Shown piece after piece: positions 1 through 54,384 of a DNA stretch of 54,384 nt. Every line of letters begins with the position of its first letter. Within the stretch, counting starts at the first letter, position 1. Below the pieces are notes generated by a model, which worked only from the letters and a program-made list of their open reading frames with translations, was not told the DNA's origin and did not search any database. The stretch covers positions 1-54,384 of the IMG/VR virus record IMGVR_UViG_3300044809_000029; one strand, 5' to 3'. The stretch is from a virus. A program made the translations under genes and the position numbers.

Positions 1-127
1 CGCGCCGGTCGCGGGCCTATCCTGGGTGGCGATGCTCACGGGCTTCTCCTGTGGGCTCACGCGGCCCTCGGCGCTACAGACGCCGGGGGCTGCTCAGTCT
101 TCGGGTGGTCCCCGTTGGCCGGGCGTG
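1..127. repeat. 127-bp terminal direct repeat, left copy
   Basis: Identical to the last 127 bases of the window. The exact length fits an assembly k-mer overlap, which would mean the contig closes into a circle. It holds the start of the gene listed at 54048-54296 and the end of the gene at 57-419, so the early operon runs unbroken across the join. Confidence 0.95.
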
Positions 128-419
128 CCGACTGGTGCTCGGACACGCCCGGCCTGGCGGGGGATGGAGGAGCGCTGCATATGGAGCCGTTCTGAGCGGC
201 TCGTTTTGGGTCACTGAGGGAAGATCGGGTGGGCGCGAGGCGCCACGGGAGGCCGTCGAAGCTCTCCTGCACGACTCGCATCGGAGCGTGCCGGTGGTCG
301 GTCGCGTCCCCGTTGAGGTCCGCTCGGGTGATGGCGTCCGGGTCGGGCTCCCCGAACTCGGCGGCGTAGTAGGCGGCGCCCTTCTCGTCCGTGGACTCCG
401 TGTCGCGGATACTCCTCAC
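57..419 (-). CDS. Hypothetical early protein (120 aa)
   Basis: Begins with GTG at 419, overlapping the stop of the upstream gene in a GTGA, and ends 17 bases before the next start, which has an AGGAGAA ribosome site. The N-terminal half is acidic and reads like a folded domain (AAYYAAEFGEPDPDAITRAD). The C-terminal half is rich in Pro, Ala and Arg and probably disordered. No family is recognised. Its position in the early operon, just upstream of the recombination genes, suggests an accessory role. Confidence 0.6.
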   Translation of the reverse strand: MRSIRDTESTDEKGAAYYAAEFGEPDPDAITRADLNGDATDHRHAPMRVVQESFDGLPWRLAPTRSSLSDPKRAAQNGSICSAPPSPARPGVSEHQSARPANGDHPKTEQPPASVAPRAA

Positions 420-595
420 GCGACCAGCCCCAGCTCGTCGTCGAAGTACGTGCCGCCGCCGCCCGGGTACGTGACCTCAGTCCCGCCCCCGTTCTCATCC
501 GACGCGTGGACCGATGCGAGAGTGCCCCGTGGCGGGTCGTCCTCGAAGGTGCGCTCCGCGAGGATCCGCACGCGCTGACCGGGAAGGAACGTCAC
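416..595 (-). CDS. Small hypothetical protein (59 aa)
   Basis: Starts with GTG at 595, overlapping the previous stop (GTGA), and its own stop overlaps the next GTG. The peptide opens VTFLPGQRVRILAERTFEDD and has a Gly-rich stretch before FDDELGLVA, a pattern expected of a small beta-barrel or SH3-like fold. Third codon positions are strongly GC-rich, which supports real coding. Function unknown. Confidence 0.6.
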   Translation of the reverse strand: MTFLPGQRVRILAERTFEDDPPRGTLASVHASDENGGGTEVTYPGGGGTYFDDELGLVA

Positions 596-897
596 GACTT
601 CTCCGACTCGTCGTCCGGCACAGTCGGGACGGGCACGTCGACCTGGATGGCCTCTGGCACGGTCATGTACGTGCCGTCGCCCTGGACCTGCACCTTCACC
701 ACCGGCATCGCGGGATCGACGAACAGCGCATCCGGGATCTCCACGTCGATGGCGAAGTGCAGCGTGCGGAGGACCTCGTCGCCGATGCGGAGCGGGTTGT
801 CGTCGCGCAGGTGGCTCGCGGCGATCTTGTCTCGACCCGCCCTTCCGCCATGCCAGCGCTTGGCGCGCCCGGCGCGAATGTAGACGCGCGCCTTCAT
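592..897 (-). CDS. Hypothetical early protein (101 aa)
   Basis: ATG at 897 overlaps the stop of the next gene upstream (ATGA). The N-terminus is basic (MKARVYIRAGRAKRWHGG), the middle is a likely beta-rich domain and the C-terminus is acidic (VPDDESEKS). No family is recognised. It is translationally coupled on both sides within the early operon. Confidence 0.6.
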   Translation of the reverse strand: MKARVYIRAGRAKRWHGGRAGRDKIAASHLRDDNPLRIGDEVLRTLHFAIDVEIPDALFVDPAMPVVKVQVQGDGTYMTVPEAIQVDVPVPTVPDDESEKS

Positions 898-1136
898 GCC
901 GCGTGGCCCCCGTCGATGCTGTGCAACTCGGGGCGACGGTCAGGGAACAGCCACGTCACGTTCGCGTCGTCCACGTCCGCGCCCATGCCATCGAGAGCCC
1001 GGAGAGCGCGGCGGTCCTGGAGGGCGCGTTCAGCGAGGTCGTCACCCGCTCGGCAGGCTTGGCAGAGCCCGAAGGTGAAGAGGCCGACGACGAGGACCGG
1101 GAGGGCGACGATGAGGACGATCCCGAGGAGGGTCAT
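894..1136 (-). CDS. Small membrane protein (80 aa)
   Basis: One N-terminal hydrophobic segment at about residues 3-24 (LLGIVLIVALPVLVVGLFTF) is followed by a charged cytoplasmic or external domain. ATG 1136 is chosen because it overlaps the upstream stop as TGATG. A one-pass membrane anchor of unknown role, in tandem with another tiny membrane protein upstream. Confidence 0.6.
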   Translation of the reverse strand: MTLLGIVLIVALPVLVVGLFTFGLCQACRAGDDLAERALQDRRALRALDGMGADVDDANVTWLFPDRRPELHSIDGGHAA

Positions 1137-1228
1137 CCGACGATCCACCAGGCTTCGAGGAGGACGCCTGCGAACCCGGCCGCGCCGATGAGGATGAGGT
1201 CAAGGCGGCGGCGTGCGTGCGGGCTCAC
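1133..1228 (-). CDS. Tiny membrane protein (31 aa)
   Basis: GTG start at 1228 and TGA at 1135-1133 overlap both neighbours. After a basic N-terminus (SPHARRR) comes a single hydrophobic segment (LDLILIGAAGFAGVLLEAWW). Thirty-one codons are little evidence alone, but the overlap on both sides and GC-rich third positions support it. Function unknown. Confidence 0.5.
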   Translation of the reverse strand: MSPHARRRLDLILIGAAGFAGVLLEAWWIVG

Positions 1229-1419
1229 GCGGCCCTCCGTTCCAGGAAGTCACGCTTCAGCCGGGCCTGAGTCTCTGCGCTCTCACGCACCCGGTCCGCA
1301 ACGAACCGCTGGTACGCCTCACGCTGCTCCGGCTGGGCACCGAGGGGCAGGCTTGCCTGGAACGCCCCCTTCCTGGGGGAGCCTTTGCCGATGTTCGACG
1401 GCAGCACCGAGAAGGTCAC
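1225..1419 (-). CDS. Hypothetical early protein (64 aa)
   Basis: GTG at 1419 overlaps the stop of the upstream HTH gene. The C-terminal half is a strongly charged helix (AYQRFVADRVRESAETQARL). It follows two regulators directly, so it belongs to the first early transcripts. No family recognised. Confidence 0.6.
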   Translation of the reverse strand: MTFSVLPSNIGKGSPRKGAFQASLPLGAQPEQREAYQRFVADRVRESAETQARLKRDFLERRAA

Positions 1420-1613
1420 GCGGCCTCGCGCTCCTCGTAGAAGCGCATGGCCTCGACCCCGAAGTAGTCGGCGAGCTTCTTCGCGGTCGGCGCCTGCGGC
1501 ACGTCGCCGTCCTCGAGACGACGGATCGTCTGGCGCGCGACCCCGGTCGCCTCTGACAGCGCGCTGACGGTCAGCCCGCGGTTGATCCGCTCGGTGCGGA
1601 GGTCGAAGATCAC
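1416..1613 (-). CDS. XRE-family HTH regulator (Cro-like, 65 aa)
   Basis: A compact helix-turn-helix of the lambda-repressor/XRE type: LRTERINRGLTVSALSEATG, then VARQTIRRLEDGDVPQAPTA, then KKLADYFGV, the usual order of helices 1-5. It is only a DNA-binding domain, as in Cro proteins. GTG 1613 overlaps the stop of a second XRE gene upstream. It is read leftward from the promoter opposite the rightward repressor, so it is a candidate lytic-switch regulator or early activator. Confidence 0.8.
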   Translation of the reverse strand: MIFDLRTERINRGLTVSALSEATGVARQTIRRLEDGDVPQAPTAKKLADYFGVEAMRFYEEREAA

Positions 1614-1852
1614 GCCGCGATCCTTTGGCGATCGCGGTCGAACGGCCAGAGGTCCAGCGGCTTGACATCGAACGCAGACGCGATCTGGAATTGCACGCGC
1701 GGGCCGGGGATCCACCCGGCCTCAACCATGCGGATCGTCTTGCCGGACACCTGGGCGCGGAAGGCGAGGTCGTTCGGCGTCCAGCCGTGGTTGATCCGCA
1801 TCTCCATGAGCCGTAGGTGTGGGTTGCGGCGAGGAGCCTTAGGACTCGTCAT
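1610..1852 (-). CDS. XRE-family HTH regulator, first gene of the early operon (80 aa)
   Basis: Helix-turn-helix pattern from about residue 16 (MEMRINHGWTPNDLAFRAQV, then SGKTIRMVEAG) to about 70. ATG 1852 lies seven bases after a TACCTT hexamer, so the mRNA may be leaderless. Its 64-bp spacer to the divergent repressor gene contains a 21-bp palindrome, the layout of a phage immunity region. It would be a Cro-like or CII-like switch protein. Which of the two XRE proteins does what cannot be told from sequence. Confidence 0.8.
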   Translation of the reverse strand: MTSPKAPRRNPHLRLMEMRINHGWTPNDLAFRAQVSGKTIRMVEAGWIPGPRVQFQIASAFDVKPLDLWPFDRDRQRIAA

Positions 1853-1859
1853 GCGCCGA

Positions 1860-1865
1860 AAGGTA
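1860..1865 (-). promoter_or_regulatory. Candidate -10 of the early leftward promoter
   Basis: TACCTT on the minus strand, seven bases upstream of the ATG at 1852. The same hexamer and spacing precede the collagen-like gene at 5225. No clear -35 hexamer was found, so this is a spacing argument only. Confidence 0.4.
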
Positions 1866-1895
1866 GCACAGAGTGCCGTTAGGGTGCAAGGGGAA

Positions 1896-1916
1896 CCGCA
1901 CAGACTCGCTGTGCGG
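1896..1916. promoter_or_regulatory. Palindromic operator candidate in the immunity region
   Basis: CCGCACAG and CTGTGCGG are perfect 8-bp inverted arms around a 5-bp centre, ending at the base before GTG 1917. A shorter GCAC/GTGC inverted pair lies at about 1866-1876. Dyads of this size between divergent HTH genes are typical binding sites of XRE dimers. Confidence 0.55.
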
Positions 1917-2243
1917 GTGTATGTCCCAGCCGTGGACGACGCTCAACGGCTCCGAGCAGCCCGCGCCTGGGCCGACATCAGCCAGCCAGAACTAGGCCGG
2001 CGGATCGGGAGGCCGAACAAGAGCTACATCGCGCGACGCGAGGACGGGTCCTACGGGCTATCGGCGAGCGACAAAATCGCCATCGCTCACGCCTGCGGGT
2101 TGCCCGTCCAGTGGTTCTACGTCGACATCGTGGAGCTGCTCGCCGCTATCCCTCTCGAGGCACAAGCCGGAGGAGAGGTGCCTCGCCGCCTTCCGCCCGC
2201 CCCGCCCGCCGAAGGTCATGAGCAAGCTCCCGAAGGCGGTTGA
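1917..2243 (+). CDS. Putative immunity repressor, XRE-type HTH (108 aa)
   Basis: Rightward gene opposite the early operon. The HTH core is clear: AQRLRAARAWADISQPELG, GRPNKSYIARREDGSYGLSA, then SDKIAIAHACGLPVQWFYVD. The C-terminal 30 residues are Pro/Ala-rich, with no protease-like cleavage domain, so it is not a LexA/CI-type self-cleaving repressor. Start codons at 1911, 1917 and 1932 are all GTG with no good ribosome site; 1917 follows the dyad directly and 1932 is equally possible. The last ~100 bp overlap the convergent gene at 2146-2361. Confidence 0.65.
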   Translation: MYVPAVDDAQRLRAARAWADISQPELGRRIGRPNKSYIARREDGSYGLSASDKIAIAHACGLPVQWFYVDIVELLAAIPLEAQAGGEVPRRLPPAPPAEGHEQAPEGG

Positions 2244-2361
2244 CGTCATCACCGGGGTCGAGCTCATCCGCCATAGCGTCAGCGGTCTGCGCGAGCACGC
2301 GACACGCGGCCTCGACCTGCTCGCGGCGAGTGTGATGGCGGGTAGCGATGCTCTGATCCAT
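2146..2361 (-). CDS. Small helical protein, convergent with the repressor gene (71 aa)
   Basis: ATG 2361 follows GGGAGAA at a good distance. The protein is mostly helical (REQVEAACRVLAQTADAMAD, then DDVNRLRELAHDLRR). It overlaps the 3' end of the repressor gene tail-to-tail by about 98 bp, so each transcript would be antisense to the other over that stretch. No family recognised. Confidence 0.5.
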   Translation of the reverse strand: MDQSIATRHHTRREQVEAACRVLAQTADAMADELDPGDDVNRLRELAHDLRRAGRAEGGEAPLLRLVPREG

Positions 2362-2531
2362 CGGCGATTCTCCCTTGGCGCTCCCCCGCGTGCCGGTCAG
2401 ATTCTTGCCCCATCAGGTCCAACGTGCGTGGTACCGGAAACCGGGCGCTTAGACACGCCAACCGCAGCCGAAAGTTCGCTACGAGCGGGAAACCCGCGTG
2501 AGACAGGGATTAGGTTGCTCATGCAACTACT

Positions 2532-2561
2532 GAGCCCCCGACGCGGGGGCGCCGGGGGCTC
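2532..2561. terminator. GC-rich hairpin upstream of the lipoprotein gene
   Basis: Perfect 9-bp stem (GAGCCCCCG / CGGGGGCTC) with a 12-base loop. No T-run follows on either strand, so it may be a weak terminator or a 5' leader structure for the gene starting at 2599. Confidence 0.4.
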
Positions 2562-2598
2562 AAGACGTAGATGTCGGCGCAAGCACCCGCGTTACGGA

Positions 2599-2901
2599 GT
2601 GCTCACGGCCGCGACTGGCCGCTTGGTCTGCCTCCTCGCCGCCGCCGTAGCGCTAGGAAGCTGCGGGGGGCCCGCTCAGCCGACCGAGAGCGACGTCGCC
2701 GCGACCATCAAGCATCTCTCACAAGTGCGCTTCGACTCGCACCCCGGCGAGTTCGCACCGCGCGGAACCACCGTCCGATCGGTGCACTGCGCGAAGACGG
2801 CCGACAAGACGTATGCGTGCGTGGCGGAGCTCTCGACTGGGCTGAGCTACCCAGTGACAGCGCACATCACCGAGGACGGCAAGTCGATCGTCACCGGCTA
2901 A
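2599..2901 (+). CDS. Exported lipoprotein, DUF4333-like (100 aa)
   Basis: Begins with a short positive N-terminus, a hydrophobic stretch (RLVCLLAAAVALGSC) and a lipobox LGSC, so the mature protein would start at Cys about 24 and be lipid-anchored. The rest has a pair of Cys (SVHCAKTADKTYACVAE) in a beta-rich domain resembling actinobacterial DUF4333 lipoproteins; that match is from memory of the pattern. GTG 2599 is chosen because it gives a normal signal peptide; an in-frame ATG at 2521 would add 26 basic residues. The gene is rightward, against the late operon, and has its own terminator, so it is a lysogenic-conversion candidate, for example superinfection exclusion. Confidence 0.65.
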   Translation: MLTAATGRLVCLLAAAVALGSCGGPAQPTESDVAATIKHLSQVRFDSHPGEFAPRGTTVRSVHCAKTADKTYACVAELSTGLSYPVTAHITEDGKSIVTG

Positions 2902-2917
2902 GCCCCTTAACGACGAA

Positions 2918-2942
2918 GGCCGCCCGGGATCAGCGGGCGGCC
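2918..2942. terminator. Bidirectional hairpin terminator
   Basis: Perfect 9-bp stem GGCCGCCCG / CGGGCGGCC with a 7-base loop, 16 bases after the lipoprotein stop and just past the end of the leftward lysis genes. It separates the two convergent transcripts. Confidence 0.7.
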
Positions 2943-2982
2943 TCCAGTGTCAGCATTCGATTGTCGCGCACGCAGCGGCGGA

Positions 2983-3048
2983 CTACGGGTTGCCCGGACC
3001 GATCACGACCTCGAGCGCAGGCGCCCGAGTCCCGTCGAAGACGATCAC
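2983..3048 (-). CDS. Possible 21-aa terminal ORF of the late operon
   Basis: GTG 3048 overlaps the holin stop as GTGA and the frame runs to TAG at 2985-2983. The overlap is the only support; with 21 residues (VIVFDGTRAPALEVVIGPGN plus one) it may not be a real product. Confidence 0.25.
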   Translation of the reverse strand: MIVFDGTRAPALEVVIGPGNP

Positions 3049-3335
3049 GCGAGCCGGAGGACGAGGATCACCAGCAGCACGAGCAGGACCGCCGCGATCA
3101 GCATCTCGACGAGCCCGTAGCCCGCCTGCCCCACGCGCGAGCGAGCGCGCAGTCGGGCCGTCGGAGTGACCTTCGAGCGCGCGTACTCCTGCGCCGCGAC
3201 CACGAGCACGCCGAGAGCAGCGGTGATGATCCCTCGCGTGCTTGCTCCGGCGAGGAACGCCTGAGCAGCAGCAGCGAACGCGGCGAGCGCGATGGGCACG
3301 AGGACCGCGCGGATGGGCTCCGTCTTCACGAGCAT
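3045..3335 (-). CDS. Holin-like membrane protein (96 aa)
   Basis: Hydrophobic segments at about 9-30 (IRAVLVPIALAAFAAAAQAF), 36-48 (IITAALGVLVVAAQ) and 75-94 (VEMLIAAVLLVLLVILVL), separated by basic loops. It lies directly downstream of the amidase endolysin, where holins normally sit. ATG 3335 leaves an 11-bp gap after the endolysin stop. Holins share size and topology more than sequence, so the call rests on context. Expected role: pores in the cytoplasmic membrane at lysis. Confidence 0.65.
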   Translation of the reverse strand: MLVKTEPIRAVLVPIALAAFAAAAQAFLAGASTRGIITAALGVLVVAAQEYARSKVTPTARLRARSRVGQAGYGLVEMLIAAVLLVLLVILVLRLA

Positions 3336-3345
3336 GGATCGCCTC

Positions 3346-4035
3346 CTAGAGCTTCTTGGCTCGGTTGATGAGGTCTGAGATGTCGATCGCGCCCGGGTCC
3401 CAATGACCCGTCGGCTGAGCCGGCGCGTGCTGATGGCCCAGCCACCCCGAATACGCCGTCCACTCCGCAGGCGACAGACGCTTGACGTGCTTCGCGTCCG
3501 TGAACCTGACCGAGCACTTGAGTGGGTAGCCATTCGCCGCCAGGTACGCCATGACCCGCGCGACGTTCTGCTTCTGCTCAAGGGGCCATGCGGGCTGAGC
3601 CGCGAACGCGCACACCTCAATCTGGACGAGGTGCTTGCGGTTCGTCTCCACCGCCCCTGCCGGATGCTCAAGCGCGGTCGCCGCGTCGGTGATCGGCCGG
3701 TACTGCTTGATCTGGTCCTTCTTCTGCCCCACGAGGAAGTGCGGCTCGTCGCCGTTGGCTTTGAGCGTCCGGTCAGCTCCGGCGAAGTCGATGCCTTCCG
3801 TGGTGTGCAGGCACCCGGCCTTCGCTCCCATTGTGGAGGGGCCGATGCTCGTCACGGGGTCCTTGGCGACGCCGGGCATCCACGGGCCCTTCGCGGGCTG
3901 CTTCTTGGAGAGTCGTGCGACGGTGCGAGCGCTCTGCGTGACCGCGGCCTTCGCCAGCGCGAGCGCCTTTACGGCGGCGGTGAGAGCGGCGCGGCGGGCA
4001 GCGAGACGCGCCCGAGCTCGAGACAGTGCAGACAA
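3346..4035 (-). CDS. Endolysin, N-acetylmuramoyl-L-alanine amidase (229 aa)
   Basis: Residues from about 75 to 215 match the zinc amidase (Amidase_2/PGRP) pattern: first His in CLHTTEG (about H77), later GHQHAP and GHWDPGAID, which provide the other metal and catalytic residues. This class cuts the bond between muramic acid and the stem peptide. The first ~45 residues form an Ala/Arg-rich helix with no cleavable signal, so release presumably depends on the holin next door. No separate C-terminal wall-binding domain is apparent. Confidence 0.85.
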   Translation of the reverse strand: MSALSRARARLAARRAALTAAVKALALAKAAVTQSARTVARLSKKQPAKGPWMPGVAKDPVTSIGPSTMGAKAGCLHTTEGIDFAGADRTLKANGDEPHFLVGQKKDQIKQYRPITDAATALEHPAGAVETNRKHLVQIEVCAFAAQPAWPLEQKQNVARVMAYLAANGYPLKCSVRFTDAKHVKRLSPAEWTAYSGWLGHQHAPAQPTGHWDPGAIDISDLINRAKKL

Positions 4036-4065
4036 TGTGGCCCTCCTAGCGAGGGTGGAGTGGAA

Positions 4066-4491
4066 CTACTTGCAGTTCAGGACGCGGAGCGCGTCGATCG
4101 TGCGCTGCTGGTTCTCGATGCCGTCACGGATCGACTTCGCAGGCAAGCCGAACGCGCCGTGGGGATGGTTCGTGAGGAACCTGATCCCACTGTCGACGCG
4201 CTGCTGAAGGTCATGACGCAACGCGCACAACGCGACCGTTGCCTGCTGGTTCTGACGGGCGAGCGACGCGCTCGTGCGGGCGAGTGCCGCGATCTTCGCC
4301 GTCTGCTCCTTCGACGGCTTATCCGAGAGTTGCTGGCCGAACACCCAGAACGCGACGATGCACGCGAGACCGATAGCGACGTACCCCTGCCAGTTCGACC
4401 GGCCGCGCTCACCCCGGCGGCCGCGTTCGCCCCGCTCCCCCTCATCACCGTGCTGGCCGTGATCGCCCGTCGGGCCGCGTTCGCCGCTCAT
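4066..4491 (-). CDS. Membrane protein with collagen-like N-terminus, spanin-like topology (141 aa)
   Basis: Residues 3-32 are Gly-X-Y triplets (GERGPTGDHGQHGDEGERGE and on), then one membrane segment at about 36-53 (GYVAIGLACIVAFWVFGQQL), then a helical outer domain with two Cys. ATG 4491 overlaps the previous stop (ATGA). It lies in the lysis module upstream of the endolysin. A one-pass protein with an external coiled region recalls spanins, but a monoderm host would not need one, so the role is open. Confidence 0.6.
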   Translation of the reverse strand: MSGERGPTGDHGQHGDEGERGERGRRGERGRSNWQGYVAIGLACIVAFWVFGQQLSDKPSKEQTAKIAALARTSASLARQNQQATVALCALRHDLQQRVDSGIRFLTNHPHGAFGLPAKSIRDGIENQQRTIDALRVLNCK

Positions 4492-4583
4492 GTTACCTCC
4501 AAGACCAAATAGAGCGCGAGCAGCAGCGTGGCCCACGACGCGGCCCAAGCGTGCCGGATCAGCACCCACCGAAGGGTCCGCAT
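4488..4583 (-). CDS. Tiny membrane protein of the lysis module (31 aa)
   Basis: ATG 4583 overlaps the upstream stop (TGATG) and its own TGA overlaps the next ATG. After a basic start (MRTLRWVLIRH) comes a hydrophobic segment (WATLLLALYLVLEV). Possibly a second holin or antiholin, from its place beside the lysis genes. Confidence 0.5.
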   Translation of the reverse strand: MRTLRWVLIRHAWAASWATLLLALYLVLEVT

Positions 4584-5005
4584 CACGGCGAGCCCGGCGG
4601 TCTGAATCGCGGGCGAGAACTCTTCGATGGAGCTTCCGCCTCGTCCTCCCCGTCCGCCGTGGCCTCCGGCACCTCCGCCCGGGCCTTGGCCTCCCTGACC
4701 ACCTGCTCCGCCCGTTCCACCCTGGCCTCCTGCTCCAGAATGGCCGCGTTCGCCTCGGCTTCCCTGTCCGCCTCTGAACGTGTCGGGGGCGGCGTCATCA
4801 GGTCCAGAAGCGTCCGCAGCAACCCCAAGGGGCCCGGGGTCGGGCCGGCGTCCGCCCGGAACGCCGGGATCAACCCGAACAGGAACAGCGCCACGAACAC
4901 CCCAAGCGGGGAGGGGCTCGGCAGTTGCCAGAACTCGTGGTAGAGGAGCGCCGACCCGACCCCCAGAAAGAACAGGTCGCGAAGGCCCTTGCTGGTGACG
5001 TTCAC
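4583..5005 (-). CDS. Membrane protein with coiled-coil tail, lysis module (140 aa)
   Basis: Two hydrophobic stretches at about 10-24 (DLFFLGVGSALLYHEFW) and 34-50 (LGVFVALFLFGLIPAF), then a long charged coil (about 75-120, with EAEANAAILEQEARVERAEQ) and a Pro/Arg-rich end. Third codon positions are strongly GC-rich in this frame; an alternative Gly-rich frame over the same DNA is a shadow. First gene of the lysis cluster. A holin of the two-segment type is a reasonable guess. Confidence 0.6.
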   Translation of the reverse strand: MNVTSKGLRDLFFLGVGSALLYHEFWQLPSPSPLGVFVALFLFGLIPAFRADAGPTPGPLGLLRTLLDLMTPPPTRSEADREAEANAAILEQEARVERAEQVVREAKARAEVPEATADGEDEAEAPSKSSRPRFRPPGSP

Positions 5006-5117
5006 TCATGCCCTGCCCTTCTCGTCTTCGTGGTTCCCTGGACATGCCGTATCAGTCCCGTCTCTTCAAGGGTCTGTGTATGACCACCGGGGAAGCACGT
5101 TCTTTCCTGGTGTAGGT

Positions 5118-5149
5118 CCCCGGCGGCGAGGTCAGATTCGCCGTCGGGG
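5118..5149. terminator. Strong hairpin between tail-fibre and lysis genes
   Basis: Arms of 12 bases at 5118-5129 and 5138-5149 pair throughout, with one G.U possible, around an 8-base loop. On the leftward transcript it falls between the appendage genes and the lysis cluster. No T-run follows, so attenuation rather than full termination is the safer reading. Confidence 0.45.
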
Positions 5150-5211
5150 GCCGCTCGGTTACTGCAACGTCATCGCGCCGACCATGTGCGTCGGCACGCC
5201 GAACGAGGGGC

Positions 5212-5217
5212 TACCTT
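5212..5217 (+). promoter_or_regulatory. Candidate -10 of the collagen-like cargo gene
   Basis: TACCTT seven bases before ATG 5225, the same hexamer and spacing as at the XRE gene at 1852, implying a leaderless mRNA. No recognisable -35. The roughly 220-bp space 5006-5224 holds otherwise only the hairpin at 5118-5149. Confidence 0.4.
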
Positions 5218-5224
5218 CCCGATC

Positions 5225-5755
5225 ATGAGAAAGATCCGTTTCCCACTCATCCTCGCCACAGCGATCCTGCTGAGCGGCGCCATGACCGCGACAGCCGCGA
5301 CTCTCATCACGGGCCGACAGGTCAAGGACGGCTCCCTCACGGGGAAGGACTTGAAGAACGGGTCGGTCACGCGCTCGGACCTCGCTGCGTCAGCACGTGG
5401 CCTCCGTGGCACGCAGGGCCCCGCTGGTCCGCAAGGCGCTCAGGGCGCTACCGGCGCGCAAGGACCGCAGGGTCCGACAGGTGGTCTCCTGCGCGGCACG
5501 GGTGGTGGAGCCGTCACGATCCCGCCCGGGGACGTTGGCTTGTCCGTCGCTGACTGCCCGAACGGCACGAACGCCGTCGGGGGCGGCTACAGCCTCCTGC
5601 CGCTCGCAGGGAACGGGCCCGTCACCGGCCTGGTCACCGACTCGAACCCAGCGAAGCTCGGTACCGCGTGGACCGTCACGGCGCGCAACGATGGCGCCGA
5701 CCCGATGATCCTCAAGACGACCGCAGTGTGCGTGACCGCGTTCGCGCAGCAGTAG
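5225..5755 (+). CDS. Exported collagen-like protein (176 aa), cargo gene
   Basis: Signal peptide of about 26 residues (MRKIRFPLILATAILLSGAM then TATAA), then a TLITGRQVKDGSL / TGKDLKNGSVTRSDL linker, a Gly-X-Y stretch at about 60-92 (GLRGTQGPAGPQGAQGATGA...) and a beta-rich C-terminal domain with two Cys. The repeated 'xVKDGSLTGKDLKNGSVT' motif before a collagen stretch is common in secreted proteins of Solirubrobacterales and relatives, as I recall, so the gene was probably taken from the host. It is rightward inside a leftward operon and its stop abuts that of the next leftward gene. Likely expressed in the lysogen and placed on the cell surface. Confidence 0.75.
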   Translation: MRKIRFPLILATAILLSGAMTATAATLITGRQVKDGSLTGKDLKNGSVTRSDLAASARGLRGTQGPAGPQGAQGATGAQGPQGPTGGLLRGTGGGAVTIPPGDVGLSVADCPNGTNAVGGGYSLLPLAGNGPVTGLVTDSNPAKLGTAWTVTARNDGADPMILKTTAVCVTAFAQQ

Positions 5756-6445
5756 CTACCCGAGCGCGCGGATGATGAGTGTCCGGGCGCTGAACGTCGC
5801 GGCGCCGGAGCCGTTGATCGAGTAGCGCAGCTTGTACGTGTGCGCTCCGGGCGTGGTGAGGAAGGTCACGAACGTGCCGAGCGGGACGCCCGCGAGGCCG
5901 ATGTTGTCCCCGGCGTTCGAGCCAGGGAGGGTCGCGAAGGTAGCGGTCGCGCCTGCGGTCGAGTCGAGGATCGTGGACTTCGAGGTCGCGTCCTCGTAGA
6001 GCGCGACCCTCCCATGCCCGGTGCCGGGGTTCGCGACCGTGGCTTGCGCGAACGCTTGGACGACGCCGATGCCGCCGCCAAGGTCAGGGACCGTGACGGT
6101 GACGCTCGGGCCGGTGGTCGTGAGGTCGGTCATCGAACTGGAGGACGTACCCTCAGCCGCTGCGACCTGCGCGGCAGCGCTCTCGTTGAGCGCGACCTGC
6201 ACCCAGCTCGTGCCCGTGTCGATGAACTCCTGCTTGGTGTCGGTCGCGCGGTAGCGGCGCCCGGCGATGCCCGGTGAGCCCGTCGTTGAGGGCGGGCGGG
6301 AGCCGAGCGGGCCCGCCGAGTAGGGCGCGAACTTCGCGGAGATGTCATCCCGGAGTGCCTTGAACCCGGCATCGATATCGGAGCCGACGTTGCTGCCGGT
6401 GAGCGCGCGGAGGCCGTTGGGGTCCGTGGTGTCGTAGGTCGGCAT
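5756..6445 (-). CDS. Tail fibre / appendage protein (229 aa)
   Basis: The N-terminus (MPTYDTTDPNGLRALTGSNV) begins like a fibre attachment segment. The C-terminal ~130 residues, rich in Thr, Gly and Ala and ending THTYKLRYSINGSGAATFSA, look like a trimeric jelly-roll fibre tip. It follows the tail protein I-like gene, the usual slot for distal fibres, and likely contacts the host surface. Fibre families diverge fast, so exact homology is unknown. Confidence 0.6.
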   Translation of the reverse strand: MPTYDTTDPNGLRALTGSNVGSDIDAGFKALRDDISAKFAPYSAGPLGSRPPSTTGSPGIAGRRYRATDTKQEFIDTGTSWVQVALNESAAAQVAAAEGTSSSSMTDLTTTGPSVTVTVPDLGGGIGVVQAFAQATVANPGTGHGRVALYEDATSKSTILDSTAGATATFATLPGSNAGDNIGLAGVPLGTFVTFLTTPGAHTYKLRYSINGSGAATFSARTLIIRALG

Positions 6446-6456
6446 CAGGCTCCTAG

Positions 6457-7101
6457 CTAGGTCACGTCGGCGAGGGTGAGGCTGTCGATCGTGGCGGTGA
6501 TGGCGTCGATGGTGCGAGTGAACTCATCGATGAACGGCTCGTCGGAGACTGCGAAGGTCAAGATGACGCCGGCGGGCTTCTGCGCTCGCGCGGCGCGCTC
6601 AGCCGCGGCAGCGTCCGGGGTCTCAGCGGTCCTGGTGAGGACGGTGAGTGCCCACGGGCCCGTCTTGACGATCCGGACGGTCTGCGTGCCCGTGAGGGTC
6701 GTCTGGACGCTCTCTCGGATGGCGCGCTGCGTGCCGCGGTACAGGCCGGCGGCGGCCTTGATCCGGGCGCGGGCCAGAGCGATCGTGTCCGAGGCTTGGA
6801 GGGTGACGCCGACGAACTGCGCGAGCCACGGCAGCACCCACACGGGGCACAGCAACGGGTCGAAGATGAGTTGCCACGCCTCGTACGTGTCCGAGTCGCG
6901 AATGATCGTGTCGAGGTCCTCACGGGGGCCGGCGAGGACAGCGGCGAGGTGCTTGAGGACGTACCCGTTCTCGGCGTCGGTGTCCCAGTAGGGCTCCCAC
7001 CGCTTGTAGAGCCGGTCCGCTGAGGTCTCGAGCGGGCCCGGGTCGACCGGGGCTGGGGTGACCGCCCCGCCGAACGCGGGGGGATCGAGGATGATCGGCA
7101 T
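6457..7101 (-). CDS. Baseplate / tail protein I-like (214 aa)
   Basis: Contains the DRLYKRWEPYWDTDAENGYV and LKHLAAVLAGPREDLDTIIR regions, LPWLAQFVGV and IRESVQTTLTG segments typical of P2 gpI-like or phage_tail_2 proteins that link baseplate to fibres. ATG 7101 overlaps the spike stop (TGATG). It is next to the baseplate J gene, only separated by the spike gene. Confidence 0.7.
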   Translation of the reverse strand: MPIILDPPAFGGAVTPAPVDPGPLETSADRLYKRWEPYWDTDAENGYVLKHLAAVLAGPREDLDTIIRDSDTYEAWQLIFDPLLCPVWVLPWLAQFVGVTLQASDTIALARARIKAAAGLYRGTQRAIRESVQTTLTGTQTVRIVKTGPWALTVLTRTAETPDAAAAERAARAQKPAGVILTFAVSDEPFIDEFTRTIDAITATIDSLTLADVT

Positions 7102-8813
7102 CAGGCGTTCACGCTCCGGCTGACCTCGTACCAGTAATCGCCCGTCGCTTGGTAGGCGAGCGTGATCGCGTCGTACTTCGTCGCGCTGAAGTTCGCCCCA
7201 CCCGCCAGCCTGAGACTCGACCCGGCTTGGAGGATGCACCCGATGTTCGTGTTGAACTGCAACGTGATCTTGCGGTCCTGCCGCCGCGACGGCGAATCCA
7301 ACGCGGTGATCGTCGTCTCCCCGGTGACGTTCACGTTGTCCTGATCGTCGCGGACAATCAGCGTCGCCGCCGACGGACGGTCCGCCGTCTGATTCGTGGA
7401 GTTGCCCGCCACTCGGTTGTGGATGCCGGGCACGCTCATCGAGTCCGTCTGGAAGCCGAAGATGACGTTGCCGGTGAACGAGTTGTAGTCGCACACGCCG
7501 GGCGCATCGTCGAGGGAGCGGATGCCGTACGCGTGGTTTGGGCTGCCGTTGGTGTCGATGATCGTGTTGCCGGTCACCGCGCAGCCCTTCACGTCCGTCT
7601 GCGGGCTCCCCACCGCCGCGAGGCGAATCGCGCCGTCGGGAGTGCCGACGCAGCAGTTGTAGATATCGTTGCCCGAGACGACCGTCCAGCTCGCGCCGAC
7701 GAGGATGCCCTGGAAGTAGGCGCCCTCGATGTAGTTGCCCGAGACGACGTTGCGCTCCGAGGCGCCCGAGGCGGCGTTCGCGGTGATGTAGACGCCGCGG
7801 GAGTGGTTGAGGATCGTGTTCCCGGTGATCGACGTGCCGCGGGTCCCGTTGGAGCACCGGACCCCGGCGTAGCCCGTGGAGTTCGTCGCGGCCTTCGTGA
7901 TCGAGTTCCCGCTGACGGTGCAGTATTGGGCTTGGGAGACGTTCACGCCCGAGGAGTAGTTCTCCTCGAGGATGTTGTCGCTGACGACGACGTGCCACGG
8001 CCCGGAGTCGGCGACGCCCGAGTTGCCGGAGAGGGCGATGCCGTGCCCGCCGCTGACCGCGAACGCCGCGGCCGACCCGGACCCACTGACCTTGCAGCCC
8101 GAGATGCGGCCGCTCTTGGAAGCCTGCGTCGTGTAGTCGATCAGGATGCCGTTGTTCCACGCGTTGCGGACCGCGACATCCACCACCGAGAAGTCGGTCG
8201 TTCCCTCGATGATGATGCCGTTGCCGCCCGGCACGTTGGCCTGGTTGCCGTCGACCGTGAAGCCGCGCAGGTGCACGCCCGTCTTGTCGGTCACGCGGAA
8301 CACAGCGACGTTCGAGCCGGCCTTCGCGCGCACGACAGCGGTCCTCGGACCGATGACGGTGGTGTTCGACGGTGGCGTGATGTTCGCCGAGACGTCCATG
8401 AGCCGATTCGGAGGGAGCTGCAACACGCCGCCGACGGCGGGGTCGAGGTCGGCGTAAGCGTTCGTGAACGCGGTGTTGTAGTCGGCGTGCGAAGCGTTCC
8501 AGTAGTCCAGGAGCGACACGTCAGCGGGGCGAACCTCGAACCGCTGCTTCCACGTACGACCGCCAGCGGCAGTGACAACGAGGTCGTAGGCGCCCGGTTC
8601 GAGCCACAACTCCGCAGCCGGATCGGTGGGGGCACTGAGCCTCCCGTACGTCGTCGTCAGCGGCTGCGTGATCTGCGTCGTCCCGGTCGAGGCCGCGTAG
8701 ACGGGAGCCGCGCCGTCGCCACGGTAGTTGACGGCGACACTCGCGCCATCCACATGGACGAGGAGGCGGCCCTGCGGCTCGAAGACGGACTCCTGAAGCT
8801 GCGTGCGAGCCAT
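7101..8813 (-). CDS. Tail spike with right-handed beta-helix (570 aa)
   Basis: After an N-terminal ~110 residue domain, residues about 130-480 contain the regular GNxI / VxGNxI turns of a pectate-lyase-like parallel beta-helix (VSDNILEENYSSGVNVSQAQ, CTVSGNSITKAATN, SITGNTILNHSRGVYITANA, VSGNYIEGAYFQGILVG). Such spikes bind and often cleave surface polysaccharide. A small C-terminal beta domain ends the protein. It starts one base inside the upstream gene's stop. Depolymerase activity is likely but no active-site residues were assigned. Confidence 0.8.
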   Translation of the reverse strand: MARTQLQESVFEPQGRLLVHVDGASVAVNYRGDGAAPVYAASTGTTQITQPLTTTYGRLSAPTDPAAELWLEPGAYDLVVTAAGGRTWKQRFEVRPADVSLLDYWNASHADYNTAFTNAYADLDPAVGGVLQLPPNRLMDVSANITPPSNTTVIGPRTAVVRAKAGSNVAVFRVTDKTGVHLRGFTVDGNQANVPGGNGIIIEGTTDFSVVDVAVRNAWNNGILIDYTTQASKSGRISGCKVSGSGSAAAFAVSGGHGIALSGNSGVADSGPWHVVVSDNILEENYSSGVNVSQAQYCTVSGNSITKAATNSTGYAGVRCSNGTRGTSITGNTILNHSRGVYITANAASGASERNVVSGNYIEGAYFQGILVGASWTVVSGNDIYNCCVGTPDGAIRLAAVGSPQTDVKGCAVTGNTIIDTNGSPNHAYGIRSLDDAPGVCDYNSFTGNVIFGFQTDSMSVPGIHNRVAGNSTNQTADRPSAATLIVRDDQDNVNVTGETTITALDSPSRRQDRKITLQFNTNIGCILQAGSSLRLAGGANFSATKYDAITLAYQATGDYWYEVSRSVNA

Positions 8814-9979
8814 TACGGACTCGTCACGGTGCCGGCGGCAGTAGAAGCGGAACCCGGGAGCGCAGCAGGCCCGGTCATCGTGACGTCAGCGGTACCAGCG
8901 TTGACAGTGACGGAGGTCGTGTAGTCGAGCCCTTCGACGTTCTCGATCGCAGCGACAACATCGCGGTAGCGCACGATCGGGCGGTCAAGCCACGCTTGGG
9001 AATCGCCGAACGGCGGGCGACCCCAGTTCGCGGGGGACAGGAACGCGAGCACCGCCGCTTCCGCGCGAGCTTCAACATCCGCAGGGTCGTACTGCGCGTA
9101 GCACTTCGCAGCGAAGACAACCGCGATCGTCGTGTACGTCGCGGCGATCCAGTTGATCGTGAGATGCGAAACGGCTTTCGCGGCCTGGAACGCCTGCCCG
9201 TTCGACCGGGCAGTCCCACCGGGGTCAAGGCCCGCACTGTTGACGACAGCGAGCGTCATGATCCCCGCGTTGTTCGACGTGCCGTCCCCCGGGTTGTAAC
9301 CGTCGAGGGGCAGCGCGCGGGCGATCAGCGCGACGTTCGCCACAGCGTCATCCGCGAAGTCCTGCGCGAGCACGAGTGTCTCCGCAGTCAGGCGCGTTGA
9401 GGTGACGAGCCGGTTGCGGTACGCGTCCCGGTCCTCCTCGTCAGCGCCTCCGGTGGTGGGGGCTTCGACGGTGATCGTGTCGACCCACGCGAGCGCGTCC
9501 TCGAGCTGCGGGTCCGTCTGCAACCCGGAACCCGTCGACCCGGCTTCGACCGCGAGGATCTCGACCTCGCCGATGCCAGTGGAGAGCTGCCCGCTGAGAA
9601 TCGTGACGTCCTGTGTGGTCTGAAACCCGACGCGCGTCGTGCCGTCAGCGCCGAGGACCGTCATAGTGGTCCCAGCGGGGAGGAGCTGATCGCCGACGCT
9701 GCTGGTCCTCGTCCAGGTGGTGAGGCCGGTGGCTTGCGTGGCGGCGTTGATCGGCTTGCCGCGGAGGTTCGCTCCGAAGGATTCCCAGATCGTGTCGAAG
9801 ACCTCCGTCGCGAGCTCGCGCGTGATCGCGTGCTGCTCAGCGTCCGCCTCGACGATGACGTTGATCGGGTGCCCGTCCTGCACGACCAAGCCGGGGATGC
9901 GCTCCTCGAGGAGTGCGAGTTCGCTGTCCTTGATGGCTTGCGGGTCCGTTTCGAGGCTGATCGAGATGTAGTCGGTCAA
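8813..9979 (-). CDS. Baseplate J-like protein (388 aa)
   Basis: Carries the J-type layout: GANLRGKPINAATQATGLTT, then LPAGTTMTVLGADG, then AVEAGSTGSGLQTDP, then DEEDRDAYRNRLVTS and a C-terminal wedge domain. The family (P2 gpJ / Mu gp47) forms the baseplate wedge of contractile tails. It lies downstream of the gp25-like gene, as in P2 and Mu. Confidence 0.9.
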   Translation of the reverse strand: MTDYISISLETDPQAIKDSELALLEERIPGLVVQDGHPINVIVEADAEQHAITRELATEVFDTIWESFGANLRGKPINAATQATGLTTWTRTSSVGDQLLPAGTTMTVLGADGTTRVGFQTTQDVTILSGQLSTGIGEVEILAVEAGSTGSGLQTDPQLEDALAWVDTITVEAPTTGGADEEDRDAYRNRLVTSTRLTAETLVLAQDFADDAVANVALIARALPLDGYNPGDGTSNNAGIMTLAVVNSAGLDPGGTARSNGQAFQAAKAVSHLTINWIAATYTTIAVVFAAKCYAQYDPADVEARAEAAVLAFLSPANWGRPPFGDSQAWLDRPIVRYRDVVAAIENVEGLDYTTSVTVNAGTADVTMTGPAALPGSASTAAGTVTSP

Positions 9980-9983
9980 GGGG

Positions 9984-10292
9984 TCAGACTCCGATCCGGA
10001 CGCCGACGATGCTCAGCGCGGGGTTGAGCGCGTCGGGCTGCTCAGTGACGGCAGCGGTCGCGTCGGGGACGTACTCGGTGAGTTGCCGTTCGATCTCTTG
10101 CGCGTCCGCGCCCCCGCTGAGGTGGGCCTGCTCGTAGAGGCCGAAATCGGGGTTGCTTGTGAGCCAGCCTTGCGGGGTGGTGACGAGCACGTAGGTCTGC
10201 GCGAGGGCGTCTTGCGGGGTGCCTTGTTCGACGGTGGCGATCTCGCCGTTGATGACGCGCAGCGGCCAGTCGAGCTGGGGGATCTCAGGCAT
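9984..10292 (-). CDS. Baseplate wedge protein, gp25/GpW-like (102 aa)
   Basis: About 100 residues with LDWPLRVINGEIATVEQGTP and QGWLTSNPDFGLYEQAHLSG, close to the T4 gp25/P2 gpW family pattern of a short wedge initiator. It is four bases upstream of the J gene. Helical C-terminal part ends in a beta strand (NPALSIVGVRIGV). Confidence 0.8.
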   Translation of the reverse strand: MPEIPQLDWPLRVINGEIATVEQGTPQDALAQTYVLVTTPQGWLTSNPDFGLYEQAHLSGGADAQEIERQLTEYVPDATAAVTEQPDALNPALSIVGVRIGV

Positions 10293-10312
10293 GGGGCCGC
10301 CTCCCGTGGGCG

Positions 10313-10318
10313 TAGACT
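10313..10318 (+). promoter_or_regulatory. Candidate -10 of the 70-aa cargo gene
   Basis: TAGACT six bases upstream of ATG 10325, consistent with a leaderless start. No -35 hexamer recognised. Confidence 0.35.
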
Positions 10319-10324
10319 CAGGGC

Positions 10325-10537
10325 ATGGCTATCCGCGCGAGCAGCGACTACGTTGCGAGGTTGCTAGAGGCACTCGCCAACGACGAGCCCGTCCATGAGG
10401 CGAGCGAGGGTTGGGTGCGCATCGACGGGTGGCCCGAGCACCTCTCGATCGAGGCTTTTCTCCTTCGCTCCCTCGCCGACGGCCTGCGCCACGACGCTCA
10501 GGCGGCGACCCAGGCGAGCAGCCACCACGAGCCCTGA
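10325..10537 (+). CDS. Rightward 70-aa cargo protein within the baseplate module
   Basis: A small, mainly helical acidic protein (SSDYVARLLEALANDEPVHE, WPEHLSIEAFLLRSLADGLR). It opposes all neighbours and its last 40 bp overlap the 3' end of the leftward spike gene. A -10-like hexamer just upstream supports independent expression. No family recognised. A lysogen-expressed gene is the best guess. Confidence 0.5.
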   Translation: MAIRASSDYVARLLEALANDEPVHEASEGWVRIDGWPEHLSIEAFLLRSLADGLRHDAQAATQASSHHEP

Positions 10538-10740
10538 TCGGACTGCGTGACGAGCGCGAGGTCTCCGACGCTCGGCGAGGAGCCGCCGTGCGCGTCATGC
10601 ACGACGGGGAACGAGTGCAGGCCGTTGTCGTAGCCGGGGATCACCACGCGCAGCGGGCTCGTCGCACTCACGCGAGCCTCCCACGTCGTGATGCCGTCCT
10701 CGTCCGTCGGGTTCGATCGCGTGGCTTCGAAGAGGTCCAC
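10498..10740 (-). CDS. Baseplate spike / gpV-like OB-fold protein (80 aa)
   Basis: The segment TSPLRVVIPGYDNGLHSFPV and VGDLALVTQSDQGSWWLLAW reads as the OB-fold of gpV/gp5 N-terminal or phage baseplate-assembly proteins. At 80 residues it lacks the long beta-prism needle, so it may be only the OB collar. It is placed between the tail hub and the gp25-like gene, the normal position. Confidence 0.65.
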   Translation of the reverse strand: MDLFEATRSNPTDEDGITTWEARVSATSPLRVVIPGYDNGLHSFPVVHDAHGGSSPSVGDLALVTQSDQGSWWLLAWVAA

Positions 10741-10742
10741 GG

Positions 10743-12662
10743 TCAGCCGTCCACTCCGTACGTCCTATAGCCGAGGAAGTCACTGCGGACCGACTTCGTC
10801 GCGAGTTGGGAGAGGCCGGCGGACGGGCCCATGTTGATACTCATCCCGTTGCCGATGTAGAGATTCACGTGGCTCGCCGTGCTGTTGGGGTCGCCGTAGA
10901 ACGCGAGGTCACCGGGGCGCGGCTGGTTCGTGCGCGTCCCGTTCGCCCACAACGTCCCCGTGAAGCCGGAGCCGTCGTATCCGGAGCCGTTGGGGTCGGG
11001 GGCGCCAGCGAGCTTGTAGACGAGCGTCACGAACGCTGAGCAGTCGATCTCGACCTTCTCGGAGCCCTTGAGGATCCACCCGCCGGGCCGGTCCGATTGG
11101 CCGGCTGCGGTGAGCGGGTCGATCGGGAACAACGTGGGCGGCATCGGGCGCTGGTGCCCGTACACGTACCGGATGCGCTCCCCGAGGGCCTTCTTGGCGA
11201 CTTGGAGGATCGCTGCGCGGACGGTCCCGGACTCCGGGGCGCTGTTGTCCACAAGGGCGGTGCTCGTGCTCGCTGCGGGCTCCGGGAGCTTCGGCTCCGG
11301 GCGGCGCAGGGTGAGGACGCTCTCCTCGGTGTAGAGGTCAATCTCGTTGCTCCACATCAGCCACCGGCCCGTCAAGGGCCCGAAGTCATCAAGCTCCACG
11401 ACGCTCCCGGGCGGGCCGATCCACCGCGCGACACCCGCGTTGAAAGTGACCTCCGAGACGGGCACACCGACGTCCGCCTCGAAGCTGAAGGAGCGCACCG
11501 CGGTCGAGTCGGGCTGGATAACGAACGTGGGGCGGCGCGTAATCAGCCACTCATCGCTCGCGTACCAGAGCTCGTTCGCGTCCGCCCACAACCGCCAGCG
11601 GACCTCCTGCGCGAGCGTGCCCGCCTGCACCCAGTAGTTCTGGCCTTTCTTGACCCGGAAGTCGTACTGGCCGCGCGTGACCTTCACCAGCCCGGCGCCG
11701 CCCCACGCGTCCAGGAGGGCTTGGGCTTCGACCGCCCACCGGTCGTAGAAACCCGGCTGCTCCCCCGAGGCTTCGACGCGCGTGGCGATCTCGCCCGGGG
11801 TCATGTCCGGATACTGCGTGGCGAGGTGCTTGGCGCCGCCCTGCTGAAAGCCCTTGCCGCCGACGAGGAAGTAGTGCGCCTGCTGCGCCGTGTCCTTCTG
11901 CGGGATGTTCGCGGGGTTCGCCTGGAACACGCCCGCGTAGCCGGAGCCCGCTGAGTTGGCGACGGGTCGGAAGGCGCTCTCGCCGATGCCGGCGCAGAGC
12001 ATCGCGATCGTCGCACGGTCGCTCGCGCTGTCCGTGTCGGCTTGCTCGAGCGCGGTCTCTACCTGCTGGCGTTGCGCGTCGTCGATCTGCACGCCCTTCA
12101 CGGTCAGGCGCTTACTCGCGTTGATGCCCTTCCGGCGGGCCTTCTGCTTCGCCTTCTCGGTGCGGTCCTTGATCGGCTGGTCCTCGTGCAACTCCGGGGA
12201 GCGGAACACGACCGGGGTTTCTTTCACGGCGCGGGCGAGACGCGCGATGAACTCCGCGCGGGTGCGCTCAGCGCGGGAGACCGCGATGGGCCGCTGGTGG
12301 CGGCGAAGGAGCGACGCGATCTCATCCTCGAAGATCACGGTCATCTGGTGCTGCCCGCTGCTGTACGCGCCTTCGACGCGGGCGAGGCGGAATCGGGCGC
12401 CGTCGAGTTCCATGCGCGCTGAGCCGAACCGGTCCCACGCGGCCTCCGGGAGCTTCTTCTGCCGCGCGGACGGGCGCGACGTGGGGCGGACGAGCAGCCC
12501 GCTGGTAAGGAGCTTCAGGTCCGCGTCGTCGCACGTCAGCGAGAGCGAGGACGCGCTGTCCATGGTGCGGGTGAGTTTCGCGCCGCCCTTGATGATGCGG
12601 CCTTGGAGGTCCGCGTCGATCTTCTGCCCGTCGAGCTGCAGGCGCTCCCGGAAGTCGCTCAT
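10743..12662 (-). CDS. Tail hub (gpD-like) with two peptidoglycan-cutting domains (639 aa)
   Basis: Residues about 1-210 and 320-455 resemble the split gpD/gp27 hub. Inserted at about 215-310 is a lytic-transglycosylase-like domain with a candidate catalytic Glu in AGIGESAFRP (E228) and a YAGVFQANP stretch. The C-terminus (about 485-635) is an NlpC/P60 peptidase: Cys in VEIDCSAFVTLV (C541), His in ASHVNLYIG (H598) and a PRPGDLAFYG segment. One enzyme would cut glycan strands and the other stem peptides when the tail punctures the wall. ATG 12662 overlaps the upstream stop. Confidence 0.8.
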   Translation of the reverse strand: MSDFRERLQLDGQKIDADLQGRIIKGGAKLTRTMDSASSLSLTCDDADLKLLTSGLLVRPTSRPSARQKKLPEAAWDRFGSARMELDGARFRLARVEGAYSSGQHQMTVIFEDEIASLLRRHQRPIAVSRAERTRAEFIARLARAVKETPVVFRSPELHEDQPIKDRTEKAKQKARRKGINASKRLTVKGVQIDDAQRQQVETALEQADTDSASDRATIAMLCAGIGESAFRPVANSAGSGYAGVFQANPANIPQKDTAQQAHYFLVGGKGFQQGGAKHLATQYPDMTPGEIATRVEASGEQPGFYDRWAVEAQALLDAWGGAGLVKVTRGQYDFRVKKGQNYWVQAGTLAQEVRWRLWADANELWYASDEWLITRRPTFVIQPDSTAVRSFSFEADVGVPVSEVTFNAGVARWIGPPGSVVELDDFGPLTGRWLMWSNEIDLYTEESVLTLRRPEPKLPEPAASTSTALVDNSAPESGTVRAAILQVAKKALGERIRYVYGHQRPMPPTLFPIDPLTAAGQSDRPGGWILKGSEKVEIDCSAFVTLVYKLAGAPDPNGSGYDGSGFTGTLWANGTRTNQPRPGDLAFYGDPNSTASHVNLYIGNGMSINMGPSAGLSQLATKSVRSDFLGYRTYGVDG

Positions 12663-13438
12663 GCGGGGAGGCGGACGCGCTGCCCGACCTTGAGCTTGCT
12701 CCCGAGCCGCAGGCCCGGGTTCGCGCGGGCGATGTCCGACGCGCGGGACGGGTCCCCGTACTCGCGGCGGCTCACGTCCTCGAGGTACTCGCCGGCGCGG
12801 GCGGTCGTGGACCGGTTCGCGATTCCGTGCGCTCGCTTCCCACGGCGGACGCTCTCCGTCAACTGCTTGTCCGTGACGTGCTGGATCAGGTCAACGGTCG
12901 CGCTCGCGCGAGAGCGAGCGGACCCGCCCGGCAGGTAAATCGTCCCAGGGCTGTCCTCATCCCACGTGATCGACGAGACCCGCCACCTGACCGTCGACTT
13001 GAGGGTGAGGTACGGGTGCGGGCCGACAACCCGGACGATCGGCGGCTCCTGATCGGGGCCGGTTCGTTCCGCGAGCGACTCCAACGCCCGGACACTTCCC
13101 TCCACGCTGACCTGGGAGGCGTACGCGTCGAAGCGGATCGGGATGGTGAGGTCGTACGGGTCGTGCCCCGCGTAGCGCGTGAGACTGACCAGCCCGTCGC
13201 GTTCCGTCGTGTCGTAGCGGGCCTTCGGGGGGCGCGGGCTCGCGGGGCGGAACATCGTCCCGACGACGTCGATCGGGGGGTTCTCGCTGAAGATGTAGAC
13301 CTGATCCGGCCCGCCCATGATCCGCAGGGAGGAGGAGCCCGTGCGGGGCTTGCCGTTGCCGAACCCGCCAGGGCCAACGCCGACGGTGGTGACGGGGCTG
13401 ACGACGCCGATCTTGCGGTGCGCTGTCTTGTGGCTCAC
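12659..13438 (-). CDS. LysM-type baseplate hub protein (259 aa)
   Basis: The C-terminal ~45 residues are a LysM module (GEYLEDVSRREYGDPSRASD, ending GSKLKVGQRVRLPA). The N-terminal ~190 residues form a beta-rich domain (DPYDLTIPIRFDAYASQV). Hub-side LysM proteins of T4 gp53 / XkdP type occupy this place between tape measure and gpD. GTG 13438 overlaps the tape-measure stop (GTGA). Confidence 0.75.
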   Translation of the reverse strand: MSHKTAHRKIGVVSPVTTVGVGPGGFGNGKPRTGSSSLRIMGGPDQVYIFSENPPIDVVGTMFRPASPRPPKARYDTTERDGLVSLTRYAGHDPYDLTIPIRFDAYASQVSVEGSVRALESLAERTGPDQEPPIVRVVGPHPYLTLKSTVRWRVSSITWDEDSPGTIYLPGGSARSRASATVDLIQHVTDKQLTESVRRGKRAHGIANRSTTARAGEYLEDVSRREYGDPSRASDIARANPGLRLGSKLKVGQRVRLPA

Positions 13439-15156
13439 GGGCCCGCCCTCCGGCCGCGTTGACGGCGGACAATCGTCGCGGTCGAGTTCGTGAGCTCCCG
13501 GCCGTCGAGCATCACGTGAACTTCCATCCCGGCCGGCGCGTCGTGCCCGAACCCGACGGGGAAGCCCTGCGCGTCCGTGCGCACGATCTGCTGCCGGGGG
13601 CCCGCCCCGCTCAGGGGCTGGAAGCTGCGTTGGACTTGCGCGCCCCGGTTGAGGCGTTGCTGCGGGGTGAGGCCGTCCTTGTTGTGCGCGAGCCACGCCC
13701 ACGTACCCAGACCCGCGATCGGGAGCGCGGCGAGTGCGACGGGACCAGCGACCTCGGCGGCGGCGGTCGCTGCCAAGCCGGGGAGGCCCTTCGCGCCGGC
13801 GCGGCCGAACCTACTGAGGAAGCCAGGCTTGCCCTTGCCGGGCAGTCCCCCGCCTCCTTCGTTGACGACCGCGACCCACAACGGGTTCGCGGGCGTGGCG
13901 CCCTTGCTGCCTGAGAGCAGGCCAGCCGCGACGCCGCCCCTCTTGCCGAGGGACTTCCCGAGACCGAACAGCCCGAGCTTCTTCGCAAGGAACCCGCCCG
14001 TGATGACCTTCGCGAGCGTGTCCTCAGCGAGAAACGCCTGCCAGAACAGCTTCGCGGCCATCGCCCCGGAATGCGCCATCGTTGTCGCGAGGACACCGAC
14101 GAGCTTCCCCGCGACCTTCGGCATCTCAGCGACCAGCGCGTTACCGAGTCCGGCCTTCGTGCGCGGGTCCGCGCTCCACTTGTCGAAGCGGGCCATGATC
14201 CGGTCGAGGTTCCGGAGCGTCTTCGTCCCGTCAACGTCCTGCGCCCCGAACAGGTTCAGGAGGCCGTGCCCCAGGTGCCCCGTGGAGGACGCGAAGATGC
14301 TCAGGTCCGTCTTGGCCTTCGCGAAGAACGCGGCCATCTTCCCGGTCTGCCGCGCGTTCTCCAGCCACGTCGAGGCAGCCAGCGCGCCCTTGTCGGCCAT
14401 CTGGGAGAGCCACACCGCGAGCGGAGCGGCTTCTACCGCGACATGCCGGAGCCCGTCCGCGAGGTGCAATCCGGCGCTGCCGAGGTTCGAGAGGATCTGG
14501 ACGTTCGCGCGGCCCACCGTGCCGATGTCCCGGCCCCACGCTCCAGAGCCGAGCATCCCGCCCGCCTTGGACGCGAGACCACCCAGAGCGCCGCCGGTCT
14601 GCCCGACAAGTCGGTTGAACACCGGGAGGTTCCTGAGGGCGCTGTGCGTGCCACGGGAGAGCCCGGGGAGCATCGCGCCCGTCGCGGTCTGCTGGAGCTG
14701 CTGGTGCGCGTTGTTGAGCGTGAAGAACAAGTCCCGCGCCTGGGGGCTGAGCTTCTTCAATGCCGCGGCGTTCCCGCCGAGGGCCTTGCTGAGCCCACCG
14801 ACCGCGAGCTTCGCGACCGTCGCACCCTGCGCGAGAGCGAGCACCCCGACACCGCCGGCCGCGCCAGCGCCGCCGGCCATCACACCGAGAGCCTCCGTGG
14901 CGCCGAGAACCTGCGGAACGAGATTCTTGACGCCGAGTGCGAGCGCGCCGACGGCTAGAGCCCCGCCCTTCATGCTCGTGCTGAACGGGCCGAGACTGAT
15001 GCGCGTGTTCTTCGACTGCGCGTTGAGCGCCTTCATCCACACCGCTGACTCGCGAGCGGCCTGCCCGATGTTCTTCACATGGCGCGCCGCACTGTCAGCG
15101 TCGTGGTTGAACCGCGCCAACTCTCGAAGGCGCACGCGGATATCGACGTCATCCAT
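13435..15156 (-). CDS. Tape measure protein (573 aa)
   Basis: Long, Ala/Gly-rich, helical, with hydrophobic stretches at about 62-112 and 470-500, as expected of a tape measure. The position after the tail chaperones and before the hub fits. At 573 residues the 1.5 A per residue rule predicts a tail of about 85 nm. The C-terminal end (MEVHVMLDGRELTNSTATIV) resembles part of the small protein at 17890-18081. ATG 15156 lies inside the end of the frameshifted chaperone reading frame. Confidence 0.85.
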   Translation of the reverse strand: MDDVDIRVRLRELARFNHDADSAARHVKNIGQAARESAVWMKALNAQSKNTRISLGPFSTSMKGGALAVGALALGVKNLVPQVLGATEALGVMAGGAGAAGGVGVLALAQGATVAKLAVGGLSKALGGNAAALKKLSPQARDLFFTLNNAHQQLQQTATGAMLPGLSRGTHSALRNLPVFNRLVGQTGGALGGLASKAGGMLGSGAWGRDIGTVGRANVQILSNLGSAGLHLADGLRHVAVEAAPLAVWLSQMADKGALAASTWLENARQTGKMAAFFAKAKTDLSIFASSTGHLGHGLLNLFGAQDVDGTKTLRNLDRIMARFDKWSADPRTKAGLGNALVAEMPKVAGKLVGVLATTMAHSGAMAAKLFWQAFLAEDTLAKVITGGFLAKKLGLFGLGKSLGKRGGVAAGLLSGSKGATPANPLWVAVVNEGGGGLPGKGKPGFLSRFGRAGAKGLPGLAATAAAEVAGPVALAALPIAGLGTWAWLAHNKDGLTPQQRLNRGAQVQRSFQPLSGAGPRQQIVRTDAQGFPVGFGHDAPAGMEVHVMLDGRELTNSTATIVRRQRGRRAGP

Positions 15157-15346
15157 CCGCGCCTCCGAACGCTCTCGCGAGCAAGTCGTCGTTCAATGCC
15201 CGCCGCGCCTTCAGCGCGTGATCGGCCATCCCGCTCAGCGCCGCGCGCTCCACCACGTCACGGGTCGTCAATAACCGCCACCCGTCAACGCCCATCGCGC
15301 ACGCCCACCCCGCCTCCACTACCGCGGGGTGGTCAGCTATTCCCCC
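15149..15346 (-). CDS. Tail assembly chaperone, -1 frameshift extension (T part)
   Basis: An open frame of 65 codons with no need of its own start: it is entered by a -1 slip at the end of the 164-aa chaperone gene. It encodes ADHPAVVEAGWACAMGVDGW then LLTTRDVVERAALS and a helical tail (DHALKARRALNDDLLARAFG), the type of short T extension seen between tube and tape measure genes. It ends inside the tape-measure start (ATGGATGA). An internal ATG at about 15292 could also make a 47-aa free product. Confidence 0.7.
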   Translation of the reverse strand, partial: GGIADHPAVVEAGWACAMGVDGWRLLTTRDVVERAALSGMADHALKARRALNDDLLARAFGGADG

Positions 15347-15831
15347 AGGCGCTCATTCCCCGTGCCGAGCCACTCGTCGAGCTTCGCGTAATGCCCTCGG
15401 ATCGCTGCCTCCGGCATCGGCACGCGGCTGAACGCAGCGTGAACGAACTCGCGCGCGGACTTGCCGGGCCAGTCGAACAGGCTCGCGGCCTCCCCGTCGA
15501 ACTTCACGGGCATCCCCTGGCTCTCGACGGTCTCCCACGGGTCCGTCTTCTCCGCGCGCATCACGAGGCAGTCGCACGCCGCGATGAGGAAGTCGATCAG
15601 GAGATCCCCGATCTTCTCGTCGTCGCCGGGGTCCGGCACGTCGTCGGGGTCCAGGGCCTTGTAGCGCACGCCGAGGTGATGGCTGCCGGGGATCGCGAGG
15701 GTGAGGGTGCGGCGGGATCGGTCCTGCTTGTAGTCCGCGCGGATCTGGTCGAGCAGGGACCGGCCGCGCGGGCGGGGCTCGTCGTGCTCCTCGAGTTCCT
15801 CCGCGGGGATCGGTTCGACGTGGATGCTCAT
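15337..15831 (-). CDS. Tail assembly chaperone (G part, 164 aa)
   Basis: Acidic protein between tail tube and tape measure (ADYKQDRSRRTLTLAIPGSH, then DDVPDPGDDEKIGDLLIDFL). In lambda-like and P2-like phages this slot holds the chaperone that coats the tape measure before tube polymerisation. ATG 15831 overlaps the tube stop. Its last codons CTG GGG GAA TAG form a slip site that fuses it to the T frame. Confidence 0.75.
   Translation of the reverse strand: MSIHVEPIPAEELEEHDEPRPRGRSLLDQIRADYKQDRSRRTLTLAIPGSHHLGVRYKALDPDDVPDPGDDEKIGDLLIDFLIAACDCLVMRAEKTDPWETVESQGMPVKFDGEAASLFDWPGKSAREFVHAAFSRVPMPEAAIRGHYAKLDEWLGTGNERLGE
15340..15346 (-). promoter_or_regulatory. Candidate -1 ribosomal frameshift site
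   Basis: On the minus strand the heptamer GGGGGAA precedes the TAG stop directly. Slipping back one base re-pairs GGG on GGG and GAA on GGA, leading into the T frame. A G-rich run right before the stop of the upstream chaperone is the usual placement. Confidence 0.65.
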
Positions 15832-16244
15832 GCGCCCGTCGGGGCCATGACGAGCTCGAAGACCGCGCGGTCGCTGGAGTTCTCGTCGGTGTCGGGCGGG
15901 TTGACCTCCGTGAGCGTTCCCGTCCACTGAGCGATCTTGCGGAACGGGTTGCCGTTGGCGTCCTTCGTCCACTTCGCGACCGTCATCGCGCCCTCCACGC
16001 CGACCAGCGCGTTGAGGCGACTCACGAACGAGTCCGTGTCGCGCTGCCAATCGAAGATCCGGCCGATCGTGACCGGCTGGATCTCCGGGAGCCCACCGAT
16101 CTGACTCGCGTACTTCTGCCCGGGGGACCGGTCGGAGGTAACGGCGGCGTGGATCTGCCCGCCAGCGCACGTCTGCCACTCCTCGAGATCCTCGCCGTTG
16201 AGGCGAGCGGTCACGATGAAGCCGCTGTTGAGTGTCTTGCTCAT
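15828..16244 (-). CDS. Tail tube protein (138 aa)
   Basis: Small beta-rich protein next to the sheath gene, as in P2 FI-FII and XkdK-XkdM pairs. Features: LNSGFIVTARLNGEDLEEWQ, LPEIQPVTIGRIFDWQRDTD, and FRKIAQWTGTLTEVNPPDTD. It polymerises as hexamer rings inside the sheath and carries the DNA. The gap of 12 bases to the sheath stop is typical of separate ribosome loading. Confidence 0.8.
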   Translation of the reverse strand: MSKTLNSGFIVTARLNGEDLEEWQTCAGGQIHAAVTSDRSPGQKYASQIGGLPEIQPVTIGRIFDWQRDTDSFVSRLNALVGVEGAMTVAKWTKDANGNPFRKIAQWTGTLTEVNPPDTDENSSDRAVFELVMAPTGA

Positions 16245-16256
16245 CTCAGGGGCTCC

Positions 16257-17723
16257 TTACGCGAGCGACTGGTTGGGCTGGGCGAGCGACAGCAGGAACG
16301 TGATGAACTCCGCCCCGGGAGCGGGACGGAACCCCGTCGCGACCCACATCTGCCGGGCCGTCGCGGTGTCCGGCGTGTTCACCGAGTCGGTATCCACGAC
16401 GAACCCGCTCCCCGGCGTGTCGTTGTCGTCGAGGAACAGGTGATCCGCGAGCTCCTCCGCCATGAACACCGCAGTCGCGGCGTCGTGGAGGCGGATCAGG
16501 CGGCGATGCGTGATCGGGACGTGCTCGAAGCTCTGCCCGATCACGGTGAGCTGCGCGACGATGCTCATCCGCTGCCGGCACACGCTCATCTGCAACCACT
16601 CCGAGTCGTTGCCGAGCGGCTCCACGAGAGAGCGGTTGCCGTCGAACATCACGCCGCCGTAACGGCTGATGATGAGGTCCACGCCCGCGTCTTGGAGGTC
16701 GAGCTGGTCCTGGTTGACGTAGGTGGCCTTCACGTCGAGGACGAGGCTGGAGCGGGCCTTGCCGTGCTCCCCAGCGGGGGCCTGGTTCGCCCCGTCCGAC
16801 GCGTCGGTCTCCGCGCACTTCGCAGCGACGAACGCCGACGGGGGAACGCTCCGGACGGTGCCGGCGCTGGTGCCGGTGATCTTCAGCCACGGCGCGAGCA
16901 GCGACCCGTACAGGCCGTTCACGCTGCCCTGATCCGACGCGGCGAGGCTGAGGAGCGTGCTCTTGCTCGTCGTGTCCGTCGTGTCGCACAAGGCGTACCG
17001 GTTGTTGGCTGCGGCGTGAGCGAGAAGGCTCGTGTGCGCCGCGGCGGTCTGCCAGTTCGGGGAACAGACCTGACCGGGCCCGAGGTCCGGGCTGATGAGC
17101 GCGAGAGCCGTGTCCACCTGGGTCTGCGTGACGTTCACGTGGTCGTCCACTCCGCCCGTGAGGTTCGTCGCCCCGACCACCGTCGGCTGCCCGGACCCAC
17201 CGCCGAGCGCGAGCGTGACGTACGTCGAACTCGGCGACCACGTGACCGCATCAGCGGTCGTCAGGAACTCCGGGGTGCGCTCGACCTCCACGGCGTTGAG
17301 GTACACGACGACTTGCCGGTAGGAGCCACCGGAGGGGCCCGCGACGATCGCGTACGTGAGACCGCCGGTCGCGCCGTTCGCCCAATCGCCGCTGCTCTTG
17401 GCGGTGATGACGAGGGTCGTGCCCGTCCCGGCGATGTTCGCGCTCGCCTTCGCCCCCGCGGGCCCGTAGGAGCGGCTGTAGTAGACGGTCTGCCCGCCTT
17501 CGCGGAAGAACGTCTCCACCCAGTCGTAGTCGACGGACCAGGACACGCGCGCGCCGAGCTTGCTCGTGAAGTCGTCGAGGGAATGCAACGCGATCACGGC
17601 CGGGTTGCCCTGCGAGTCGGTGCCTCCCTTCTGCGCGAGGCCGGCGAGGAACGCGACGCCCGTGTCAGTCGGCGCGTTGCGCTGAGGCGGCGAGTCGCGA
17701 AGGATGACCGTGGTGCGCTTCAT
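16257..17723 (-). CDS. Contractile tail sheath protein (488 aa)
   Basis: N-terminal PTDTGVAFLAGLAQKGGTDS and LDDFTSKLGARVSWSVDYDW followed by VETFFREGGQTVYYSR are the sheath domain landmarks. The C-terminal domain contains ADLIISRYGGVMFDGNRSL-type and FEHVPITHRRLIRLHDAATA segments. It makes the phage a myovirus. ATG 17723 overlaps the upstream stop (ATGA). Confidence 0.9.
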   Translation of the reverse strand: MKRTTVILRDSPPQRNAPTDTGVAFLAGLAQKGGTDSQGNPAVIALHSLDDFTSKLGARVSWSVDYDWVETFFREGGQTVYYSRSYGPAGAKASANIAGTGTTLVITAKSSGDWANGATGGLTYAIVAGPSGGSYRQVVVYLNAVEVERTPEFLTTADAVTWSPSSTYVTLALGGGSGQPTVVGATNLTGGVDDHVNVTQTQVDTALALISPDLGPGQVCSPNWQTAAAHTSLLAHAAANNRYALCDTTDTTSKSTLLSLAASDQGSVNGLYGSLLAPWLKITGTSAGTVRSVPPSAFVAAKCAETDASDGANQAPAGEHGKARSSLVLDVKATYVNQDQLDLQDAGVDLIISRYGGVMFDGNRSLVEPLGNDSEWLQMSVCRQRMSIVAQLTVIGQSFEHVPITHRRLIRLHDAATAVFMAEELADHLFLDDNDTPGSGFVVDTDSVNTPDTATARQMWVATGFRPAPGAEFITFLLSLAQPNQSLA

Positions 17724-17890
17724 CGCTTCTCCTTCTCGGCCTTCTCGGCCTTGATGAGCGCGCCGTCAGTGCGGAGCGCCTTGTCGTGGGGGTCCTTCAT
17801 GTCGCTCTCGCCGCGATCCCCGGGGGCCAGGACGGCACCGGAGGCGAGCGAGACGGCGTGGTCGCTGCGGTTGATGTAGTCGTCGGCCAT
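17720..17890 (-). CDS. Small hypothetical structural-module protein (56 aa)
   Basis: ATG 17890 overlaps the upstream stop (TGATG) and the TGA overlaps the sheath ATG. A hydrophilic peptide with the middle SLASGAVLAPGDRGESDMKD and a Lys-rich tail (KAEKAEKEKR). Phages often encode a 50-80 residue protein of this sort just before the sheath. Function unknown. Confidence 0.55.
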   Translation of the reverse strand: MADDYINRSDHAVSLASGAVLAPGDRGESDMKDPHDKALRTDGALIKAEKAEKEKR

Positions 17891-18081
17891 CACGGCTCCT
17901 TGGTCGGTGAGAAGACCGAGACGGTCTTGGACTTGCAGGCGCGGATGAGGCGCGCAACGAACGTCGCGCGTGGCTCAGGCGGGCGAGGCGACAGGGCGCG
18001 CTCGCGGTGGGCAATGCGGGCGGTGATGTTCTGGATGGCGCGCCCGTCGAGGTGGACCGTCATGCGAATCTCGTCGTCCAT
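17890..18081 (-). CDS. Small protein sharing a motif with the tape-measure C-terminus (63 aa)
   Basis: Residues 5-26 (IRMTVHLDGRAIQNITARIA) align with the last 30 residues of the tape measure (EVHVMLDGRELTNSTATIVR): V-x-LDGR-x3-N-x-TA-x-I. The rest is basic. ATG 18081 is selected because it sits two bases before the upstream gene's stop. It may be a tail-tip or assembly peptide. Confidence 0.55.
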   Translation of the reverse strand: MDDEIRMTVHLDGRAIQNITARIAHRERALSPRPPEPRATFVARLIRACKSKTVSVFSPTKEP

Positions 18082-18082
18082 C

Positions 18083-18709
18083 TCAGTCCTCCACATCGAC
18101 GGTCACGTGGACCGTGTCGGCCGTGTACTGCGGGTAATCGGGGTAGGAGCCCGCGTCCGGGGGCTCCGGAAGCGGATCGGGAAGATCAGGGCCCTGACTG
18201 TTGCCAGCGACGTCCGAGACATCGACTCGCAGCACGAGCTCGGCGCCGGCGAGCGTGCGTTCCTGGGTGCCTCGTACGAGGTCGTAGCCGTAGTCGAGGA
18301 TCCGCGTGGTGTCAGCGAATCCCCCGAGGGACCGTTGGGCGCGCAGGCACGCCATCACGGCGATGAGGAGCATCCGGGCGTGGTCGAGGGACTCGTCGCG
18401 GTTGCGGCCCTTCGTGAACACCGCGACGTTGATGCCCTCGCTGATATCGAGAGAGCCGTCCCCGTTCTCGTGGACTCCGCCGACCGCGCCGACGTTCTGC
18501 ACGGCGATCGTGGTGACCATCGCTGGCCCGAGGGACTGCGGGTCGATCGTGCGGACCCACGCCCACCGGCGGCTGATCGTGCCCTTCGGGAGGCCCCACT
18601 GATCCTCCGCTTCGCTCAGGAACGTGCTGAGCCACTTCTGCAGCGTGTCGCGGACAGCGTCCTCGACCAGGCCGGCGTGCGCGATCCGGCCGAATACGGC
18701 TGTCGACAT
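18083..18709 (-). CDS. Tail terminator / tail completion-like protein (208 aa)
   Basis: Lies between the virion morphogenesis gene and the sheath, where tail terminators sit. It has a mixed alpha/beta core (GINVAVFTKGRNRDESLDHA, then RMLLIAVMACLRAQRSL) and a Pro-rich C-terminus ending in a beta strand (DTVHVTVDVED). The order supports the call more than any single motif. Confidence 0.55.
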   Translation of the reverse strand: MSTAVFGRIAHAGLVEDAVRDTLQKWLSTFLSEAEDQWGLPKGTISRRWAWVRTIDPQSLGPAMVTTIAVQNVGAVGGVHENGDGSLDISEGINVAVFTKGRNRDESLDHARMLLIAVMACLRAQRSLGGFADTTRILDYGYDLVRGTQERTLAGAELVLRVDVSDVAGNSQGPDLPDPLPEPPDAGSYPDYPQYTADTVHVTVDVED

Positions 18710-18717
18710 GGCGCCTC

Positions 18718-19158
18718 CTACGGGTTCAAGCGGCGCCGAACGACCATCCGCAGCGCGACGCGAGTCATCTCGGTCGGCTTAGGCAGAATGACCCGCTTTG
18801 GCTCCCCGATGCCCTTCTGCGCGAACTTGCCGTAATACGCCGCGCCGTGCGAATCGAGGCCGAGGATGACCTCGTGCGCGGTGATCGTGAGCCGCTGGCC
18901 GGGGGCGCCGCGCACCGTCATCGCCGCTTCGAGACGGCCGCTCGCGCGGTTCGCCTGCGGTGGGAGACCCTCGCGCAGTTTCCGCGCCCTTGTCGACGCA
19001 GCTAGCGGCACCCACCCCGGAGCGGCCCAGTGTCTGCGCTGCCCGGCCAGCAGCTCATCCGCTAGGTCGGACATCAGCGCGTGGGCGTCCACGCGGCCCA
19101 TGTGCGCGAGCCGCCGCTCCGCCACCTCATCACCATGAGCGGAGAGCTCGAGGTACAT
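18718..19158 (-). CDS. Virion morphogenesis protein, gpG/HK97 gp10-like (146 aa)
   Basis: Contains LAGQRRHWAAPGWVPLAAST then RKLREGLPPQANRASGRLEA and a conserved-looking HGAAYYGKFAQKGIGEPKRV, close to phage virion morphogenesis / tail completion proteins of Mu gpG type. ATG 19158 follows the connector stop by one base. Acts in joining head and tail. Confidence 0.7.
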   Translation of the reverse strand: MYLELSAHGDEVAERRLAHMGRVDAHALMSDLADELLAGQRRHWAAPGWVPLAASTRARKLREGLPPQANRASGRLEAAMTVRGAPGQRLTITAHEVILGLDSHGAAYYGKFAQKGIGEPKRVILPKPTEMTRVALRMVVRRRLNP

Positions 19159-19653
19159 CTACGGCAGCAGTTCGGTCTCGACGGGAAGGCCCGGCCAGGA
19201 GTTCGCGACGACTGTTCCGACGGGCACCGAGTACGCGCGCACCCCGCCCGGCTGATCCTCCTGGGACGCAGCGACCGCGCCCTCCATGATGCTCGCGAAG
19301 TCCGCCTCGTACCCGTCGACGGGGCTTGATCCCTGCGCGATCTGCTCCGGGAAATAGGAGCGCTCAGCGGTCGCGGCGACCTTCAACGCGACCGCGTACT
19401 TCACCGCCGGGTACTGCGCCTCGGGAACAGTCGTGGGGAGCCTGACCAGGGTCGCGATGTTCACGAGGTCGATCAAGCCCTGGACTTGCGCGCGTGTCGG
19501 GACCGTGGAGTCGGTGAAGGTTGCGTTCGCGTTCGGGTCGCCGCCCTGGTCGGTGAGTCGCGCGCGCATGAGTAGCGCCACGTCGTCCGGGGTTGGCAGC
19601 AGGGCGGAGACGACATCGGGGTCGCCCTGGTTGAAGAGGAGAAGCAGGCTCAC
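19159..19653 (-). CDS. Head-tail connector / neck protein (164 aa)
   Basis: DVVSALLPTPDDVALLMRAR opens a helical adaptor domain followed by a DLVNIATLVRLPTTVPEAQY stretch and an acidic end. Its place, first of the neck genes ahead of gpG-like protein, is that of a gp6/gp15-like adaptor. GTG 19653 has GGGAGG upstream. Confidence 0.55.
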   Translation of the reverse strand: MSLLLLFNQGDPDVVSALLPTPDDVALLMRARLTDQGGDPNANATFTDSTVPTRAQVQGLIDLVNIATLVRLPTTVPEAQYPAVKYAVALKVAATAERSYFPEQIAQGSSPVDGYEADFASIMEGAVAASQEDQPGGVRAYSVPVGTVVANSWPGLPVETELLP

Positions 19654-19712
19654 GGGGCCTCCCGGGATAGGGGGCTTGTCACCGACTCGCGAGCACGCGA
19701 CACTCACGCGCC

Positions 19713-20453
19713 ATGCGACAAGCACTCAGAAAAACCGCGCAACGCCACGCGCCGCAGCTCATGGCCGAGCGCGCCCGCCAGTACGAGATCGGGCTCCGCG
19801 AGCGGCAGGGCATCACCGCGCTCGGCGATCGCATGGAGCCCGTCGTCCAGGCCGGCCCGTTCCAGGGGCTGCGCTACCCAGCCGAGCGGCTCGCGGAGGT
19901 GGACGCCCCGGTCGCGAAGTTCCTCGGCGTCTACGAGCAGGAGGTCGGCTACGTCTTTGAGGAGCCGCGCGCGCGGTTCGTGGACGTGGGGTGCGCGGAC
20001 GGGTACTACGCGGCGGGGATGGCCCTGCGGGGCGCGCGAGTGATCGGGTTCGACATTGCTCGGTCCGCACGCGAACTCTGCGACACGGTCGCGGGCATGA
20101 ACGCGGTCGAGGTGGAGATCGGCAAGCGGTTCGCGCCCGACGACGCGGGCTTGGTGCGTGACGGGCTGTTGCTCGTCGACATCGAAGGCGGGGAACGCGA
20201 TCTGTTCACGCCCAGCGTTGTCGAGCATCTCGGGGAGGCCCGGGTGCTGGTGGAGGTCCATGAGGACTTCCGGCCCGGCACCAGCGAATATCTGACCGCC
20301 CTGTTCGCTGCCTCGCATGAGGTCCGCCGCGTCGATCAGCAGCCCCGAGCGACCCCGGCGCCGCTACGGGAGTGGCCGCCGGAGGAAGTGGCATTGGCGC
20401 TGACGGAGCACCGGCCGCCGCTCATGCACTGGCTGGACTGCGTGCCGCGCTAG
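19713..20453 (+). CDS. SAM-dependent methyltransferase, cargo gene (246 aa)
   Basis: Class I methyltransferase fold: motif I FVDVGCADG (D91-G97), acidic strand-2 residue in VIGFDIARSA (D114), and LLLVDIEGGE, which resembles the FkbM family's 'DvEGaE' step. FkbM-like enzymes methylate sugars or other small groups. Rightward inside the leftward structural operon; its TAG shares bases with the TAG of the convergent gene at 20450. Possible roles: modifying host surface glycans or virion components. No strong promoter recognised. Confidence 0.65.
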   Translation: MRQALRKTAQRHAPQLMAERARQYEIGLRERQGITALGDRMEPVVQAGPFQGLRYPAERLAEVDAPVAKFLGVYEQEVGYVFEEPRARFVDVGCADGYYAAGMALRGARVIGFDIARSARELCDTVAGMNAVEVEIGKRFAPDDAGLVRDGLLLVDIEGGERDLFTPSVVEHLGEARVLVEVHEDFRPGTSEYLTALFAASHEVRRVDQQPRATPAPLREWPPEEVALALTEHRPPLMHWLDCVPR

Positions 20454-20707
20454 TTCGGTGGCGCGAAGAACTCGGCCATGTACTCGCCCGGGATCTTGAC
20501 GCCGCCGCCCGGAGGCGCCTTCGGCCACCACTCAGGGAGCGATCCTTCCTTGATGATGATCGGTCCGCCAGCGCCGCCACCTCCGCCTCCGCCGACGTTT
20601 CCCATTCGAGGATTCCGCTCGGCGAGCGCGCGTTGCACGGCTTCCGCGACGCCCGGGCCGAAGACCGCTCCCGTGAACGCATCCACGATCCATCTCGGGT
20701 CACTCAT
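20450..20707 (-). CDS. Gly-rich hypothetical protein (85 aa)
   Basis: ATG 20707 overlaps the previous stop. N-terminal half PRWIVDAFTGAVFGPGVAEA then a run of Gly (RMGNVGGGGGGGAGG) and an IKEGSLPEWWPKAPPGGG tail. The N-terminal AEAVQRALAERNP helix and Gly run resemble the protein at 20786-21103. Both sit after the trigger-factor-like gene. Function unknown. Confidence 0.55.
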   Translation of the reverse strand: MSDPRWIVDAFTGAVFGPGVAEAVQRALAERNPRMGNVGGGGGGGAGGPIIIKEGSLPEWWPKAPPGGGVKIPGEYMAEFFAPPN

Positions 20708-20789
20708 CGCCTAGCGATCCTACTCGGCTACTCGGGCAAATCCGCACTGGTTGGACTGCGTACCGCGCCCGTAGTTCCCAGGCGGTCAT
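20700..20789 (-). CDS. Tiny ORF between two related genes (29 aa)
   Basis: ATG 20789 overlaps the upstream stop (ATGA) and the end overlaps the next ATG. The peptide MTAWELRARYAVQPVRICPS plus nine residues has no recognisable domain. Support comes only from the overlaps. Confidence 0.35.
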   Translation of the reverse strand: MTAWELRARYAVQPVRICPSSRVGSLGDE

Positions 20790-21103
20790 GCGCGTTCCGC
20801 GGCGGGGAAGTCGGCCTGGTCGACCCACCGCTCGCCACCGGGCGCAGTCGAGTCGAAGACGCGCACCTGCCCGGTCGAGCCGACGCCCGGGATGACGCGC
20901 GGGCCTCCACGCGGCCCGCTGTTTCCCCCGCCTAAGGAAGCGCGGCTGCCGAGGGCGCGATGTACTGCTTCGGCGACGCGTCGGAGCTCGTCCGGCATGA
21001 TCGGCATTGGGTCGTAGGCCTCGATGTTGCACCAGCCCGCTTCGCCGACCGCCTCTCGAAGCGCGTCGTAGATCAGCGTCAGGTCCTGTCGCTCGGTGCT
21101 CAT
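20786..21103 (-). CDS. Hypothetical protein with Gly-rich linker (105 aa)
   Basis: Helical N-terminus (DLTLIYDALREAVGEAGWCN, then LRRVAEAVHRALGS), a Gly-rich linker (LGGGNSGPRGGPRVIPGVGS) and a short beta C-terminus. The AEAVHRAL-Gly-run layout is shared with the 20450 product, suggesting duplication. Likely part of the appendage set. Confidence 0.5.
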   Translation of the reverse strand: MSTERQDLTLIYDALREAVGEAGWCNIEAYDPMPIMPDELRRVAEAVHRALGSRASLGGGNSGPRGGPRVIPGVGSTGQVRVFDSTAPGGERWVDQADFPAAERA

Positions 21104-21132
21104 CGACGGATGATCCCACGACCCTCGGAGGT

Positions 21133-21981
21133 CTAAGTCTTGGCGGTAGCGGCGGGGGCGACGGGGATCGCGCTGCCGGTGATGAGCCGGATCGCGCGGT
21201 CCCGCGCAACCTGCTCCCGGAGGCTGTCGAGCTGGCCTTCGCGGCGGTGGTCAGCGACGATCGCGTAGGCGGAGCGGCCGCTTGAGCGCGCCCACTTGTG
21301 CAGGAGGTCCGAGTGCGGAAGTTCCCGGTCGGTGGGAGTGAGCTTCTCCGCGAAGATGATCCGGGCGAGGACCATCTCGCGGCTGAGAACCCTCTCGATC
21401 CGCGCGCGGGCCTGCTCGGGGATCTCGTCCACGGGCTGCCCGGTCGCGCGTTCGATCTCGCGACGGGTGACGCGCAGGTCTGACCCGGCGACTACCGCGT
21501 CCAGGGCGGCATCGGCGAAGGCGTGCTTGGCCCGTTCGATCTCGGCTTCCTGCGCCCACCGCTCGCATTCCGCGAAGAGTTCCTCGGGGGTCTCATGGCC
21601 GCCCTGGTCAGCGAGTTCGTCGACGTTCGGCCGGTGCTTCATGGTGACGCCCTGGACGTGGACGCTCAGGGTGACGGGCGAGCCGTTCTGCGTGATCGTG
21701 ACGTCGCGGGTCTCCCCAGCACGAACGCCGAGGAGGCCGTCCTCGAAGCCTTCGGCGGTCCCGCCGCCGCCGAGCATGACGGTGACATCGCTCGCCTCCA
21801 GGGGCCCCGAGAAGTCGAGGGTGACGAGATCGCCATGCTCGGCGGGGCGAGCAGCCGGTGAGGTGGTGGCGTGGCGTTCGCGGAGGATCTCGACCTCCAT
21901 CGCGATCCGGTCGGGGGTGACCGGTCGCGGATCGACGCGCTCGACCTCCAGGCCCTTGTACTGGCCGAGTCGGGTGAGCAT
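21133..21981 (-). CDS. Trigger-factor-like chaperone without ribosome-binding domain (282 aa)
   Basis: Residues 8-58 follow the trigger-factor linker and PPIase entry (YKGLEVERVDPRPVTPDRIA, then LRERHATTSPAARPAEHGDL). Residues about 49-112 fit the FKBP-like domain (VTLDFSG, GFEDGLLGVRAGETRDVTIT), and 118-272 fit the helical C-terminal domain (PNVDELADQGGHETPEELFA, DLRVTRREIERATGQPV, LPHSDLLHKWARSSGRSAYA). Bacterial Tig is about 430 residues; the ~110-residue ribosome-docking domain is absent. ATG 21981 shares a base with the stop of the giant appendage gene (TGATG), so the two are made together. A dedicated folding or trimerisation chaperone for that appendage is the natural inference. Confidence 0.7.
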   Translation of the reverse strand: MLTRLGQYKGLEVERVDPRPVTPDRIAMEVEILRERHATTSPAARPAEHGDLVTLDFSGPLEASDVTVMLGGGGTAEGFEDGLLGVRAGETRDVTITQNGSPVTLSVHVQGVTMKHRPNVDELADQGGHETPEELFAECERWAQEAEIERAKHAFADAALDAVVAGSDLRVTRREIERATGQPVDEIPEQARARIERVLSREMVLARIIFAEKLTPTDRELPHSDLLHKWARSSGRSAYAIVADHRREGQLDSLREQVARDRAIRLITGSAIPVAPAATAKT

Positions 21982-24977
21982 CAGGCGAGGACGGTTTGGA
22001 AGACGGTTCCCGCGGCGCCGTCCGTGCCGTTGGCGCCCGTGCCGACCCCGTTGCCGTGCGTGCCGCCCGGAGAGGACAGGGTGCCCGCGTTGACGATCGG
22101 GGTGGTCGTGAACAGCACGACCGGGCCGCCGCCGCCACCACCGCCCCCGCCGCAGTTGCCCGTGGTGGGGGTGAAGCCGTTGCCGCCCGCGGAGCGGATC
22201 GTGCCGCCCGTGTTGTCGATCGACAGCGCGAAGATGATGACGCTCCCGCCTCCTGCGCCACCACCACCGCCGCTGTTCGTGCCGTCCCCGCCGCCGCCGC
22301 CGCCGCCGGTCCCGCCTGAGAGCGTGCGAACAGCGCCCGTGACGGGCGTCGCTGAGGTCAGGACGACCGACGGGATCTTCAACCGCTCCTTCGCCACGGT
22401 CGAAGTCGCCACGCCCGCAGGACCAGCAGAACCCGTGGACCCCGCTCCGCCCGCACCGCCGAGGCCAGACACGGCGAGGGCTGACACCGCGGCGGGAGTG
22501 GAGGGCGTGCCGGTAGCGCCGTTGCCGCCGTTGCCGCCGCTGCTCCATGTTCCGCTGCCGCCGCCTCCGGCTCCCGCCGTGGCAACAGAGGATGTGCCGT
22601 CGTCGTGGATCGTGCCCGCGTTGACGAACGCGCCCTGACAGAAGATCGCGTAGCCCTGCGTCTTGACCGTCACGCCCGTGTTGACGGTGAACGTGGTGGA
22701 GTGGCACTCGCGGTTCAGCGTGTAGGTCGTACCGGAGCGCGAGAAACCAGTGACGGCGCTCGTGCCGTCGAGGACGAGGGCGCCGTCCGAGCCGTCACCG
22801 AGCAGGCCCGCCCAGCCGCCGGTCGCGCCCGCGAGAGTGGCCCACTTCGCGCCGCCAGGCTGCGTCGAGTCCGCGGTGAGGACTTGGCCGTTCGTGCCGA
22901 TCGCCTTGCGGATGATCGTGTTGTCGGCCGACCCGATGAGGAGGTCGCCCTTCGCGTCGATGAGCGTCTGGAGGATCGCGTTCGGGTCCCCGCCGCCGTT
23001 GTTGGTGACGAGGCGCGAGTCGACCTTCACGCCGCTCGCGAGCCCGGCGTAGCTCCACGCCACCGCGGGCCCGTCCCACGGTCCGGCGGCCTTGACGACC
23101 TTCCCCGCGTTGGAGGGGTCCGGCTTGAGCCATGTGTCGGCGCTCGTGATCGACGCGTCAGTGGACGCGAGGTCCATGCGCTGCCCGGGCTCCCACATCA
23201 GGAAGTAGCCGGCGACCGTCGCGAAGTCCTGCGCGGCGACGCCGTGAACCGGGCCGGTCCCGCCCGCGGGGTAGCGCTTGAGGCGCTCGGAGGAGAGGCT
23301 CGTGCCGATCAGATCGTTCGCGGTCACGGCGCCCGTGTCGAGCTTCACGAGGTGCCCTTGCTTGCCCTTCGGGCCCTTCACGACGAGCGTCGGCGTGCCG
23401 CTTGTCGCGGTCCAGATCGGCTTGGTGTTGCTGATCCAGGTGAGGTCCACCGGCTCGAGGACGTTGCCGTTGGTGCCCCCGGCGGCGAGGATCGCGCAGC
23501 CGTCCGAGTCCGGACCGGGCGTGAGCAGGCTGCCGACGTCGCCGATCATGATGTTCGAGTCGAAGACGCCGCACTTCACGGAGGCGCGCTGCGGCTGCCC
23601 CACGACCATGCGATCAGTCGTGAACGCGTTGGCGGTCGACGCGCCGAGCCAGAGGTTCCTGGTGACGCTGTCGTCGCTGACGCTGTAGATGTACCCGTTG
23701 CCGTACGCCTCGCAGGGGCAGTCGCGGAGCACGGCGCCGCTCAGCAGGATCTGGTTCGGCCACAAGGGCACGAGCGTCGTCGCGGTCGACGGGCCCGTGT
23801 CCGTGAAGACGTTGGTGAGGGAGACGAACCGGGCGAGGACCGTCGTCGTGCCTGGCGTCGCGCTCGTCGCGCGGTAGACGATCCACGCGGTGGCGTCCGC
23901 GTCCGCGGGCATCGTGATCGTGGCGCTACCACCCGCAGCGACGACGGTCGCTGCGGACGCAGCGCTGACCATCGCCTCATCGACGACGCCGTACAGGGGC
24001 GCGTAGAAGTAGAAGAACGTGCCACCCGCGGTGAACGGAGCGCCCGTGGAGCCGCCGACATTGGCGACGGTGGTCGGGCCGGCGACCGGGGTGCTGCTCT
24101 CCCCGTAGATCCCGTAAGGGCCATCACCGAGATGCGCGCTGTCCGCTGAAACTCCGCCGATCATGTTGGAGCCCTTGCAGGCCCAACTGCTGAAGATGTT
24201 GCTCGCGAAGTTCGACCCGCCGCCGATGTACTGGTCCGCCTCCGCGTTGCGATCCAAGCCCCAGAAGAGACCGAGGTAGTTGCTCGAGCAGATCGTGTCG
24301 TACACCGAGGAGTGGTCGGCCGCGAACTCGATCCCGCGGTAGAAGTAGCTGGCGCGGACATCCCACGTAGAGCAGTTGCCGCCCGCAAGCAGCAAGCCGT
24401 GCATCTTGCACGGGGCCGGACCACCGGGGCTGCTGGTGTGCGTGGGGCCGCTGACGCCGATCCCGCGGATCTCGAAGTGCTCCGCCTTCAGGATGTCCGG
24501 GCGCAGCGCGTAATAGCCCTTCCCGAAGTCCGTGAGCGGCTGGATGACCGATGCCTCTTTGCCGTCCCCGTAGATGTTCGTCTTGGCGCCCGTGGCGACG
24601 ACCTCCGCGTCGGTTCGGTAGGCCGCCTGAGGCATGTAGATCGCGCTGGTGCGGGAAGGGTCGATGATCGCGGCGTTCGCGGCGAGGATCGCGGCAGTGA
24701 TCGCGCACCAGTCGATCTGCTGCGCTGTGCTGAGGGCGAACGGGTAGACGACCTGCGCGGCCGCGAGCGACGCGAACCGGGTCGAGAGAGCGTGCGCGGT
24801 GCCGTCGCCGATCGCGCCGTAGTCCTTGACGTTGAACCCGGACGGGGCAACGCCCTTGAACTTCCCCGCGATCGCGTCGTAGACCAGGCGGCGGTGGTCG
24901 AGAGCAGCAGTCGCCGCGTCAACGTCAGTGAGGGTCGCGAGGCTCCCGCCCCCCGATGAACGACCGGAGCTACTCAT
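21981..24977 (-). CDS. Giant appendage protein: beta-helix with polyglycine-rich tip (998 aa)
   Basis: Residues about 45-130 carry the spike entry FNVKDYGAIGDGTAHALS and AIYMPQAAYRT, the start of a pectate-lyase-like beta-helix extending to about 520. The middle (620-740) is a linker with DAKGDLLIGSADNTIIRKAI. The last 200 residues contain several Gly runs (AGAGGGGSGTWSSGGNGG, GGTGGGGGGGDGTNSGGG, NCGGGGGGGGGPVVL) separated by short strands, reminiscent of polyglycine-II receptor tips. The gene lies between capsid and connector genes, so it may be a capsid fibre rather than a tail fibre. Its neighbours are a repeat protein upstream and a trigger-factor-like chaperone downstream. Confidence 0.7.
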   Translation of the reverse strand: MSSSGRSSGGGSLATLTDVDAATAALDHRRLVYDAIAGKFKGVAPSGFNVKDYGAIGDGTAHALSTRFASLAAAQVVYPFALSTAQQIDWCAITAAILAANAAIIDPSRTSAIYMPQAAYRTDAEVVATGAKTNIYGDGKEASVIQPLTDFGKGYYALRPDILKAEHFEIRGIGVSGPTHTSSPGGPAPCKMHGLLLAGGNCSTWDVRASYFYRGIEFAADHSSVYDTICSSNYLGLFWGLDRNAEADQYIGGGSNFASNIFSSWACKGSNMIGGVSADSAHLGDGPYGIYGESSTPVAGPTTVANVGGSTGAPFTAGGTFFYFYAPLYGVVDEAMVSAASAATVVAAGGSATITMPADADATAWIVYRATSATPGTTTVLARFVSLTNVFTDTGPSTATTLVPLWPNQILLSGAVLRDCPCEAYGNGYIYSVSDDSVTRNLWLGASTANAFTTDRMVVGQPQRASVKCGVFDSNIMIGDVGSLLTPGPDSDGCAILAAGGTNGNVLEPVDLTWISNTKPIWTATSGTPTLVVKGPKGKQGHLVKLDTGAVTANDLIGTSLSSERLKRYPAGGTGPVHGVAAQDFATVAGYFLMWEPGQRMDLASTDASITSADTWLKPDPSNAGKVVKAAGPWDGPAVAWSYAGLASGVKVDSRLVTNNGGGDPNAILQTLIDAKGDLLIGSADNTIIRKAIGTNGQVLTADSTQPGGAKWATLAGATGGWAGLLGDGSDGALVLDGTSAVTGFSRSGTTYTLNRECHSTTFTVNTGVTVKTQGYAIFCQGAFVNAGTIHDDGTSSVATAGAGGGGSGTWSSGGNGGNGATGTPSTPAAVSALAVSGLGGAGGAGSTGSAGPAGVATSTVAKERLKIPSVVLTSATPVTGAVRTLSGGTGGGGGGGDGTNSGGGGGAGGGSVIIFALSIDNTGGTIRSAGGNGFTPTTGNCGGGGGGGGGPVVLFTTTPIVNAGTLSSPGGTHGNGVGTGANGTDGAAGTVFQTVLA

Positions 24978-25708
24978 CGGGTCGCCACCGACACTTCCGT
25001 CGTGCCCGAGACGCGCTCCAAGTACAAGCTCGTGCCGTACGCGATGCCGTTCGTGAAGCTGTCGCGGATCGACTCGTTCGCCGCGAGGGAAACCGTCGCG
25101 AGGATCGTGCCGCCGGACCCGTCACGCAGTCGCAGGACCGCGCCGGCGGACGTGGTCGTCTCCCGGGCGCTGAAGCTCATCAGGCGCCCAGTGCCCGCGA
25201 CGAGTTGCCCAGAGGAGGTCGCGGCAGCGGAAGCGAACGGGGTGGCGCCCGTGAGGAGCGCCTGGATCGCCGCGAGAGCGGTGTTGGCCGTCCCCTGACC
25301 AGTGCCCGTCGACGGGTCGCTCGTGATCTTCGCGAGCACGGCCGCGAGAGTCGTCTGCGTCGCGGGGTCCGCGGTGAGCTTCGCGAGGACAGCCGCCAGC
25401 GTGGTCTGCGAGGCGAGACCCGCGGTGTTCGTCTCCAGTCCGTCGACCGACGCCAGAACCGAGGCGAGCGTGGCCTCCGTCGCCGGCGCGGCGATGATCT
25501 TCGCAAGGATCGAAGCCAGCGTCGCCTGCGTCGCGAGCGTCGCGAGGTCGAAGTCGTTGGCGACCCCGTCCCCGCCCGTCGCGAGCTTGATGATCTGCGC
25601 TTGGACGCCATCCTGCGCGGGAGGGGAGCCGTTGCGGCTCGTGACCTCATCGGTGAGGACACGGAACGGGTTGCCGTCGGCGTCCTTGAGCTTCGTGTCG
25701 TCAGCCAT
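24974..25708 (-). CDS. Repeat-containing structural protein (244 aa)
   Basis: Residues about 55-150 hold four related units of about 17 residues (ATQATLASILAKIIAAP, ATEATLASVLASVDGL, ASQTTLAAVLAKLTADP, ATQTTLAAVLAKITSDP), a helical, probably trimeric, shaft. The C-terminal ~80 residues are a beta-sandwich-like cap (GRLMSFSARETTTSAGAVLR). It overlaps the giant appendage start (ATGA) and is likely its adaptor or a decoration protein. Confidence 0.6.
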   Translation of the reverse strand: MADDTKLKDADGNPFRVLTDEVTSRNGSPPAQDGVQAQIIKLATGGDGVANDFDLATLATQATLASILAKIIAAPATEATLASVLASVDGLETNTAGLASQTTLAAVLAKLTADPATQTTLAAVLAKITSDPSTGTGQGTANTALAAIQALLTGATPFASAAATSSGQLVAGTGRLMSFSARETTTSAGAVLRLRDGSGGTILATVSLAANESIRDSFTNGIAYGTSLYLERVSGTTEVSVATR

Positions 25709-25858
25709 CAGGCGCTCCTCCGTGCAGGGAGAACGAGGAAAGAGAAAAGAAAGAGGGGACCGCGCGCGTTAGCGGCGGTGATGCCACTCCGGGAGCTCAA
25801 GCCAGCCAGGGACGCGGATACGCCTCGGACGTGGCTCAAGCTCCTCGGGGAGCGGCGG
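25709..25858. other. 150-bp spacer between head genes
   Basis: No convincing gene. On the minus strand an imperfect 12-base inverted pair (GGAGCTTGAGCC / GGCTTGAGCTCC) lies at about 25797-25845, and a CTTTCTTTTCTCTTTC tract precedes the ribosome site of the next gene. This could be a weak processing or termination signal. Confidence 0.3.
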
Positions 25859-26236
25859 TTACTGCGTGTCGTCGCCCGCGTCGTGCGCGAGCAGGCTGTC
25901 CACGAGATCGTCCTTGAGGACGCGCCCGTTGGCGCCCGTGCCCTTCACGTCGAGACCGCGACGCTCCGCCTCCGCCTTCAGATCGGCGGGGCTGTGCGCC
26001 TCGTAGTCGCCGGTGATCCCGGCGAGTGACGGGGTCTCGTGCGGCTCGCGCTCCGAAGGAACGGGCTCGCTCGACGCGGCCGTGACCGGCTCGCTGGACG
26101 TGAACGCGCCCAGCTCGTCGCCGCGCGTGATCTCCTCCTCGGAGAGGTCGACCTTCTCCCCCTGGTAGGCGACCCGACGGGAACCGCCGGGCGCCTTGTA
26201 GGAGTAGAAGACGTGTCGGATCGTTCGCTGAGGCAT
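25859..26236 (-). CDS. Head protein with SAP/HeH-like C-terminus (125 aa)
   Basis: Starts RTIRHVFYSYKAPGGSRRVA and continues with an acidic Ser/Glu/Pro linker. The final ~40 residues (HSPADLKAEAERRGLDVKGT then NGRVLKDDLVDSLLAH) follow the SAP/HeH helix-extended-helix pattern often found in small head genes after the capsid gene. ATG 26236 is six bases past the capsid stop. Possible DNA or termination-factor contact is speculation. Confidence 0.65.
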   Translation of the reverse strand: MPQRTIRHVFYSYKAPGGSRRVAYQGEKVDLSEEEITRGDELGAFTSSEPVTAASSEPVPSEREPHETPSLAGITGDYEAHSPADLKAEAERRGLDVKGTGANGRVLKDDLVDSLLAHDAGDDTQ

Positions 26237-26241
26237 ACCGA

Positions 26242-27153
26242 TCAGGCCTGCAGGCCGGTGACCTCGAGGATCGCGAACGGGTCGGTGACGTACATGATCG
26301 GCAGCACGAACGACTGGAACCAGTCGCCCTGGCGGCCGTCCTTGTCGCGCCACGTCTCCGTCGTGAGGGGCATCTCGTAGCCGAGCTCGCCGACCTGTCC
26401 GGCGGCCAGGAAGTACGCGGAGCCGCCGGCCTTGCGGTTGGTGACCCACACGTTGTTGATCCCGGTGTCAGCGAGGACCGCCCGCGCCTGCGCCGCCGTC
26501 GCGCCGACCGCCATGCGGAAGTTCCGCCAGTCGACCGGGTTGACGATCATCGTGTCGTACTCGTAGCCGAGCTCGGTCTGCTCGACGGACTGCTGCACGA
26601 GCGTGAGATCGCTGATCGGCAGCGCGTTCGGTGCCGCGGTCGTCATGGTGAGCGCGGTCGCGTCCCCCCACGAGGAGCCGGTGGCCGTGCGGGAGTTCGC
26701 GGTGATCGCCGCCGCCAGCTCCGTGAGCGCGCGCTGCTGGACCTTGCGCACGATCGTGTTCGACAGCCGGGTGATGTCGCGCTGCACGCGACCGATGCGG
26801 TTGCGGCGACGTGCCTCGTCGGAGACGACGAACTTGCCGCCGAACTTCTCGACCTGCGCCGTGAGCGGGGCCGGGCGATCGAAGGTGATCTCCGGGAACT
26901 CACCGAGCGGCTCGACGCGCTGCACGTCACGGGTGGCGTACAGGTCGTTGGTGGTCGCCTGGTCGTAGATCACAGCGCCGCCGGTGATGTCACCGGCCGG
27001 GCTGAAAATCCGGTCGACCATGAACTTCTGCAGCGCGAGGTTGCTGATCGCTCGCGTGACGCGCGTGACGTCGTCGAGCAGCCAGTCCACGGTGTACGTG
27101 GTGCCCGACAGCGTCGGGGGAGCGAGGGGATAGGTGAGTGCGTCGTCAGCCAT
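26242..27153 (-). CDS. Major capsid protein, HK97-fold (303 aa)
   Basis: Position after scaffold and cement genes and size fit. Internal landmarks: FDRPAPLTAQVEKFGGKFVV, EARRRNRIGRVQRDITRLSN (spine-helix region), ELGYEYDTMIVNPVDWRNFR, and a C-terminal LPIMYVTDPFAILEVTGLQA strand. No N-terminal protease or delta-domain is apparent, fitting the use of a separate scaffold. Confidence 0.85.
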   Translation of the reverse strand: MADDALTYPLAPPTLSGTTYTVDWLLDDVTRVTRAISNLALQKFMVDRIFSPAGDITGGAVIYDQATTNDLYATRDVQRVEPLGEFPEITFDRPAPLTAQVEKFGGKFVVSDEARRRNRIGRVQRDITRLSNTIVRKVQQRALTELAAAITANSRTATGSSWGDATALTMTTAAPNALPISDLTLVQQSVEQTELGYEYDTMIVNPVDWRNFRMAVGATAAQARAVLADTGINNVWVTNRKAGGSAYFLAAGQVGELGYEMPLTTETWRDKDGRQGDWFQSFVLPIMYVTDPFAILEVTGLQA

Positions 27154-27181
27154 CTCAGGTTCCTTTCAGGCCCGCGATGGC

Positions 27182-27586
27182 CTAGTTGAGCTTCACGTAG
27201 ACGTCGTTGCCGTTCGTGCCAGCGGTGACGGCGATCCCCGCGGGGACGCCGGACGCGAGCACGACGGCCTGACCGGCGGTGCCGACCTCGACCTGGGCGC
27301 CGACGGCGATGGTGCCGGCGGCGGTGACGGGGACGATCCGGCCGGGGGTGCCGATAACGCGGCCCTTGGCGCCGGACGCCACGTCGTAGGCGGACACGCC
27401 GAACGCCTTCGCGGCGGCCGTGGTGTGCGCCATGCGGAGGTTCGAGCCCTCCGACGTCGCGGAGAGACCGGGGCCGGACGTGATGTCGGCCGAAGGGGAG
27501 ACGAAACGCTTCCCGGTGACGGCAGCCGTCGCCTGGAAAGTGATGTCGCTCGTCTCGTAGAGCGGGAAGCAGGTGTTCGCGGGCAT
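27182..27586 (-). CDS. Capsid cement / decoration protein, DUF2190-like (134 aa)
   Basis: Beta-rich throughout: VTGKRFVSPSADITSGPGLS, GVSAYDVASGAKGRVIGTPG, IVPVTAAGTIAVGAQVEVGT, ending GNDVYVKLN. The GxxAxDVAxGxxxxVI pattern is characteristic of DUF2190 capsid cement proteins. It lies between scaffold and capsid genes. ATG 27586 follows a GGAGGGG ribosome site. Confidence 0.8.
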   Translation of the reverse strand: MPANTCFPLYETSDITFQATAAVTGKRFVSPSADITSGPGLSATSEGSNLRMAHTTAAAKAFGVSAYDVASGAKGRVIGTPGRIVPVTAAGTIAVGAQVEVGTAGQAVVLASGVPAGIAVTAGTNGNDVYVKLN

Positions 27587-27611
27587 GAGTTCCCCTCCTG
27601 GGGAGCGGGGT

Positions 27612-28238
27612 CTAGGTCTGAAGCTCGTCCCGCGAGCGGAGCTGCGGGAAGATCGCCGCGAATGCGGCGGCCTCGTCGGCTGGTTGCGCCGCCTCTTGGC
27701 GGGCGCCCTGGTGCTGGTCCACGGTGTGCGTGTCCGTGGTGGGCGTCGCGCCCTTGAACAGGTCCTCGCCGTATTCAGCCGTCGCGGCCGTGATGGCGTC
27801 CTTGAGGTTCTGCGGCTCGTCGGCGTCGTCGTATTCGACGCTGTCGAGGAGTCGAGCGGCGGCCTTGGCCTTGCCGCCCGTGAGGCCCTCTTCGGCGAGG
27901 GCCATGAGGAGATGGGCGCGGCGGAGCTTCTCGGTCGCCTTCGCGGCGAGTGCCTGCCCGTCCTCGGCCTGCTTCTTGAGCTTCTCCGTCTCGGAGAGCT
28001 TGTCCTCTTCGAGCTTGTCGAGCTTGGCTTGCGCGTCGCGCGCTGCCTTCTCGGCCGTCTTGCGGGCGGTGTCGGCTTCCTTGCGTGCCGCGCGTTCGGC
28101 TTCGAGTGCGCGGTGCCCGGCCTCGCCGAGCTTGTCCTTCTCCGCCTGCTCAGCGGCCTTCTTCTCGTCCGCAGCCTTCTTAGCGGCGGCTTCCTGCTCA
28201 GCCTTCGCGGCCTCTGCAGCGGGGTCGGTGTCGGGCAT
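27612..28238 (-). CDS. Capsid scaffolding protein (208 aa)
   Basis: Almost entirely charged coiled coil (residues about 5-110, rich in Ala, Lys and Glu), then a helical ALAEEGLTGGKAKAAARLLD region typical of DUF4355/GP20-type scaffolds, and an acidic C-terminus. It precedes the capsid genes. The scaffold guides procapsid assembly and leaves before DNA packaging. Confidence 0.85.
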   Translation of the reverse strand: MPDTDPAAEAAKAEQEAAAKKAADEKKAAEQAEKDKLGEAGHRALEAERAARKEADTARKTAEKAARDAQAKLDKLEEDKLSETEKLKKQAEDGQALAAKATEKLRRAHLLMALAEEGLTGGKAKAAARLLDSVEYDDADEPQNLKDAITAATAEYGEDLFKGATPTTDTHTVDQHQGARQEAAQPADEAAAFAAIFPQLRSRDELQT

Positions 28239-28289
28239 CGCGCCGTCCTCCTGGTATGAGCCCGTCGCATCGCGCGGCGGGCGAGTGAA

Positions 28290-28334
28290 CCGGCGACATC
28301 GCCGGAGCGGTCTTGGTCCGCGCCTGAGGCGCGG
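28290..28334. terminator. Two tandem hairpins upstream of the scaffold gene
   Basis: CCGGCGA/TCGCCGG with a 2-base loop (28290-28305) and CCGCGCC/GGCGCGG with a 3-base loop (28318-28334), both perfect. They fill most of the 104-bp space after the MuF-like gene. With no T-run, they may trim or stabilise the highly expressed capsid messages. Confidence 0.4.
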
Positions 28335-28342
28335 CGAAGTTG

Positions 28343-29164
28343 TTAGGTCAGTGCCGCGAGCGGCGACTCGGTGATCCCGTCGTGCTCGTGGAGCATCGGA
28401 ACGGACGCGATCAGCGCATCGAACGGCACGGCGCCCGAGCGGATCAGGCTGGCCTTCTCAGACCCGAGGAGCAGATCCTGCTCCGTCGGCGTCAACGCGT
28501 CGAACGTCTCCCGCCCTGTGGGCCGGTGGATCGTCTCGCGGACACCGTCGACTACCGGCTCGGCTTGGCAGCGACAGAAACGGTGGTTGCGGAGCACGTC
28601 GCCCTTGCGTTCGACCGCGCCCGTAGCGGACGCGAGACAAGCGCCGCACGCCCCCGCCGCCGTAACGCGACGCCACCCCTTGATCTGCTCGTCCAACGTC
28701 ATCAGGTCGTGCAGAGCAGCCCGTGGAGCCGCGAGGGACTCCGTTGCGACGACGCGGACAGCGCGGTTGCGGCCCATTCTCAGCGCCTCCGCTTCGTTGC
28801 GGCCCTGCGCTAGCGCGATCTTGGTCGTGATGAGCGCGCCGGCAAACGCCTTCACCAGCGGCTGCCCCGATGAGTCGCTCCCGGCGTACCGGGCCGTATC
28901 GACCGGCTGGGTCGATGTTGGGCGACCTAGTTCGGCGGAGACGTACCCCGCGAGATACGCGCCCGAGAAGCCCGCTCCGAGAGCCTGCGCTCGCTCGAGC
29001 ACAAGAGCCGCCGTTGTGGACCACTGCTCGAAGGTGCCGTTGAGGTCCCGTGCGCTGATCTGCTGCCATCGCGTGACTGACGCGGCCACGGCCTGCTGGC
29101 GGATCGTGAGCAAGCGCGCGCGGTAGGCGTCCGTGAGTTGCACGGCCCGCTGGGTGGCGGGCAC
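28343..29164 (-). CDS. Minor head protein, MuF/gp7-like (273 aa)
   Basis: Follows the portal and contains the MuF-like helical part plus a Cys/His cluster (GACGACLASATGAVERKGDV, FCRCQAEPV). This combination (C-x2-C ... H-x-FCRC) is common in phage head morphogenesis proteins annotated VG15 or MuF. GTG 29164 lies one base past the previous stop. Role: portal-proximal assembly or ejection protein. Confidence 0.75.
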   Translation of the reverse strand: MPATQRAVQLTDAYRARLLTIRQQAVAASVTRWQQISARDLNGTFEQWSTTAALVLERAQALGAGFSGAYLAGYVSAELGRPTSTQPVDTARYAGSDSSGQPLVKAFAGALITTKIALAQGRNEAEALRMGRNRAVRVVATESLAAPRAALHDLMTLDEQIKGWRRVTAAGACGACLASATGAVERKGDVLRNHRFCRCQAEPVVDGVRETIHRPTGRETFDALTPTEQDLLLGSEKASLIRSGAVPFDALIASVPMLHEHDGITESPLAALT

Positions 29165-29165
29165 C

Positions 29166-29321
29166 CTACGGCTTCCTGGGCCAGCCCGGATCGCCCTGCA
29201 ACATGCACACGATCTCGAACCCGTCGAGTGGGCACACGAACGTCACCGGGCCGGGGATGATCGCCTGGCCTCGCTTGGGGACCAAGTCGAAGAACTCGCA
29301 CACCGGGCACTGAAGGCTCAT
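29166..29321 (-). CDS. Small zinc-ribbon-like protein (51 aa)
   Basis: ATG 29321 overlaps the portal stop (ATGA). Four Cys in two groups (LQCPVCEFFDLVPKRG and FVCPLDGFEIVCM) suggest zinc binding. Tiny Cys-rich proteins next to portal genes are common in actinophages. Function unknown. Confidence 0.6.
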   Translation of the reverse strand: MSLQCPVCEFFDLVPKRGQAIIPGPVTFVCPLDGFEIVCMLQGDPGWPRKP

Positions 29322-30769
29322 GCGGCCACCGGAAGCTCAGGCGCGGCCGACGGGATGGTGCCGTTGTTCGTCGTGTCCGGGCTGAACAGGGATGCGAGCT
29401 GCGCGTCCTGCATCTCCTGCTCTCGCAGCCGCTTCAGACGAGCGATCTCGGAGGGTCCGTAACCGGCCTCCTCCATGAGCGCCTGCCACGGCACGCCGAT
29501 CTGCTGCTTCTTCACGAGCGAGTCAGCGATCACGCCGGGCGCGCGGGACTCCGGATCGCGCCAGATCGTGTCAGCGTCCATGACCTCGGACTTCCGGCGG
29601 TCCGCGGTCACGTCAGCGCCCGTCGCGAACGAGCGCCACTTGAACGCGAGACGCATCGCCTCCTCCCACGAGTCAGCGAAGTCCAGTTGCTTGCGACGCA
29701 CCTTAGCGACCAACCCGGTCTCCGCCGCCTTCAGGGCATCGCCGGAGAGGTTGACCATCTTCGCGAGCAAGTAATGAGGCGGCGTGCGGGTCTGCGCGGC
29801 GATGTGCTGCACCGCGAGCTCCACGCCGTGAACGTAGTTTCCGAGATCACCCGGGGAGAGGTCATAGGCCTTCGCGTTGGGGTCCTCGAAGACGAGCATC
29901 CGTGAGACGGCCATCTCGATCGGCACAGGCATCGGCTGACCCGCCTGCGGGTGCCCCTCCGGGAACCTGGGGACCTCCACGCCGGACAGCACGCGCTGAC
30001 GGAACGCCTGGTACTCGGACGCGACGATCATGTCCGTGAAGAACTTATTCGCCGCGTCGTTGAGTCGGATCGCGGGTCGCAGATCGCTCACGCCTCCGTC
30101 CAGCAGCCCGGGAGTGTTCGCCATCGGCACAATCGGCACAATCCCGAGCGGGTTCGCCGTACGGCCCACGAGCTGCTGCTCACCAGTCGAGACTGGCAAC
30201 TCCACGCCGAGCGCCGCAACCCTGCCGGCCGCTCCATCAGAGCGCCAGAGGTACGTGAAATCGGGCAGGTAGAGAACGATGACCGTGGAGCCGTCGAAGT
30301 CCCGGTAGCGCTTCAGCGCCGCGAGGCGGGTCTGCGGATCGGACGGGTCGACCTCAACGATGACCTGCGACGGATGCTCCACGCGTATCCGCGGCACACC
30401 GTTCGGACCAGGCCCGACGGACAGGTAGGAGACCATGCACTTCCCGGCCTCCGTGTGCGCCTTCAGCGACTCCGCGTCCAGCCGGTTGGCCTGCCAGATC
30501 TTCCAGGCGTCCATGTCCGCCTCGTCCGTGTCGAAGCGGAAGCCCTGCACCGCAAGCCGCTCAGCGGGGGAGTCGACGACGAGCCCGCACCAGTTCGTCG
30601 CGAACTCCTGGAAGAGGACCCCGAACGCTTCCTTGAACTTCGACGTAGCGAAGCTCAGACGGTGATTGCCCGCGTAGTACGCCTCGTAGAGATCGACCTT
30701 CGGTTGGCGCGCGCTCAGCTTCTGCTCAAGCAGGCTCCGCCACGCGTCCGGTGTCAGGTCCCGCGGCAC
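29318..30769 (-). CDS. Portal protein, SPP1 gp6-like (483 aa)
   Basis: Starts [20 protein letters not shown], contains [40 protein letters not shown], and the stem region [20 protein letters not shown] then [20 protein letters not shown], all matching phage_prot_Gp6 portals. Forms the dodecameric ring for DNA entry and tail attachment. Its first 44 bp overlap the end of the HNH gene upstream. Confidence 0.9.
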
Positions 30770-31427
30770 TTAGTAGCAGCCCCGCATCGACTTCGCCCGC
30801 GTAACGTTCAAGGACAGCGCGAGCCCAAGCCACGAGTTCTGTCGGCCGTTGCCCTGAGGGGTGGGTCGACGACCACAGTTCGAGGTTCTCGATGCGGTTG
30901 TCGGCGCGGTCGCCGTTGCGGTGGTGGACTGATTCATCTGGCCGCAGCTCCCTTCCAAGGTGTCGCGCCATGACGACACGGTGCTCGAACTGCGATCCGA
31001 TTCGTCGGTAGCCGAGCGGCGAGATGGAGCCCGACCCGGCCGCAGCCCGCGTGAGCACCAGTGGGTCGCCGGATTTACGCCACCGCCAGTAGTGCAGAGG
31101 GCACCACCCGCGCGAACTTGCGACGCGTTCACACGACTCGACAGCGCATTTGACGTGCGCGCTCTTGCGGACGTATCCACGCTGATACTCGCGTTGGTAG
31201 TGCTTCGGGCACAGGCCTCGCGCGAGCGGTGTGAGATCGCAGCCAGGCTCCGTACATGCCGTGGGCAAGGAATCCCTGATGGGTCTGCCTGCGGCCGGAT
31301 CGCCCCAACGTTTCAGCCGCGCGTAATGCGGGCCGCAGTATCCGCGAGCCCGATGAGTTCGCTCGCATCCTTCGACGGCGCACTGTGGATTCGTCACGCT
31401 CACAACTTTACAGCGAGGAGTGGACAT
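30726..31427 (-). CDS. HNH endonuclease with three zinc-binding repeats (233 aa)
   Basis: Three copies of C-x4-C-x7-RG-x-C-x2-HY ([60 protein letters not shown]) are followed by an HNH_3 core ([14 protein letters not shown] then [20 protein letters not shown]). It is wedged between terminase and portal genes and overlaps the portal start by 44 bp, the hallmark of a homing-type insertion. It may cut related phages lacking the insertion. Confidence 0.8.
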
Positions 31428-31441
31428 ACGGGGAGGGGACG

Positions 31442-33025
31442 CTATAGGTAGGCTAAAGCTCGCGACCGCCTAGAAGCGCCCGCCGCGATGGCGTCCCCGC
31501 GGCACTCCCACGAGAGGACAGCGGCCATCGCCGCGTCGATCTTCCGCGGGGAGTCATGCCGGTCCTTCGCGAGCGTGTGCATCTGCTGGTGGCGCTCATC
31601 CCACACGTTGACCTTGCGCTTGCGCGCGTGCCGGATGTGAGCGTCGAACGTCGCCTCCCCCGGGTGGGAGAGATCACCGGACCCGATCGCGGTCGCGTAG
31701 TTGCGGACAGCCGCGGCGATCTGCCGGTCCCGGTTCGTTGTCCACACCAGGACGCGCTTGTCGCCCCACCGGCCCTGCCACGCGTCCACGAGATGCTCGA
31801 TGTACTGCGGGTCGACGTACGCGCGCCACACGTCGAACCGCTCGAACGCCTCGCGCATCGCAGCGTCAACGTCATGAAACGGATGCTCGTACTCCGGAGG
31901 GGCGCTGGGAGGGCGTTCGATGATCCCGAGCGGCCACTGGTAGCCCGTCAGGATCTCCGTCGCGATCACGGCGATGGAATCGCGGTTGCGGGCACCATCG
32001 ACACCCACAACGATCAAGCCACCCGGGGCGGGTTCGTGCGCGACCGCGAGATCGTGCCAACGGTCAATGTCGAACGCGGCGCTCTCACCGGCCATCTTGC
32101 GGTTCAGGAAGAATCGCTCCGCCTGCGCCGGGTCATGCTCGAGCAGCGCAACGATCTCCGAGTCGATCCGGTCAAGATCAATCCACGGCTTCACAGCGCC
32201 GATCACGCCGTCGCGGGTCCCGGAGCAGGAGTCGCGGTAGACGCGTTTGAGCATCCGGCGGCGCTCCGCCTTGTTCCTTACCGAGCCCGGGCCGGGCTCA
32301 ACGTCGTCGTGGTAGACGCCCGGTTCCTCAGCGGTCTGCTGCGCCACCGAGTTCTCAACGGGGTCCCACGCGTTCGGGGTCTCCACGAACCGGCCGCCCA
32401 TGCCCGCGAGGCCGCGCCGCTGGTTGTCAGCGAGCGCGCGGCCGGCGTTCGTGCGATACCACGACTCGGTCTGATCCTGCACCGTGAAAGTGATCCGCTG
32501 CCCGAGCCGGGAGAGCGCCGCAGCTGTGACCGGCTCGATCAGGCCACCGGAAGGGAGGTTGATGCGGGTCTTGCCCGTGTCCGGGATGTCCGCGCGGATA
32601 CTGCCGAGTTCGATCATCGGCAGGAGCGCTCGAAAGACGTTCGCGGTCTGATCCTCCGAGACAGCGGTGACCTGAATGTGCGGTGACGGCCACGGCTTCC
32701 CGACCGGCTCCCCTTCTGCGTCCCACCCAGCGAACAAGACGGGGCCCTCCGGGTCAGCTTCCGCGCAGATGATCGCCGCGCTGAACGGGCCCTTCCCCCA
32801 CTTCTGCGGCCGGACGAGCTGCGAGCCGCGATCCCAATGAAACCGCTCAGTCTCCGGGTCGATCCGGTAGTGGTGCAGGAGGAACCGCAACATCTCGTCC
32901 GTCAGCAGGAACGGCTCGCCGGCTCGTTCACCGTCCGGGATCGCGCACTTCGCCTCGATCAGGTCCGCTACGAGATACCCGAGCGTCGGGAACTCCCCGG
33001 GGACCCGGGCGCCACGCCACGGCAT
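31442..33025 (-). CDS. terL: Terminase large subunit (527 aa)
   Basis: The N-terminal ATPase contains [20 protein letters not shown] (degenerate Walker A at about 72-80) and [12 protein letters not shown] (Walker B-like). The C-terminal nuclease has [37 protein letters not shown] and [16 protein letters not shown], giving the three acidic metal ligands. It packages DNA into the procapsid. It overlaps no neighbour but is adjacent to TerS. Confidence 0.9.
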
Positions 33026-33544
33026 CTACGCCGCCGACGGATCGACCGCGTGCAACACCCGAACCCGCGCGCCCTTCTCCGGCTTCTCCTCCACAACCTC
33101 AGCGATCGACCACCGCAGATCCGCCATCGCCTTCGCGTTGAGCCCGAACCGGTTGTCGAGCTCGCGCATCTCCCGCATCACGCTCACGCGCCCACCAGCG
33201 AGAGCCTTCAGCCGTCGGACGAGCGAGTCGACGCGCTTCGCGACATCCCGATCCTCCTCGTCGACGCTCATGAAGTCCGAGAGATCGAACGCCTCCGCCT
33301 CATCCAGAGCATGGACGTCATCCTCGAGCTGAGCCCTACGAGCCAGGCCGTACAACGCGCCAGCATCCCAGGCCGTTGCCTGCGGAAGCTTCCAAGCCCA
33401 CGCCCACCACGCCGCCCCTGCCTCCCCCAACACATACGGCGGCTCAGGCGCACGACCCGAACGGCCAGCAACCGGAAGCTCCGTCGTCGAAATCGTCGGC
33501 GCGTTACGCCTACGAGCATTCGGCTGAGGCAAAGGACCAGGCAT
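33026..33544 (-). CDS. terS: Terminase small subunit (172 aa)
   Basis: Directly upstream of TerL. A Pro-rich basic N-terminus, then LGEAGAAWWAWAWKLPQATA and ALYGLARRAQLEDDVHALDE helices, and LRWSIAEVVEEKPEKGARVR near the end, as in phage terminase small subunits (P27 family). Recognises the packaging site and recruits TerL. Confidence 0.8.
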   Translation of the reverse strand: MPGPLPQPNARRRNAPTISTTELPVAGRSGRAPEPPYVLGEAGAAWWAWAWKLPQATAWDAGALYGLARRAQLEDDVHALDEAEAFDLSDFMSVDEEDRDVAKRVDSLVRRLKALAGGRVSVMREMRELDNRFGLNAKAMADLRWSIAEVVEEKPEKGARVRVLHAVDPSAA

Positions 33545-33552
33545 CGCGAACC

Positions 33553-34095
33553 TCAGAACCCGTACAAACCGCGAACGGCCCCCGTTGCGGCGTGAGCAGG
33601 TAGGCGTTCGGGGTAGGCCCCACCCTTGCGGTAGCGGGTGACTCTGTTGGCCTTCGCTTTGCCTGTACGGATGGGTGTTGGTCCGAGGTCGTTGGTGCGC
33701 GCCATCTGCTGCTCCAGTTCGTCTCGCTCGGGGCGCATGGCTGCGTAGAGGAGGTGGCCGAGGAGGGAGCGGTCACCCTTGGCTCCGTTGCAGGCAGCGC
33801 AGGCCGAGGTGTAGTTGGTCCAGTTGTTCTCGCCGCCCTTGCGGTAGGGCACGATGTGGTCCGTGTGCTGAGCGGTAGCTCCGCAGTAGGCGCAGGGATC
33901 GTTGGCGAGCACGGCGTAATAGCGGCCGGTGTCGACATCGCCGATGCGGAAGTCCCATGCTTGGCTGGGAGTGCGTGCCCGTGCGCGCCTTTTCTGCGCG
34001 GCTCTCATGCAGCTTCGGGCGCAGTAGCGTTGGTTGGCTCTGCTGGGATGGAAGGGCTTGCGGCAGCCGCTGTGGGCGCAGGTAGCCTTGCGCAT
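33553..34095 (-). CDS. HNH endonuclease (180 aa)
   Basis: Two zinc pairs at the N-terminus (ATCAHSGCRKPFHPSRANQR, YCARSC) and a classical HNH core with CAYCGATAQHTDHIVPYRKG, GENNWTNYTSACAACNGAKG. HNH genes beside terminases often help cut DNA during packaging in actinophages and HK97-like phages, so this one may be functional in packaging rather than purely homing. Eight bases upstream of TerS. Confidence 0.85.
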   Translation of the reverse strand: MRKATCAHSGCRKPFHPSRANQRYCARSCMRAAQKRRARARTPSQAWDFRIGDVDTGRYYAVLANDPCAYCGATAQHTDHIVPYRKGGENNWTNYTSACAACNGAKGDRSLLGHLLYAAMRPERDELEQQMARTNDLGPTPIRTGKAKANRVTRYRKGGAYPERLPAHAATGAVRGLYGF

Positions 34096-34155
34096 GGCGA
34101 ACCTCCTTCGTGGGTTCGTCCGGCCCCGGAGCGTGGGAGCGCTGCCGGGGCGTTT

Positions 34156-34461
34156 CTATGTGGTGGGTCGTGCTCGGGCGCCGCGGCTGAAGTTGCAGTG
34201 AGCGCAGGCGGGAACGAGGTTCTCGCGCGTGCTCCTACCGCCTTGGCTTACGGGGATCAGATGATCGGGCGTGGTGGCCGGCTTACCGCACCAGTGGCAG
34301 GGCGGCTTGTCGCGCTTGATCCTGGAGCGGATGGCGCGGTAGTTGGCGAGGCCGGTTTCGCGGCTGCTGGGGGAGCGCCTGTCCTTCGGGGGATGCGTCG
34401 GGCAGGGCTCGCCTGGGCCTATGAGGTTCGGGCAACCAGGGATCGCGCACACCGAGGTCAT
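34156..34461 (-). CDS. HNH endonuclease (101 aa)
   Basis: Short HNH protein with CAIPGCPNLIGPGEPCPTH at the N-terminus and core PPCHWCGKPATTPDHLIPVS, TRENLVPACAHCNFSRG. ATG 34461 overlaps the upstream stop. Second HNH in a row ahead of the terminase. Typical of the HNH gene near cos sites in actinophages. Confidence 0.8.
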   Translation of the reverse strand: MTSVCAIPGCPNLIGPGEPCPTHPPKDRRSPSSRETGLANYRAIRSRIKRDKPPCHWCGKPATTPDHLIPVSQGGRSTRENLVPACAHCNFSRGARARPTT

Positions 34462-34580
34462 GTGCCGATGCCTTTGCGCCACAGCCACCTTCGCCATGCG
34501 GGCCAAGCGACGTAGCGCTTGAGGGTCGCTGCGAGTTCCGGTGGGAGGTCGTGGATCTGGCCGGCGATGAGGACGATCAT
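34458..34580 (-). CDS. Tiny protein (40 aa)
   Basis: ATG 34580 and TGA 34460-34458 overlap both neighbours. Peptide MIVLIAGQIHDLPPELAATL plus a Trp/Arg-rich end (AWPAWRRWLWRKGIGT). Possibly a short membrane-associated peptide. Confidence 0.45.
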   Translation of the reverse strand: MIVLIAGQIHDLPPELAATLKRYVAWPAWRRWLWRKGIGT

Positions 34581-34777
34581 GCGACCCTGAGTTCTTCGGT
34601 CTTGGCTTGGGCTCGCGTGGTGCGGTCGTGTTCGGCGAGGCGGTCGTCTGCTGATACGGCTGCTTCGAGGGCGGACGCGCGCCGTTCCTCTAGAGCGTTG
34701 GTGATGCAGAGGGTGCGGTAGCGGTCCCATGCTGCTGCGGTTGTGCTGGCGAGCTGGTGACGGGGATCGGGGCTCAC
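34577..34777 (-). CDS. Small helical protein (66 aa)
   Basis: GTG 34777 overlaps the stop of the interrupted zinc-ribbon gene (GTGA). Helical, charged (NALEERRASALEAAVSADDR). After the transposon insertion its translation can no longer be coupled to the intact upstream gene, so its expression may be changed. Confidence 0.5.
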   Translation of the reverse strand: MSPDPRHQLASTTAAAWDRYRTLCITNALEERRASALEAAVSADDRLAEHDRTTRAQAKTEELRVA

Positions 34778-34827
34778 GTGTTCGGTTCCCATCGGGAGCA
34801 GCACGGGCAGCGCCAGTAGACGGCGTG
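34774..34827 (-). pseudogene. 3' part of a zinc-ribbon gene split by the transposon
   Basis: Encodes HAVYWRCPCCSRWEPNT and TGA, in perfect frame with the 5' part at 37762-37821 once the element and one target copy are removed. Supplies the second Cys pair. Confidence 0.85.
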
Positions 34828-34835
34828 CCCGATGT
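34828..34835. repeat. Target-site duplication, left copy
   Basis: CCCGATGT, identical to 37762-37769 and directly outside the inverted repeat. Eight bases is the usual IS1595-family duplication length. Confidence 0.95.
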
Positions 34836-34863
34836 GGCAAGTATCCCCTTGACGTAGGTAAGA
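34836..34863. repeat. Terminal inverted repeat, left (28 bp)
   Basis: Starts GGCAAGTATCCCCTTGACGT and is a perfect reverse complement of 37734-37761 over all 28 bases. Confidence 0.97.
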
Positions 34864-34871
34864 CATTCTGG

Positions 34872-34877
34872 GACAAT
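34872..34877 (+). promoter_or_regulatory. Candidate -10 of the transposase gene
   Basis: GACAAT six bases before ATG 34884, just inside the left end of the element. Spacing again implies a leaderless message; a TTGACG lies in the inverted repeat at 34849-34854, 17 bases upstream, and could serve as -35. Confidence 0.5.
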
Positions 34878-34883
34878 CCTTCT

Positions 34884-35870
34884 ATGTCGCAGGTAGACCG
34901 CAACTACCCAACGCGAGGCTCCGCTTCGGAGTCCACGTACTCGATCATGGAGTTCCTTCGGGAGTTCCCTGACGACAAGACGTGTCTGGACTGGCTATGG
35001 CGCAAGCGGTACTCCGAGGACGGCGAGCACGCCTACTGCTTCAAGTGCTCGAAGACCCGCAAGTTCCATCGCGTGAAGTCGCGGCCCTCGTATTCCTGCG
35101 ACCACTGCGGGCTGCACATTCACCCGACGGCCGGGACGATCTTCAACAAGTCCGCCACGTCGCTGCACTTGTGGTTCTACGCGATGTACCTGATGACGAG
35201 CACTCGCTGCGCGGTGTCCGCGAAGCACCTTGAGCGCGAGCTTGGCGTGACGTACAAGACCGCGTGGCGGATGGCGAACCGCATCCGCAACGTGCTCATG
35301 GACCAGGAGGACGAGCCGCCGCTGTCCGGTGAGGTTGAGGCCGACGAGACGTTCTTCGGCGGCAAGCCGCGCGCGGCTGAGACGCGCGCTCGTCGCAGGG
35401 GCCGGTCGCTGCACGCGCCGCAACCCAAGGTGCCGCCCGCGAAGCGCAAGACCGTCGTGTTCGGTGCCGTCGAGCGCGGCGGGCGGATCAAGGCGACGGT
35501 CGTGGCGGATAGTCGAGCGCACACACTCGGGCCGGTCGTGCGCCAGTACGTCATGCCGTCCTCGATCCTGTTCACGGACGAATGGAAGGGCTACATCGAC
35601 GTGGGCTACCGCTACCGGGAGCACCACCGGATCAAGCACTCCGAGGACGTGTACGTGAGCGGCAACGTCCACACGAACACCATCGAAGGTTTCTGGTCCA
35701 ACGTGAAGCGCGGCATCTCGGGCAACTACCACAACGTCTCCACGAAGTGGCTACAGGGCTACCTCAACGAGTTCTGCTGGCGCTGGAACCAGCGCAAGAG
35801 CGGAGACGGCCGCGCGATGTTCGAAGCGCTCGCGCTCCGCGCTGTGGACACGGCGCTGCCGTGGTCCTAG
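34884..35870 (+). CDS. IS1595-family transposase (328 aa)
   Basis: N-terminal zinc ribbon (C52, C55, C72, C75; AYCFKCSK and YSCDHCG) typical of the family, then an HTH-like region and the DDE_Tnp_IS1595 (ISXO2-like) core: D154 in EVEADETFFGGK, D232 in LFTDEWKGY, and NTIEGFWSNVKRG near 265-277, where the family has Asn or Glu. Length is normal and the frame is intact, so it could be active. It moves the element by cut-and-paste or copy with 8-bp duplications. Confidence 0.93.
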   Translation: MSQVDRNYPTRGSASESTYSIMEFLREFPDDKTCLDWLWRKRYSEDGEHAYCFKCSKTRKFHRVKSRPSYSCDHCGLHIHPTAGTIFNKSATSLHLWFYAMYLMTSTRCAVSAKHLERELGVTYKTAWRMANRIRNVLMDQEDEPPLSGEVEADETFFGGKPRAAETRARRRGRSLHAPQPKVPPAKRKTVVFGAVERGGRIKATVVADSRAHTLGPVVRQYVMPSSILFTDEWKGYIDVGYRYREHHRIKHSEDVYVSGNVHTNTIEGFWSNVKRGISGNYHNVSTKWLQGYLNEFCWRWNQRKSGDGRAMFEALALRAVDTALPWS

Positions 35871-35885
35871 GAGCTGCGCCCGGTT

Positions 35886-36050
35886 CTACGCGGGCTTAGT
35901 TCGCCGTCCGAGGCGACGCGGCGTAGGGCTTGCAACTGCTGGTCGTCGTGTCCCGGAGGCGGGACCCCTTGGCGGCGGCCCCAACTTGCTCGCGGACTTC
36001 CCACCAGCCGCGTAGCCTCGCTGCATCCTCCAACCCGTCTTCTTCGCCAT
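35886..36050 (-). CDS. Basic Pro-rich small protein, transposon cargo (54 aa)
   Basis: MAKKTGWRMQRGYAAGGKSA continues with a Pro, Arg and Ser rich basic tail. It follows the DUF6338-like gene by 23 bases. A GGAGGA lies about 18 bases before the ATG, with a small GCCGC/GCGGC hairpin in between that could shorten the distance. I recall similar short 'GYxP' basic proteins beside DUF6338 genes in actinobacteria, but cannot verify that here. Confidence 0.5.
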   Translation of the reverse strand: MAKKTGWRMQRGYAAGGKSASKLGPPPRGPASGTRRPAVASPTPRRLGRRTKPA

Positions 36051-36073
36051 TGGGCCGCGAACGCGGCGTCCTC

Positions 36074-36700
36074 CTATCTCGGTGCGAACTCCAGATATTC
36101 TATCTCCGCCCAGCGGACGACAAACCCGTACTCCTTGAACTTGGCTTTGCCCTGGGCGTCGCGCACGAACTCCCCGGTTTCCGCGTCAATCTCGACTGCC
36201 TTCGACACGAAGATGTCGGCCGGCTCGGGATACCCGCCCGCGTAGGAATCCTCGGCGTACGCCCCTCCGATCCAGGCGCCGGACTTCAGCTTCATCCGTA
36301 TCCAACCGTCCGGCTGGCGTGACAGAAGATGATCCCAAGCGGTCGGCGCGGGATTTGAGCCCTCAATTACGGCCGGTAACGACCACCTGTTCAGCGCGAG
36401 GCCGAGCAGCGTCCCGGCAACGATAGGCACCGCGACATAGCCGATACCGACCGGCCACAGCCACCACGGCAAGACCGAACCCTGTCGGACCGCGTCGGTG
36501 CGGAAGTAGTCGTGCCAGAGCTTGTACGTGACGGGCGCCACCAGGGCGTGGAGGATCGTCGAAACACCCACAAACCGGAGAAGTCGATCCGAGAAGCCAA
36601 TGCCGTAGCGACCAACCAAACGCTCGACGGCCCACATGAAGAGGCCGCCAGGTAGCAACGCAACAAGGATCACGGCCAGCGCTTGAAACGTGCTGGGCAT
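36074..36700 (-). CDS. DUF6338-like membrane protein, transposon cargo (208 aa)
   Basis: N-terminal hydrophobic helices at about 5-25 (FQALAVILVALLPGGLFMWA), 43-58 and 85-108 (WLWPVGIGYVAVPIVAGTLL) are followed by a cytosolic beta domain: WDHLLSRQPDGWIRMKLKSG, WIGGAYAEDSYAGGYPEPAD, IFVSKAVEIDAETGEF, RWAEIEYLEF. This layout matches DUF6338 as I remember it, a family without a known function. The middle gene of a leftward three-gene set between two small basic proteins. Confidence 0.65.
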   Translation of the reverse strand: MPSTFQALAVILVALLPGGLFMWAVERLVGRYGIGFSDRLLRFVGVSTILHALVAPVTYKLWHDYFRTDAVRQGSVLPWWLWPVGIGYVAVPIVAGTLLGLALNRWSLPAVIEGSNPAPTAWDHLLSRQPDGWIRMKLKSGAWIGGAYAEDSYAGGYPEPADIFVSKAVEIDAETGEFVRDAQGKAKFKEYGFVVRWAEIEYLEFAPR

Positions 36701-36738
36701 CGCTGAAGGCTAATTGAGCGCGGGAATCCCCGCTCGCG

Positions 36739-36882
36739 TTACTTCGGAGACTTGTCCGGAGCGCTAGGTGCCTTCGGCGCGGCCTTCATTAGATCGCGCA
36801 GCACCGCGTCCCGCGTTGGGATCGGTATCTCCGCGCCCTTCGGGGTCTTCTGCTTAGGCTCCGGATTCTGTTCGCCAGCCAT
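36739..36882 (-). CDS. Small basic protein, first gene of the cargo set (47 aa)
   Basis: MAGEQNPEPKQKTPKGAEIP then IPTRDAVLRDLMKAAPKAPS: a Lys/Pro-rich start, an EIPIPTRDxxLRDLxKAA core and a disordered end. ATG 36882 is six bases after a TAGGCT hexamer. It is divergent from the 36900 gene with only 17 bases between, so the two share control DNA. Similar cores accompany DUF6338 genes in my memory; function unknown. Confidence 0.6.
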   Translation of the reverse strand: MAGEQNPEPKQKTPKGAEIPIPTRDAVLRDLMKAAPKAPSAPDKSPK

Positions 36883-36899
36883 CAACACAGCCTAGACCG

Positions 36900-37688
36900 A
36901 TGAGTCATTGGCTGAAGCTCAGCCGGGCGCTCGACCACGTCGACGCTCTCGACCGCGCCATCAAAGGGTGGCTGGCAGGTGACTCGTACCGCTTTGTCAA
37001 GGAGTACGACACCGAGACCCGGAGGGTCGCAATCGTCGCTCGGATCAGCGAACCGATTCCTCCGGCATGGGGCCCGATGATCGGAGATGTCGTCCACAAC
37101 CTGCGGTCGGCGCTCGATCATCTTGCCTTCGCCCTCAACGCAAAGGGCTATGCCGACGCCAACAACGGAGCGACGCTCCCCGAGAAGGCCGTCAACGACT
37201 CGGAGTTCCCGATCTTCGGCCACGGAACCGCCAAGCTCACCGCTAAGGACGCGTTCGACAACGCCAGCCGGAAATACGCGCACATGGACTCGGCGGCGCA
37301 AGCCGTCATCACGAAACTCCAGCCGTATCAGCGAGGGGCCGAGTTCGCCAGCGACCCCTTGTGGGTCGTCCATGAGCTGAGCCGAATCGACAAGCACCGC
37401 GAACCTCTCACGATCGCGTTCGCAACCCCTTCCTGGCAGATTCGTGGCGGGATGCTGGGAGGTCCCAGCCAACTCGGAAACGCAGGGCCGGTAGAGGACG
37501 GCTTCGCCTTGCACTGGTGGACTTCCCCTCACGGCCCATCTGAAGCCGATCCGGAGTTCAAGGTCACCCGCGAGATAGCGTTCGCGGACGGAACGGAAGC
37601 GCGGTACCAGCCAGTCGTCCCAACCCTCCGGGGGCTGCGGGACTACATCCGATTCAAGGTCGCGTTCCCGCTGGACAAGTGGCTCTAG
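36900..37688 (+). CDS. Cargo protein with HEPN-like RX4H motif (262 aa)
   Basis: Residues 61-82 read IGDVVHNLRSALDHLAFALN, with R69-x4-H74, resembling the catalytic RX4-6H of HEPN ribonucleases, in a predicted long helix. A second conserved-looking block is ITKLQPYQRGAEFASDPLWV then HELSRIDKHREPL. The C-terminal half is mixed beta. I know this 'HNLRSALDHLA ... LxxIDKHR' pattern from uncharacterised actinobacterial proteins; the HEPN link is inference. Gene ends 45 bp before the right inverted repeat. Confidence 0.6.
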   Translation: MSHWLKLSRALDHVDALDRAIKGWLAGDSYRFVKEYDTETRRVAIVARISEPIPPAWGPMIGDVVHNLRSALDHLAFALNAKGYADANNGATLPEKAVNDSEFPIFGHGTAKLTAKDAFDNASRKYAHMDSAAQAVITKLQPYQRGAEFASDPLWVVHELSRIDKHREPLTIAFATPSWQIRGGMLGGPSQLGNAGPVEDGFALHWWTSPHGPSEADPEFKVTREIAFADGTEARYQPVVPTLRGLRDYIRFKVAFPLDKWL

Positions 37689-37733
37689 CTCAGACTTCTC
37701 TGCTTGCCATGCGGGGAAAATCATCTCAATACC

Positions 37734-37761
37734 TCTTACCTACGTCAAGGGGATACTTGCC
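37734..37761. repeat. Terminal inverted repeat, right (28 bp)
   Basis: Perfect reverse complement of 34836-34863. Confidence 0.97.
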
Positions 37762-37769
37762 CCCGATGT
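37762..37769. repeat. Target-site duplication, right copy
   Basis: CCCGATGT, matching 34828-34835. It is also codons 18-20 of the interrupted gene. Confidence 0.95.
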
Positions 37770-37821
37770 GGTCGAACACGAGTGTCATCCCGAGTCGGCA
37801 GAGCGCGCAGGTCTTGGTCAT
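37762..37821 (-). pseudogene. 5' part of a zinc-ribbon gene split by the transposon
   Basis: ATG 37821 overlaps the upstream stop (ATGA) and encodes MTKTCALCRLGMTLVFDHIG before the element. Joined to 34774-34827 it gives a 37-residue protein with two Cys pairs (CALC, CPCC). In the current genome the frame runs 11 codons into the transposon and stops. Confidence 0.85.
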
Positions 37822-38213
37822 GCCGCCATCGCCTCAGCCTGGCGGATCTTCCTGCCGTACCAAGCGGGGCGGCAGGAGTAGCACTTGACGCGCGGGCGGC
37901 CCATGTTGGTCTCGCGAACGAACCGGCCACCGCATTCGGTGCAGGTCTGCTCGCCGGTGGGACGGGGGACGAGTTCAAGGTGCGGCTGGCGGTGCTTGCC
38001 GCGTACCAGGCTGGGGTCCGTGGCGACGAGATGGACGCCCGCGTCCGCGAGCATGTGATCGAAGGCCGCGTCCTTGAGTTCGGTCGCGCCGTCGACCATC
38101 TTGCCCTCGGCGATCGCGCCCATCTTCCAGGAGGAGTGCAGCCAGTTGTCGAACGCGGCGAGGTAGGCGCGTTGAGCAGGCGAGATCTTGATGTCGTCGT
38201 CGTTGCTCGACAT
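37818..38213 (-). CDS. Zinc-ribbon protein (131 aa)
   Basis: Helical N-terminus (SPAQRAYLAAFDNWLHSSWK) followed by a zinc ribbon at about 90-115 (QTCTECGGRFVRETNMGRPR, VKCYSCRPAW) and a basic helix. Upstream neighbour of the interrupted gene. Possibly DNA-binding, role unknown. Confidence 0.6.
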   Translation of the reverse strand: MSSNDDDIKISPAQRAYLAAFDNWLHSSWKMGAIAEGKMVDGATELKDAAFDHMLADAGVHLVATDPSLVRGKHRQPHLELVPRPTGEQTCTECGGRFVRETNMGRPRVKCYSCRPAWYGRKIRQAEAMAA

Positions 38214-38276
38214 CGCTCGGCCTCCGGTTACGGGGTGAGGGCGGGGAACACGGTGGTTCTCGGCCGCCCCTTGAAC

Positions 38277-38522
38277 TTAGAGCCACCCGGGGAGTACGCA
38301 GTGGCAGTGTTTGCAGCGTGGGAGCCCGTGGAGGGCTTCAGCGTCGTGGTCTCGCTCACAGCACGCCCAGGAACAGACGGCGCGGTGGATCAGGGCGTTG
38401 CGGGCGGCTGCGGAGGCACGTCGCCTTAAGTCGGGTCGTACTGCATCGCCGCCGAGCGCGTGGCTGGTGAGGGCGTGGACGGACTCGCGGACGAGTGTAC
38501 TCCATGTTCGTGCGGAACGCAT
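38277..38522 (-). CDS. Small Cys-rich protein (81 aa)
   Basis: ATG 38522 overlaps the previous stop (TGATG). A helical region with many Arg, then CSWACCERDHDAEALHGLPR and CKHCHC, suggesting metal binding. One of a run of Cys-rich small proteins ahead of the terminase. Confidence 0.5.
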   Translation of the reverse strand: MRSARTWSTLVRESVHALTSHALGGDAVRPDLRRRASAAARNALIHRAVCSWACCERDHDAEALHGLPRCKHCHCVLPGWL

Positions 38523-39022
38523 CAAGCGGCCCTCGGGACACCGTCCAGCTTGGCCTCGATCGTTTCGAGTTTGCGTAGTGCGACGGCGGGTTCGCGGCGG
38601 CCTCCGCGTTTGGCTTGGTCGAACATCTTGCGGGCGACGAGGAACTCGCGGGTGAGGTTGACGTTGGCTTGGCGGGCGCGGCGTTCAGCGTCGATGAGGC
38701 GCTGTTCGCTGCTGAGGAGCTTGCGGGTCTGCCGGGCTTGTTCGACGTGGTGGAGGTGCTGGATCGAGCGGTGGAAGTCGGCGGCTTCGGCGTACCCGTC
38801 GAGGATGGCTGGGCCGACGCATTCGGGTTCGTCGTTGATGTTGGCGGCGTCGCGGATGCGGGCGATGGTCTCGGGGTGGAGTTGTTCGTGGAGCGGCGGT
38901 TCGCGGAGCGGCCGGTTGCGGTAGCCGTGTCCGTCGCCGGCGGTTGCGCGTGGGGCGAGAAACAGTGGCCGTTCGCGCGTGGGTGGTGTGGGCTGCTCGC
39001 TGGGCTCGTCGGGTTCGGTCAT
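38522..39022 (-). CDS. Hypothetical helical protein (166 aa)
   Basis: Pro-rich N-terminus then long helices (ETIARIRDAANINDEPECVG, HHVEQARQTRKLLSSEQRLI, ANVNLTREFLVARKMFDQAK). No family recognised. First sizeable gene of the late leader region; overlaps the next small gene by ATGA. Confidence 0.6.
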   Translation of the reverse strand: MTEPDEPSEQPTPPTRERPLFLAPRATAGDGHGYRNRPLREPPLHEQLHPETIARIRDAANINDEPECVGPAILDGYAEAADFHRSIQHLHHVEQARQTRKLLSSEQRLIDAERRARQANVNLTREFLVARKMFDQAKRGGRREPAVALRKLETIEAKLDGVPRAA

Positions 39023-39201
39023 CTCGCCGCCTTGGTCGTGTGCCAGCCGTTGCAGAACGGGCAGCGGTACGCGCTGCCTCCGTACCTCGAGACTCGAAGT
39101 TGGGCGCCGAGTCGCGAGAAGCGGATCTTGCGCGTGCAGGCGCGGCGTTCGCCGGGGCGTCCTTGCGGGCTACGGCGCGGATCGCGGCTTGCGCGGCTCA
39201 C
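39019..39201 (-). CDS. Small basic zinc-knuckle-like protein (60 aa)
   Basis: GTG 39201 overlaps the stop of the GIY-YIG gene. Arg-rich, ending SAYRCPFCNGWHTTKAAR; the CPxCxGWHxT end is common in actinophage small proteins. Probably nucleic-acid binding. Confidence 0.6.
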   Translation of the reverse strand: MSRASRDPRRSPQGRPGERRACTRKIRFSRLGAQLRVSRYGGSAYRCPFCNGWHTTKAAR

Positions 39202-39728
39202 TCCGCCACCTTGAGCAGTTCGCGCTCGAACTCGCGAGCGAGACAGCCGTCGATCGAGAGGCCCTGGACGTTGCTGCGATTGCCGAGGTTGCCGCCGATC
39301 GCGCGGCCGACCTTGTAGCGGTCGAACATGATCGCCCGGTCCAGCGCACCGAACGGCTCCCATTGCAGTTCGCTCCCTCGAACCACCTTGTGGAAGCCGA
39401 CCGGCGGCACCCCGCGTTCATCGAGGAACGCGCCGGCCTTCTCATGTAGGCCGGCGAAGAACGGGATCAGGATCGCGGGGCAGTCAAACCACTCGCCCAT
39501 GAGACGGTGCTCCCAGAAGTTCTGGTGCAGCAGCGACTCCACGGTCGCGCCTCCTGGGATCGCGTCGCGAACGACCAGTTGCTCGGGGTTACCGCACTGG
39601 AGCTCGTAGCAACGCTTGTCGGGGTCGAGCGCCCTACCGACCTTCACTGGGCCGTCGTCGCCCATCTGCATGAGGTAGACGAACTCGGAGACTCCTGCGG
39701 CGCGCCATTCAGCAACGATCTTGGTCAA
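39198..39728 (-). CDS. GIY-YIG nuclease, T5orf172/MUG113-like (176 aa)
   Basis: SEFVYLMQMGDDGPVKVGRA then LDPDKRCYELQCGNPEQLVV and ESLLHQNFWEHRLMGEWFDC form the compact GIY-YIG core (YLM..VKVG, R, E, and the His/Phe block) of the T5orf172 branch. The C-terminal half is a separate uncharacterised region. TTG 39728 is favoured because GGAGGT lies six bases upstream; an ATG at 39776 would put the start deep in the divergent control region. Opens the late leftward operon. Confidence 0.7.
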   Translation of the reverse strand: MTKIVAEWRAAGVSEFVYLMQMGDDGPVKVGRALDPDKRCYELQCGNPEQLVVRDAIPGGATVESLLHQNFWEHRLMGEWFDCPAILIPFFAGLHEKAGAFLDERGVPPVGFHKVVRGSELQWEPFGALDRAIMFDRYKVGRAIGGNLGNRSNVQGLSIDGCLAREFERELLKVAE

Positions 39729-39862
39729 CGGTGGACCTCCGAGTCGTGAGCGAGCACGCCCGCGATTTTCCCGCACGTACCGGACGCGTTCTGTGGAGTG
39801 CTCACGGAGGCTGGTCCCTACCAGGCTGCGGGTGGGCTGGACAGGTTAGACTCGCGCGCCTG
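39729..39862. other. Divergent control region, candidate attP neighbourhood
   Basis: 134 bp between the GIY-YIG gene and the serine integrase. It holds a TAGACT hexamer at 39847-39852 for the integrase and an imperfect GTGAGC-AGCAC / GTGCTCAC inverted pair at about 39746-39804. Large serine integrases usually have attP right beside their gene, so the crossover site is likely here, but it cannot be fixed from one sequence. Confidence 0.35.
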
Positions 39863-41341
39863 GTGGCCCGGCCCTTGCGCTTGGACGAGATCGTGCGCGT
39901 CTCTCAACGCGGCGACCGTGAAGGCGACTCGTTCCGCAGTCCCGACCAGCAGCACGCCATTATCGCACGCTGGGCTGAGGCGAACAACGCCACGATCACC
40001 GCGCGCCACGAAGCGATCGACGTGAGCGGGAAGACGATGGACCGCGCGGACATTGACGCTGCCGTGGCGCGGATCCGGGCTGGGGAGAGCGACGGGATCA
40101 TCGTCGCCTGGTTGGACCGTTTCAGCCGCGCCCCGGTAGCTGAAGCCTTGAGGGTGTATGAGGACATCGCCGCTGCGGGGGGGCGAGTGATCGCGGTGGA
40201 TATGGCCGGGTTGGATCCGCGTGATCCGAGCGGGGAGCTTGCGCTGACGTTGAACTTGGGTGTGAACCGGATGCAGTGGCGTCGCGCTCAGGAGCGGTGG
40301 CGGATGAGTCAGGCGGACGCTGTCCGGGCGGGGAAGGCGATCGGCGGGGCGCCGTTCGGGTACCGGTTCCGCGACCCGACACCCAGGCCTCGCGGTGTCG
40401 GCGTCCTCGACTCCAGGTTGGTCGTGGAGCCCGGGGAGGCCGGGGTCGTTCGCGAGTTGTTCGAGCGCAAGATCGGTGGGGCGACGTGGCTGGAGCTCGC
40501 GCGGTTCCTTGATCTCGCGGCGCCACGCGCGGATGGGCGAACGTGGTCGAGGCAGACGGTGCAGGGCATGATCCGTAACCGCACGTATCTCGGGGAGGTC
40601 CGGTTCGGTGAGCATCACCGGGCTGACGCGCATGAAGCGATCGTGTCGCCGAGCGTGTGGCGGCGCGCTCAGCCCGCGCCGAGCCGGCGAACCCCGAGGG
40701 GCTCGTACCTGCTCACGGGGCTCGTTCGTTGCGCGGGGTGCGGTTGGAGGATGCTCGCCAACAGCGGCGGCCGGGAAGGCCCGAGGGTGTACGCGTGCCC
40801 GACGTTGGACTGCCCGGCGAAGTCGACGGTTCTCGTGCACCGACTCGATGAGGAGGTTGTCCGGCAGTTCTTCGAACACTTGGAGGACTTCAGCGTGCGG
40901 GAGGCGACCGGGGGCACGCTCGAGACGGCCCGGGCGTTGGTCGCGGAGCGGACTGCGGTCGTGGAGCGTCTCGCTGCGGTGGTGCCGTCGCATCCGGCGG
41001 CGGTCGCGGCGCACCAGGAGGCTCTGCGGGCGGCGGAGCGGGAGCTTGAGGAGGCGGAGGACGCGCTCGCTGGCGCGGCCCCGGTAGCTGGGCCGGAAGC
41101 GGGGGTGCTCCGGGAGGACTGGCCGGGATTGACGCTACCGGAGCGGCGCACGTTGATCGGGGCCGGGGTGGATGCGGTGCTGGTCAGGCGGGCGAGGTCA
41201 CGCGGCGCGCCGCACCGGCCGATCAGTGAGCGTGTCCTTGTCCTGTTCGCTGGGGACGCGCCCGAGGGGCTGCTCGAGCCGCGCGGGCTCACGGGGTGGG
41301 CCTGGGACGACGATCCAGGGTCGTTGCGTCCGGTCTCGTAG
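39863..41341 (+). CDS. Large serine integrase (492 aa)
   Basis: Resolvase domain with catalytic Ser in DEIVRVSQRG (S14), GKTMDRADIDAAVARI and the conserved VAWLDRFSR block. Then a recombinase domain (KAIGGAPFGYRF, WSRQTVQGMIRNRTYLGE), a zinc ribbon (LVRCAGCGWRM, CPTLDC) and a coiled-coil segment of Ala/Glu-rich helices at about 350-400. All parts are present, so it should catalyse directional attP x attB insertion. GTG 39863 gives a normal N-terminus ten bases after TAGACT; an ATG 132 bases upstream would add an unlikely extension. Confidence 0.92.
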   Translation: MARPLRLDEIVRVSQRGDREGDSFRSPDQQHAIIARWAEANNATITARHEAIDVSGKTMDRADIDAAVARIRAGESDGIIVAWLDRFSRAPVAEALRVYEDIAAAGGRVIAVDMAGLDPRDPSGELALTLNLGVNRMQWRRAQERWRMSQADAVRAGKAIGGAPFGYRFRDPTPRPRGVGVLDSRLVVEPGEAGVVRELFERKIGGATWLELARFLDLAAPRADGRTWSRQTVQGMIRNRTYLGEVRFGEHHRADAHEAIVSPSVWRRAQPAPSRRTPRGSYLLTGLVRCAGCGWRMLANSGGREGPRVYACPTLDCPAKSTVLVHRLDEEVVRQFFEHLEDFSVREATGGTLETARALVAERTAVVERLAAVVPSHPAAVAAHQEALRAAERELEEAEDALAGAAPVAGPEAGVLREDWPGLTLPERRTLIGAGVDAVLVRRARSRGAPHRPISERVLVLFAGDAPEGLLEPRGLTGWAWDDDPGSLRPVS

Positions 41342-41410
41342 GATTTGGGCGTACGCGCGGGCGACTGCTTCGGTGGCGCGGTTCACGGCGCAGGATCGCC
41401 CCCACAAGTT

Positions 41411-41447
41411 TGTCTAGACCCCTTGACATTGTCTAGCGCAGTAGACA
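41411..41447. promoter_or_regulatory. Operator candidate: repeated TGTCTA/TAGACA half-sites
   Basis: TGTCTAGAC at 41411-41419 contains the perfect 8-bp palindrome GTCTAGAC. Nineteen bases on, TGTCTA (41430-41435) and TAGACA (41442-41447) form an inverted pair around GCGCAG. The half-sites cover the spacer between -35 and -10, so a bound regulator would block the promoter. Confidence 0.6.
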
Positions 41448-41451
41448 TACT
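41423..41451 (+). promoter_or_regulatory. Promoter TTGACA-17-CATACT
   Basis: A consensus -35 (41423-41428) and a near-consensus -10 (41446-41451) at the ideal 17-bp distance. ATG 41458 lies six bases after the -10, so the message is probably leaderless. The best sigma-70-type promoter in the window. Confidence 0.75.
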
Positions 41452-41457
41452 GCGGTC

Positions 41458-41634
41458 ATGAGTAAGCGCACCCCCAAACAGCAGGCCCGCTTCGACGCCG
41501 CCACCCAGCGCGCCGTGGAGATCGCTCGCGAGCGGCACATCCGCTTGTGGAACGCGCGCATGGAGAAGGAAGAGCAGGCGATCATCGACAACTTCGTCGG
41601 CGACATCGCCACCTACGTCGGAGCGAAGGCGTAG
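41458..41634 (+). CDS. Small charged protein, first gene of the regulated unit (58 aa)
   Basis: MSKRTPKQQARFDAATQRAV then EIARERHIRLWNARMEKEEQ: mostly one long amphipathic helix. It sits behind the strong operator-controlled promoter and is co-transcribed with an HTH protein. It could be an excisionase-like or antirepressor peptide, but no family motif is seen. Confidence 0.6.
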   Translation: MSKRTPKQQARFDAATQRAVEIARERHIRLWNARMEKEEQAIIDNFVGDIATYVGAKA

Positions 41635-41637
41635 ACC

Positions 41638-42003
41638 ATGACGCTCACCGACCAGCAGATCACCGACCTCGAGGCCGCCGACCTCCTCGCCCGCGAAGCG
41701 AAGGCCCTCTACGACAACGCGCGCCTCGTCCGCGAACGCGAGATCCGCCGTGTCGCCGCCGAGGGCGGAACGTACCGGGACATCGCAACTGTCGCCGGGG
41801 TCGCGTACCAGCGCGTCGCGCAGATCGTGACGAGCAAGACACCGCCTACGCGGCCGAGGAACGACCATCTCCGCTTCGAGTGCCCCCGGTGCGGCGCCGG
41901 CGTCGGCGAACCCTGCGAGGGCAAGGACCGCTGGCAAGCGCACGGGCAGCGGCACGACGTGGCGATCGCGGCGTTCCGCGCGGAACATCCAGAGCTCGGA
42001 TAG
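41638..42003 (+). CDS. HTH plus zinc-knuckle regulator (121 aa)
   Basis: A helix-turn-helix at about 38-65 (EIRRVAAEGGTYRDIATVAG, VAYQRVAQIV) is followed by FECPRCGAGVGEPCEGKDRW and HGQRHDV, a Cys3His-type zinc module common in actinophage DNA-binding proteins. Three bases after the preceding gene. A likely regulator of the lysogeny block, perhaps acting on the TGTCTA sites upstream. Confidence 0.7.
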   Translation: MTLTDQQITDLEAADLLAREAKALYDNARLVREREIRRVAAEGGTYRDIATVAGVAYQRVAQIVTSKTPPTRPRNDHLRFECPRCGAGVGEPCEGKDRWQAHGQRHDVAIAAFRAEHPELG

Positions 42004-42026
42004 GGCTCGCTCGCTTCCGCGTGAAT

Positions 42027-42038
42027 CCGTCATGACGG
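42027..42038. repeat. 12-bp perfect palindrome between convergent genes
   Basis: CCGTCATGACGG, covering the stop of the leftward early operon, 24 bases after the rightward regulator's stop. Too short to be a convincing terminator; may be a protein site. Confidence 0.3.
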
Positions 42039-42284
42039 CCTCTCGATGTAGCGCCGCCGAAACGCGCGCTCAGCGCTGCGCCGCTGCGTGTCCTCAGCCG
42101 TTGGCCTCAGGCCCGTGCGCTCGATGTCGTCGAGGGCGGCTAGATAGCCGCTAACGAACGGGCTCCAGTCCTGCGTGTAGACGACCTCGCGCATCCCCTC
42201 AGCGACTTGGCTACGACCGCGGCGGAGCATCCAGACGAACCACCCGAGGACGAGCACGAGAACGAGGGCCGCGCCCAAGGTCAC
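42030..42284 (-). CDS. Small membrane protein, last gene of the early operon (84 aa)
   Basis: GTG 42284 overlaps the upstream stop. N-terminal membrane segment (TLGAALVLVLVLGWFVWML) and a basic helical tail (FVSGYLAALDDIERTGLRPT). Function unknown. Confidence 0.55.
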   Translation of the reverse strand: MTLGAALVLVLVLGWFVWMLRRGRSQVAEGMREVVYTQDWSPFVSGYLAALDDIERTGLRPTAEDTQRRSAERAFRRRYIERPS

Positions 42285-42487
42285 TTCAGCGCCTCCTCAG
42301 GCCATGCCTCGGCGATCTCCTTCTCGATCTGCTGGTAGAGCTTCACCCGAGGGTTGCTCGGCGCATAGCCCATCGCCGCCTCATGGAGCAGAAACCGCAG
42401 AGTGAGCGCCTGCCCCTTGGCGATCCACGGCCTGATGTAGAGCGGTTCCACAGCCCGCTCGCTTTCCTGTACTTGGAAGTCGGTCAC
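42281..42487 (-). CDS. Hypothetical early protein (68 aa)
   Basis: GTG 42487 overlaps the previous stop (GTGA). Sequence VTDFQVQESERAVEPLYIRP then a helical half (LTLRFLLHEAAMGYAPSNPR). No family recognised. Confidence 0.5.
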   Translation of the reverse strand: MTDFQVQESERAVEPLYIRPWIAKGQALTLRFLLHEAAMGYAPSNPRVKLYQQIEKEIAEAWPEEALK

Positions 42488-42756
42488 GACGGCCACCGGT
42501 TGATGAAATCGCCGAAGCGATCGATGGAGACGCGCTTCCAGTAGCCGCCGGTGCCCGCCCACGTCACCATCGTCTGGTTGTCCCGGTAGCGGTCAACGAA
42601 GTGCGGCGTGACGGTCTGCGAACGCTTGGACGGCGCCCAGCGCCCTGACTGCACCGAGTGGACAGGGACGCCCTTCGGGATCACGAAAGGCTGGCCGACC
42701 AGCGGCTCAGGCGTGGGAGCCAACTCCCTTTGTGATGGGTGCTGCTGGTCAGGCAT
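42484..42756 (-). CDS. Hypothetical early protein (90 aa)
   Basis: ATG 42756 lies just after the preceding stop. Beta-rich C-terminus (NQTMVTWAGTGGYWKRVSID). No family recognised. Confidence 0.5.
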   Translation of the reverse strand: MPDQQHPSQRELAPTPEPLVGQPFVIPKGVPVHSVQSGRWAPSKRSQTVTPHFVDRYRDNQTMVTWAGTGGYWKRVSIDRFGDFINRWPS

Positions 42757-42760
42757 TCCG

Positions 42761-43033
42761 TCACGGCCCCGCGATCTCGGGATCGAAGCCCAACCCGCGC
42801 AAGGCCGCCACGAGGCCACACGGGCAGTCGGGCTCATGCGGATAGCGGTCCGGGTGGTCGCAGCGCCAGGACTGATGCGAGACGTACTCAGTGACGGCTT
42901 CTCGCAGTCGATCCACGTCTGCCCGGAGGCCGACGATCTCGGCTGCGCAGGAGTGCGCGATCCCGAGGCCGTCTAGGTGGGCTCCGCACCCGCCGCAGAC
43001 GTAGGTCAGCCCGCTCTTGGCAGGCTGCGTCAT
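42761..43033 (-). CDS. Small zinc-binding protein (90 aa)
   Basis: Cys/His-rich: LTYVCGGCGAHLDGLGIAHS, SHQSWRCDHPDRYPHEPDCP and CGLVAALRGLGFDP, with a coiled helix between. Probably binds zinc. Overlaps the upstream stop. Confidence 0.55.
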   Translation of the reverse strand: MTQPAKSGLTYVCGGCGAHLDGLGIAHSCAAEIVGLRADVDRLREAVTEYVSHQSWRCDHPDRYPHEPDCPCGLVAALRGLGFDPEIAGP

Positions 43034-43308
43034 AGCTCGCTCGGCGTCTTCCCAAGGGCTCCACGCGCGACCGCCTGCATGGCCCGCATCGTGTCCTCGT
43101 AGTCAGCAATGACCTCCTGGCCGGCCTTCATCTGTCGGTGCTGGTCGAGCAGCACATCGCTCGACCGGGGCTCAACCGCGCCCGTCGCGATCGTGTAGAG
43201 CGCCTGGTGGTAGCGGTCCCGCTCCGCGCGCGACTCGTGCAGAGCGAAGCTCGCCGGCGCGATGTAGCGCTGCACCGCTCGGAGGATCGACCTGCTCTGG
43301 CTAGACAT
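43030..43308 (-). CDS. Helical early protein (92 aa)
   Basis: ATG 43308 overlaps the previous gene's end. Long helices (ESRAERDRYHQALYTIATGA, LDQHRQMKAGQEVIADYEDT). No family recognised. Confidence 0.5.
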   Translation of the reverse strand: MSSQSRSILRAVQRYIAPASFALHESRAERDRYHQALYTIATGAVEPRSSDVLLDQHRQMKAGQEVIADYEDTMRAMQAVARGALGKTPSEL

Positions 43309-43540
43309 CAGCTTGCCTCCACGGGAGGCGCTGGACAAGGTTGCCGGTAGCGGCGCACCACGCGAACGTGAGGCACCAGAGCGAGACGACGATCCATCCA
43401 GCCCACTTGCCGGTGTCGAAGGCGTAGGCGATCGTCACCGCGATCGGGATCAGCAGAGCGATCCATGCCAGGGCGGAGAGCAGCAGGTAACGCGCCTTCG
43501 CCCCAGTGGACCAGCTTGGACGAGGTTCCGACTGAGCCAT
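43301..43540 (-). CDS. Small two-pass membrane protein (79 aa)
   Basis: Hydrophobic segments at about 16-39 (ARYLLLSALAWIALLIPIAV) and 45-66 (GWIVVSLWCLTFAWCAATGN). Start ATG 43540 overlaps the upstream stop as TGATG. Function unknown. Confidence 0.55.
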   Translation of the reverse strand: MAQSEPRPSWSTGAKARYLLLSALAWIALLIPIAVTIAYAFDTGKWAGWIVVSLWCLTFAWCAATGNLVQRLPWRQADV

Positions 43541-43920
43541 CACGCAGCCACCGCCGCCCGCGCCAGCCCGAAGTAGTCCACGTCGTCGGGGTGCAGCTCG
43601 AGTGTCTCCCGGCTGTGCGCCGCGAGGACCGTCGCGAACATGGCAAACTGCTCCGCCGCGCGCTTGTGGTGGCTGATCTTGCTACCCGCCTCTGAGAGCC
43701 GCTTCGTCAACTTCGGGTCGAACTGCACGTCATGGCGTGCGCCGCCAGTGACCTCGTACTCCGTGACCTCCAGGCCGGCGCGCTTGAGTTCGGCGAGCAC
43801 GTCCTGGCGCTCGCGCTCCCACCACGAACGGCGCTCCTCGTGGTAGTCGCGGCGCTCCTCAGCGGCCTTCGCGATGTCGCCTGCGCGGTACTGGAACGTC
43901 CACTCGTTGCGAAGGCTCAT
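43540..43920 (-). CDS. Coiled-coil early protein (126 aa)
   Basis: Highly charged N-terminal coil (AEERRDYHEERRSWWERERQ) then a mixed region with KLTKRLSEAGSKISHHKRAA and ETLELHPDDVDYFGLARAAV. No family recognised; the basic coil could bind nucleic acid. Confidence 0.5.
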   Translation of the reverse strand: MSLRNEWTFQYRAGDIAKAAEERRDYHEERRSWWERERQDVLAELKRAGLEVTEYEVTGGARHDVQFDPKLTKRLSEAGSKISHHKRAAEQFAMFATVLAAHSRETLELHPDDVDYFGLARAAVAA

Positions 43921-44018
43921 GGCCTCTCCTTGGTCTGTTCGGTTTCGGTGCTCGCCAGCTTCCTTGGGGGAGCGGGTCGGCTCCCGCTGTTGGCTCGAAG
44001 CGGAAGACGGTCAGGCAT
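43917..44018 (-). CDS. Tiny protein (33 aa)
   Basis: ATG 44018 overlaps the stop of the STAS-like gene and its TGA overlaps the next ATG. Pro/Arg-rich, MPDRLPLRANSGSRPAPPRK. Fills what would otherwise be a 90-bp gap. Confidence 0.4.
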   Translation of the reverse strand: MPDRLPLRANSGSRPAPPRKLASTETEQTKERP

Positions 44019-44331
44019 CGCGCAGCCGCTCCTCGACGAGATCCCAGGACGCCTGCACGTCCTCGTTCATCGCGACGGCAGTCACGTCATGCAGCGAGCG
44101 CAGCTCATGGATGAACGGCGACGTCATGGCTTCCACGCCCGAGCAGTCCAGCGTCACCGGCCCGGCAGGGAGCAACTCGGCGACGTTCCGCGCCATGCGC
44201 CGCGTCGCGAAGATTCGGTGCCGCGACCAGTCGATCTCGTAGCCCCGGTCCTTGGCGAGTTGCCGCAGGTTCTCGGGCACATTCGCTGGCTCGTTCGGCG
44301 GCAGCACCGTGGCAAGGTCGACCGTGGTCAT
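44011..44331 (-). CDS. STAS-like protein, DUF4325 type (106 aa)
   Basis: An N-terminal part, then SRHRIFATRRMARNVAELLP, AGPVTLDCSGVEAMTSPFIH and a final VAMNEDVQASWDLVEERLRD. The order (R-x-A-R, V-x-LD-x-SGV, S-x-F-x-x-EL, x-MNEDV) matches the STAS-like DUF4325 family, found beside histidine kinases and in defence or phage loci. Such proteins may bind regulators. ATG 44331 chosen for overlap with the previous stop. Confidence 0.6.
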   Translation of the reverse strand: MTTVDLATVLPPNEPANVPENLRQLAKDRGYEIDWSRHRIFATRRMARNVAELLPAGPVTLDCSGVEAMTSPFIHELRSLHDVTAVAMNEDVQASWDLVEERLRDA

Positions 44332-44543
44332 TGCGGCTCCAGTCCGATCATCTGCTCCAGCGCGCGTCGCTGCCAATCGACCGCCTCCGCTATCAGCGGC
44401 CACGGCGCCTCGCTCATCCCGTACGCGCGGTTTAGGGCGTCACGCGCAGCCCGAATGCACTCGCGGGGAGGAACGCGATTCGGTCCGGCGGGCTCGGTCC
44501 ACGGCACGCCGCGACTTCCGCTTCGGCCAGGACTCGAGGTCAT
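44328..44543 (-). CDS. Hypothetical early protein (71 aa)
   Basis: Pro/Arg-rich N-terminus with a helical C-terminal half (CIRAARDALNRAYGMSEAPW, LIAEAVDWQRRALEQMIGLE). No family recognised. Overlaps neighbours by ATGA on both sides. Confidence 0.5.
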   Translation of the reverse strand: MTSSPGRSGSRGVPWTEPAGPNRVPPRECIRAARDALNRAYGMSEAPWPLIAEAVDWQRRALEQMIGLEPQ

Positions 44544-44797
44544 CGGGTCTGCTCCTTCTCGTCAGATGCGACTGGTAACGGCCACCGGTTGCCGTTCGTT
44601 CGTCGCGGACTCGCCTCCGGAGCCACGGTGATCCGGTAGGTGACGATCGCACCATGTCCCAGCGCGTCATAGGTGCGATGGAATCGGCGAAGCTCGGCGG
44701 CGATTGCCTGCCCGACGTCGGCGGTGTCGTGCCAGCCGTTGCCGCTAGCGCGACCGCGGCCCTCTGACTTCTCGCCTTCTACCTTGACGTAGATCAC
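44540..44797 (-). CDS. Hypothetical early protein (85 aa)
   Basis: GTG 44797 has GAGGAGT upstream and overlaps the previous stop (GTGA). Short alpha/beta domain (GQAIAAELRRFHRTYDALGH, AIVTYRITVAPEASPR). Function unknown. Confidence 0.5.
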   Translation of the reverse strand: MIYVKVEGEKSEGRGRASGNGWHDTADVGQAIAAELRRFHRTYDALGHGAIVTYRITVAPEASPRRTNGNRWPLPVASDEKEQTR

Positions 44798-45072
44798 GGC
44801 GACTCCTCGAGCGGGGCGTACGTGGCGGCGAACACGTCCTTGTCGATCACCCATAGCTCGCCGGCTGGCCCTTGCGCGAGCCAGTCACCAGGCTTACCGC
44901 TGTGGTCGCCCTCCATCGCCTCCACGACGAACGACTCGTGGACCTGGCGAGCGCGGATCGTCGCCGTCTTGCGAAACTCGGTGTCTGCCTCGCCCAGTAG
45001 GAAGGTTCCAGCGTGACCGGGGAAATGGGTTCGCCTGCTGCGATCCGGGAGCGAGTCAGGCGTTGGCGTCAT
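44794..45072 (-). CDS. Small conserved-type phage protein with PGDW motif (92 aa)
   Basis: The core ATIRARQVHESFVVEAMEGD then HSGKPGDWLAQGPAGELWVI and DKDVFAATYAPL follows a pattern common in actinobacteria and their phages (PGDW-x3-G-x3-W-x-I-D-x-x-x-F-x-x-x-Y). Known only as hypothetical. Start overlaps the methyltransferase end by 17 bp. Confidence 0.6.
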   Translation of the reverse strand: MTPTPDSLPDRSRRTHFPGHAGTFLLGEADTEFRKTATIRARQVHESFVVEAMEGDHSGKPGDWLAQGPAGELWVIDKDVFAATYAPLEESP

Positions 45073-45619
45073 AGAAGGCCCTCGCGAATCCCATCGGAGT
45101 TGCAGAACGAATCGCCGCGCGCTCAGGCCCAGGAGCCACCCGGTGCATCTTCGAGCCCTCGGTCGCAGCGACGGGCTGACGCACCGGCGGGTTGAACGTC
45201 CCCCAGAGGCACGTGAACTTCGTGTACGGGTCGCCGTGGTGGCTGGGCTGGAACGTGTACGTCGGCGGCCCGAGGTACTTCGAGAGCTTCCCCGCGGGGT
45301 TCTCCAGCGCCCACCACGCCGGCTGGGTCATCAGCACGATCCGCAGGCACGCGTCGACGATCGACAGGCCCTCGCGCATCTCGTCATCGGTCCGGGGCCA
45401 GCGAGCTCCGGACTGCGCGAACACGGTGCAGGGGGGCGCGGCGAGGATGCCATGCACGGGCTTGGAGGGGAGATGGAGCAGGCGGACGTCCTGGCCGTGC
45501 TCGAGGTCGACGCGCACGACGTCGTACCCGTCCTCTTCGTAGGGGCGGCTCCAGTTGCCGGTGCGGTCGCAGAGGCTCAGGATGAGCTGCGGCCGGCGGA
45601 GCGCGAAGACCTCGCCCAT
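45056..45619 (-). CDS. DNA cytosine-5 methyltransferase-like protein (187 aa)
   Basis: Motif I region LILSLCDRTGNWSRPYEEDG with RVDLEHG, motif IV APPC (61-64) in ILAAPPCTVFAQSGARW, and ENPAG (106-110), the motif VI equivalent, are present. At 187 residues it is about half a full C5 enzyme and lacks a target-recognition domain, like many phage homologues. It may protect phage DNA from host restriction. ATG 45619 overlaps the upstream stop (TGATG). Confidence 0.75.
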   Translation of the reverse strand: MGEVFALRRPQLILSLCDRTGNWSRPYEEDGYDVVRVDLEHGQDVRLLHLPSKPVHGILAAPPCTVFAQSGARWPRTDDEMREGLSIVDACLRIVLMTQPAWWALENPAGKLSKYLGPPTYTFQPSHHGDPYTKFTCLWGTFNPPVRQPVAATEGSKMHRVAPGPERAAIRSATPMGFARAFYDANA

Positions 45620-45723
45620 CAGCCGATCACCCTGACCTCGACAAGCCTGCCGCCGACGTAACGCCGCACGGTCAGTCCCAGCCAAGGCGCCCAGTTCTCT
45701 TTGCTGGGGAGCGAGTCAGCCAT
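45619..45723 (-). CDS. Tiny early protein (34 aa)
   Basis: ATG 45723 lies inside the end of the upstream gene; TGA overlaps the methyltransferase ATG. Peptide ADSLPSKENWAPWLGLTVRR then a beta-like end. Support is from overlaps on both sides and codon pattern. Confidence 0.45.
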   Translation of the reverse strand: MADSLPSKENWAPWLGLTVRRYVGGRLVEVRVIG

Positions 45724-45916
45724 TCGGCAGCCCGAGCTTGAACTCGTCGTTGATCCACGTCACGGCCGTGAGCGTCAGGTGGTTGGCGAGCGCCTCGCGC
45801 TGGCCATCTGTCGCCTTCACGCTCCCGAACGTCTCGATGGCGCGATCCGCCAGCGCCAGAGCAAGGGTGGCTCCGTCAACAGACCCCAAAGGGTGGAGGA
45901 GCGGGTCAGGTGTCAC
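45716..45916 (-). CDS. Small early protein (66 aa)
   Basis: GTG 45916 overlaps the previous stop. One helical domain (LALALADRAIETFGSVKATD, GQREALANHLTLTAVTWIND). No family recognised. Confidence 0.5.
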   Translation of the reverse strand: MTPDPLLHPLGSVDGATLALALADRAIETFGSVKATDGQREALANHLTLTAVTWINDEFKLGLPNG

Positions 45917-46392
45917 GCGAGCCTCTCGATGCACCACACCGTGGCCTGCGGGCCCTGCACAGGCGCCGGGTGGAAGTGGTCGCCCTGCGGCGGGTTCTCG
46001 TTCAGGTCCGCAGCGAGCGCCTCAGCGTCAGCCCGTGACGGGCACACGACCATGCCGATGCCGTGGTCGCTGTTGTCGAAGTAGCGCACGACCCACGACC
46101 GCCCCTCACGCTCGAACGAGAAGGCCGGGTAGCCGACGGTGCCGATCAGACTCGCTGGGCGCATATGGGTCTCCTTCGCCTTCCGAGCCGCAGCCCACTT
46201 CGCCCGCAGCGCGACACCCGGCGTCAGGCCCCCGAGCCCCAGGCACGCTGAGCACGCCCACCACATGCCGCCGTCAACGTGGCGGCCGTCGCTGAGGTAG
46301 CCCGGGCCGTAGACACCGCCGAAGCCGGAGCAGGCCGGGCATTCCACATCGCCCTCAGCAAGCGCCATTGAAGAAGGCGACTGGTTAGACAT
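45913..46392 (-). CDS. Cys-rich, DnaJ-type zinc-motif protein (159 aa)
   Basis: Two CxxCxGxG-like elements (VECPACSGFGGVYG, WACSACLGLGGL) resemble half of the DnaJ zinc finger. The C-terminal part (FSFEREGRSWVVRYFDNSDH) is a small alpha/beta domain. Might assist folding or bind nucleic acid. Uncertain. Confidence 0.55.
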   Translation of the reverse strand: MSNQSPSSMALAEGDVECPACSGFGGVYGPGYLSDGRHVDGGMWWACSACLGLGGLTPGVALRAKWAAARKAKETHMRPASLIGTVGYPAFSFEREGRSWVVRYFDNSDHGIGMVVCPSRADAEALAADLNENPPQGDHFHPAPVQGPQATVWCIERLA

Positions 46393-46561
46393 TCGCGCGC
46401 TCCTTCGATCGCGATGTCGGGCGTTCCTTGATCGTGATGTCAGTACCGCAGTTGGCGAGGATCAACTCGACGAGATGCCCGACGTGCGCCTGTCCGGCAG
46501 TGATGACGAAGCCGCGGTGCTCGCCCTTGTGGTCCGTCCATTTGATGTCGATGGAGCTCAC
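46385..46561 (-). CDS. Small early protein (58 aa)
   Basis: GTG 46561 follows GGAGGAG and overlaps the previous stop. Core VSSIDIKWTDHKGEHRGFVI then HVGHLVELILANCGTDITIK. No family recognised. Confidence 0.5.
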   Translation of the reverse strand: MSSIDIKWTDHKGEHRGFVITAGQAHVGHLVELILANCGTDITIKERPTSRSKERANV

Positions 46562-46770
46562 CTGCGCTCCTCCTTGAATGGCAGGCTGGGGCTGTCGCCG
46601 TGCAGCGGGCACGTCCCCAGCGGTTCGTCGCCCATGTAGGGCGGTTCGTAGGCCAGGTCGTATTCGGCGCAGGCGTCGCACACGTCCTGAAGCTCGTGCC
46701 GTAGCGGGTTGCCGCACGGGCACGTCATGTACCCAGCTAACTCGGAGTGTCGAAGGAGCGGGTCAGACAC
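46558..46770 (-). CDS. Small zinc-ribbon protein (70 aa)
   Basis: GTG 46770 overlaps the previous stop region. Cys groups YMTCPCGNPLRHELQDVCDA, CAEYDLAYEPP and TCPLHGDSP suggest one or two zinc sites. Function unknown. Confidence 0.55.
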   Translation of the reverse strand: MSDPLLRHSELAGYMTCPCGNPLRHELQDVCDACAEYDLAYEPPYMGDEPLGTCPLHGDSPSLPFKEERR

Positions 46771-47023
46771 TTTCGGCCTCCGTGATGCGCACCCAGAGAT
46801 GGGTGTGGTGCGTCGCGTTCCAAGCGCGCTCGGCGGCATCTGCGTCCTCGCCCGCCGGGAATCCCACGTACTCGTTGAGGTAGCGCGCGTGCAGGTAGAG
46901 CCACACGTCGCCGTTCTCCTGACGCTCGCAGCCCACGACGAGCGCCGCGCCCATGAGAGCAGCGACCGGACTCGACGTGAACTCGACCACGCTGCCTTGC
47001 CGATCTTCCGAGCGAGCCGTCAT
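46763..47023 (-). CDS. Small early protein (86 aa)
   Basis: ATG 47023 overlaps the previous stop. Contains ENGDVWLYLHARYLNEYVGF and AERAWNATHHTHLWVRITEA. No family recognised. Confidence 0.5.
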   Translation of the reverse strand: MTARSEDRQGSVVEFTSSPVAALMGAALVVGCERQENGDVWLYLHARYLNEYVGFPAGEDADAAERAWNATHHTHLWVRITEAESV

Positions 47024-47760
47024 GCCGCCTTCTCCAGCTCGCTCGCTTCCATCGCCCGCTCAAGCGCGACCATCCACGATCCGAACCGCTGCCGGAGAAC
47101 CCCAATCGTTGGGGCTACCCCGCCTGTCGACCACTGTTCGTACTCCCTCGCGGCGGGCCAGTGACCAAGCTCCGCAGCGCAGTCCTCGAGTGCCATCAGC
47201 AAGCCGTCCTCGCTGATGCGGTTGCGGTAGACCTTCGGCCGGTTCTCCGCGACGACTCGCAGCCCGGCTGCGGCGACAACGTTCCGCCAGCTACCGAACC
47301 GCCAGATCATGGTCGGCCGTGATGGCATCGTCCCGCCGGACCGGCTTGCGGCGCTGTCGTAGTTGGTGCAGGACACGCGACCGTCGATCGCGACCGAGCG
47401 GATCGCCTCGAAGATCGCCTCGTTGGTCCATTGCACCTTTCCCGTGGCACGCGCCGCTGCGCCGCGCCGGCCTTCCATGCTTGCGAGGTGCGTCCTGTTG
47501 CAGCGACGGCAGCGCTTCGGGACGCCTCCGGCGATGTAGGACGTTGGGGCTCCGCAGTCGCCGCAGGTGCCGCCGTAGCGAGCCTTACGGGCCCGCGCTG
47601 CCTCGCCGGTGGGGTCGTAGTAGGCGCTCGTCACCGACGAGACGGCGACGCCCATCGTGTCCGCGATCTCCTTGAATGTGCAGCCCTGCTCCTTGAGGAG
47701 GCAGACCCATTCGTGGCGCTCGGCGCGGCGCATACGGACGCCGTTCGGGTTCGCACTCAT
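47020..47760 (-). CDS. Homing-endonuclease-associated repeat protein (246 aa)
   Basis: An N-terminal HTH (HEWVCLLKEQGCTFKEIADT), a zinc ribbon (GTCGDCGAPTSYIAGGVPKR, CRRCN) and two copies of the repeat found with HNH homing enzymes (first ending PTMIWRFGSWRNVVAAAGL, second GHWPAAREYEQWSTGGVAPT ending RFGSWMVALERAM). No HNH core is seen, so it is the DNA-recognition part alone or a domesticated regulator. Overlaps the recombinase stop. Confidence 0.7.
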   Translation of the reverse strand: MSANPNGVRMRRAERHEWVCLLKEQGCTFKEIADTMGVAVSSVTSAYYDPTGEAARARKARYGGTCGDCGAPTSYIAGGVPKRCRRCNRTHLASMEGRRGAAARATGKVQWTNEAIFEAIRSVAIDGRVSCTNYDSAASRSGGTMPSRPTMIWRFGSWRNVVAAAGLRVVAENRPKVYRNRISEDGLLMALEDCAAELGHWPAAREYEQWSTGGVAPTIGVLRQRFGSWMVALERAMEASELEKAA

Positions 47761-48563
47761 GCGCCCGTCCCCGGCCACTGGCGGACGCTGATCGCGTCGA
47801 TGACCTCCTGCGGACTGATCCCCGCTAAGTAGTTCGCCGTCGTAGCCAGATTCGAGTGCCCCAACTGCCGGGACACGAGATGGATCGGCGTGCCCTCCCG
47901 AGCAAGCTCACAAGCATGGGCATGGCGAAGCTGGTGAGGCGCCATGCGATGCGGGATCTTCGCCCGGACCCGGAACGTCCTGAGCAGCCCCCGCACATAC
48001 GCCGGATGGACGCGGTTCCCCATCGACGGAGCGTTCACCGTGCAGAACAACGGCGACCCCTCCGGCACGCGAAGCATCGCCCGCACCATGAGCCAACGAC
48101 TGATCTCCAAGAGGCCGCCCTGGTCGATCCCCGACACGCGCCGCTTCGATCCCTTCCCCGACATCACGGTCACCGTCCGGTTCGTGAAGTCGATCTCGTG
48201 CGGCAGCAACGCGAGCGCCTCGCTGATCCTGAGCCCGCTCCGCCACAACGTCACGAGCAACGCCCGATTCCGCACCCCGCGCTTCGTCTTCGGATCGCAC
48301 AAGTCCAGGAGGCGGAGCATCTCCTCCGGCGACGGAGGAGAAGCCGGGAAGCGCTTCCCCTTGTTGCGAGGAGCGACGCCGGCGTTGTAGCCGGGCATCG
48401 TGATCGGGCTCCGGTAGCGGCCCGCAGGCGCGGCGTCAGCCGGGACGGTGAGCCCCGTCGCGGGGTCCTCGAGCCACTGCACTTGACGAAGCGGGAAGCG
48501 GCGCCACCGGGAGGTGTGGCCGACGAGCGTCACCTCGCCGCGGAGACGGACACGGGTCGTCAT
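47757..48563 (-). CDS. Tyrosine recombinase (268 aa)
   Basis: Catalytic set complete: R112 in SGLRISEAL, K137 in GKGSKRR, H210-x2-R213 in HQLRHAHA, H236 in LGHSNLATT and nucleophile Y245 in TANYLAG. The N-terminal core-binding part (about 1-95) is short and basic, with no arm-type domain, more like a Xer-type enzyme than a classical phage integrase. It is leftward in the early operon, far from the serine integrase, so it probably has a different job such as dimer resolution. Confidence 0.85.
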   Translation of the reverse strand: MTTRVRLRGEVTLVGHTSRWRRFPLRQVQWLEDPATGLTVPADAAPAGRYRSPITMPGYNAGVAPRNKGKRFPASPPSPEEMLRLLDLCDPKTKRGVRNRALLVTLWRSGLRISEALALLPHEIDFTNRTVTVMSGKGSKRRVSGIDQGGLLEISRWLMVRAMLRVPEGSPLFCTVNAPSMGNRVHPAYVRGLLRTFRVRAKIPHRMAPHQLRHAHACELAREGTPIHLVSRQLGHSNLATTANYLAGISPQEVIDAISVRQWPGTGA

Positions 48564-48991
48564 GCTGCTGCCTCTCGTTCGGGAACCCACCGCTGACCGG
48601 ACAGGCGAAAGACGACGCTAAGCGGGTCGGAGTAGTGGGACTGCATGTGAGCGAGCTCCGCCTCGAACCCTCGGCCCGCTAGGTGCGGCAGGAGGTCGAG
48701 GCGGCCGTCGTCGAAGTCACGGTGATGACGGCGACACAACGCGATCACGCAGTCCGCGTGGTCGCAGCCTCGGAAGCTCCTCGGCGTCAAGTGCGCGGCG
48801 TCGCATTCCAGGCTCGCGCACTCGATCACCGTGCAGACCTGGACGCTGGTCTTCGCGCGCTGCTCCGGGCTCGCCGCCGTGAAGGAACGCCGGGGGCGCT
48901 GGCTCGCGCTGCGGAGCGGTGTCGGTTTCGCTGCGAACGTCGTGCCTCTGGCGAGGCTCTTGGCGCCGGCCTTGAGCGGGGAGCGCCTCAT
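48560..48991 (-). CDS. HNH nuclease (143 aa)
   Basis: Basic N-terminus (RSPLKAGAKSLARGTTFAAK), then VCTVIECASLECDAAHLTPR, FRGCDHADCVIALCRRHHRD, DFDDGRLDLLPHL: an HNH core with a Cys-rich zinc knuckle, close to the phage recombination-endonuclease/NinG-like HNH proteins. It lies among replication and recombination genes, which favours a role in DNA processing. ATG 48991 overlaps the previous stop. Confidence 0.75.
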   Translation of the reverse strand: MRRSPLKAGAKSLARGTTFAAKPTPLRSASQRPRRSFTAASPEQRAKTSVQVCTVIECASLECDAAHLTPRSFRGCDHADCVIALCRRHHRDFDDGRLDLLPHLAGRGFEAELAHMQSHYSDPLSVVFRLSGQRWVPEREAAA

Positions 48992-49707
48992 GCGGCCAAC
49001 TCCGGGGCGATTCGCTCGGCGAACGCTTCGCCAGCGACGAGCGCGTGCAGAGCGGGGGTCGGCCAGAACCATTCGGTGTGGAAGGGCAGGTCCTCGACCG
49101 TGTTCGCCCACGACTTGTCACGCGTCTCCCAGAACACCTGGTGCAGCCACCGCTCGATCCGTGAGCTAGTAGCGCCGGGTAGGACGCAGAGGATCTCGCC
49201 GTCGTAGCCGCGCTTGCGCGCTTCGCTGATGACCCCTCGCGCTCGGCCGGAGACGTGGACGCCAGACATTCCGATCTTGCAGAGCCCGACGCTGCTTCCG
49301 ACCACGTAGACGCCCGGTCCGTTGTAGGAAGCGCACACGGCGCCGTTCCACCACGGCGCCGAACACCACTCGCATGGCTCCGAGCCGCGATGGTGCCAGC
49401 GGCCCTCATCGCAAGCCCAGCAGAAATCGCTCGCGCGTGACGGAGGCTTGTACGGAGAAATGTTGGGGTTCCAGAAGGGTTCTTCCTCTTCCTGGATGAG
49501 CGGTCGGGACGGGACGGGCAAGGTCGGGACGGGACGGGACGGGACGGGACGGGACGCGATCGCGCGTACGTGAGGCGAGCCGTCGATCACTTCGCGCAGC
49601 CCGCCGCTGAACACCTCGCCGCGCAGCCGTTCAGCGACTTCTTCGACGGCCAGTCCTACGGGCCGTAGGGCGCGTCGTCCAACAGTTCGTCTAACGAGTC
49701 GTTGCAC
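48988..49707 (-). CDS. GIY-YIG (MUG113-like) nuclease with repeat-encoded linker (239 aa)
   Basis: C-terminal ~120 residues carry a MUG113/T5orf172 GIY-YIG core: GPGVYVVGSSVGLCKIGMSG, HVSGRARGVISEARKRGYDG, and SRIERWLHQVFWETRD, with a zinc ribbon before it (FCWACDEGRW, CEWCSAPWW). The N-terminal 70 residues end in SRPVPSRPVPTLPVPSRP, encoded by a GGGAC tandem repeat. GTG 49707 overlaps the end of the replisome-organiser gene by 17 bp. The first ~20 codons look poorly coding, so the true start may be further in. Confidence 0.65.
   Translation of the reverse strand: MQRLVRRTVGRRALRPVGLAVEEVAERLRGEVFSGGLREVIDGSPHVRAIASRPVPSRPVPTLPVPSRPLIQEEEEPFWNPNISPYKPPSRASDFCWACDEGRWHHRGSEPCEWCSAPWWNGAVCASYNGPGVYVVGSSVGLCKIGMSGVHVSGRARGVISEARKRGYDGEILCVLPGATSSRIERWLHQVFWETRDKSWANTVEDLPFHTEWFWPTPALHALVAGEAFAERIAPELAA
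49506..49555. repeat. GGGAC pentanucleotide repeat, frame-neutral
   Basis: Ten 5-bp units: two GGGAC, two variants (GGGCA, AGGTC), then six perfect GGGAC (49526-49555). Read leftward as GTCCC it yields Val-Pro-Ser-Arg-Pro cycles in every frame, so gain or loss of a unit shifts the downstream frame but keeps the repeat peptide. Confidence 0.9.
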
Positions 49708-50056
49708 GAGCCGTTCCGTTCGTCGTTGGGCGACCCTTGTGGCTGCTCTTGCCCGCCTTACTCCGTTGCTCTCGGTCAGCTTCGATCTGCGCCTTCGACC
49801 GGTTGTGCTCGAGGAAGTCGGGGATCGCGAAGGCGCCGGACGGGAGCCGTTGGATCAGGAGGGAGCGCTCCAGAGCGTCGAGCGCCTTCGTGTCCTTGCC
49901 GACGATCGTCTGGACGACCTCGGCGGGGACTCGCCCGTCAGTGAGGTAGCAGCCGCTGTAGGAGAGCAAGCGCGCGAAGATGCCGGCGGCGGTGTTCCCC
50001 ACGACGATGACCTTCGGGTTCATCCAGAATCCGTCGTCGAGCTTGGCCCAGGACAT
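49691..50056 (-). CDS. Replisome-organiser-like protein, N-terminal domain (121 aa)
   Basis: SWAKLDDGFWMNPKVIVVGN, IFARLLSYSGCYLTDGRVPA, LERSLLIQRLPSGAFAIPDF and LEHNRSKAQIEADREQRSKA follow the winged-helix N-terminal domain of actinophage replication initiators. In that group the domain is normally followed by a Ser/Arg/Pro-rich linker and a C-terminal part. Here the frame stops after a short basic tail while the linker continues in another frame, so it may be a shortened or frameshifted initiator. ATG 50056 overlaps the previous stop. Confidence 0.7.
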   Translation of the reverse strand: MSWAKLDDGFWMNPKVIVVGNTAAGIFARLLSYSGCYLTDGRVPAEVVQTIVGKDTKALDALERSLLIQRLPSGAFAIPDFLEHNRSKAQIEADREQRSKAGKSSHKGRPTTNGTARATTR

Positions 50057-50358
50057 CAGGCTGCTTCCACGAGATCGAGCTGCGGCTCCGCCTGGTCGTG
50101 CGCGCGCACGCGCGTCACCTGTGGCTCGAACGGATCGACCTGCAACCAATAGCGGTAGCGGCCCGGCCGTAGTTCCGCGGTGAATACGACGAGGCCAAGC
50201 TCGCGCATCTCGTGGAGGCGAGCCCCGAACCTGGATCCGCCCACATCGGGCTGACAGAGGGCCGTGTTCGTCGTGCCTTTCTGGCCGGCCTCGCGGAGCG
50301 CGTAGAGGACCCTTCTCGCGCTCGGGCGGATGCTCTTGAGGGGGATCTCGCCGGTCAC
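50056..50358 (-). CDS. Winged-helix-like DNA-binding protein (100 aa)
   Basis: GTG 50358 overlaps the upstream stop (GTGA). A compact HTH (SARRVLYALREAGQKGTTNT, SRFGARLHEMRELGLVVFTA, GRYRYWL) fits a winged helix. Likely binds DNA in replication or regulation. An acidic tail follows. Confidence 0.6.
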   Translation of the reverse strand: MTGEIPLKSIRPSARRVLYALREAGQKGTTNTALCQPDVGGSRFGARLHEMRELGLVVFTAELRPGRYRYWLQVDPFEPQVTRVRAHDQAEPQLDLVEAA

Positions 50359-50786
50359 GACTTGATCTCCGGGTAGCGGCCCGCAGCGAGCGCGTGACGA
50401 ACCTGGGACGCGGTGAGGGGCGGGCCGCCGAAGTCGAACGCCATCACCCGTCCGATCGCGCCGCATCCCATGCCCGCCCGCTCCTTGAGGGCGCGCATCC
50501 GAGTGAGCTTGAACTCCGCGGTCGCGCGAGCGCCGATGTGGTCGGCAAGACGTCCCGACCTGCGGCCGGCGGCTTCTCGTTTGCGACGCCGATCGTTGGC
50601 AGCGTCGCGCTCAACGAGTTCCGGGTCTGTCCATCGCTTGACGGTCCTCTCGGACACGGTGATGCCGTCCTCGGCGAAGAACCGCACGATGGCCCGCTCA
50701 CCCCATCCCGCGTCGTGGTAGCGGCGGGCCTGGGTGACGACGGTCATGGGGTGCCGGCGCGCGTGCGGGGAGGTCGTGGCGCTCAC
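50355..50786 (-). CDS. HTH protein (143 aa)
   Basis: GTG 50786 overlaps the upstream stop. HTH at about 14-55: TVVTQARRYHDAGWGERAIV, RFFAEDGITVSERTVKRWTD, resembling resolvase-type or MerR-like recognition helices. The second half (GGPPLTASQVRHALAAGRYP) may be another HTH. Probably a replication-associated or regulatory DNA-binding protein. Confidence 0.65.
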   Translation of the reverse strand: MSATTSPHARRHPMTVVTQARRYHDAGWGERAIVRFFAEDGITVSERTVKRWTDPELVERDAANDRRRKREAAGRRSGRLADHIGARATAEFKLTRMRALKERAGMGCGAIGRVMAFDFGGPPLTASQVRHALAAGRYPEIKS

Positions 50787-51109
50787 GGCGTCGTCCTCGC
50801 AGGCGGGTGGCAGATTCCGCACCGTGGCCCGTCGTCAGCGGTCCAGTCAGAGGGGCGGTGACGCGGGTAGGAGCAGTAATCCACGACCGGACCAGCGGGC
50901 TTCGACGCCGCGACGATCTCCTGGATCGGCTTGTAGTAGACGCGCTCGAAGTCCCCGCCGTGCTCGATCACGAGCTCGCGGGTGATCTCCGCGCCTAGGA
51001 GCTTTCCGTCCTCGTAGACGGCGTGGTCGCGGACGCATAGGCCCCTCGTGGGGATCGGGTCCGCGGGGCGCAGGTCGACGATCTCGCCGATGGTGCTCGG
51101 GAGCTTCAT
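50783..51109 (-). CDS. Hypothetical early protein (108 aa)
   Basis: ATG 51109 overlaps the J-domain gene's stop. Sequence includes GEIVDLRPADPIPTRGLCVR, EHGGDFERVYYKPIQEIVAA and a Cys/His end (CSYPRHRP, PRCGICHPP), possibly a zinc site. No family recognised. Confidence 0.5.
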   Translation of the reverse strand: MKLPSTIGEIVDLRPADPIPTRGLCVRDHAVYEDGKLLGAEITRELVIEHGGDFERVYYKPIQEIVAASKPAGPVVDYCSYPRHRPSDWTADDGPRCGICHPPARTTP

Positions 51110-51651
51110 GAGCGCGCATCCCGCGCCGCCTGCACGGCAGCGAAGTCGTCAGGGTCGCCGCCGTGGTCGGGGTGCGTCGCCATGAGCGCCTGCCGGATGC
51201 CTCCGTGCTCGCGGATGATCTCCTCGCCGCGTGCGGGGCTCGGCCCGCCAGCCTCCAGCGCCTTCCAGCCCCGGTACTGCTCACCGCGCTTGGCGATTCC
51301 GTAGCGGTCAACCCTGCGCAGCGCCTCCAGGCCGAGAGCGATGGCGCGCACGTTGTCCTGCCAGTCGTCGAACACGTCCGTCGCGTACTCCAGCGGCCCG
51401 TGGCGGCTCTCGAAGGACACGATGACGCCGGGGTGCGTCGGGCGAGCGTGGGCCCGGATGCGTCCGTCGAGGCGTAGGTCATCCTCGGTGATCGCGATCT
51501 GCATCACGGCCTGCCGCCCGCCGAGCAGCCCGACTTCGCGTTCGAGCAGGGTCACGGTGTCGGACCACGCCGTCTTGAACTGCGAGCGCCTCCGTCCGCG
51601 CGTCTCGGCGTGAGGCCAGAGCACGATGGGTCGAGTGACGACGACGGTCAC
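51106..51651 (-). CDS. J-domain protein (181 aa)
   Basis: The last ~55 residues form a J-domain-like segment with the diagnostic HPD (IRQALMATHPDHGGDPDDFA), the part that stimulates Hsp70 ATPase. The N-terminal 120 residues contain SQFKTAWSDTVTLLEREVGL and HPGVIVSFESRHGPLEYATD, a domain seen in actinobacterial and phage J-like proteins. GTG 51651 overlaps the previous stop (GTGA). It may recruit host DnaK for replication, as lambda P and T4-like systems do by other means. Confidence 0.7.
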   Translation of the reverse strand: MTVVVTRPIVLWPHAETRGRRRSQFKTAWSDTVTLLEREVGLLGGRQAVMQIAITEDDLRLDGRIRAHARPTHPGVIVSFESRHGPLEYATDVFDDWQDNVRAIALGLEALRRVDRYGIAKRGEQYRGWKALEAGGPSPARGEEIIREHGGIRQALMATHPDHGGDPDDFAAVQAARDARS

Positions 51652-51800
51652 GAGCGGCACCCAGGGAAGTCGGCCCCGATCGCGCCGGGCGGGTCCATGC
51701 GGTCGACGAACACCGCGGCCTCGTAGCGAGCCGGGATCGGTGTCTGGAACTCCCTCGCGGGCTCCTGCACGAGCGGGTTCATCCAAGCGAGCGTGCTCAC
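51648..51800 (-). CDS. Small early protein or C-terminal half of a frameshifted gene (50 aa)
   Basis: GTG 51800 opens STLAWMNPLVQEPAREFQTP, then IPARYEAAVFVDRMDPPGAI and stop. Third positions are almost all G/C here, so this frame is coding. Directly upstream, coding preference lies in a different frame (51785-51900) that has no stop of its own. Confidence 0.55.
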   Translation of the reverse strand: MSTLAWMNPLVQEPAREFQTPIPARYEAAVFVDRMDPPGAIGADFPGCRS

Positions 51801-51900
51801 GCTCCCGGATCCGTGTCTCGTGGCGGGCCTGCAACGAGACAGCATTCCTGGAGTCCTCGTGCTGGTCGTGGGACTCCGCTGCGGTCAGGTGACGGCTCAT
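51785..51900 (-). other. N-terminal coding fragment in another frame (possible +1 frameshift)
   Basis: ATG 51900 overlaps the previous stop (ATGA) and encodes MSRHLTAAESHDQHEDSRNA, VSLQARHETRIREREHARL with good codon pattern. The frame stays open into the J-domain gene but codon quality collapses after about 51785, where the frame of 51648-51800 takes over. One indel would join the two into an ~84-residue protein. Confidence 0.45.
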
Positions 51901-52295
51901 GCGGCCCTCGGCGTCCACTGGGGCTGCTGCCCCGCGTCGTCCAAGCCGTGGACGCGCCGGCTCCATTCGAGGAACACCTGAACGTCCTTGCGGTCAGCGG
52001 TGTGGCGCCACGCGCGCTGCTGCGCGGCTTCCAGGACGCCCTTCGCAACGTCGCGGTGATAGCGGAGGTCAGCGACGTGCGGCTCCCCGCGAGCCATGTC
52101 CTGCGCCACGGTCCACGCGACCTTCTCGTCCGCGTGCTGGCGGGTGATCTCCTTCGCGAGCGCGACCCGGTAGAGGCGCTCCGCTTCGGCGAGGTCAGCG
52201 GAGGCTTCGCGGACGACCTGCTCGCCGGCCTTCTGCGCCTCGGCAGCGCGGCGCGCCGCCGCGACCGCGTCCGGGAAGTCGTAGGGCTGCGTCAT
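51897..52295 (-). CDS. Helical accessory protein of the recombination module (132 aa)
   Basis: ATG 52295 overlaps the exonuclease stop. Nearly all coiled helix (DAVAAARRAAEAQKAGEQVV, ADLAEAERLYRVALAKEITR), with WSRRVHGLDDAGQQPQWTPR at the end. It may partner the exonuclease or annealing protein. No family recognised. Confidence 0.55.
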   Translation of the reverse strand: MTQPYDFPDAVAAARRAAEAQKAGEQVVREASADLAEAERLYRVALAKEITRQHADEKVAWTVAQDMARGEPHVADLRYHRDVAKGVLEAAQQRAWRHTADRKDVQVFLEWSRRVHGLDDAGQQPQWTPRAA

Positions 52296-53152
52296 GCCGC
52301 CGCCTTCTCCGCTCGCCGCCGCGCCGCTCGGCGAGCCTCGACGCGCTTGCGGGCCTTCGCGACCAGCACGAGCGAATCCCACTCCTCCGGCTCAACATCG
52401 CAGTCCTCGAACGCGAAGCCGCCCTGGTCGTCGATGCCGACGATCAGGATCCGCTCCGGCGGCTCGAGCCCGCAGAACGGGAACGCTTCCGCGTAGCCTC
52501 GCGTCTGCCAGTGCGCCTCCGCGTAGATGCGTCCCTTGCCGGTCTTGTAGTCGATGAGGGTCCGGGCGCCGTCGACCATCGCGTACAGGTCCGGGCGGCC
52601 CGCGTAGCCCTGCTCGGGGTGGCAGATCAGGAACTCGGAGGCGATCGGCGTCGGGCGGAGCGCGTGCCACGCACGGAGAGCGCCGAGAAGCCACATCTTC
52701 CACGCGGGCGGGAACGCCTCCACGTCCACGGGTTGGCCGTTCGCGAGTCCCTGGAAGACCGCGTGGATCGCTTGGCCACGCTCGCTCGCTTCATCGCGTG
52801 CAGCGTCCGCGCCGAGGTCGAGGAAGCGCACGCGCTCCGCCCACTCCTCCTCCGGGACGCCGTCCAGCTCGCCGAGGCGGGCCGCGCGGACACCGCCACG
52901 GACACCACGGTCCTCGTGCCACCAGTAGAGGGCTTGCTTCTCGAAGATGCCGACGATGTCCGAGACGGAGAAGTCCAAGGGCTCCCCGTCGAGGTAGTAG
53001 CCGCGGCGCTCCTTCTTCGCGGGCTCTCCCTTGAGCGTCAGCCACTCGCCCTTACGGAAGTGCTCGAAGCGGAGCAGGCCGGCGGGGTGCTCGGTCTCGA
53101 TGACGGTCCCCCCGACGATGCGGTCCGGGGTGAGGAACGCGGCGGCGGTCAC
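52292..53152 (-). CDS. Cas4/RecB-like PD-(D/E)XK exonuclease (286 aa)
   Basis: The full motif set of the family is visible: H130 in ASERGQAIHAVFQG, E173 in IASEFLICHPE, D188 in AGRPDLY, D201-x-K203 in LIDYKTGKG, and Q216-x3-Y220 in WQTRGYAEAF. It lacks an obvious four-Cys iron-sulphur cluster, so it is closer to phage RecB/YqaJ-type nucleases than to Cas4 itself. Next to the annealing protein it forms an exonuclease-annealase pair for recombination. GTG 53152 overlaps the previous stop. Confidence 0.85.
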   Translation of the reverse strand: MTAAAFLTPDRIVGGTVIETEHPAGLLRFEHFRKGEWLTLKGEPAKKERRGYYLDGEPLDFSVSDIVGIFEKQALYWWHEDRGVRGGVRAARLGELDGVPEEEWAERVRFLDLGADAARDEASERGQAIHAVFQGLANGQPVDVEAFPPAWKMWLLGALRAWHALRPTPIASEFLICHPEQGYAGRPDLYAMVDGARTLIDYKTGKGRIYAEAHWQTRGYAEAFPFCGLEPPERILIVGIDDQGGFAFEDCDVEPEEWDSLVLVAKARKRVEARRAARRRAEKAAA

Positions 53153-54051
53153 GGCTTCGCCCCGTTGATCTCGTCCGCGAGCCGGCGGATCTCGTCGTCG
53201 CTCGCGTCCGTGTCGGCCTTGCGGTTCAGCCACCGCTCGACCTTCGCGGCCTGCATCGCCGTCAGGGACCGCATCGCCGCGGTCGCCGCGGTCTTATTCG
53301 AGAGGTCCCCGACCTCCGTGCCGAGGACGTGCCCGACCGCCTTGCCGAGGTTGTCCTGCTGGCCGATGATCCACGCGGCGTCGACGAGCTCGCGGGCCTT
53401 CTCGTCGCTGATCGGCTCCCCCTCCGCGGCTTCCTGCTGGGAGCGTGTCGGCTGCGCTTGCTCTCGCGCTGCGGCAGGGTCGACGTCGGGCTCGTAGTCG
53501 GTCGCGCCGGTGTAGACGCTCGCGCCGACCCCGACGAGCGCGAAGGCGCGCTTGGCGGCGTTCGTGAACGTGCCCTTGAAGAGGTTGCCCTCCGTGGAGC
53601 CGCGGTTCATGCCGCCGTAGCTCGAGCGGGAGACGAGCACCGGACCGCCGAGCGCCCCGATGTTGACGGTGACCAGGCAGAGCTTCCCGTCCTGCTCGTA
53701 GGCGTGCTCGTAGTGCCACCACAGCGGCGTGAGAACGGCGTCCATGCGGTCGACGCAGACCTGCACGCTTCGGATGCCCTTGGAGGCGTAGGGCTTGCCG
53801 GTGCCGGCGGTCGCTTCGATGAGGAAGCCCTCCGGGATCGGCACGCGCAGGAGCGGGGCGAGCTTGAGGAAGAGGGCGGCGTCGAGTTCGGTCGCGTCCT
53901 CGCGGATCGCGGCGGCGAGCTCGGCGATCTCGGCCTCGGCCTTCACGGCGGCGTCGTACGCGGCCGGGGTCGCCTCGATCTTCTTCACGTCGTTGCCGCT
54001 CGAGCTCGCGCGCTGGCGCTTGCGGGAGCGGGTGCCGTTGGCGGCGCTCAC
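53149..54051 (-). CDS. Single-strand annealing protein (300 aa)
   Basis: Residues about 90-190 carry the annealase-like core: GIRSVQVCVDRMDAVLTPLW, YEQDGKLCLVTVNIGALGGP, SSYGGMNRGSTEGNLFKGTF and TNAAKRAFALVGVGASVYTG, the GN-x-x-KG...TNA-x-KRA-x-x-x-x-G-x-G-x-x-VY pattern of Rad52/Erf/RedB-superfamily phage proteins. The C-terminal region is helical with a Rad52-like ESxxQ role not provable. GTG 54051 overlaps the previous stop. It pairs complementary strands exposed by the neighbouring exonuclease. Confidence 0.75.
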   Translation of the reverse strand: MSAANGTRSRKRQRASSSGNDVKKIEATPAAYDAAVKAEAEIAELAAAIREDATELDAALFLKLAPLLRVPIPEGFLIEATAGTGKPYASKGIRSVQVCVDRMDAVLTPLWWHYEHAYEQDGKLCLVTVNIGALGGPVLVSRSSYGGMNRGSTEGNLFKGTFTNAAKRAFALVGVGASVYTGATDYEPDVDPAAAREQAQPTRSQQEAAEGEPISDEKARELVDAAWIIGQQDNLGKAVGHVLGTEVGDLSNKTAATAAMRSLTAMQAAKVERWLNRKADTDASDDEIRRLADEINGAKP

Positions 54052-54296
54052 GACTGGGGCTCCGTGCTGACGAGGACCGCGTTGATCGCGTCCCGGTGAG
54101 CCGCGAGCTGCGCGCGAGACATGACGATGCCGACCTGGACGGTCGAGATGAAGCTGTCGACGGACAGCACGACCGCGTCCGGCTTGCCGTTGACGCCGAC
54201 GCTCACGCGCAGCCACGCGTCGTTGTCGACGGCGGTCGAGCGTGACGAGTGGGTCACCGCGCCGGTCGCGGGCCTATCCTGGGTGGCGATGCTCAC
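54048..54296 (-). CDS. Small protein upstream of the annealing protein (82 aa)
   Basis: GTG 54296 has AGGAGAA upstream and lies within the terminal repeat, so its start also appears near position 39. A beta-rich domain (AWLRVSVGVNGKPDAVVLSV, FISTVQVGIVMSRAQLAAHR) and a short helix. Actinophages often have such a protein ahead of the annealase. Function unknown. Confidence 0.6.
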   Translation of the reverse strand: MSIATQDRPATGAVTHSSRSTAVDNDAWLRVSVGVNGKPDAVVLSVDSFISTVQVGIVMSRAQLAAHRDAINAVLVSTEPQS

Positions 54297-54384
54297 GGGC
54301 TTCTCCTGTGGGCTCACGCGGCCCTCGGCGCTACAGACGCCGGGGGCTGCTCAGTCTTCGGGTGGTCCCCGTTGGCCGGGCGTG
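54258..54384. repeat. 127-bp terminal direct repeat, right copy
   Basis: Exact copy of 1-127. See the left copy; one of the two should be removed to circularise the genome at 54,257 bp. Confidence 0.95.

Follow-up and report, generated by a model that had tools for sequence, protein, structure and literature searches.

A phage-borne IS1595-family transposon belongs to a clade with a conserved accessory gene and exchangeable cargo

Insertion sequences that carry passenger genes (tIS) are a known kind of mobile element, and the IS1595 family includes some of them (PMC9330008; PMC3129680, where it cites Siguier 2009). In another group, the Tn3-family transposons, toxin-antitoxin pairs are exchanged at the res site (Lima-Mendez et al. 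2020, PMC7157771). Here we describe an element in a phage genome that has an ISXO2-like DDE transposase, terminal inverted repeats, and an 8-bp target duplication, as expected for the IS1595 family. Passengers (a DUF6338 gene and a gene for a 262-aa protein) lie inside the ends of a single IS, which makes it a tIS. The transposase family, the repeats, the 8-bp duplication, and the passengers between the ends are shared with known IS1595-family tIS, whereas a convergent small accessory gene, a recurrent 262-aa cargo, and cargo exchange are features of this clade. The named relatives ISCsp2 and ISAcr1, which we noticed by their annotations, share only ~29–33% of the transposase. What is new here is the conserved accessory gene and the systematic exchange of cargo. 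Neither turned up in the literature that we searched; Siguier 2009 and ISfinder lie outside that search and may record the small gene or parts of the group.

The window (the entire stretch of 54,384 nucleotides that we analyzed, which is IMG/VR virus record IMGVR_UViG_3300044809_000029) contains a single copy of the element and no second IS copy. The element is 2926 bp long (34836–37761) and is bounded by 28-bp inverted repeats (34836..34863 on the + strand and 37734..37761 on the - strand) that are complementary at 28/28 positions. These are flanked by two copies of the target-site duplication CCCGATGT, at 34828..34835 and 37762..37769 (no strand). A perfect inverted pair of 28 bp with identical flanking 8-mers far exceeds what chance would give; in the region, the second-longest perfect inverted pair has 13 bp. 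The transposase gene tnpA (34884..35870, + strand) encodes an IS1595-family DDE transposase of 328 amino acids, which matches PF12762 over the full model (7.7e-43) and NF033547 (3.3e-65, or 220 bits versus a cut-off of 75). The repeats, the duplication, the length, and the intact transposase were all re-derived just as originally predicted. The left repeat also holds TTGACG (34849–34854), likely the -35 box of tnpA, and after a 17-bp spacer there is GACAAT (34872–34877). In the relatives of this element (described below), TTGAC is kept in the left repeat of 27–33 of 33 elements and far less often in the right repeat, which fits a -35 box for tnpA inside the left end.

Besides tnpA, the original prediction had counted four genes in about 1.9 kb. 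The length holds, and three of the four genes are supported by relatives. These are the gene for the DUF6338 protein (36074..36700, - strand; 208 amino acids, a predicted membrane protein, PF19865 at 1.8e-31), an extra gene that separates tnpA from the small gene; the small accessory gene itself (36739..36882, - strand), with 47 amino acids if started from ATG, or 49 from a GTG at 36888, and with the core QKTPKGAEIPIPTRDAVLRDLMKAA; and the cargo gene of 262 amino acids (36900..37688, + strand), with the motifs GDVVHNLRSALDH and IDKHR, whose start is 17 bp away from the divergently oriented small gene. The fourth, an ORF of 54 amino acids (35886..36050, - strand), has no Pfam match and no relative and is probably not a gene. 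There is also an ORF of 280 amino acids (36882–37724, - strand) that is antisense to the 262-aa gene. We rejected a composite or Tn3-type transposon: there is one transposase, no second IS copy, and no resolvase-like ORF among the element's ORFs.

Terminase, portal, scaffold, and tail genes identify the record as a tailed phage. Because it also encodes a tyrosine-recombinase-type integrase (47757–48590), it is fair to read the phage as temperate, and the prediction that an IS1595-type transposon with cargo sits in a temperate phage is borne out. Its host is probably actinobacterium-like. Joining the flanks of the element restores a predicted zinc-ribbon ORF of 37 amino acids with two CxxC pairs, so the element split a predicted small phage gene. 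In the joined-flank translation, the 5' part (20 codons) is at 37762..37821 and the 3' part is at 34774..34827, both on the - strand, and the start of this ORF and the stop of the 131-aa gene upstream (37818–38213) overlap as ATGA. The element is complete and was probably inserted recently. The search for related phages that lack it, which was suggested originally, gave none: an exact search for the 21-mer of the joined flanks found nothing, the flanking 131-aa gene had one weak partial match with no empty site, and relatives of the terminase had no empty site either (the nearest, L152 at 54%, is without a similar flank). The window's exact 28-bp end had no match in viral contigs. Phage carriage is not unique to this element, as related elements adjoin phage genes in the viral contigs L064, L065, L066/L067, and L072 (the evidence for L071 is weaker).

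We selected relatives by their transposase alone, ignoring the cargo, and obtained 60 loci from bacterial genomes and another 9 from viral contigs. For about 32 elements, both ends could be placed by means of inverted repeats and an exact 8-bp duplication; these ends resemble GGyAAnTATCCCTTGAC. With a profile of the ends, the set reached 54 elements; the window's is one of them, and some have just one end inside the contig. The clade spans at least Actinomycetota, Chloroflexota, Acidobacteriota, and Nitrospirota. Most of the relatives are from metagenome-assembled genomes; the same duplication at both ends of L017, L020, L014, and L016 rules out chimeric assembly inside those elements. Most of the 54 elements are 1.9–4.2 kb long, and plain IS are almost absent: just L055 (774 bp, with a truncated transposase) and L042 (1449 bp) look nearly free of cargo.

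In 44 of the 54 elements, a gene of 45–65 amino acids lies tail to tail with tnpA. It is nearly always on the opposite strand from tnpA and often overlaps the end of tnpA. One profile found 25 of these small genes and a second found the other 19; the profiles align with each other with a probability of 82%, and leave-one-out E-values ranged from 6e-3 to 3e-20. The profile of the window's 47–49-aa ORF found relatives in 30 of 12,609 ORFs. The small protein has the core QKTPKGxEIPVPTRxxVxxxLxKAA and one predicted helix. Most elements of the Acidobacteriota branch have a diverged small gene in the same place, with P-I/L-T/S-R-x-x-F-x-x-LLKRA, and a trypsin-like cargo protein of L033 has the motif as its C-terminus. 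We also scanned for the small gene alone. Among 249 genomes of one class there were 23 matches, 19 of them beside such a transposase, and among 245 genomes of a second class there were 14 matches, 11 with the transposase beside them. Most of the matches that lack an adjacent transposase are at contig edges or near the end of an element. Because the small gene is nearly always found beside such a transposase, it is a component of the transposon and not of the cargo, and we read its role from its co-inheritance with tnpA.

The cargo seen most often, in 22 of the 54 elements, is the protein family to which the window's 262-aa protein belongs. The original prediction could have failed if the ends were not found around similar cargo anywhere else, but about 20 other elements have the pair of 262-aa and small genes within IS1595-type ends, and in many of them the 8-bp duplication is exact. 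Other recurrent cargo includes a C-x-x-C/EHLL protein (L004, L009, and L032), an RNxFEHxDER-type protein (L005, L024, and L041), DUF3800, and DUF5343, and further types in the relatives are RelA/SpoT and an N6 methylase. The cargo was predicted to be a defined gene set, but sister elements and correlations across the clade show that it is exchangeable. L017, L020, and L058 are 94–97% identical in tnpA and 76–84% identical in the small protein, yet their cargo proteins from the 262-aa family are just 25–32% identical. Similarly, L009 and L049 are 93% identical in tnpA, 77% in the small protein, and 27% in the cargo. L014 and L016 (89% identical in tnpA) carry cargo from different protein families. 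The DNA homology of sister elements runs from position 1 to about 950–1150, stopping near the start of the small gene, and, where it is detected again, it returns only in the last 24–60 bp, in the right repeat. (L014 and L016 have an additional internal DNA match of 60 bp, over the small gene.)

Across 17 elements, identities for tnpA and the small protein were correlated (Mantel r = 0.70, p = 0.0002, using aligned small proteins; untrimmed pairwise comparisons gave r = 0.19, which is affected by misplaced starts such as in L010). The 262-aa family was not correlated with tnpA (r = -0.07, p = 0.68) or with the small protein (r = 0.04, p = 0.37), and its presence or absence switches at least 8 times along the tree of transposases. 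The window's element illustrates this. L004, whose cargo differs, has the closest transposase (63%), while the closest 262-aa protein (50–52%) is in L016, whose transposase is only ~55% identical to the window's. Since the small gene tracks tnpA, the 262-aa family does not, and the cargo of sister elements differs, these elements have a conserved chassis (left end, tnpA, and small gene) with exchangeable cargo behind it.

As in the Tn3-family transposons with toxin-antitoxin pairs, varying modules occupy one fixed slot beside the transposition genes and are swapped between transposons. But we saw no resolvase or res site, and the edges of the exchange are the start of the small gene and the right repeat. 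We propose that TnpA cuts at both repeats and inserts the element with an 8-bp duplication, and that the small protein is an accessory or regulator of transposition instead of an antitoxin of the cargo. The cargo slot lies before the right repeat, and further cargo is sometimes found between tnpA and the small gene, as with the DUF6338 gene of the window. Cargo might be swapped when two elements that lie side by side share their ends, or by recombination within the chassis: if the outer ends of a side-by-side pair move and a deletion follows, new cargo would end up behind the old chassis. Elements do occur side by side. In L109/L144, a right end is followed by the 8-bp GGCTTGAC and then a left end. 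L005 holds two inverted elements, and a further copy of the 262-aa gene there belongs to the second one. L038 has a remnant of the small gene 29 bp beyond its right end. In addition, L112/L130 is a derivative with both ends, with AGCTTGAC on each side, and with no recognisable tnpA.

The 262-aa family has five invariant residues (G62, R69, P104, D164, and H166) and the motifs NLRSALDH and DKHR. No member has a credible match in Pfam, and the family has no sequence match in PDB. The AlphaFold2 model of the window's protein (pLDDT 87, pTM 0.85) has no match in PDB at E < 0.001, although Foldseek may miss small helical domains; in BFVD, it matches two viral proteins (1e-9 and 1e-5). Like the HEPN RNases (R-x4-6-H, including CARF-HEPN), the family has R-x4-H in a helix, and among 25 members there is one weak CARF_HEPN match in PADLOC (0.022). 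Unlike in those RNases, the histidine is not invariant (R69 is, but several members have N, Y, A, or Q at residue 74). An HEPN-like RNase or defence role is a guess. A search of viral contigs with the 262-aa protein gave no confirmed match; annotated phages gave just two weak matches, from Gordonia; one of 72,556 plasmids has a relative, ~0.75 kb from a remnant of an IS1595 transposase; and about 20 matches, mostly weaker, are away from any transposase. We also observed TATAC motifs that are suggestive of a leaderless shared divergent promoter for the small and 262-aa genes, but we do not claim a promoter.

DUF6338 is a widespread family of membrane proteins, and the window's protein is a full-length member. 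No other transposase-selected locus has a copy, so within this set it is particular to the window's element. We considered DUF6338 and the small gene as a general pair, but rejected this: the DUF6338 genes of L155–L157, from the same bacterial class, have no small gene of the window's type beside them. A DUF6338 member from Pseudomonas stutzeri is in a predicted operon with three small proline-rich proteins, which are reported not to be conserved (PMC10433244).

We considered several other explanations. These could be ordinary transporter IS with chance passengers and no special architecture; passenger-bearing IS were known already, and the many types of cargo fit. However, one cargo family recurs in 22/54 elements and the small gene in 44/54, with fixed position and strand, and the fixed small gene largely refutes this explanation already; we consider it improbable. 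The small and 262-aa genes could instead form a toxin-antitoxin pair, or addiction module, that stabilizes the transposon. They are divergent neighbours whose start codons are usually 13–31 bp apart, a small basic partner accompanies a larger protein with R-x4-H, and such pairs are known in Tn3 transposons (PMC7157771). But a toxin and an antitoxin specific to it would be expected to vary together, and unlike in the Tn3-family pairs, the tightly kept partner here follows the transposase. The small gene is also retained beside other cargo (L004, L011, L014, L022, and L041). A type II pair in particular is disfavoured, as joint inheritance is not seen: the small gene occurs without the 262-aa gene, and their identities are uncorrelated. 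Overall, a toxin-antitoxin pair seems slightly less probable still than chance passengers. Finally, the cargo might differ because it diverged rapidly in place and was not exchanged at all. Sister elements do share the cargo family and the slot, but 97% identity in tnpA and 84% in the small gene, beside 32% in a cargo without DNA similarity and an abrupt breakpoint, is hard to explain in this way, and the cargo proteins of L014 and L016 are unrelated. We think this is very improbable.

Another possibility is that the 262-aa family is an effector against phages or mobile elements, that the clade is its shuttle, and that in the window it acts in superinfection exclusion. The extreme turnover of cargo behind a constant chassis would fit, as would other cargo: a protein of L022 strongly matches the candidate defence protein PDC-S33 (1.9e-122), there is a weak PDC-M34A match, and L071 has a restriction-modification-like gene. 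That the 262-aa family is exchanged so rapidly while its carrier stays fixed suggests that new alleles are selected for, as they would be in defence or conflict. On the other hand, a fitness or defence function for the prophage, as originally predicted, found no support in the window, where PADLOC models gave 0 matches to the cargo proteins; the lone CARF_HEPN match among family members is weak, H74 varies, and there is no PDB fold match. An effector shuttle is thus a tentative possibility. A broader version, in which a two-gene chassis serves as a cross-phylum cassette system for swapping a hypervariable effector and carrying it through chromosomes and temperate phages, the effector often coming from a new defence family of RNase or abortive-infection type, strikes us as somewhat more doubtful. 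We consider it likely that the window's element, an IS1595-family passenger transposon, has a chassis (the left repeat, which holds the tnpA promoter, then tnpA and the convergent gene of 45–65 amino acids) that is conserved and cargo that is exchangeable. Within this reading, the 262-aa protein might be a fast-changing effector, such as an HEPN-like RNase or an abortive-infection protein, that favours retention of the element in its host or phage.

Passenger-bearing IS are usually viewed as one-off captures, but here an entire clade has retained an accessory gene of its own while its cargo is turned over. The small gene can be used as bait for further cargo, much of which is unannotated, and sister elements such as L017, L020, and L058 are a ready set for probing the function of the cargo, the role of the small protein, and the mechanism of exchange. 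A constant mobile part with turnover of the cargo is the pattern expected of arms-race genes, and this group is a natural shuttle for fast-changing genes, which are possibly defensive.

At one of the loci with a related element, the cargo (L022:2841-4112) is a RelA/SpoT-domain protein, which PADLOC matches to its candidate defence family PDC-S33 with an E-value of 1.9e-122. At another, the motif of the small accessory gene (TPAGAEIPIPTKEQFLDDLTKASRKIKPE) forms the C-terminus of a trypsin-like cargo protein (L033:7837-8961). Two viral contigs (L066 and L067) share one same element with DUF3800 cargo, with the identical duplication AGGTCCGA in both, and in each the element adjoins tail-fibre-like genes. 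In the window itself, the stretch that separates the terminase region from the insertion site holds two HNH-endonuclease-like genes (33553-34095 and 34156-34506).

Another viral contig encodes, at L070:2766-3146, a free-standing copy of the transposase's N-terminal zinc-ribbon/HTH part, which is 83% identical to the transposase across residues 11-137 and then stops. No element ends surround this copy. The phage may have reused the DNA-binding domain, or the copy may reflect decay. L112/L130 is a non-autonomous derivative: its element ends, with AGCTTGAC on each side, enclose a gene of the 262-aa cargo family and the small gene, with no recognisable transposase between them.

L112/L130 belongs to a sub-lineage (with L104/L133, L109/L144, L107/L132, and L005/L087/L129) whose 8-bp target duplications or flanks end in CTTGAC (CGCTTGAC, GGCTTGAC, AGCTTGAC, CCCTTGAC). 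This end agrees with the conserved repeat motif CCCTTGAC and with a -35 box. Judging from these sequences, the sub-lineage may prefer promoters, or element ends, as targets.
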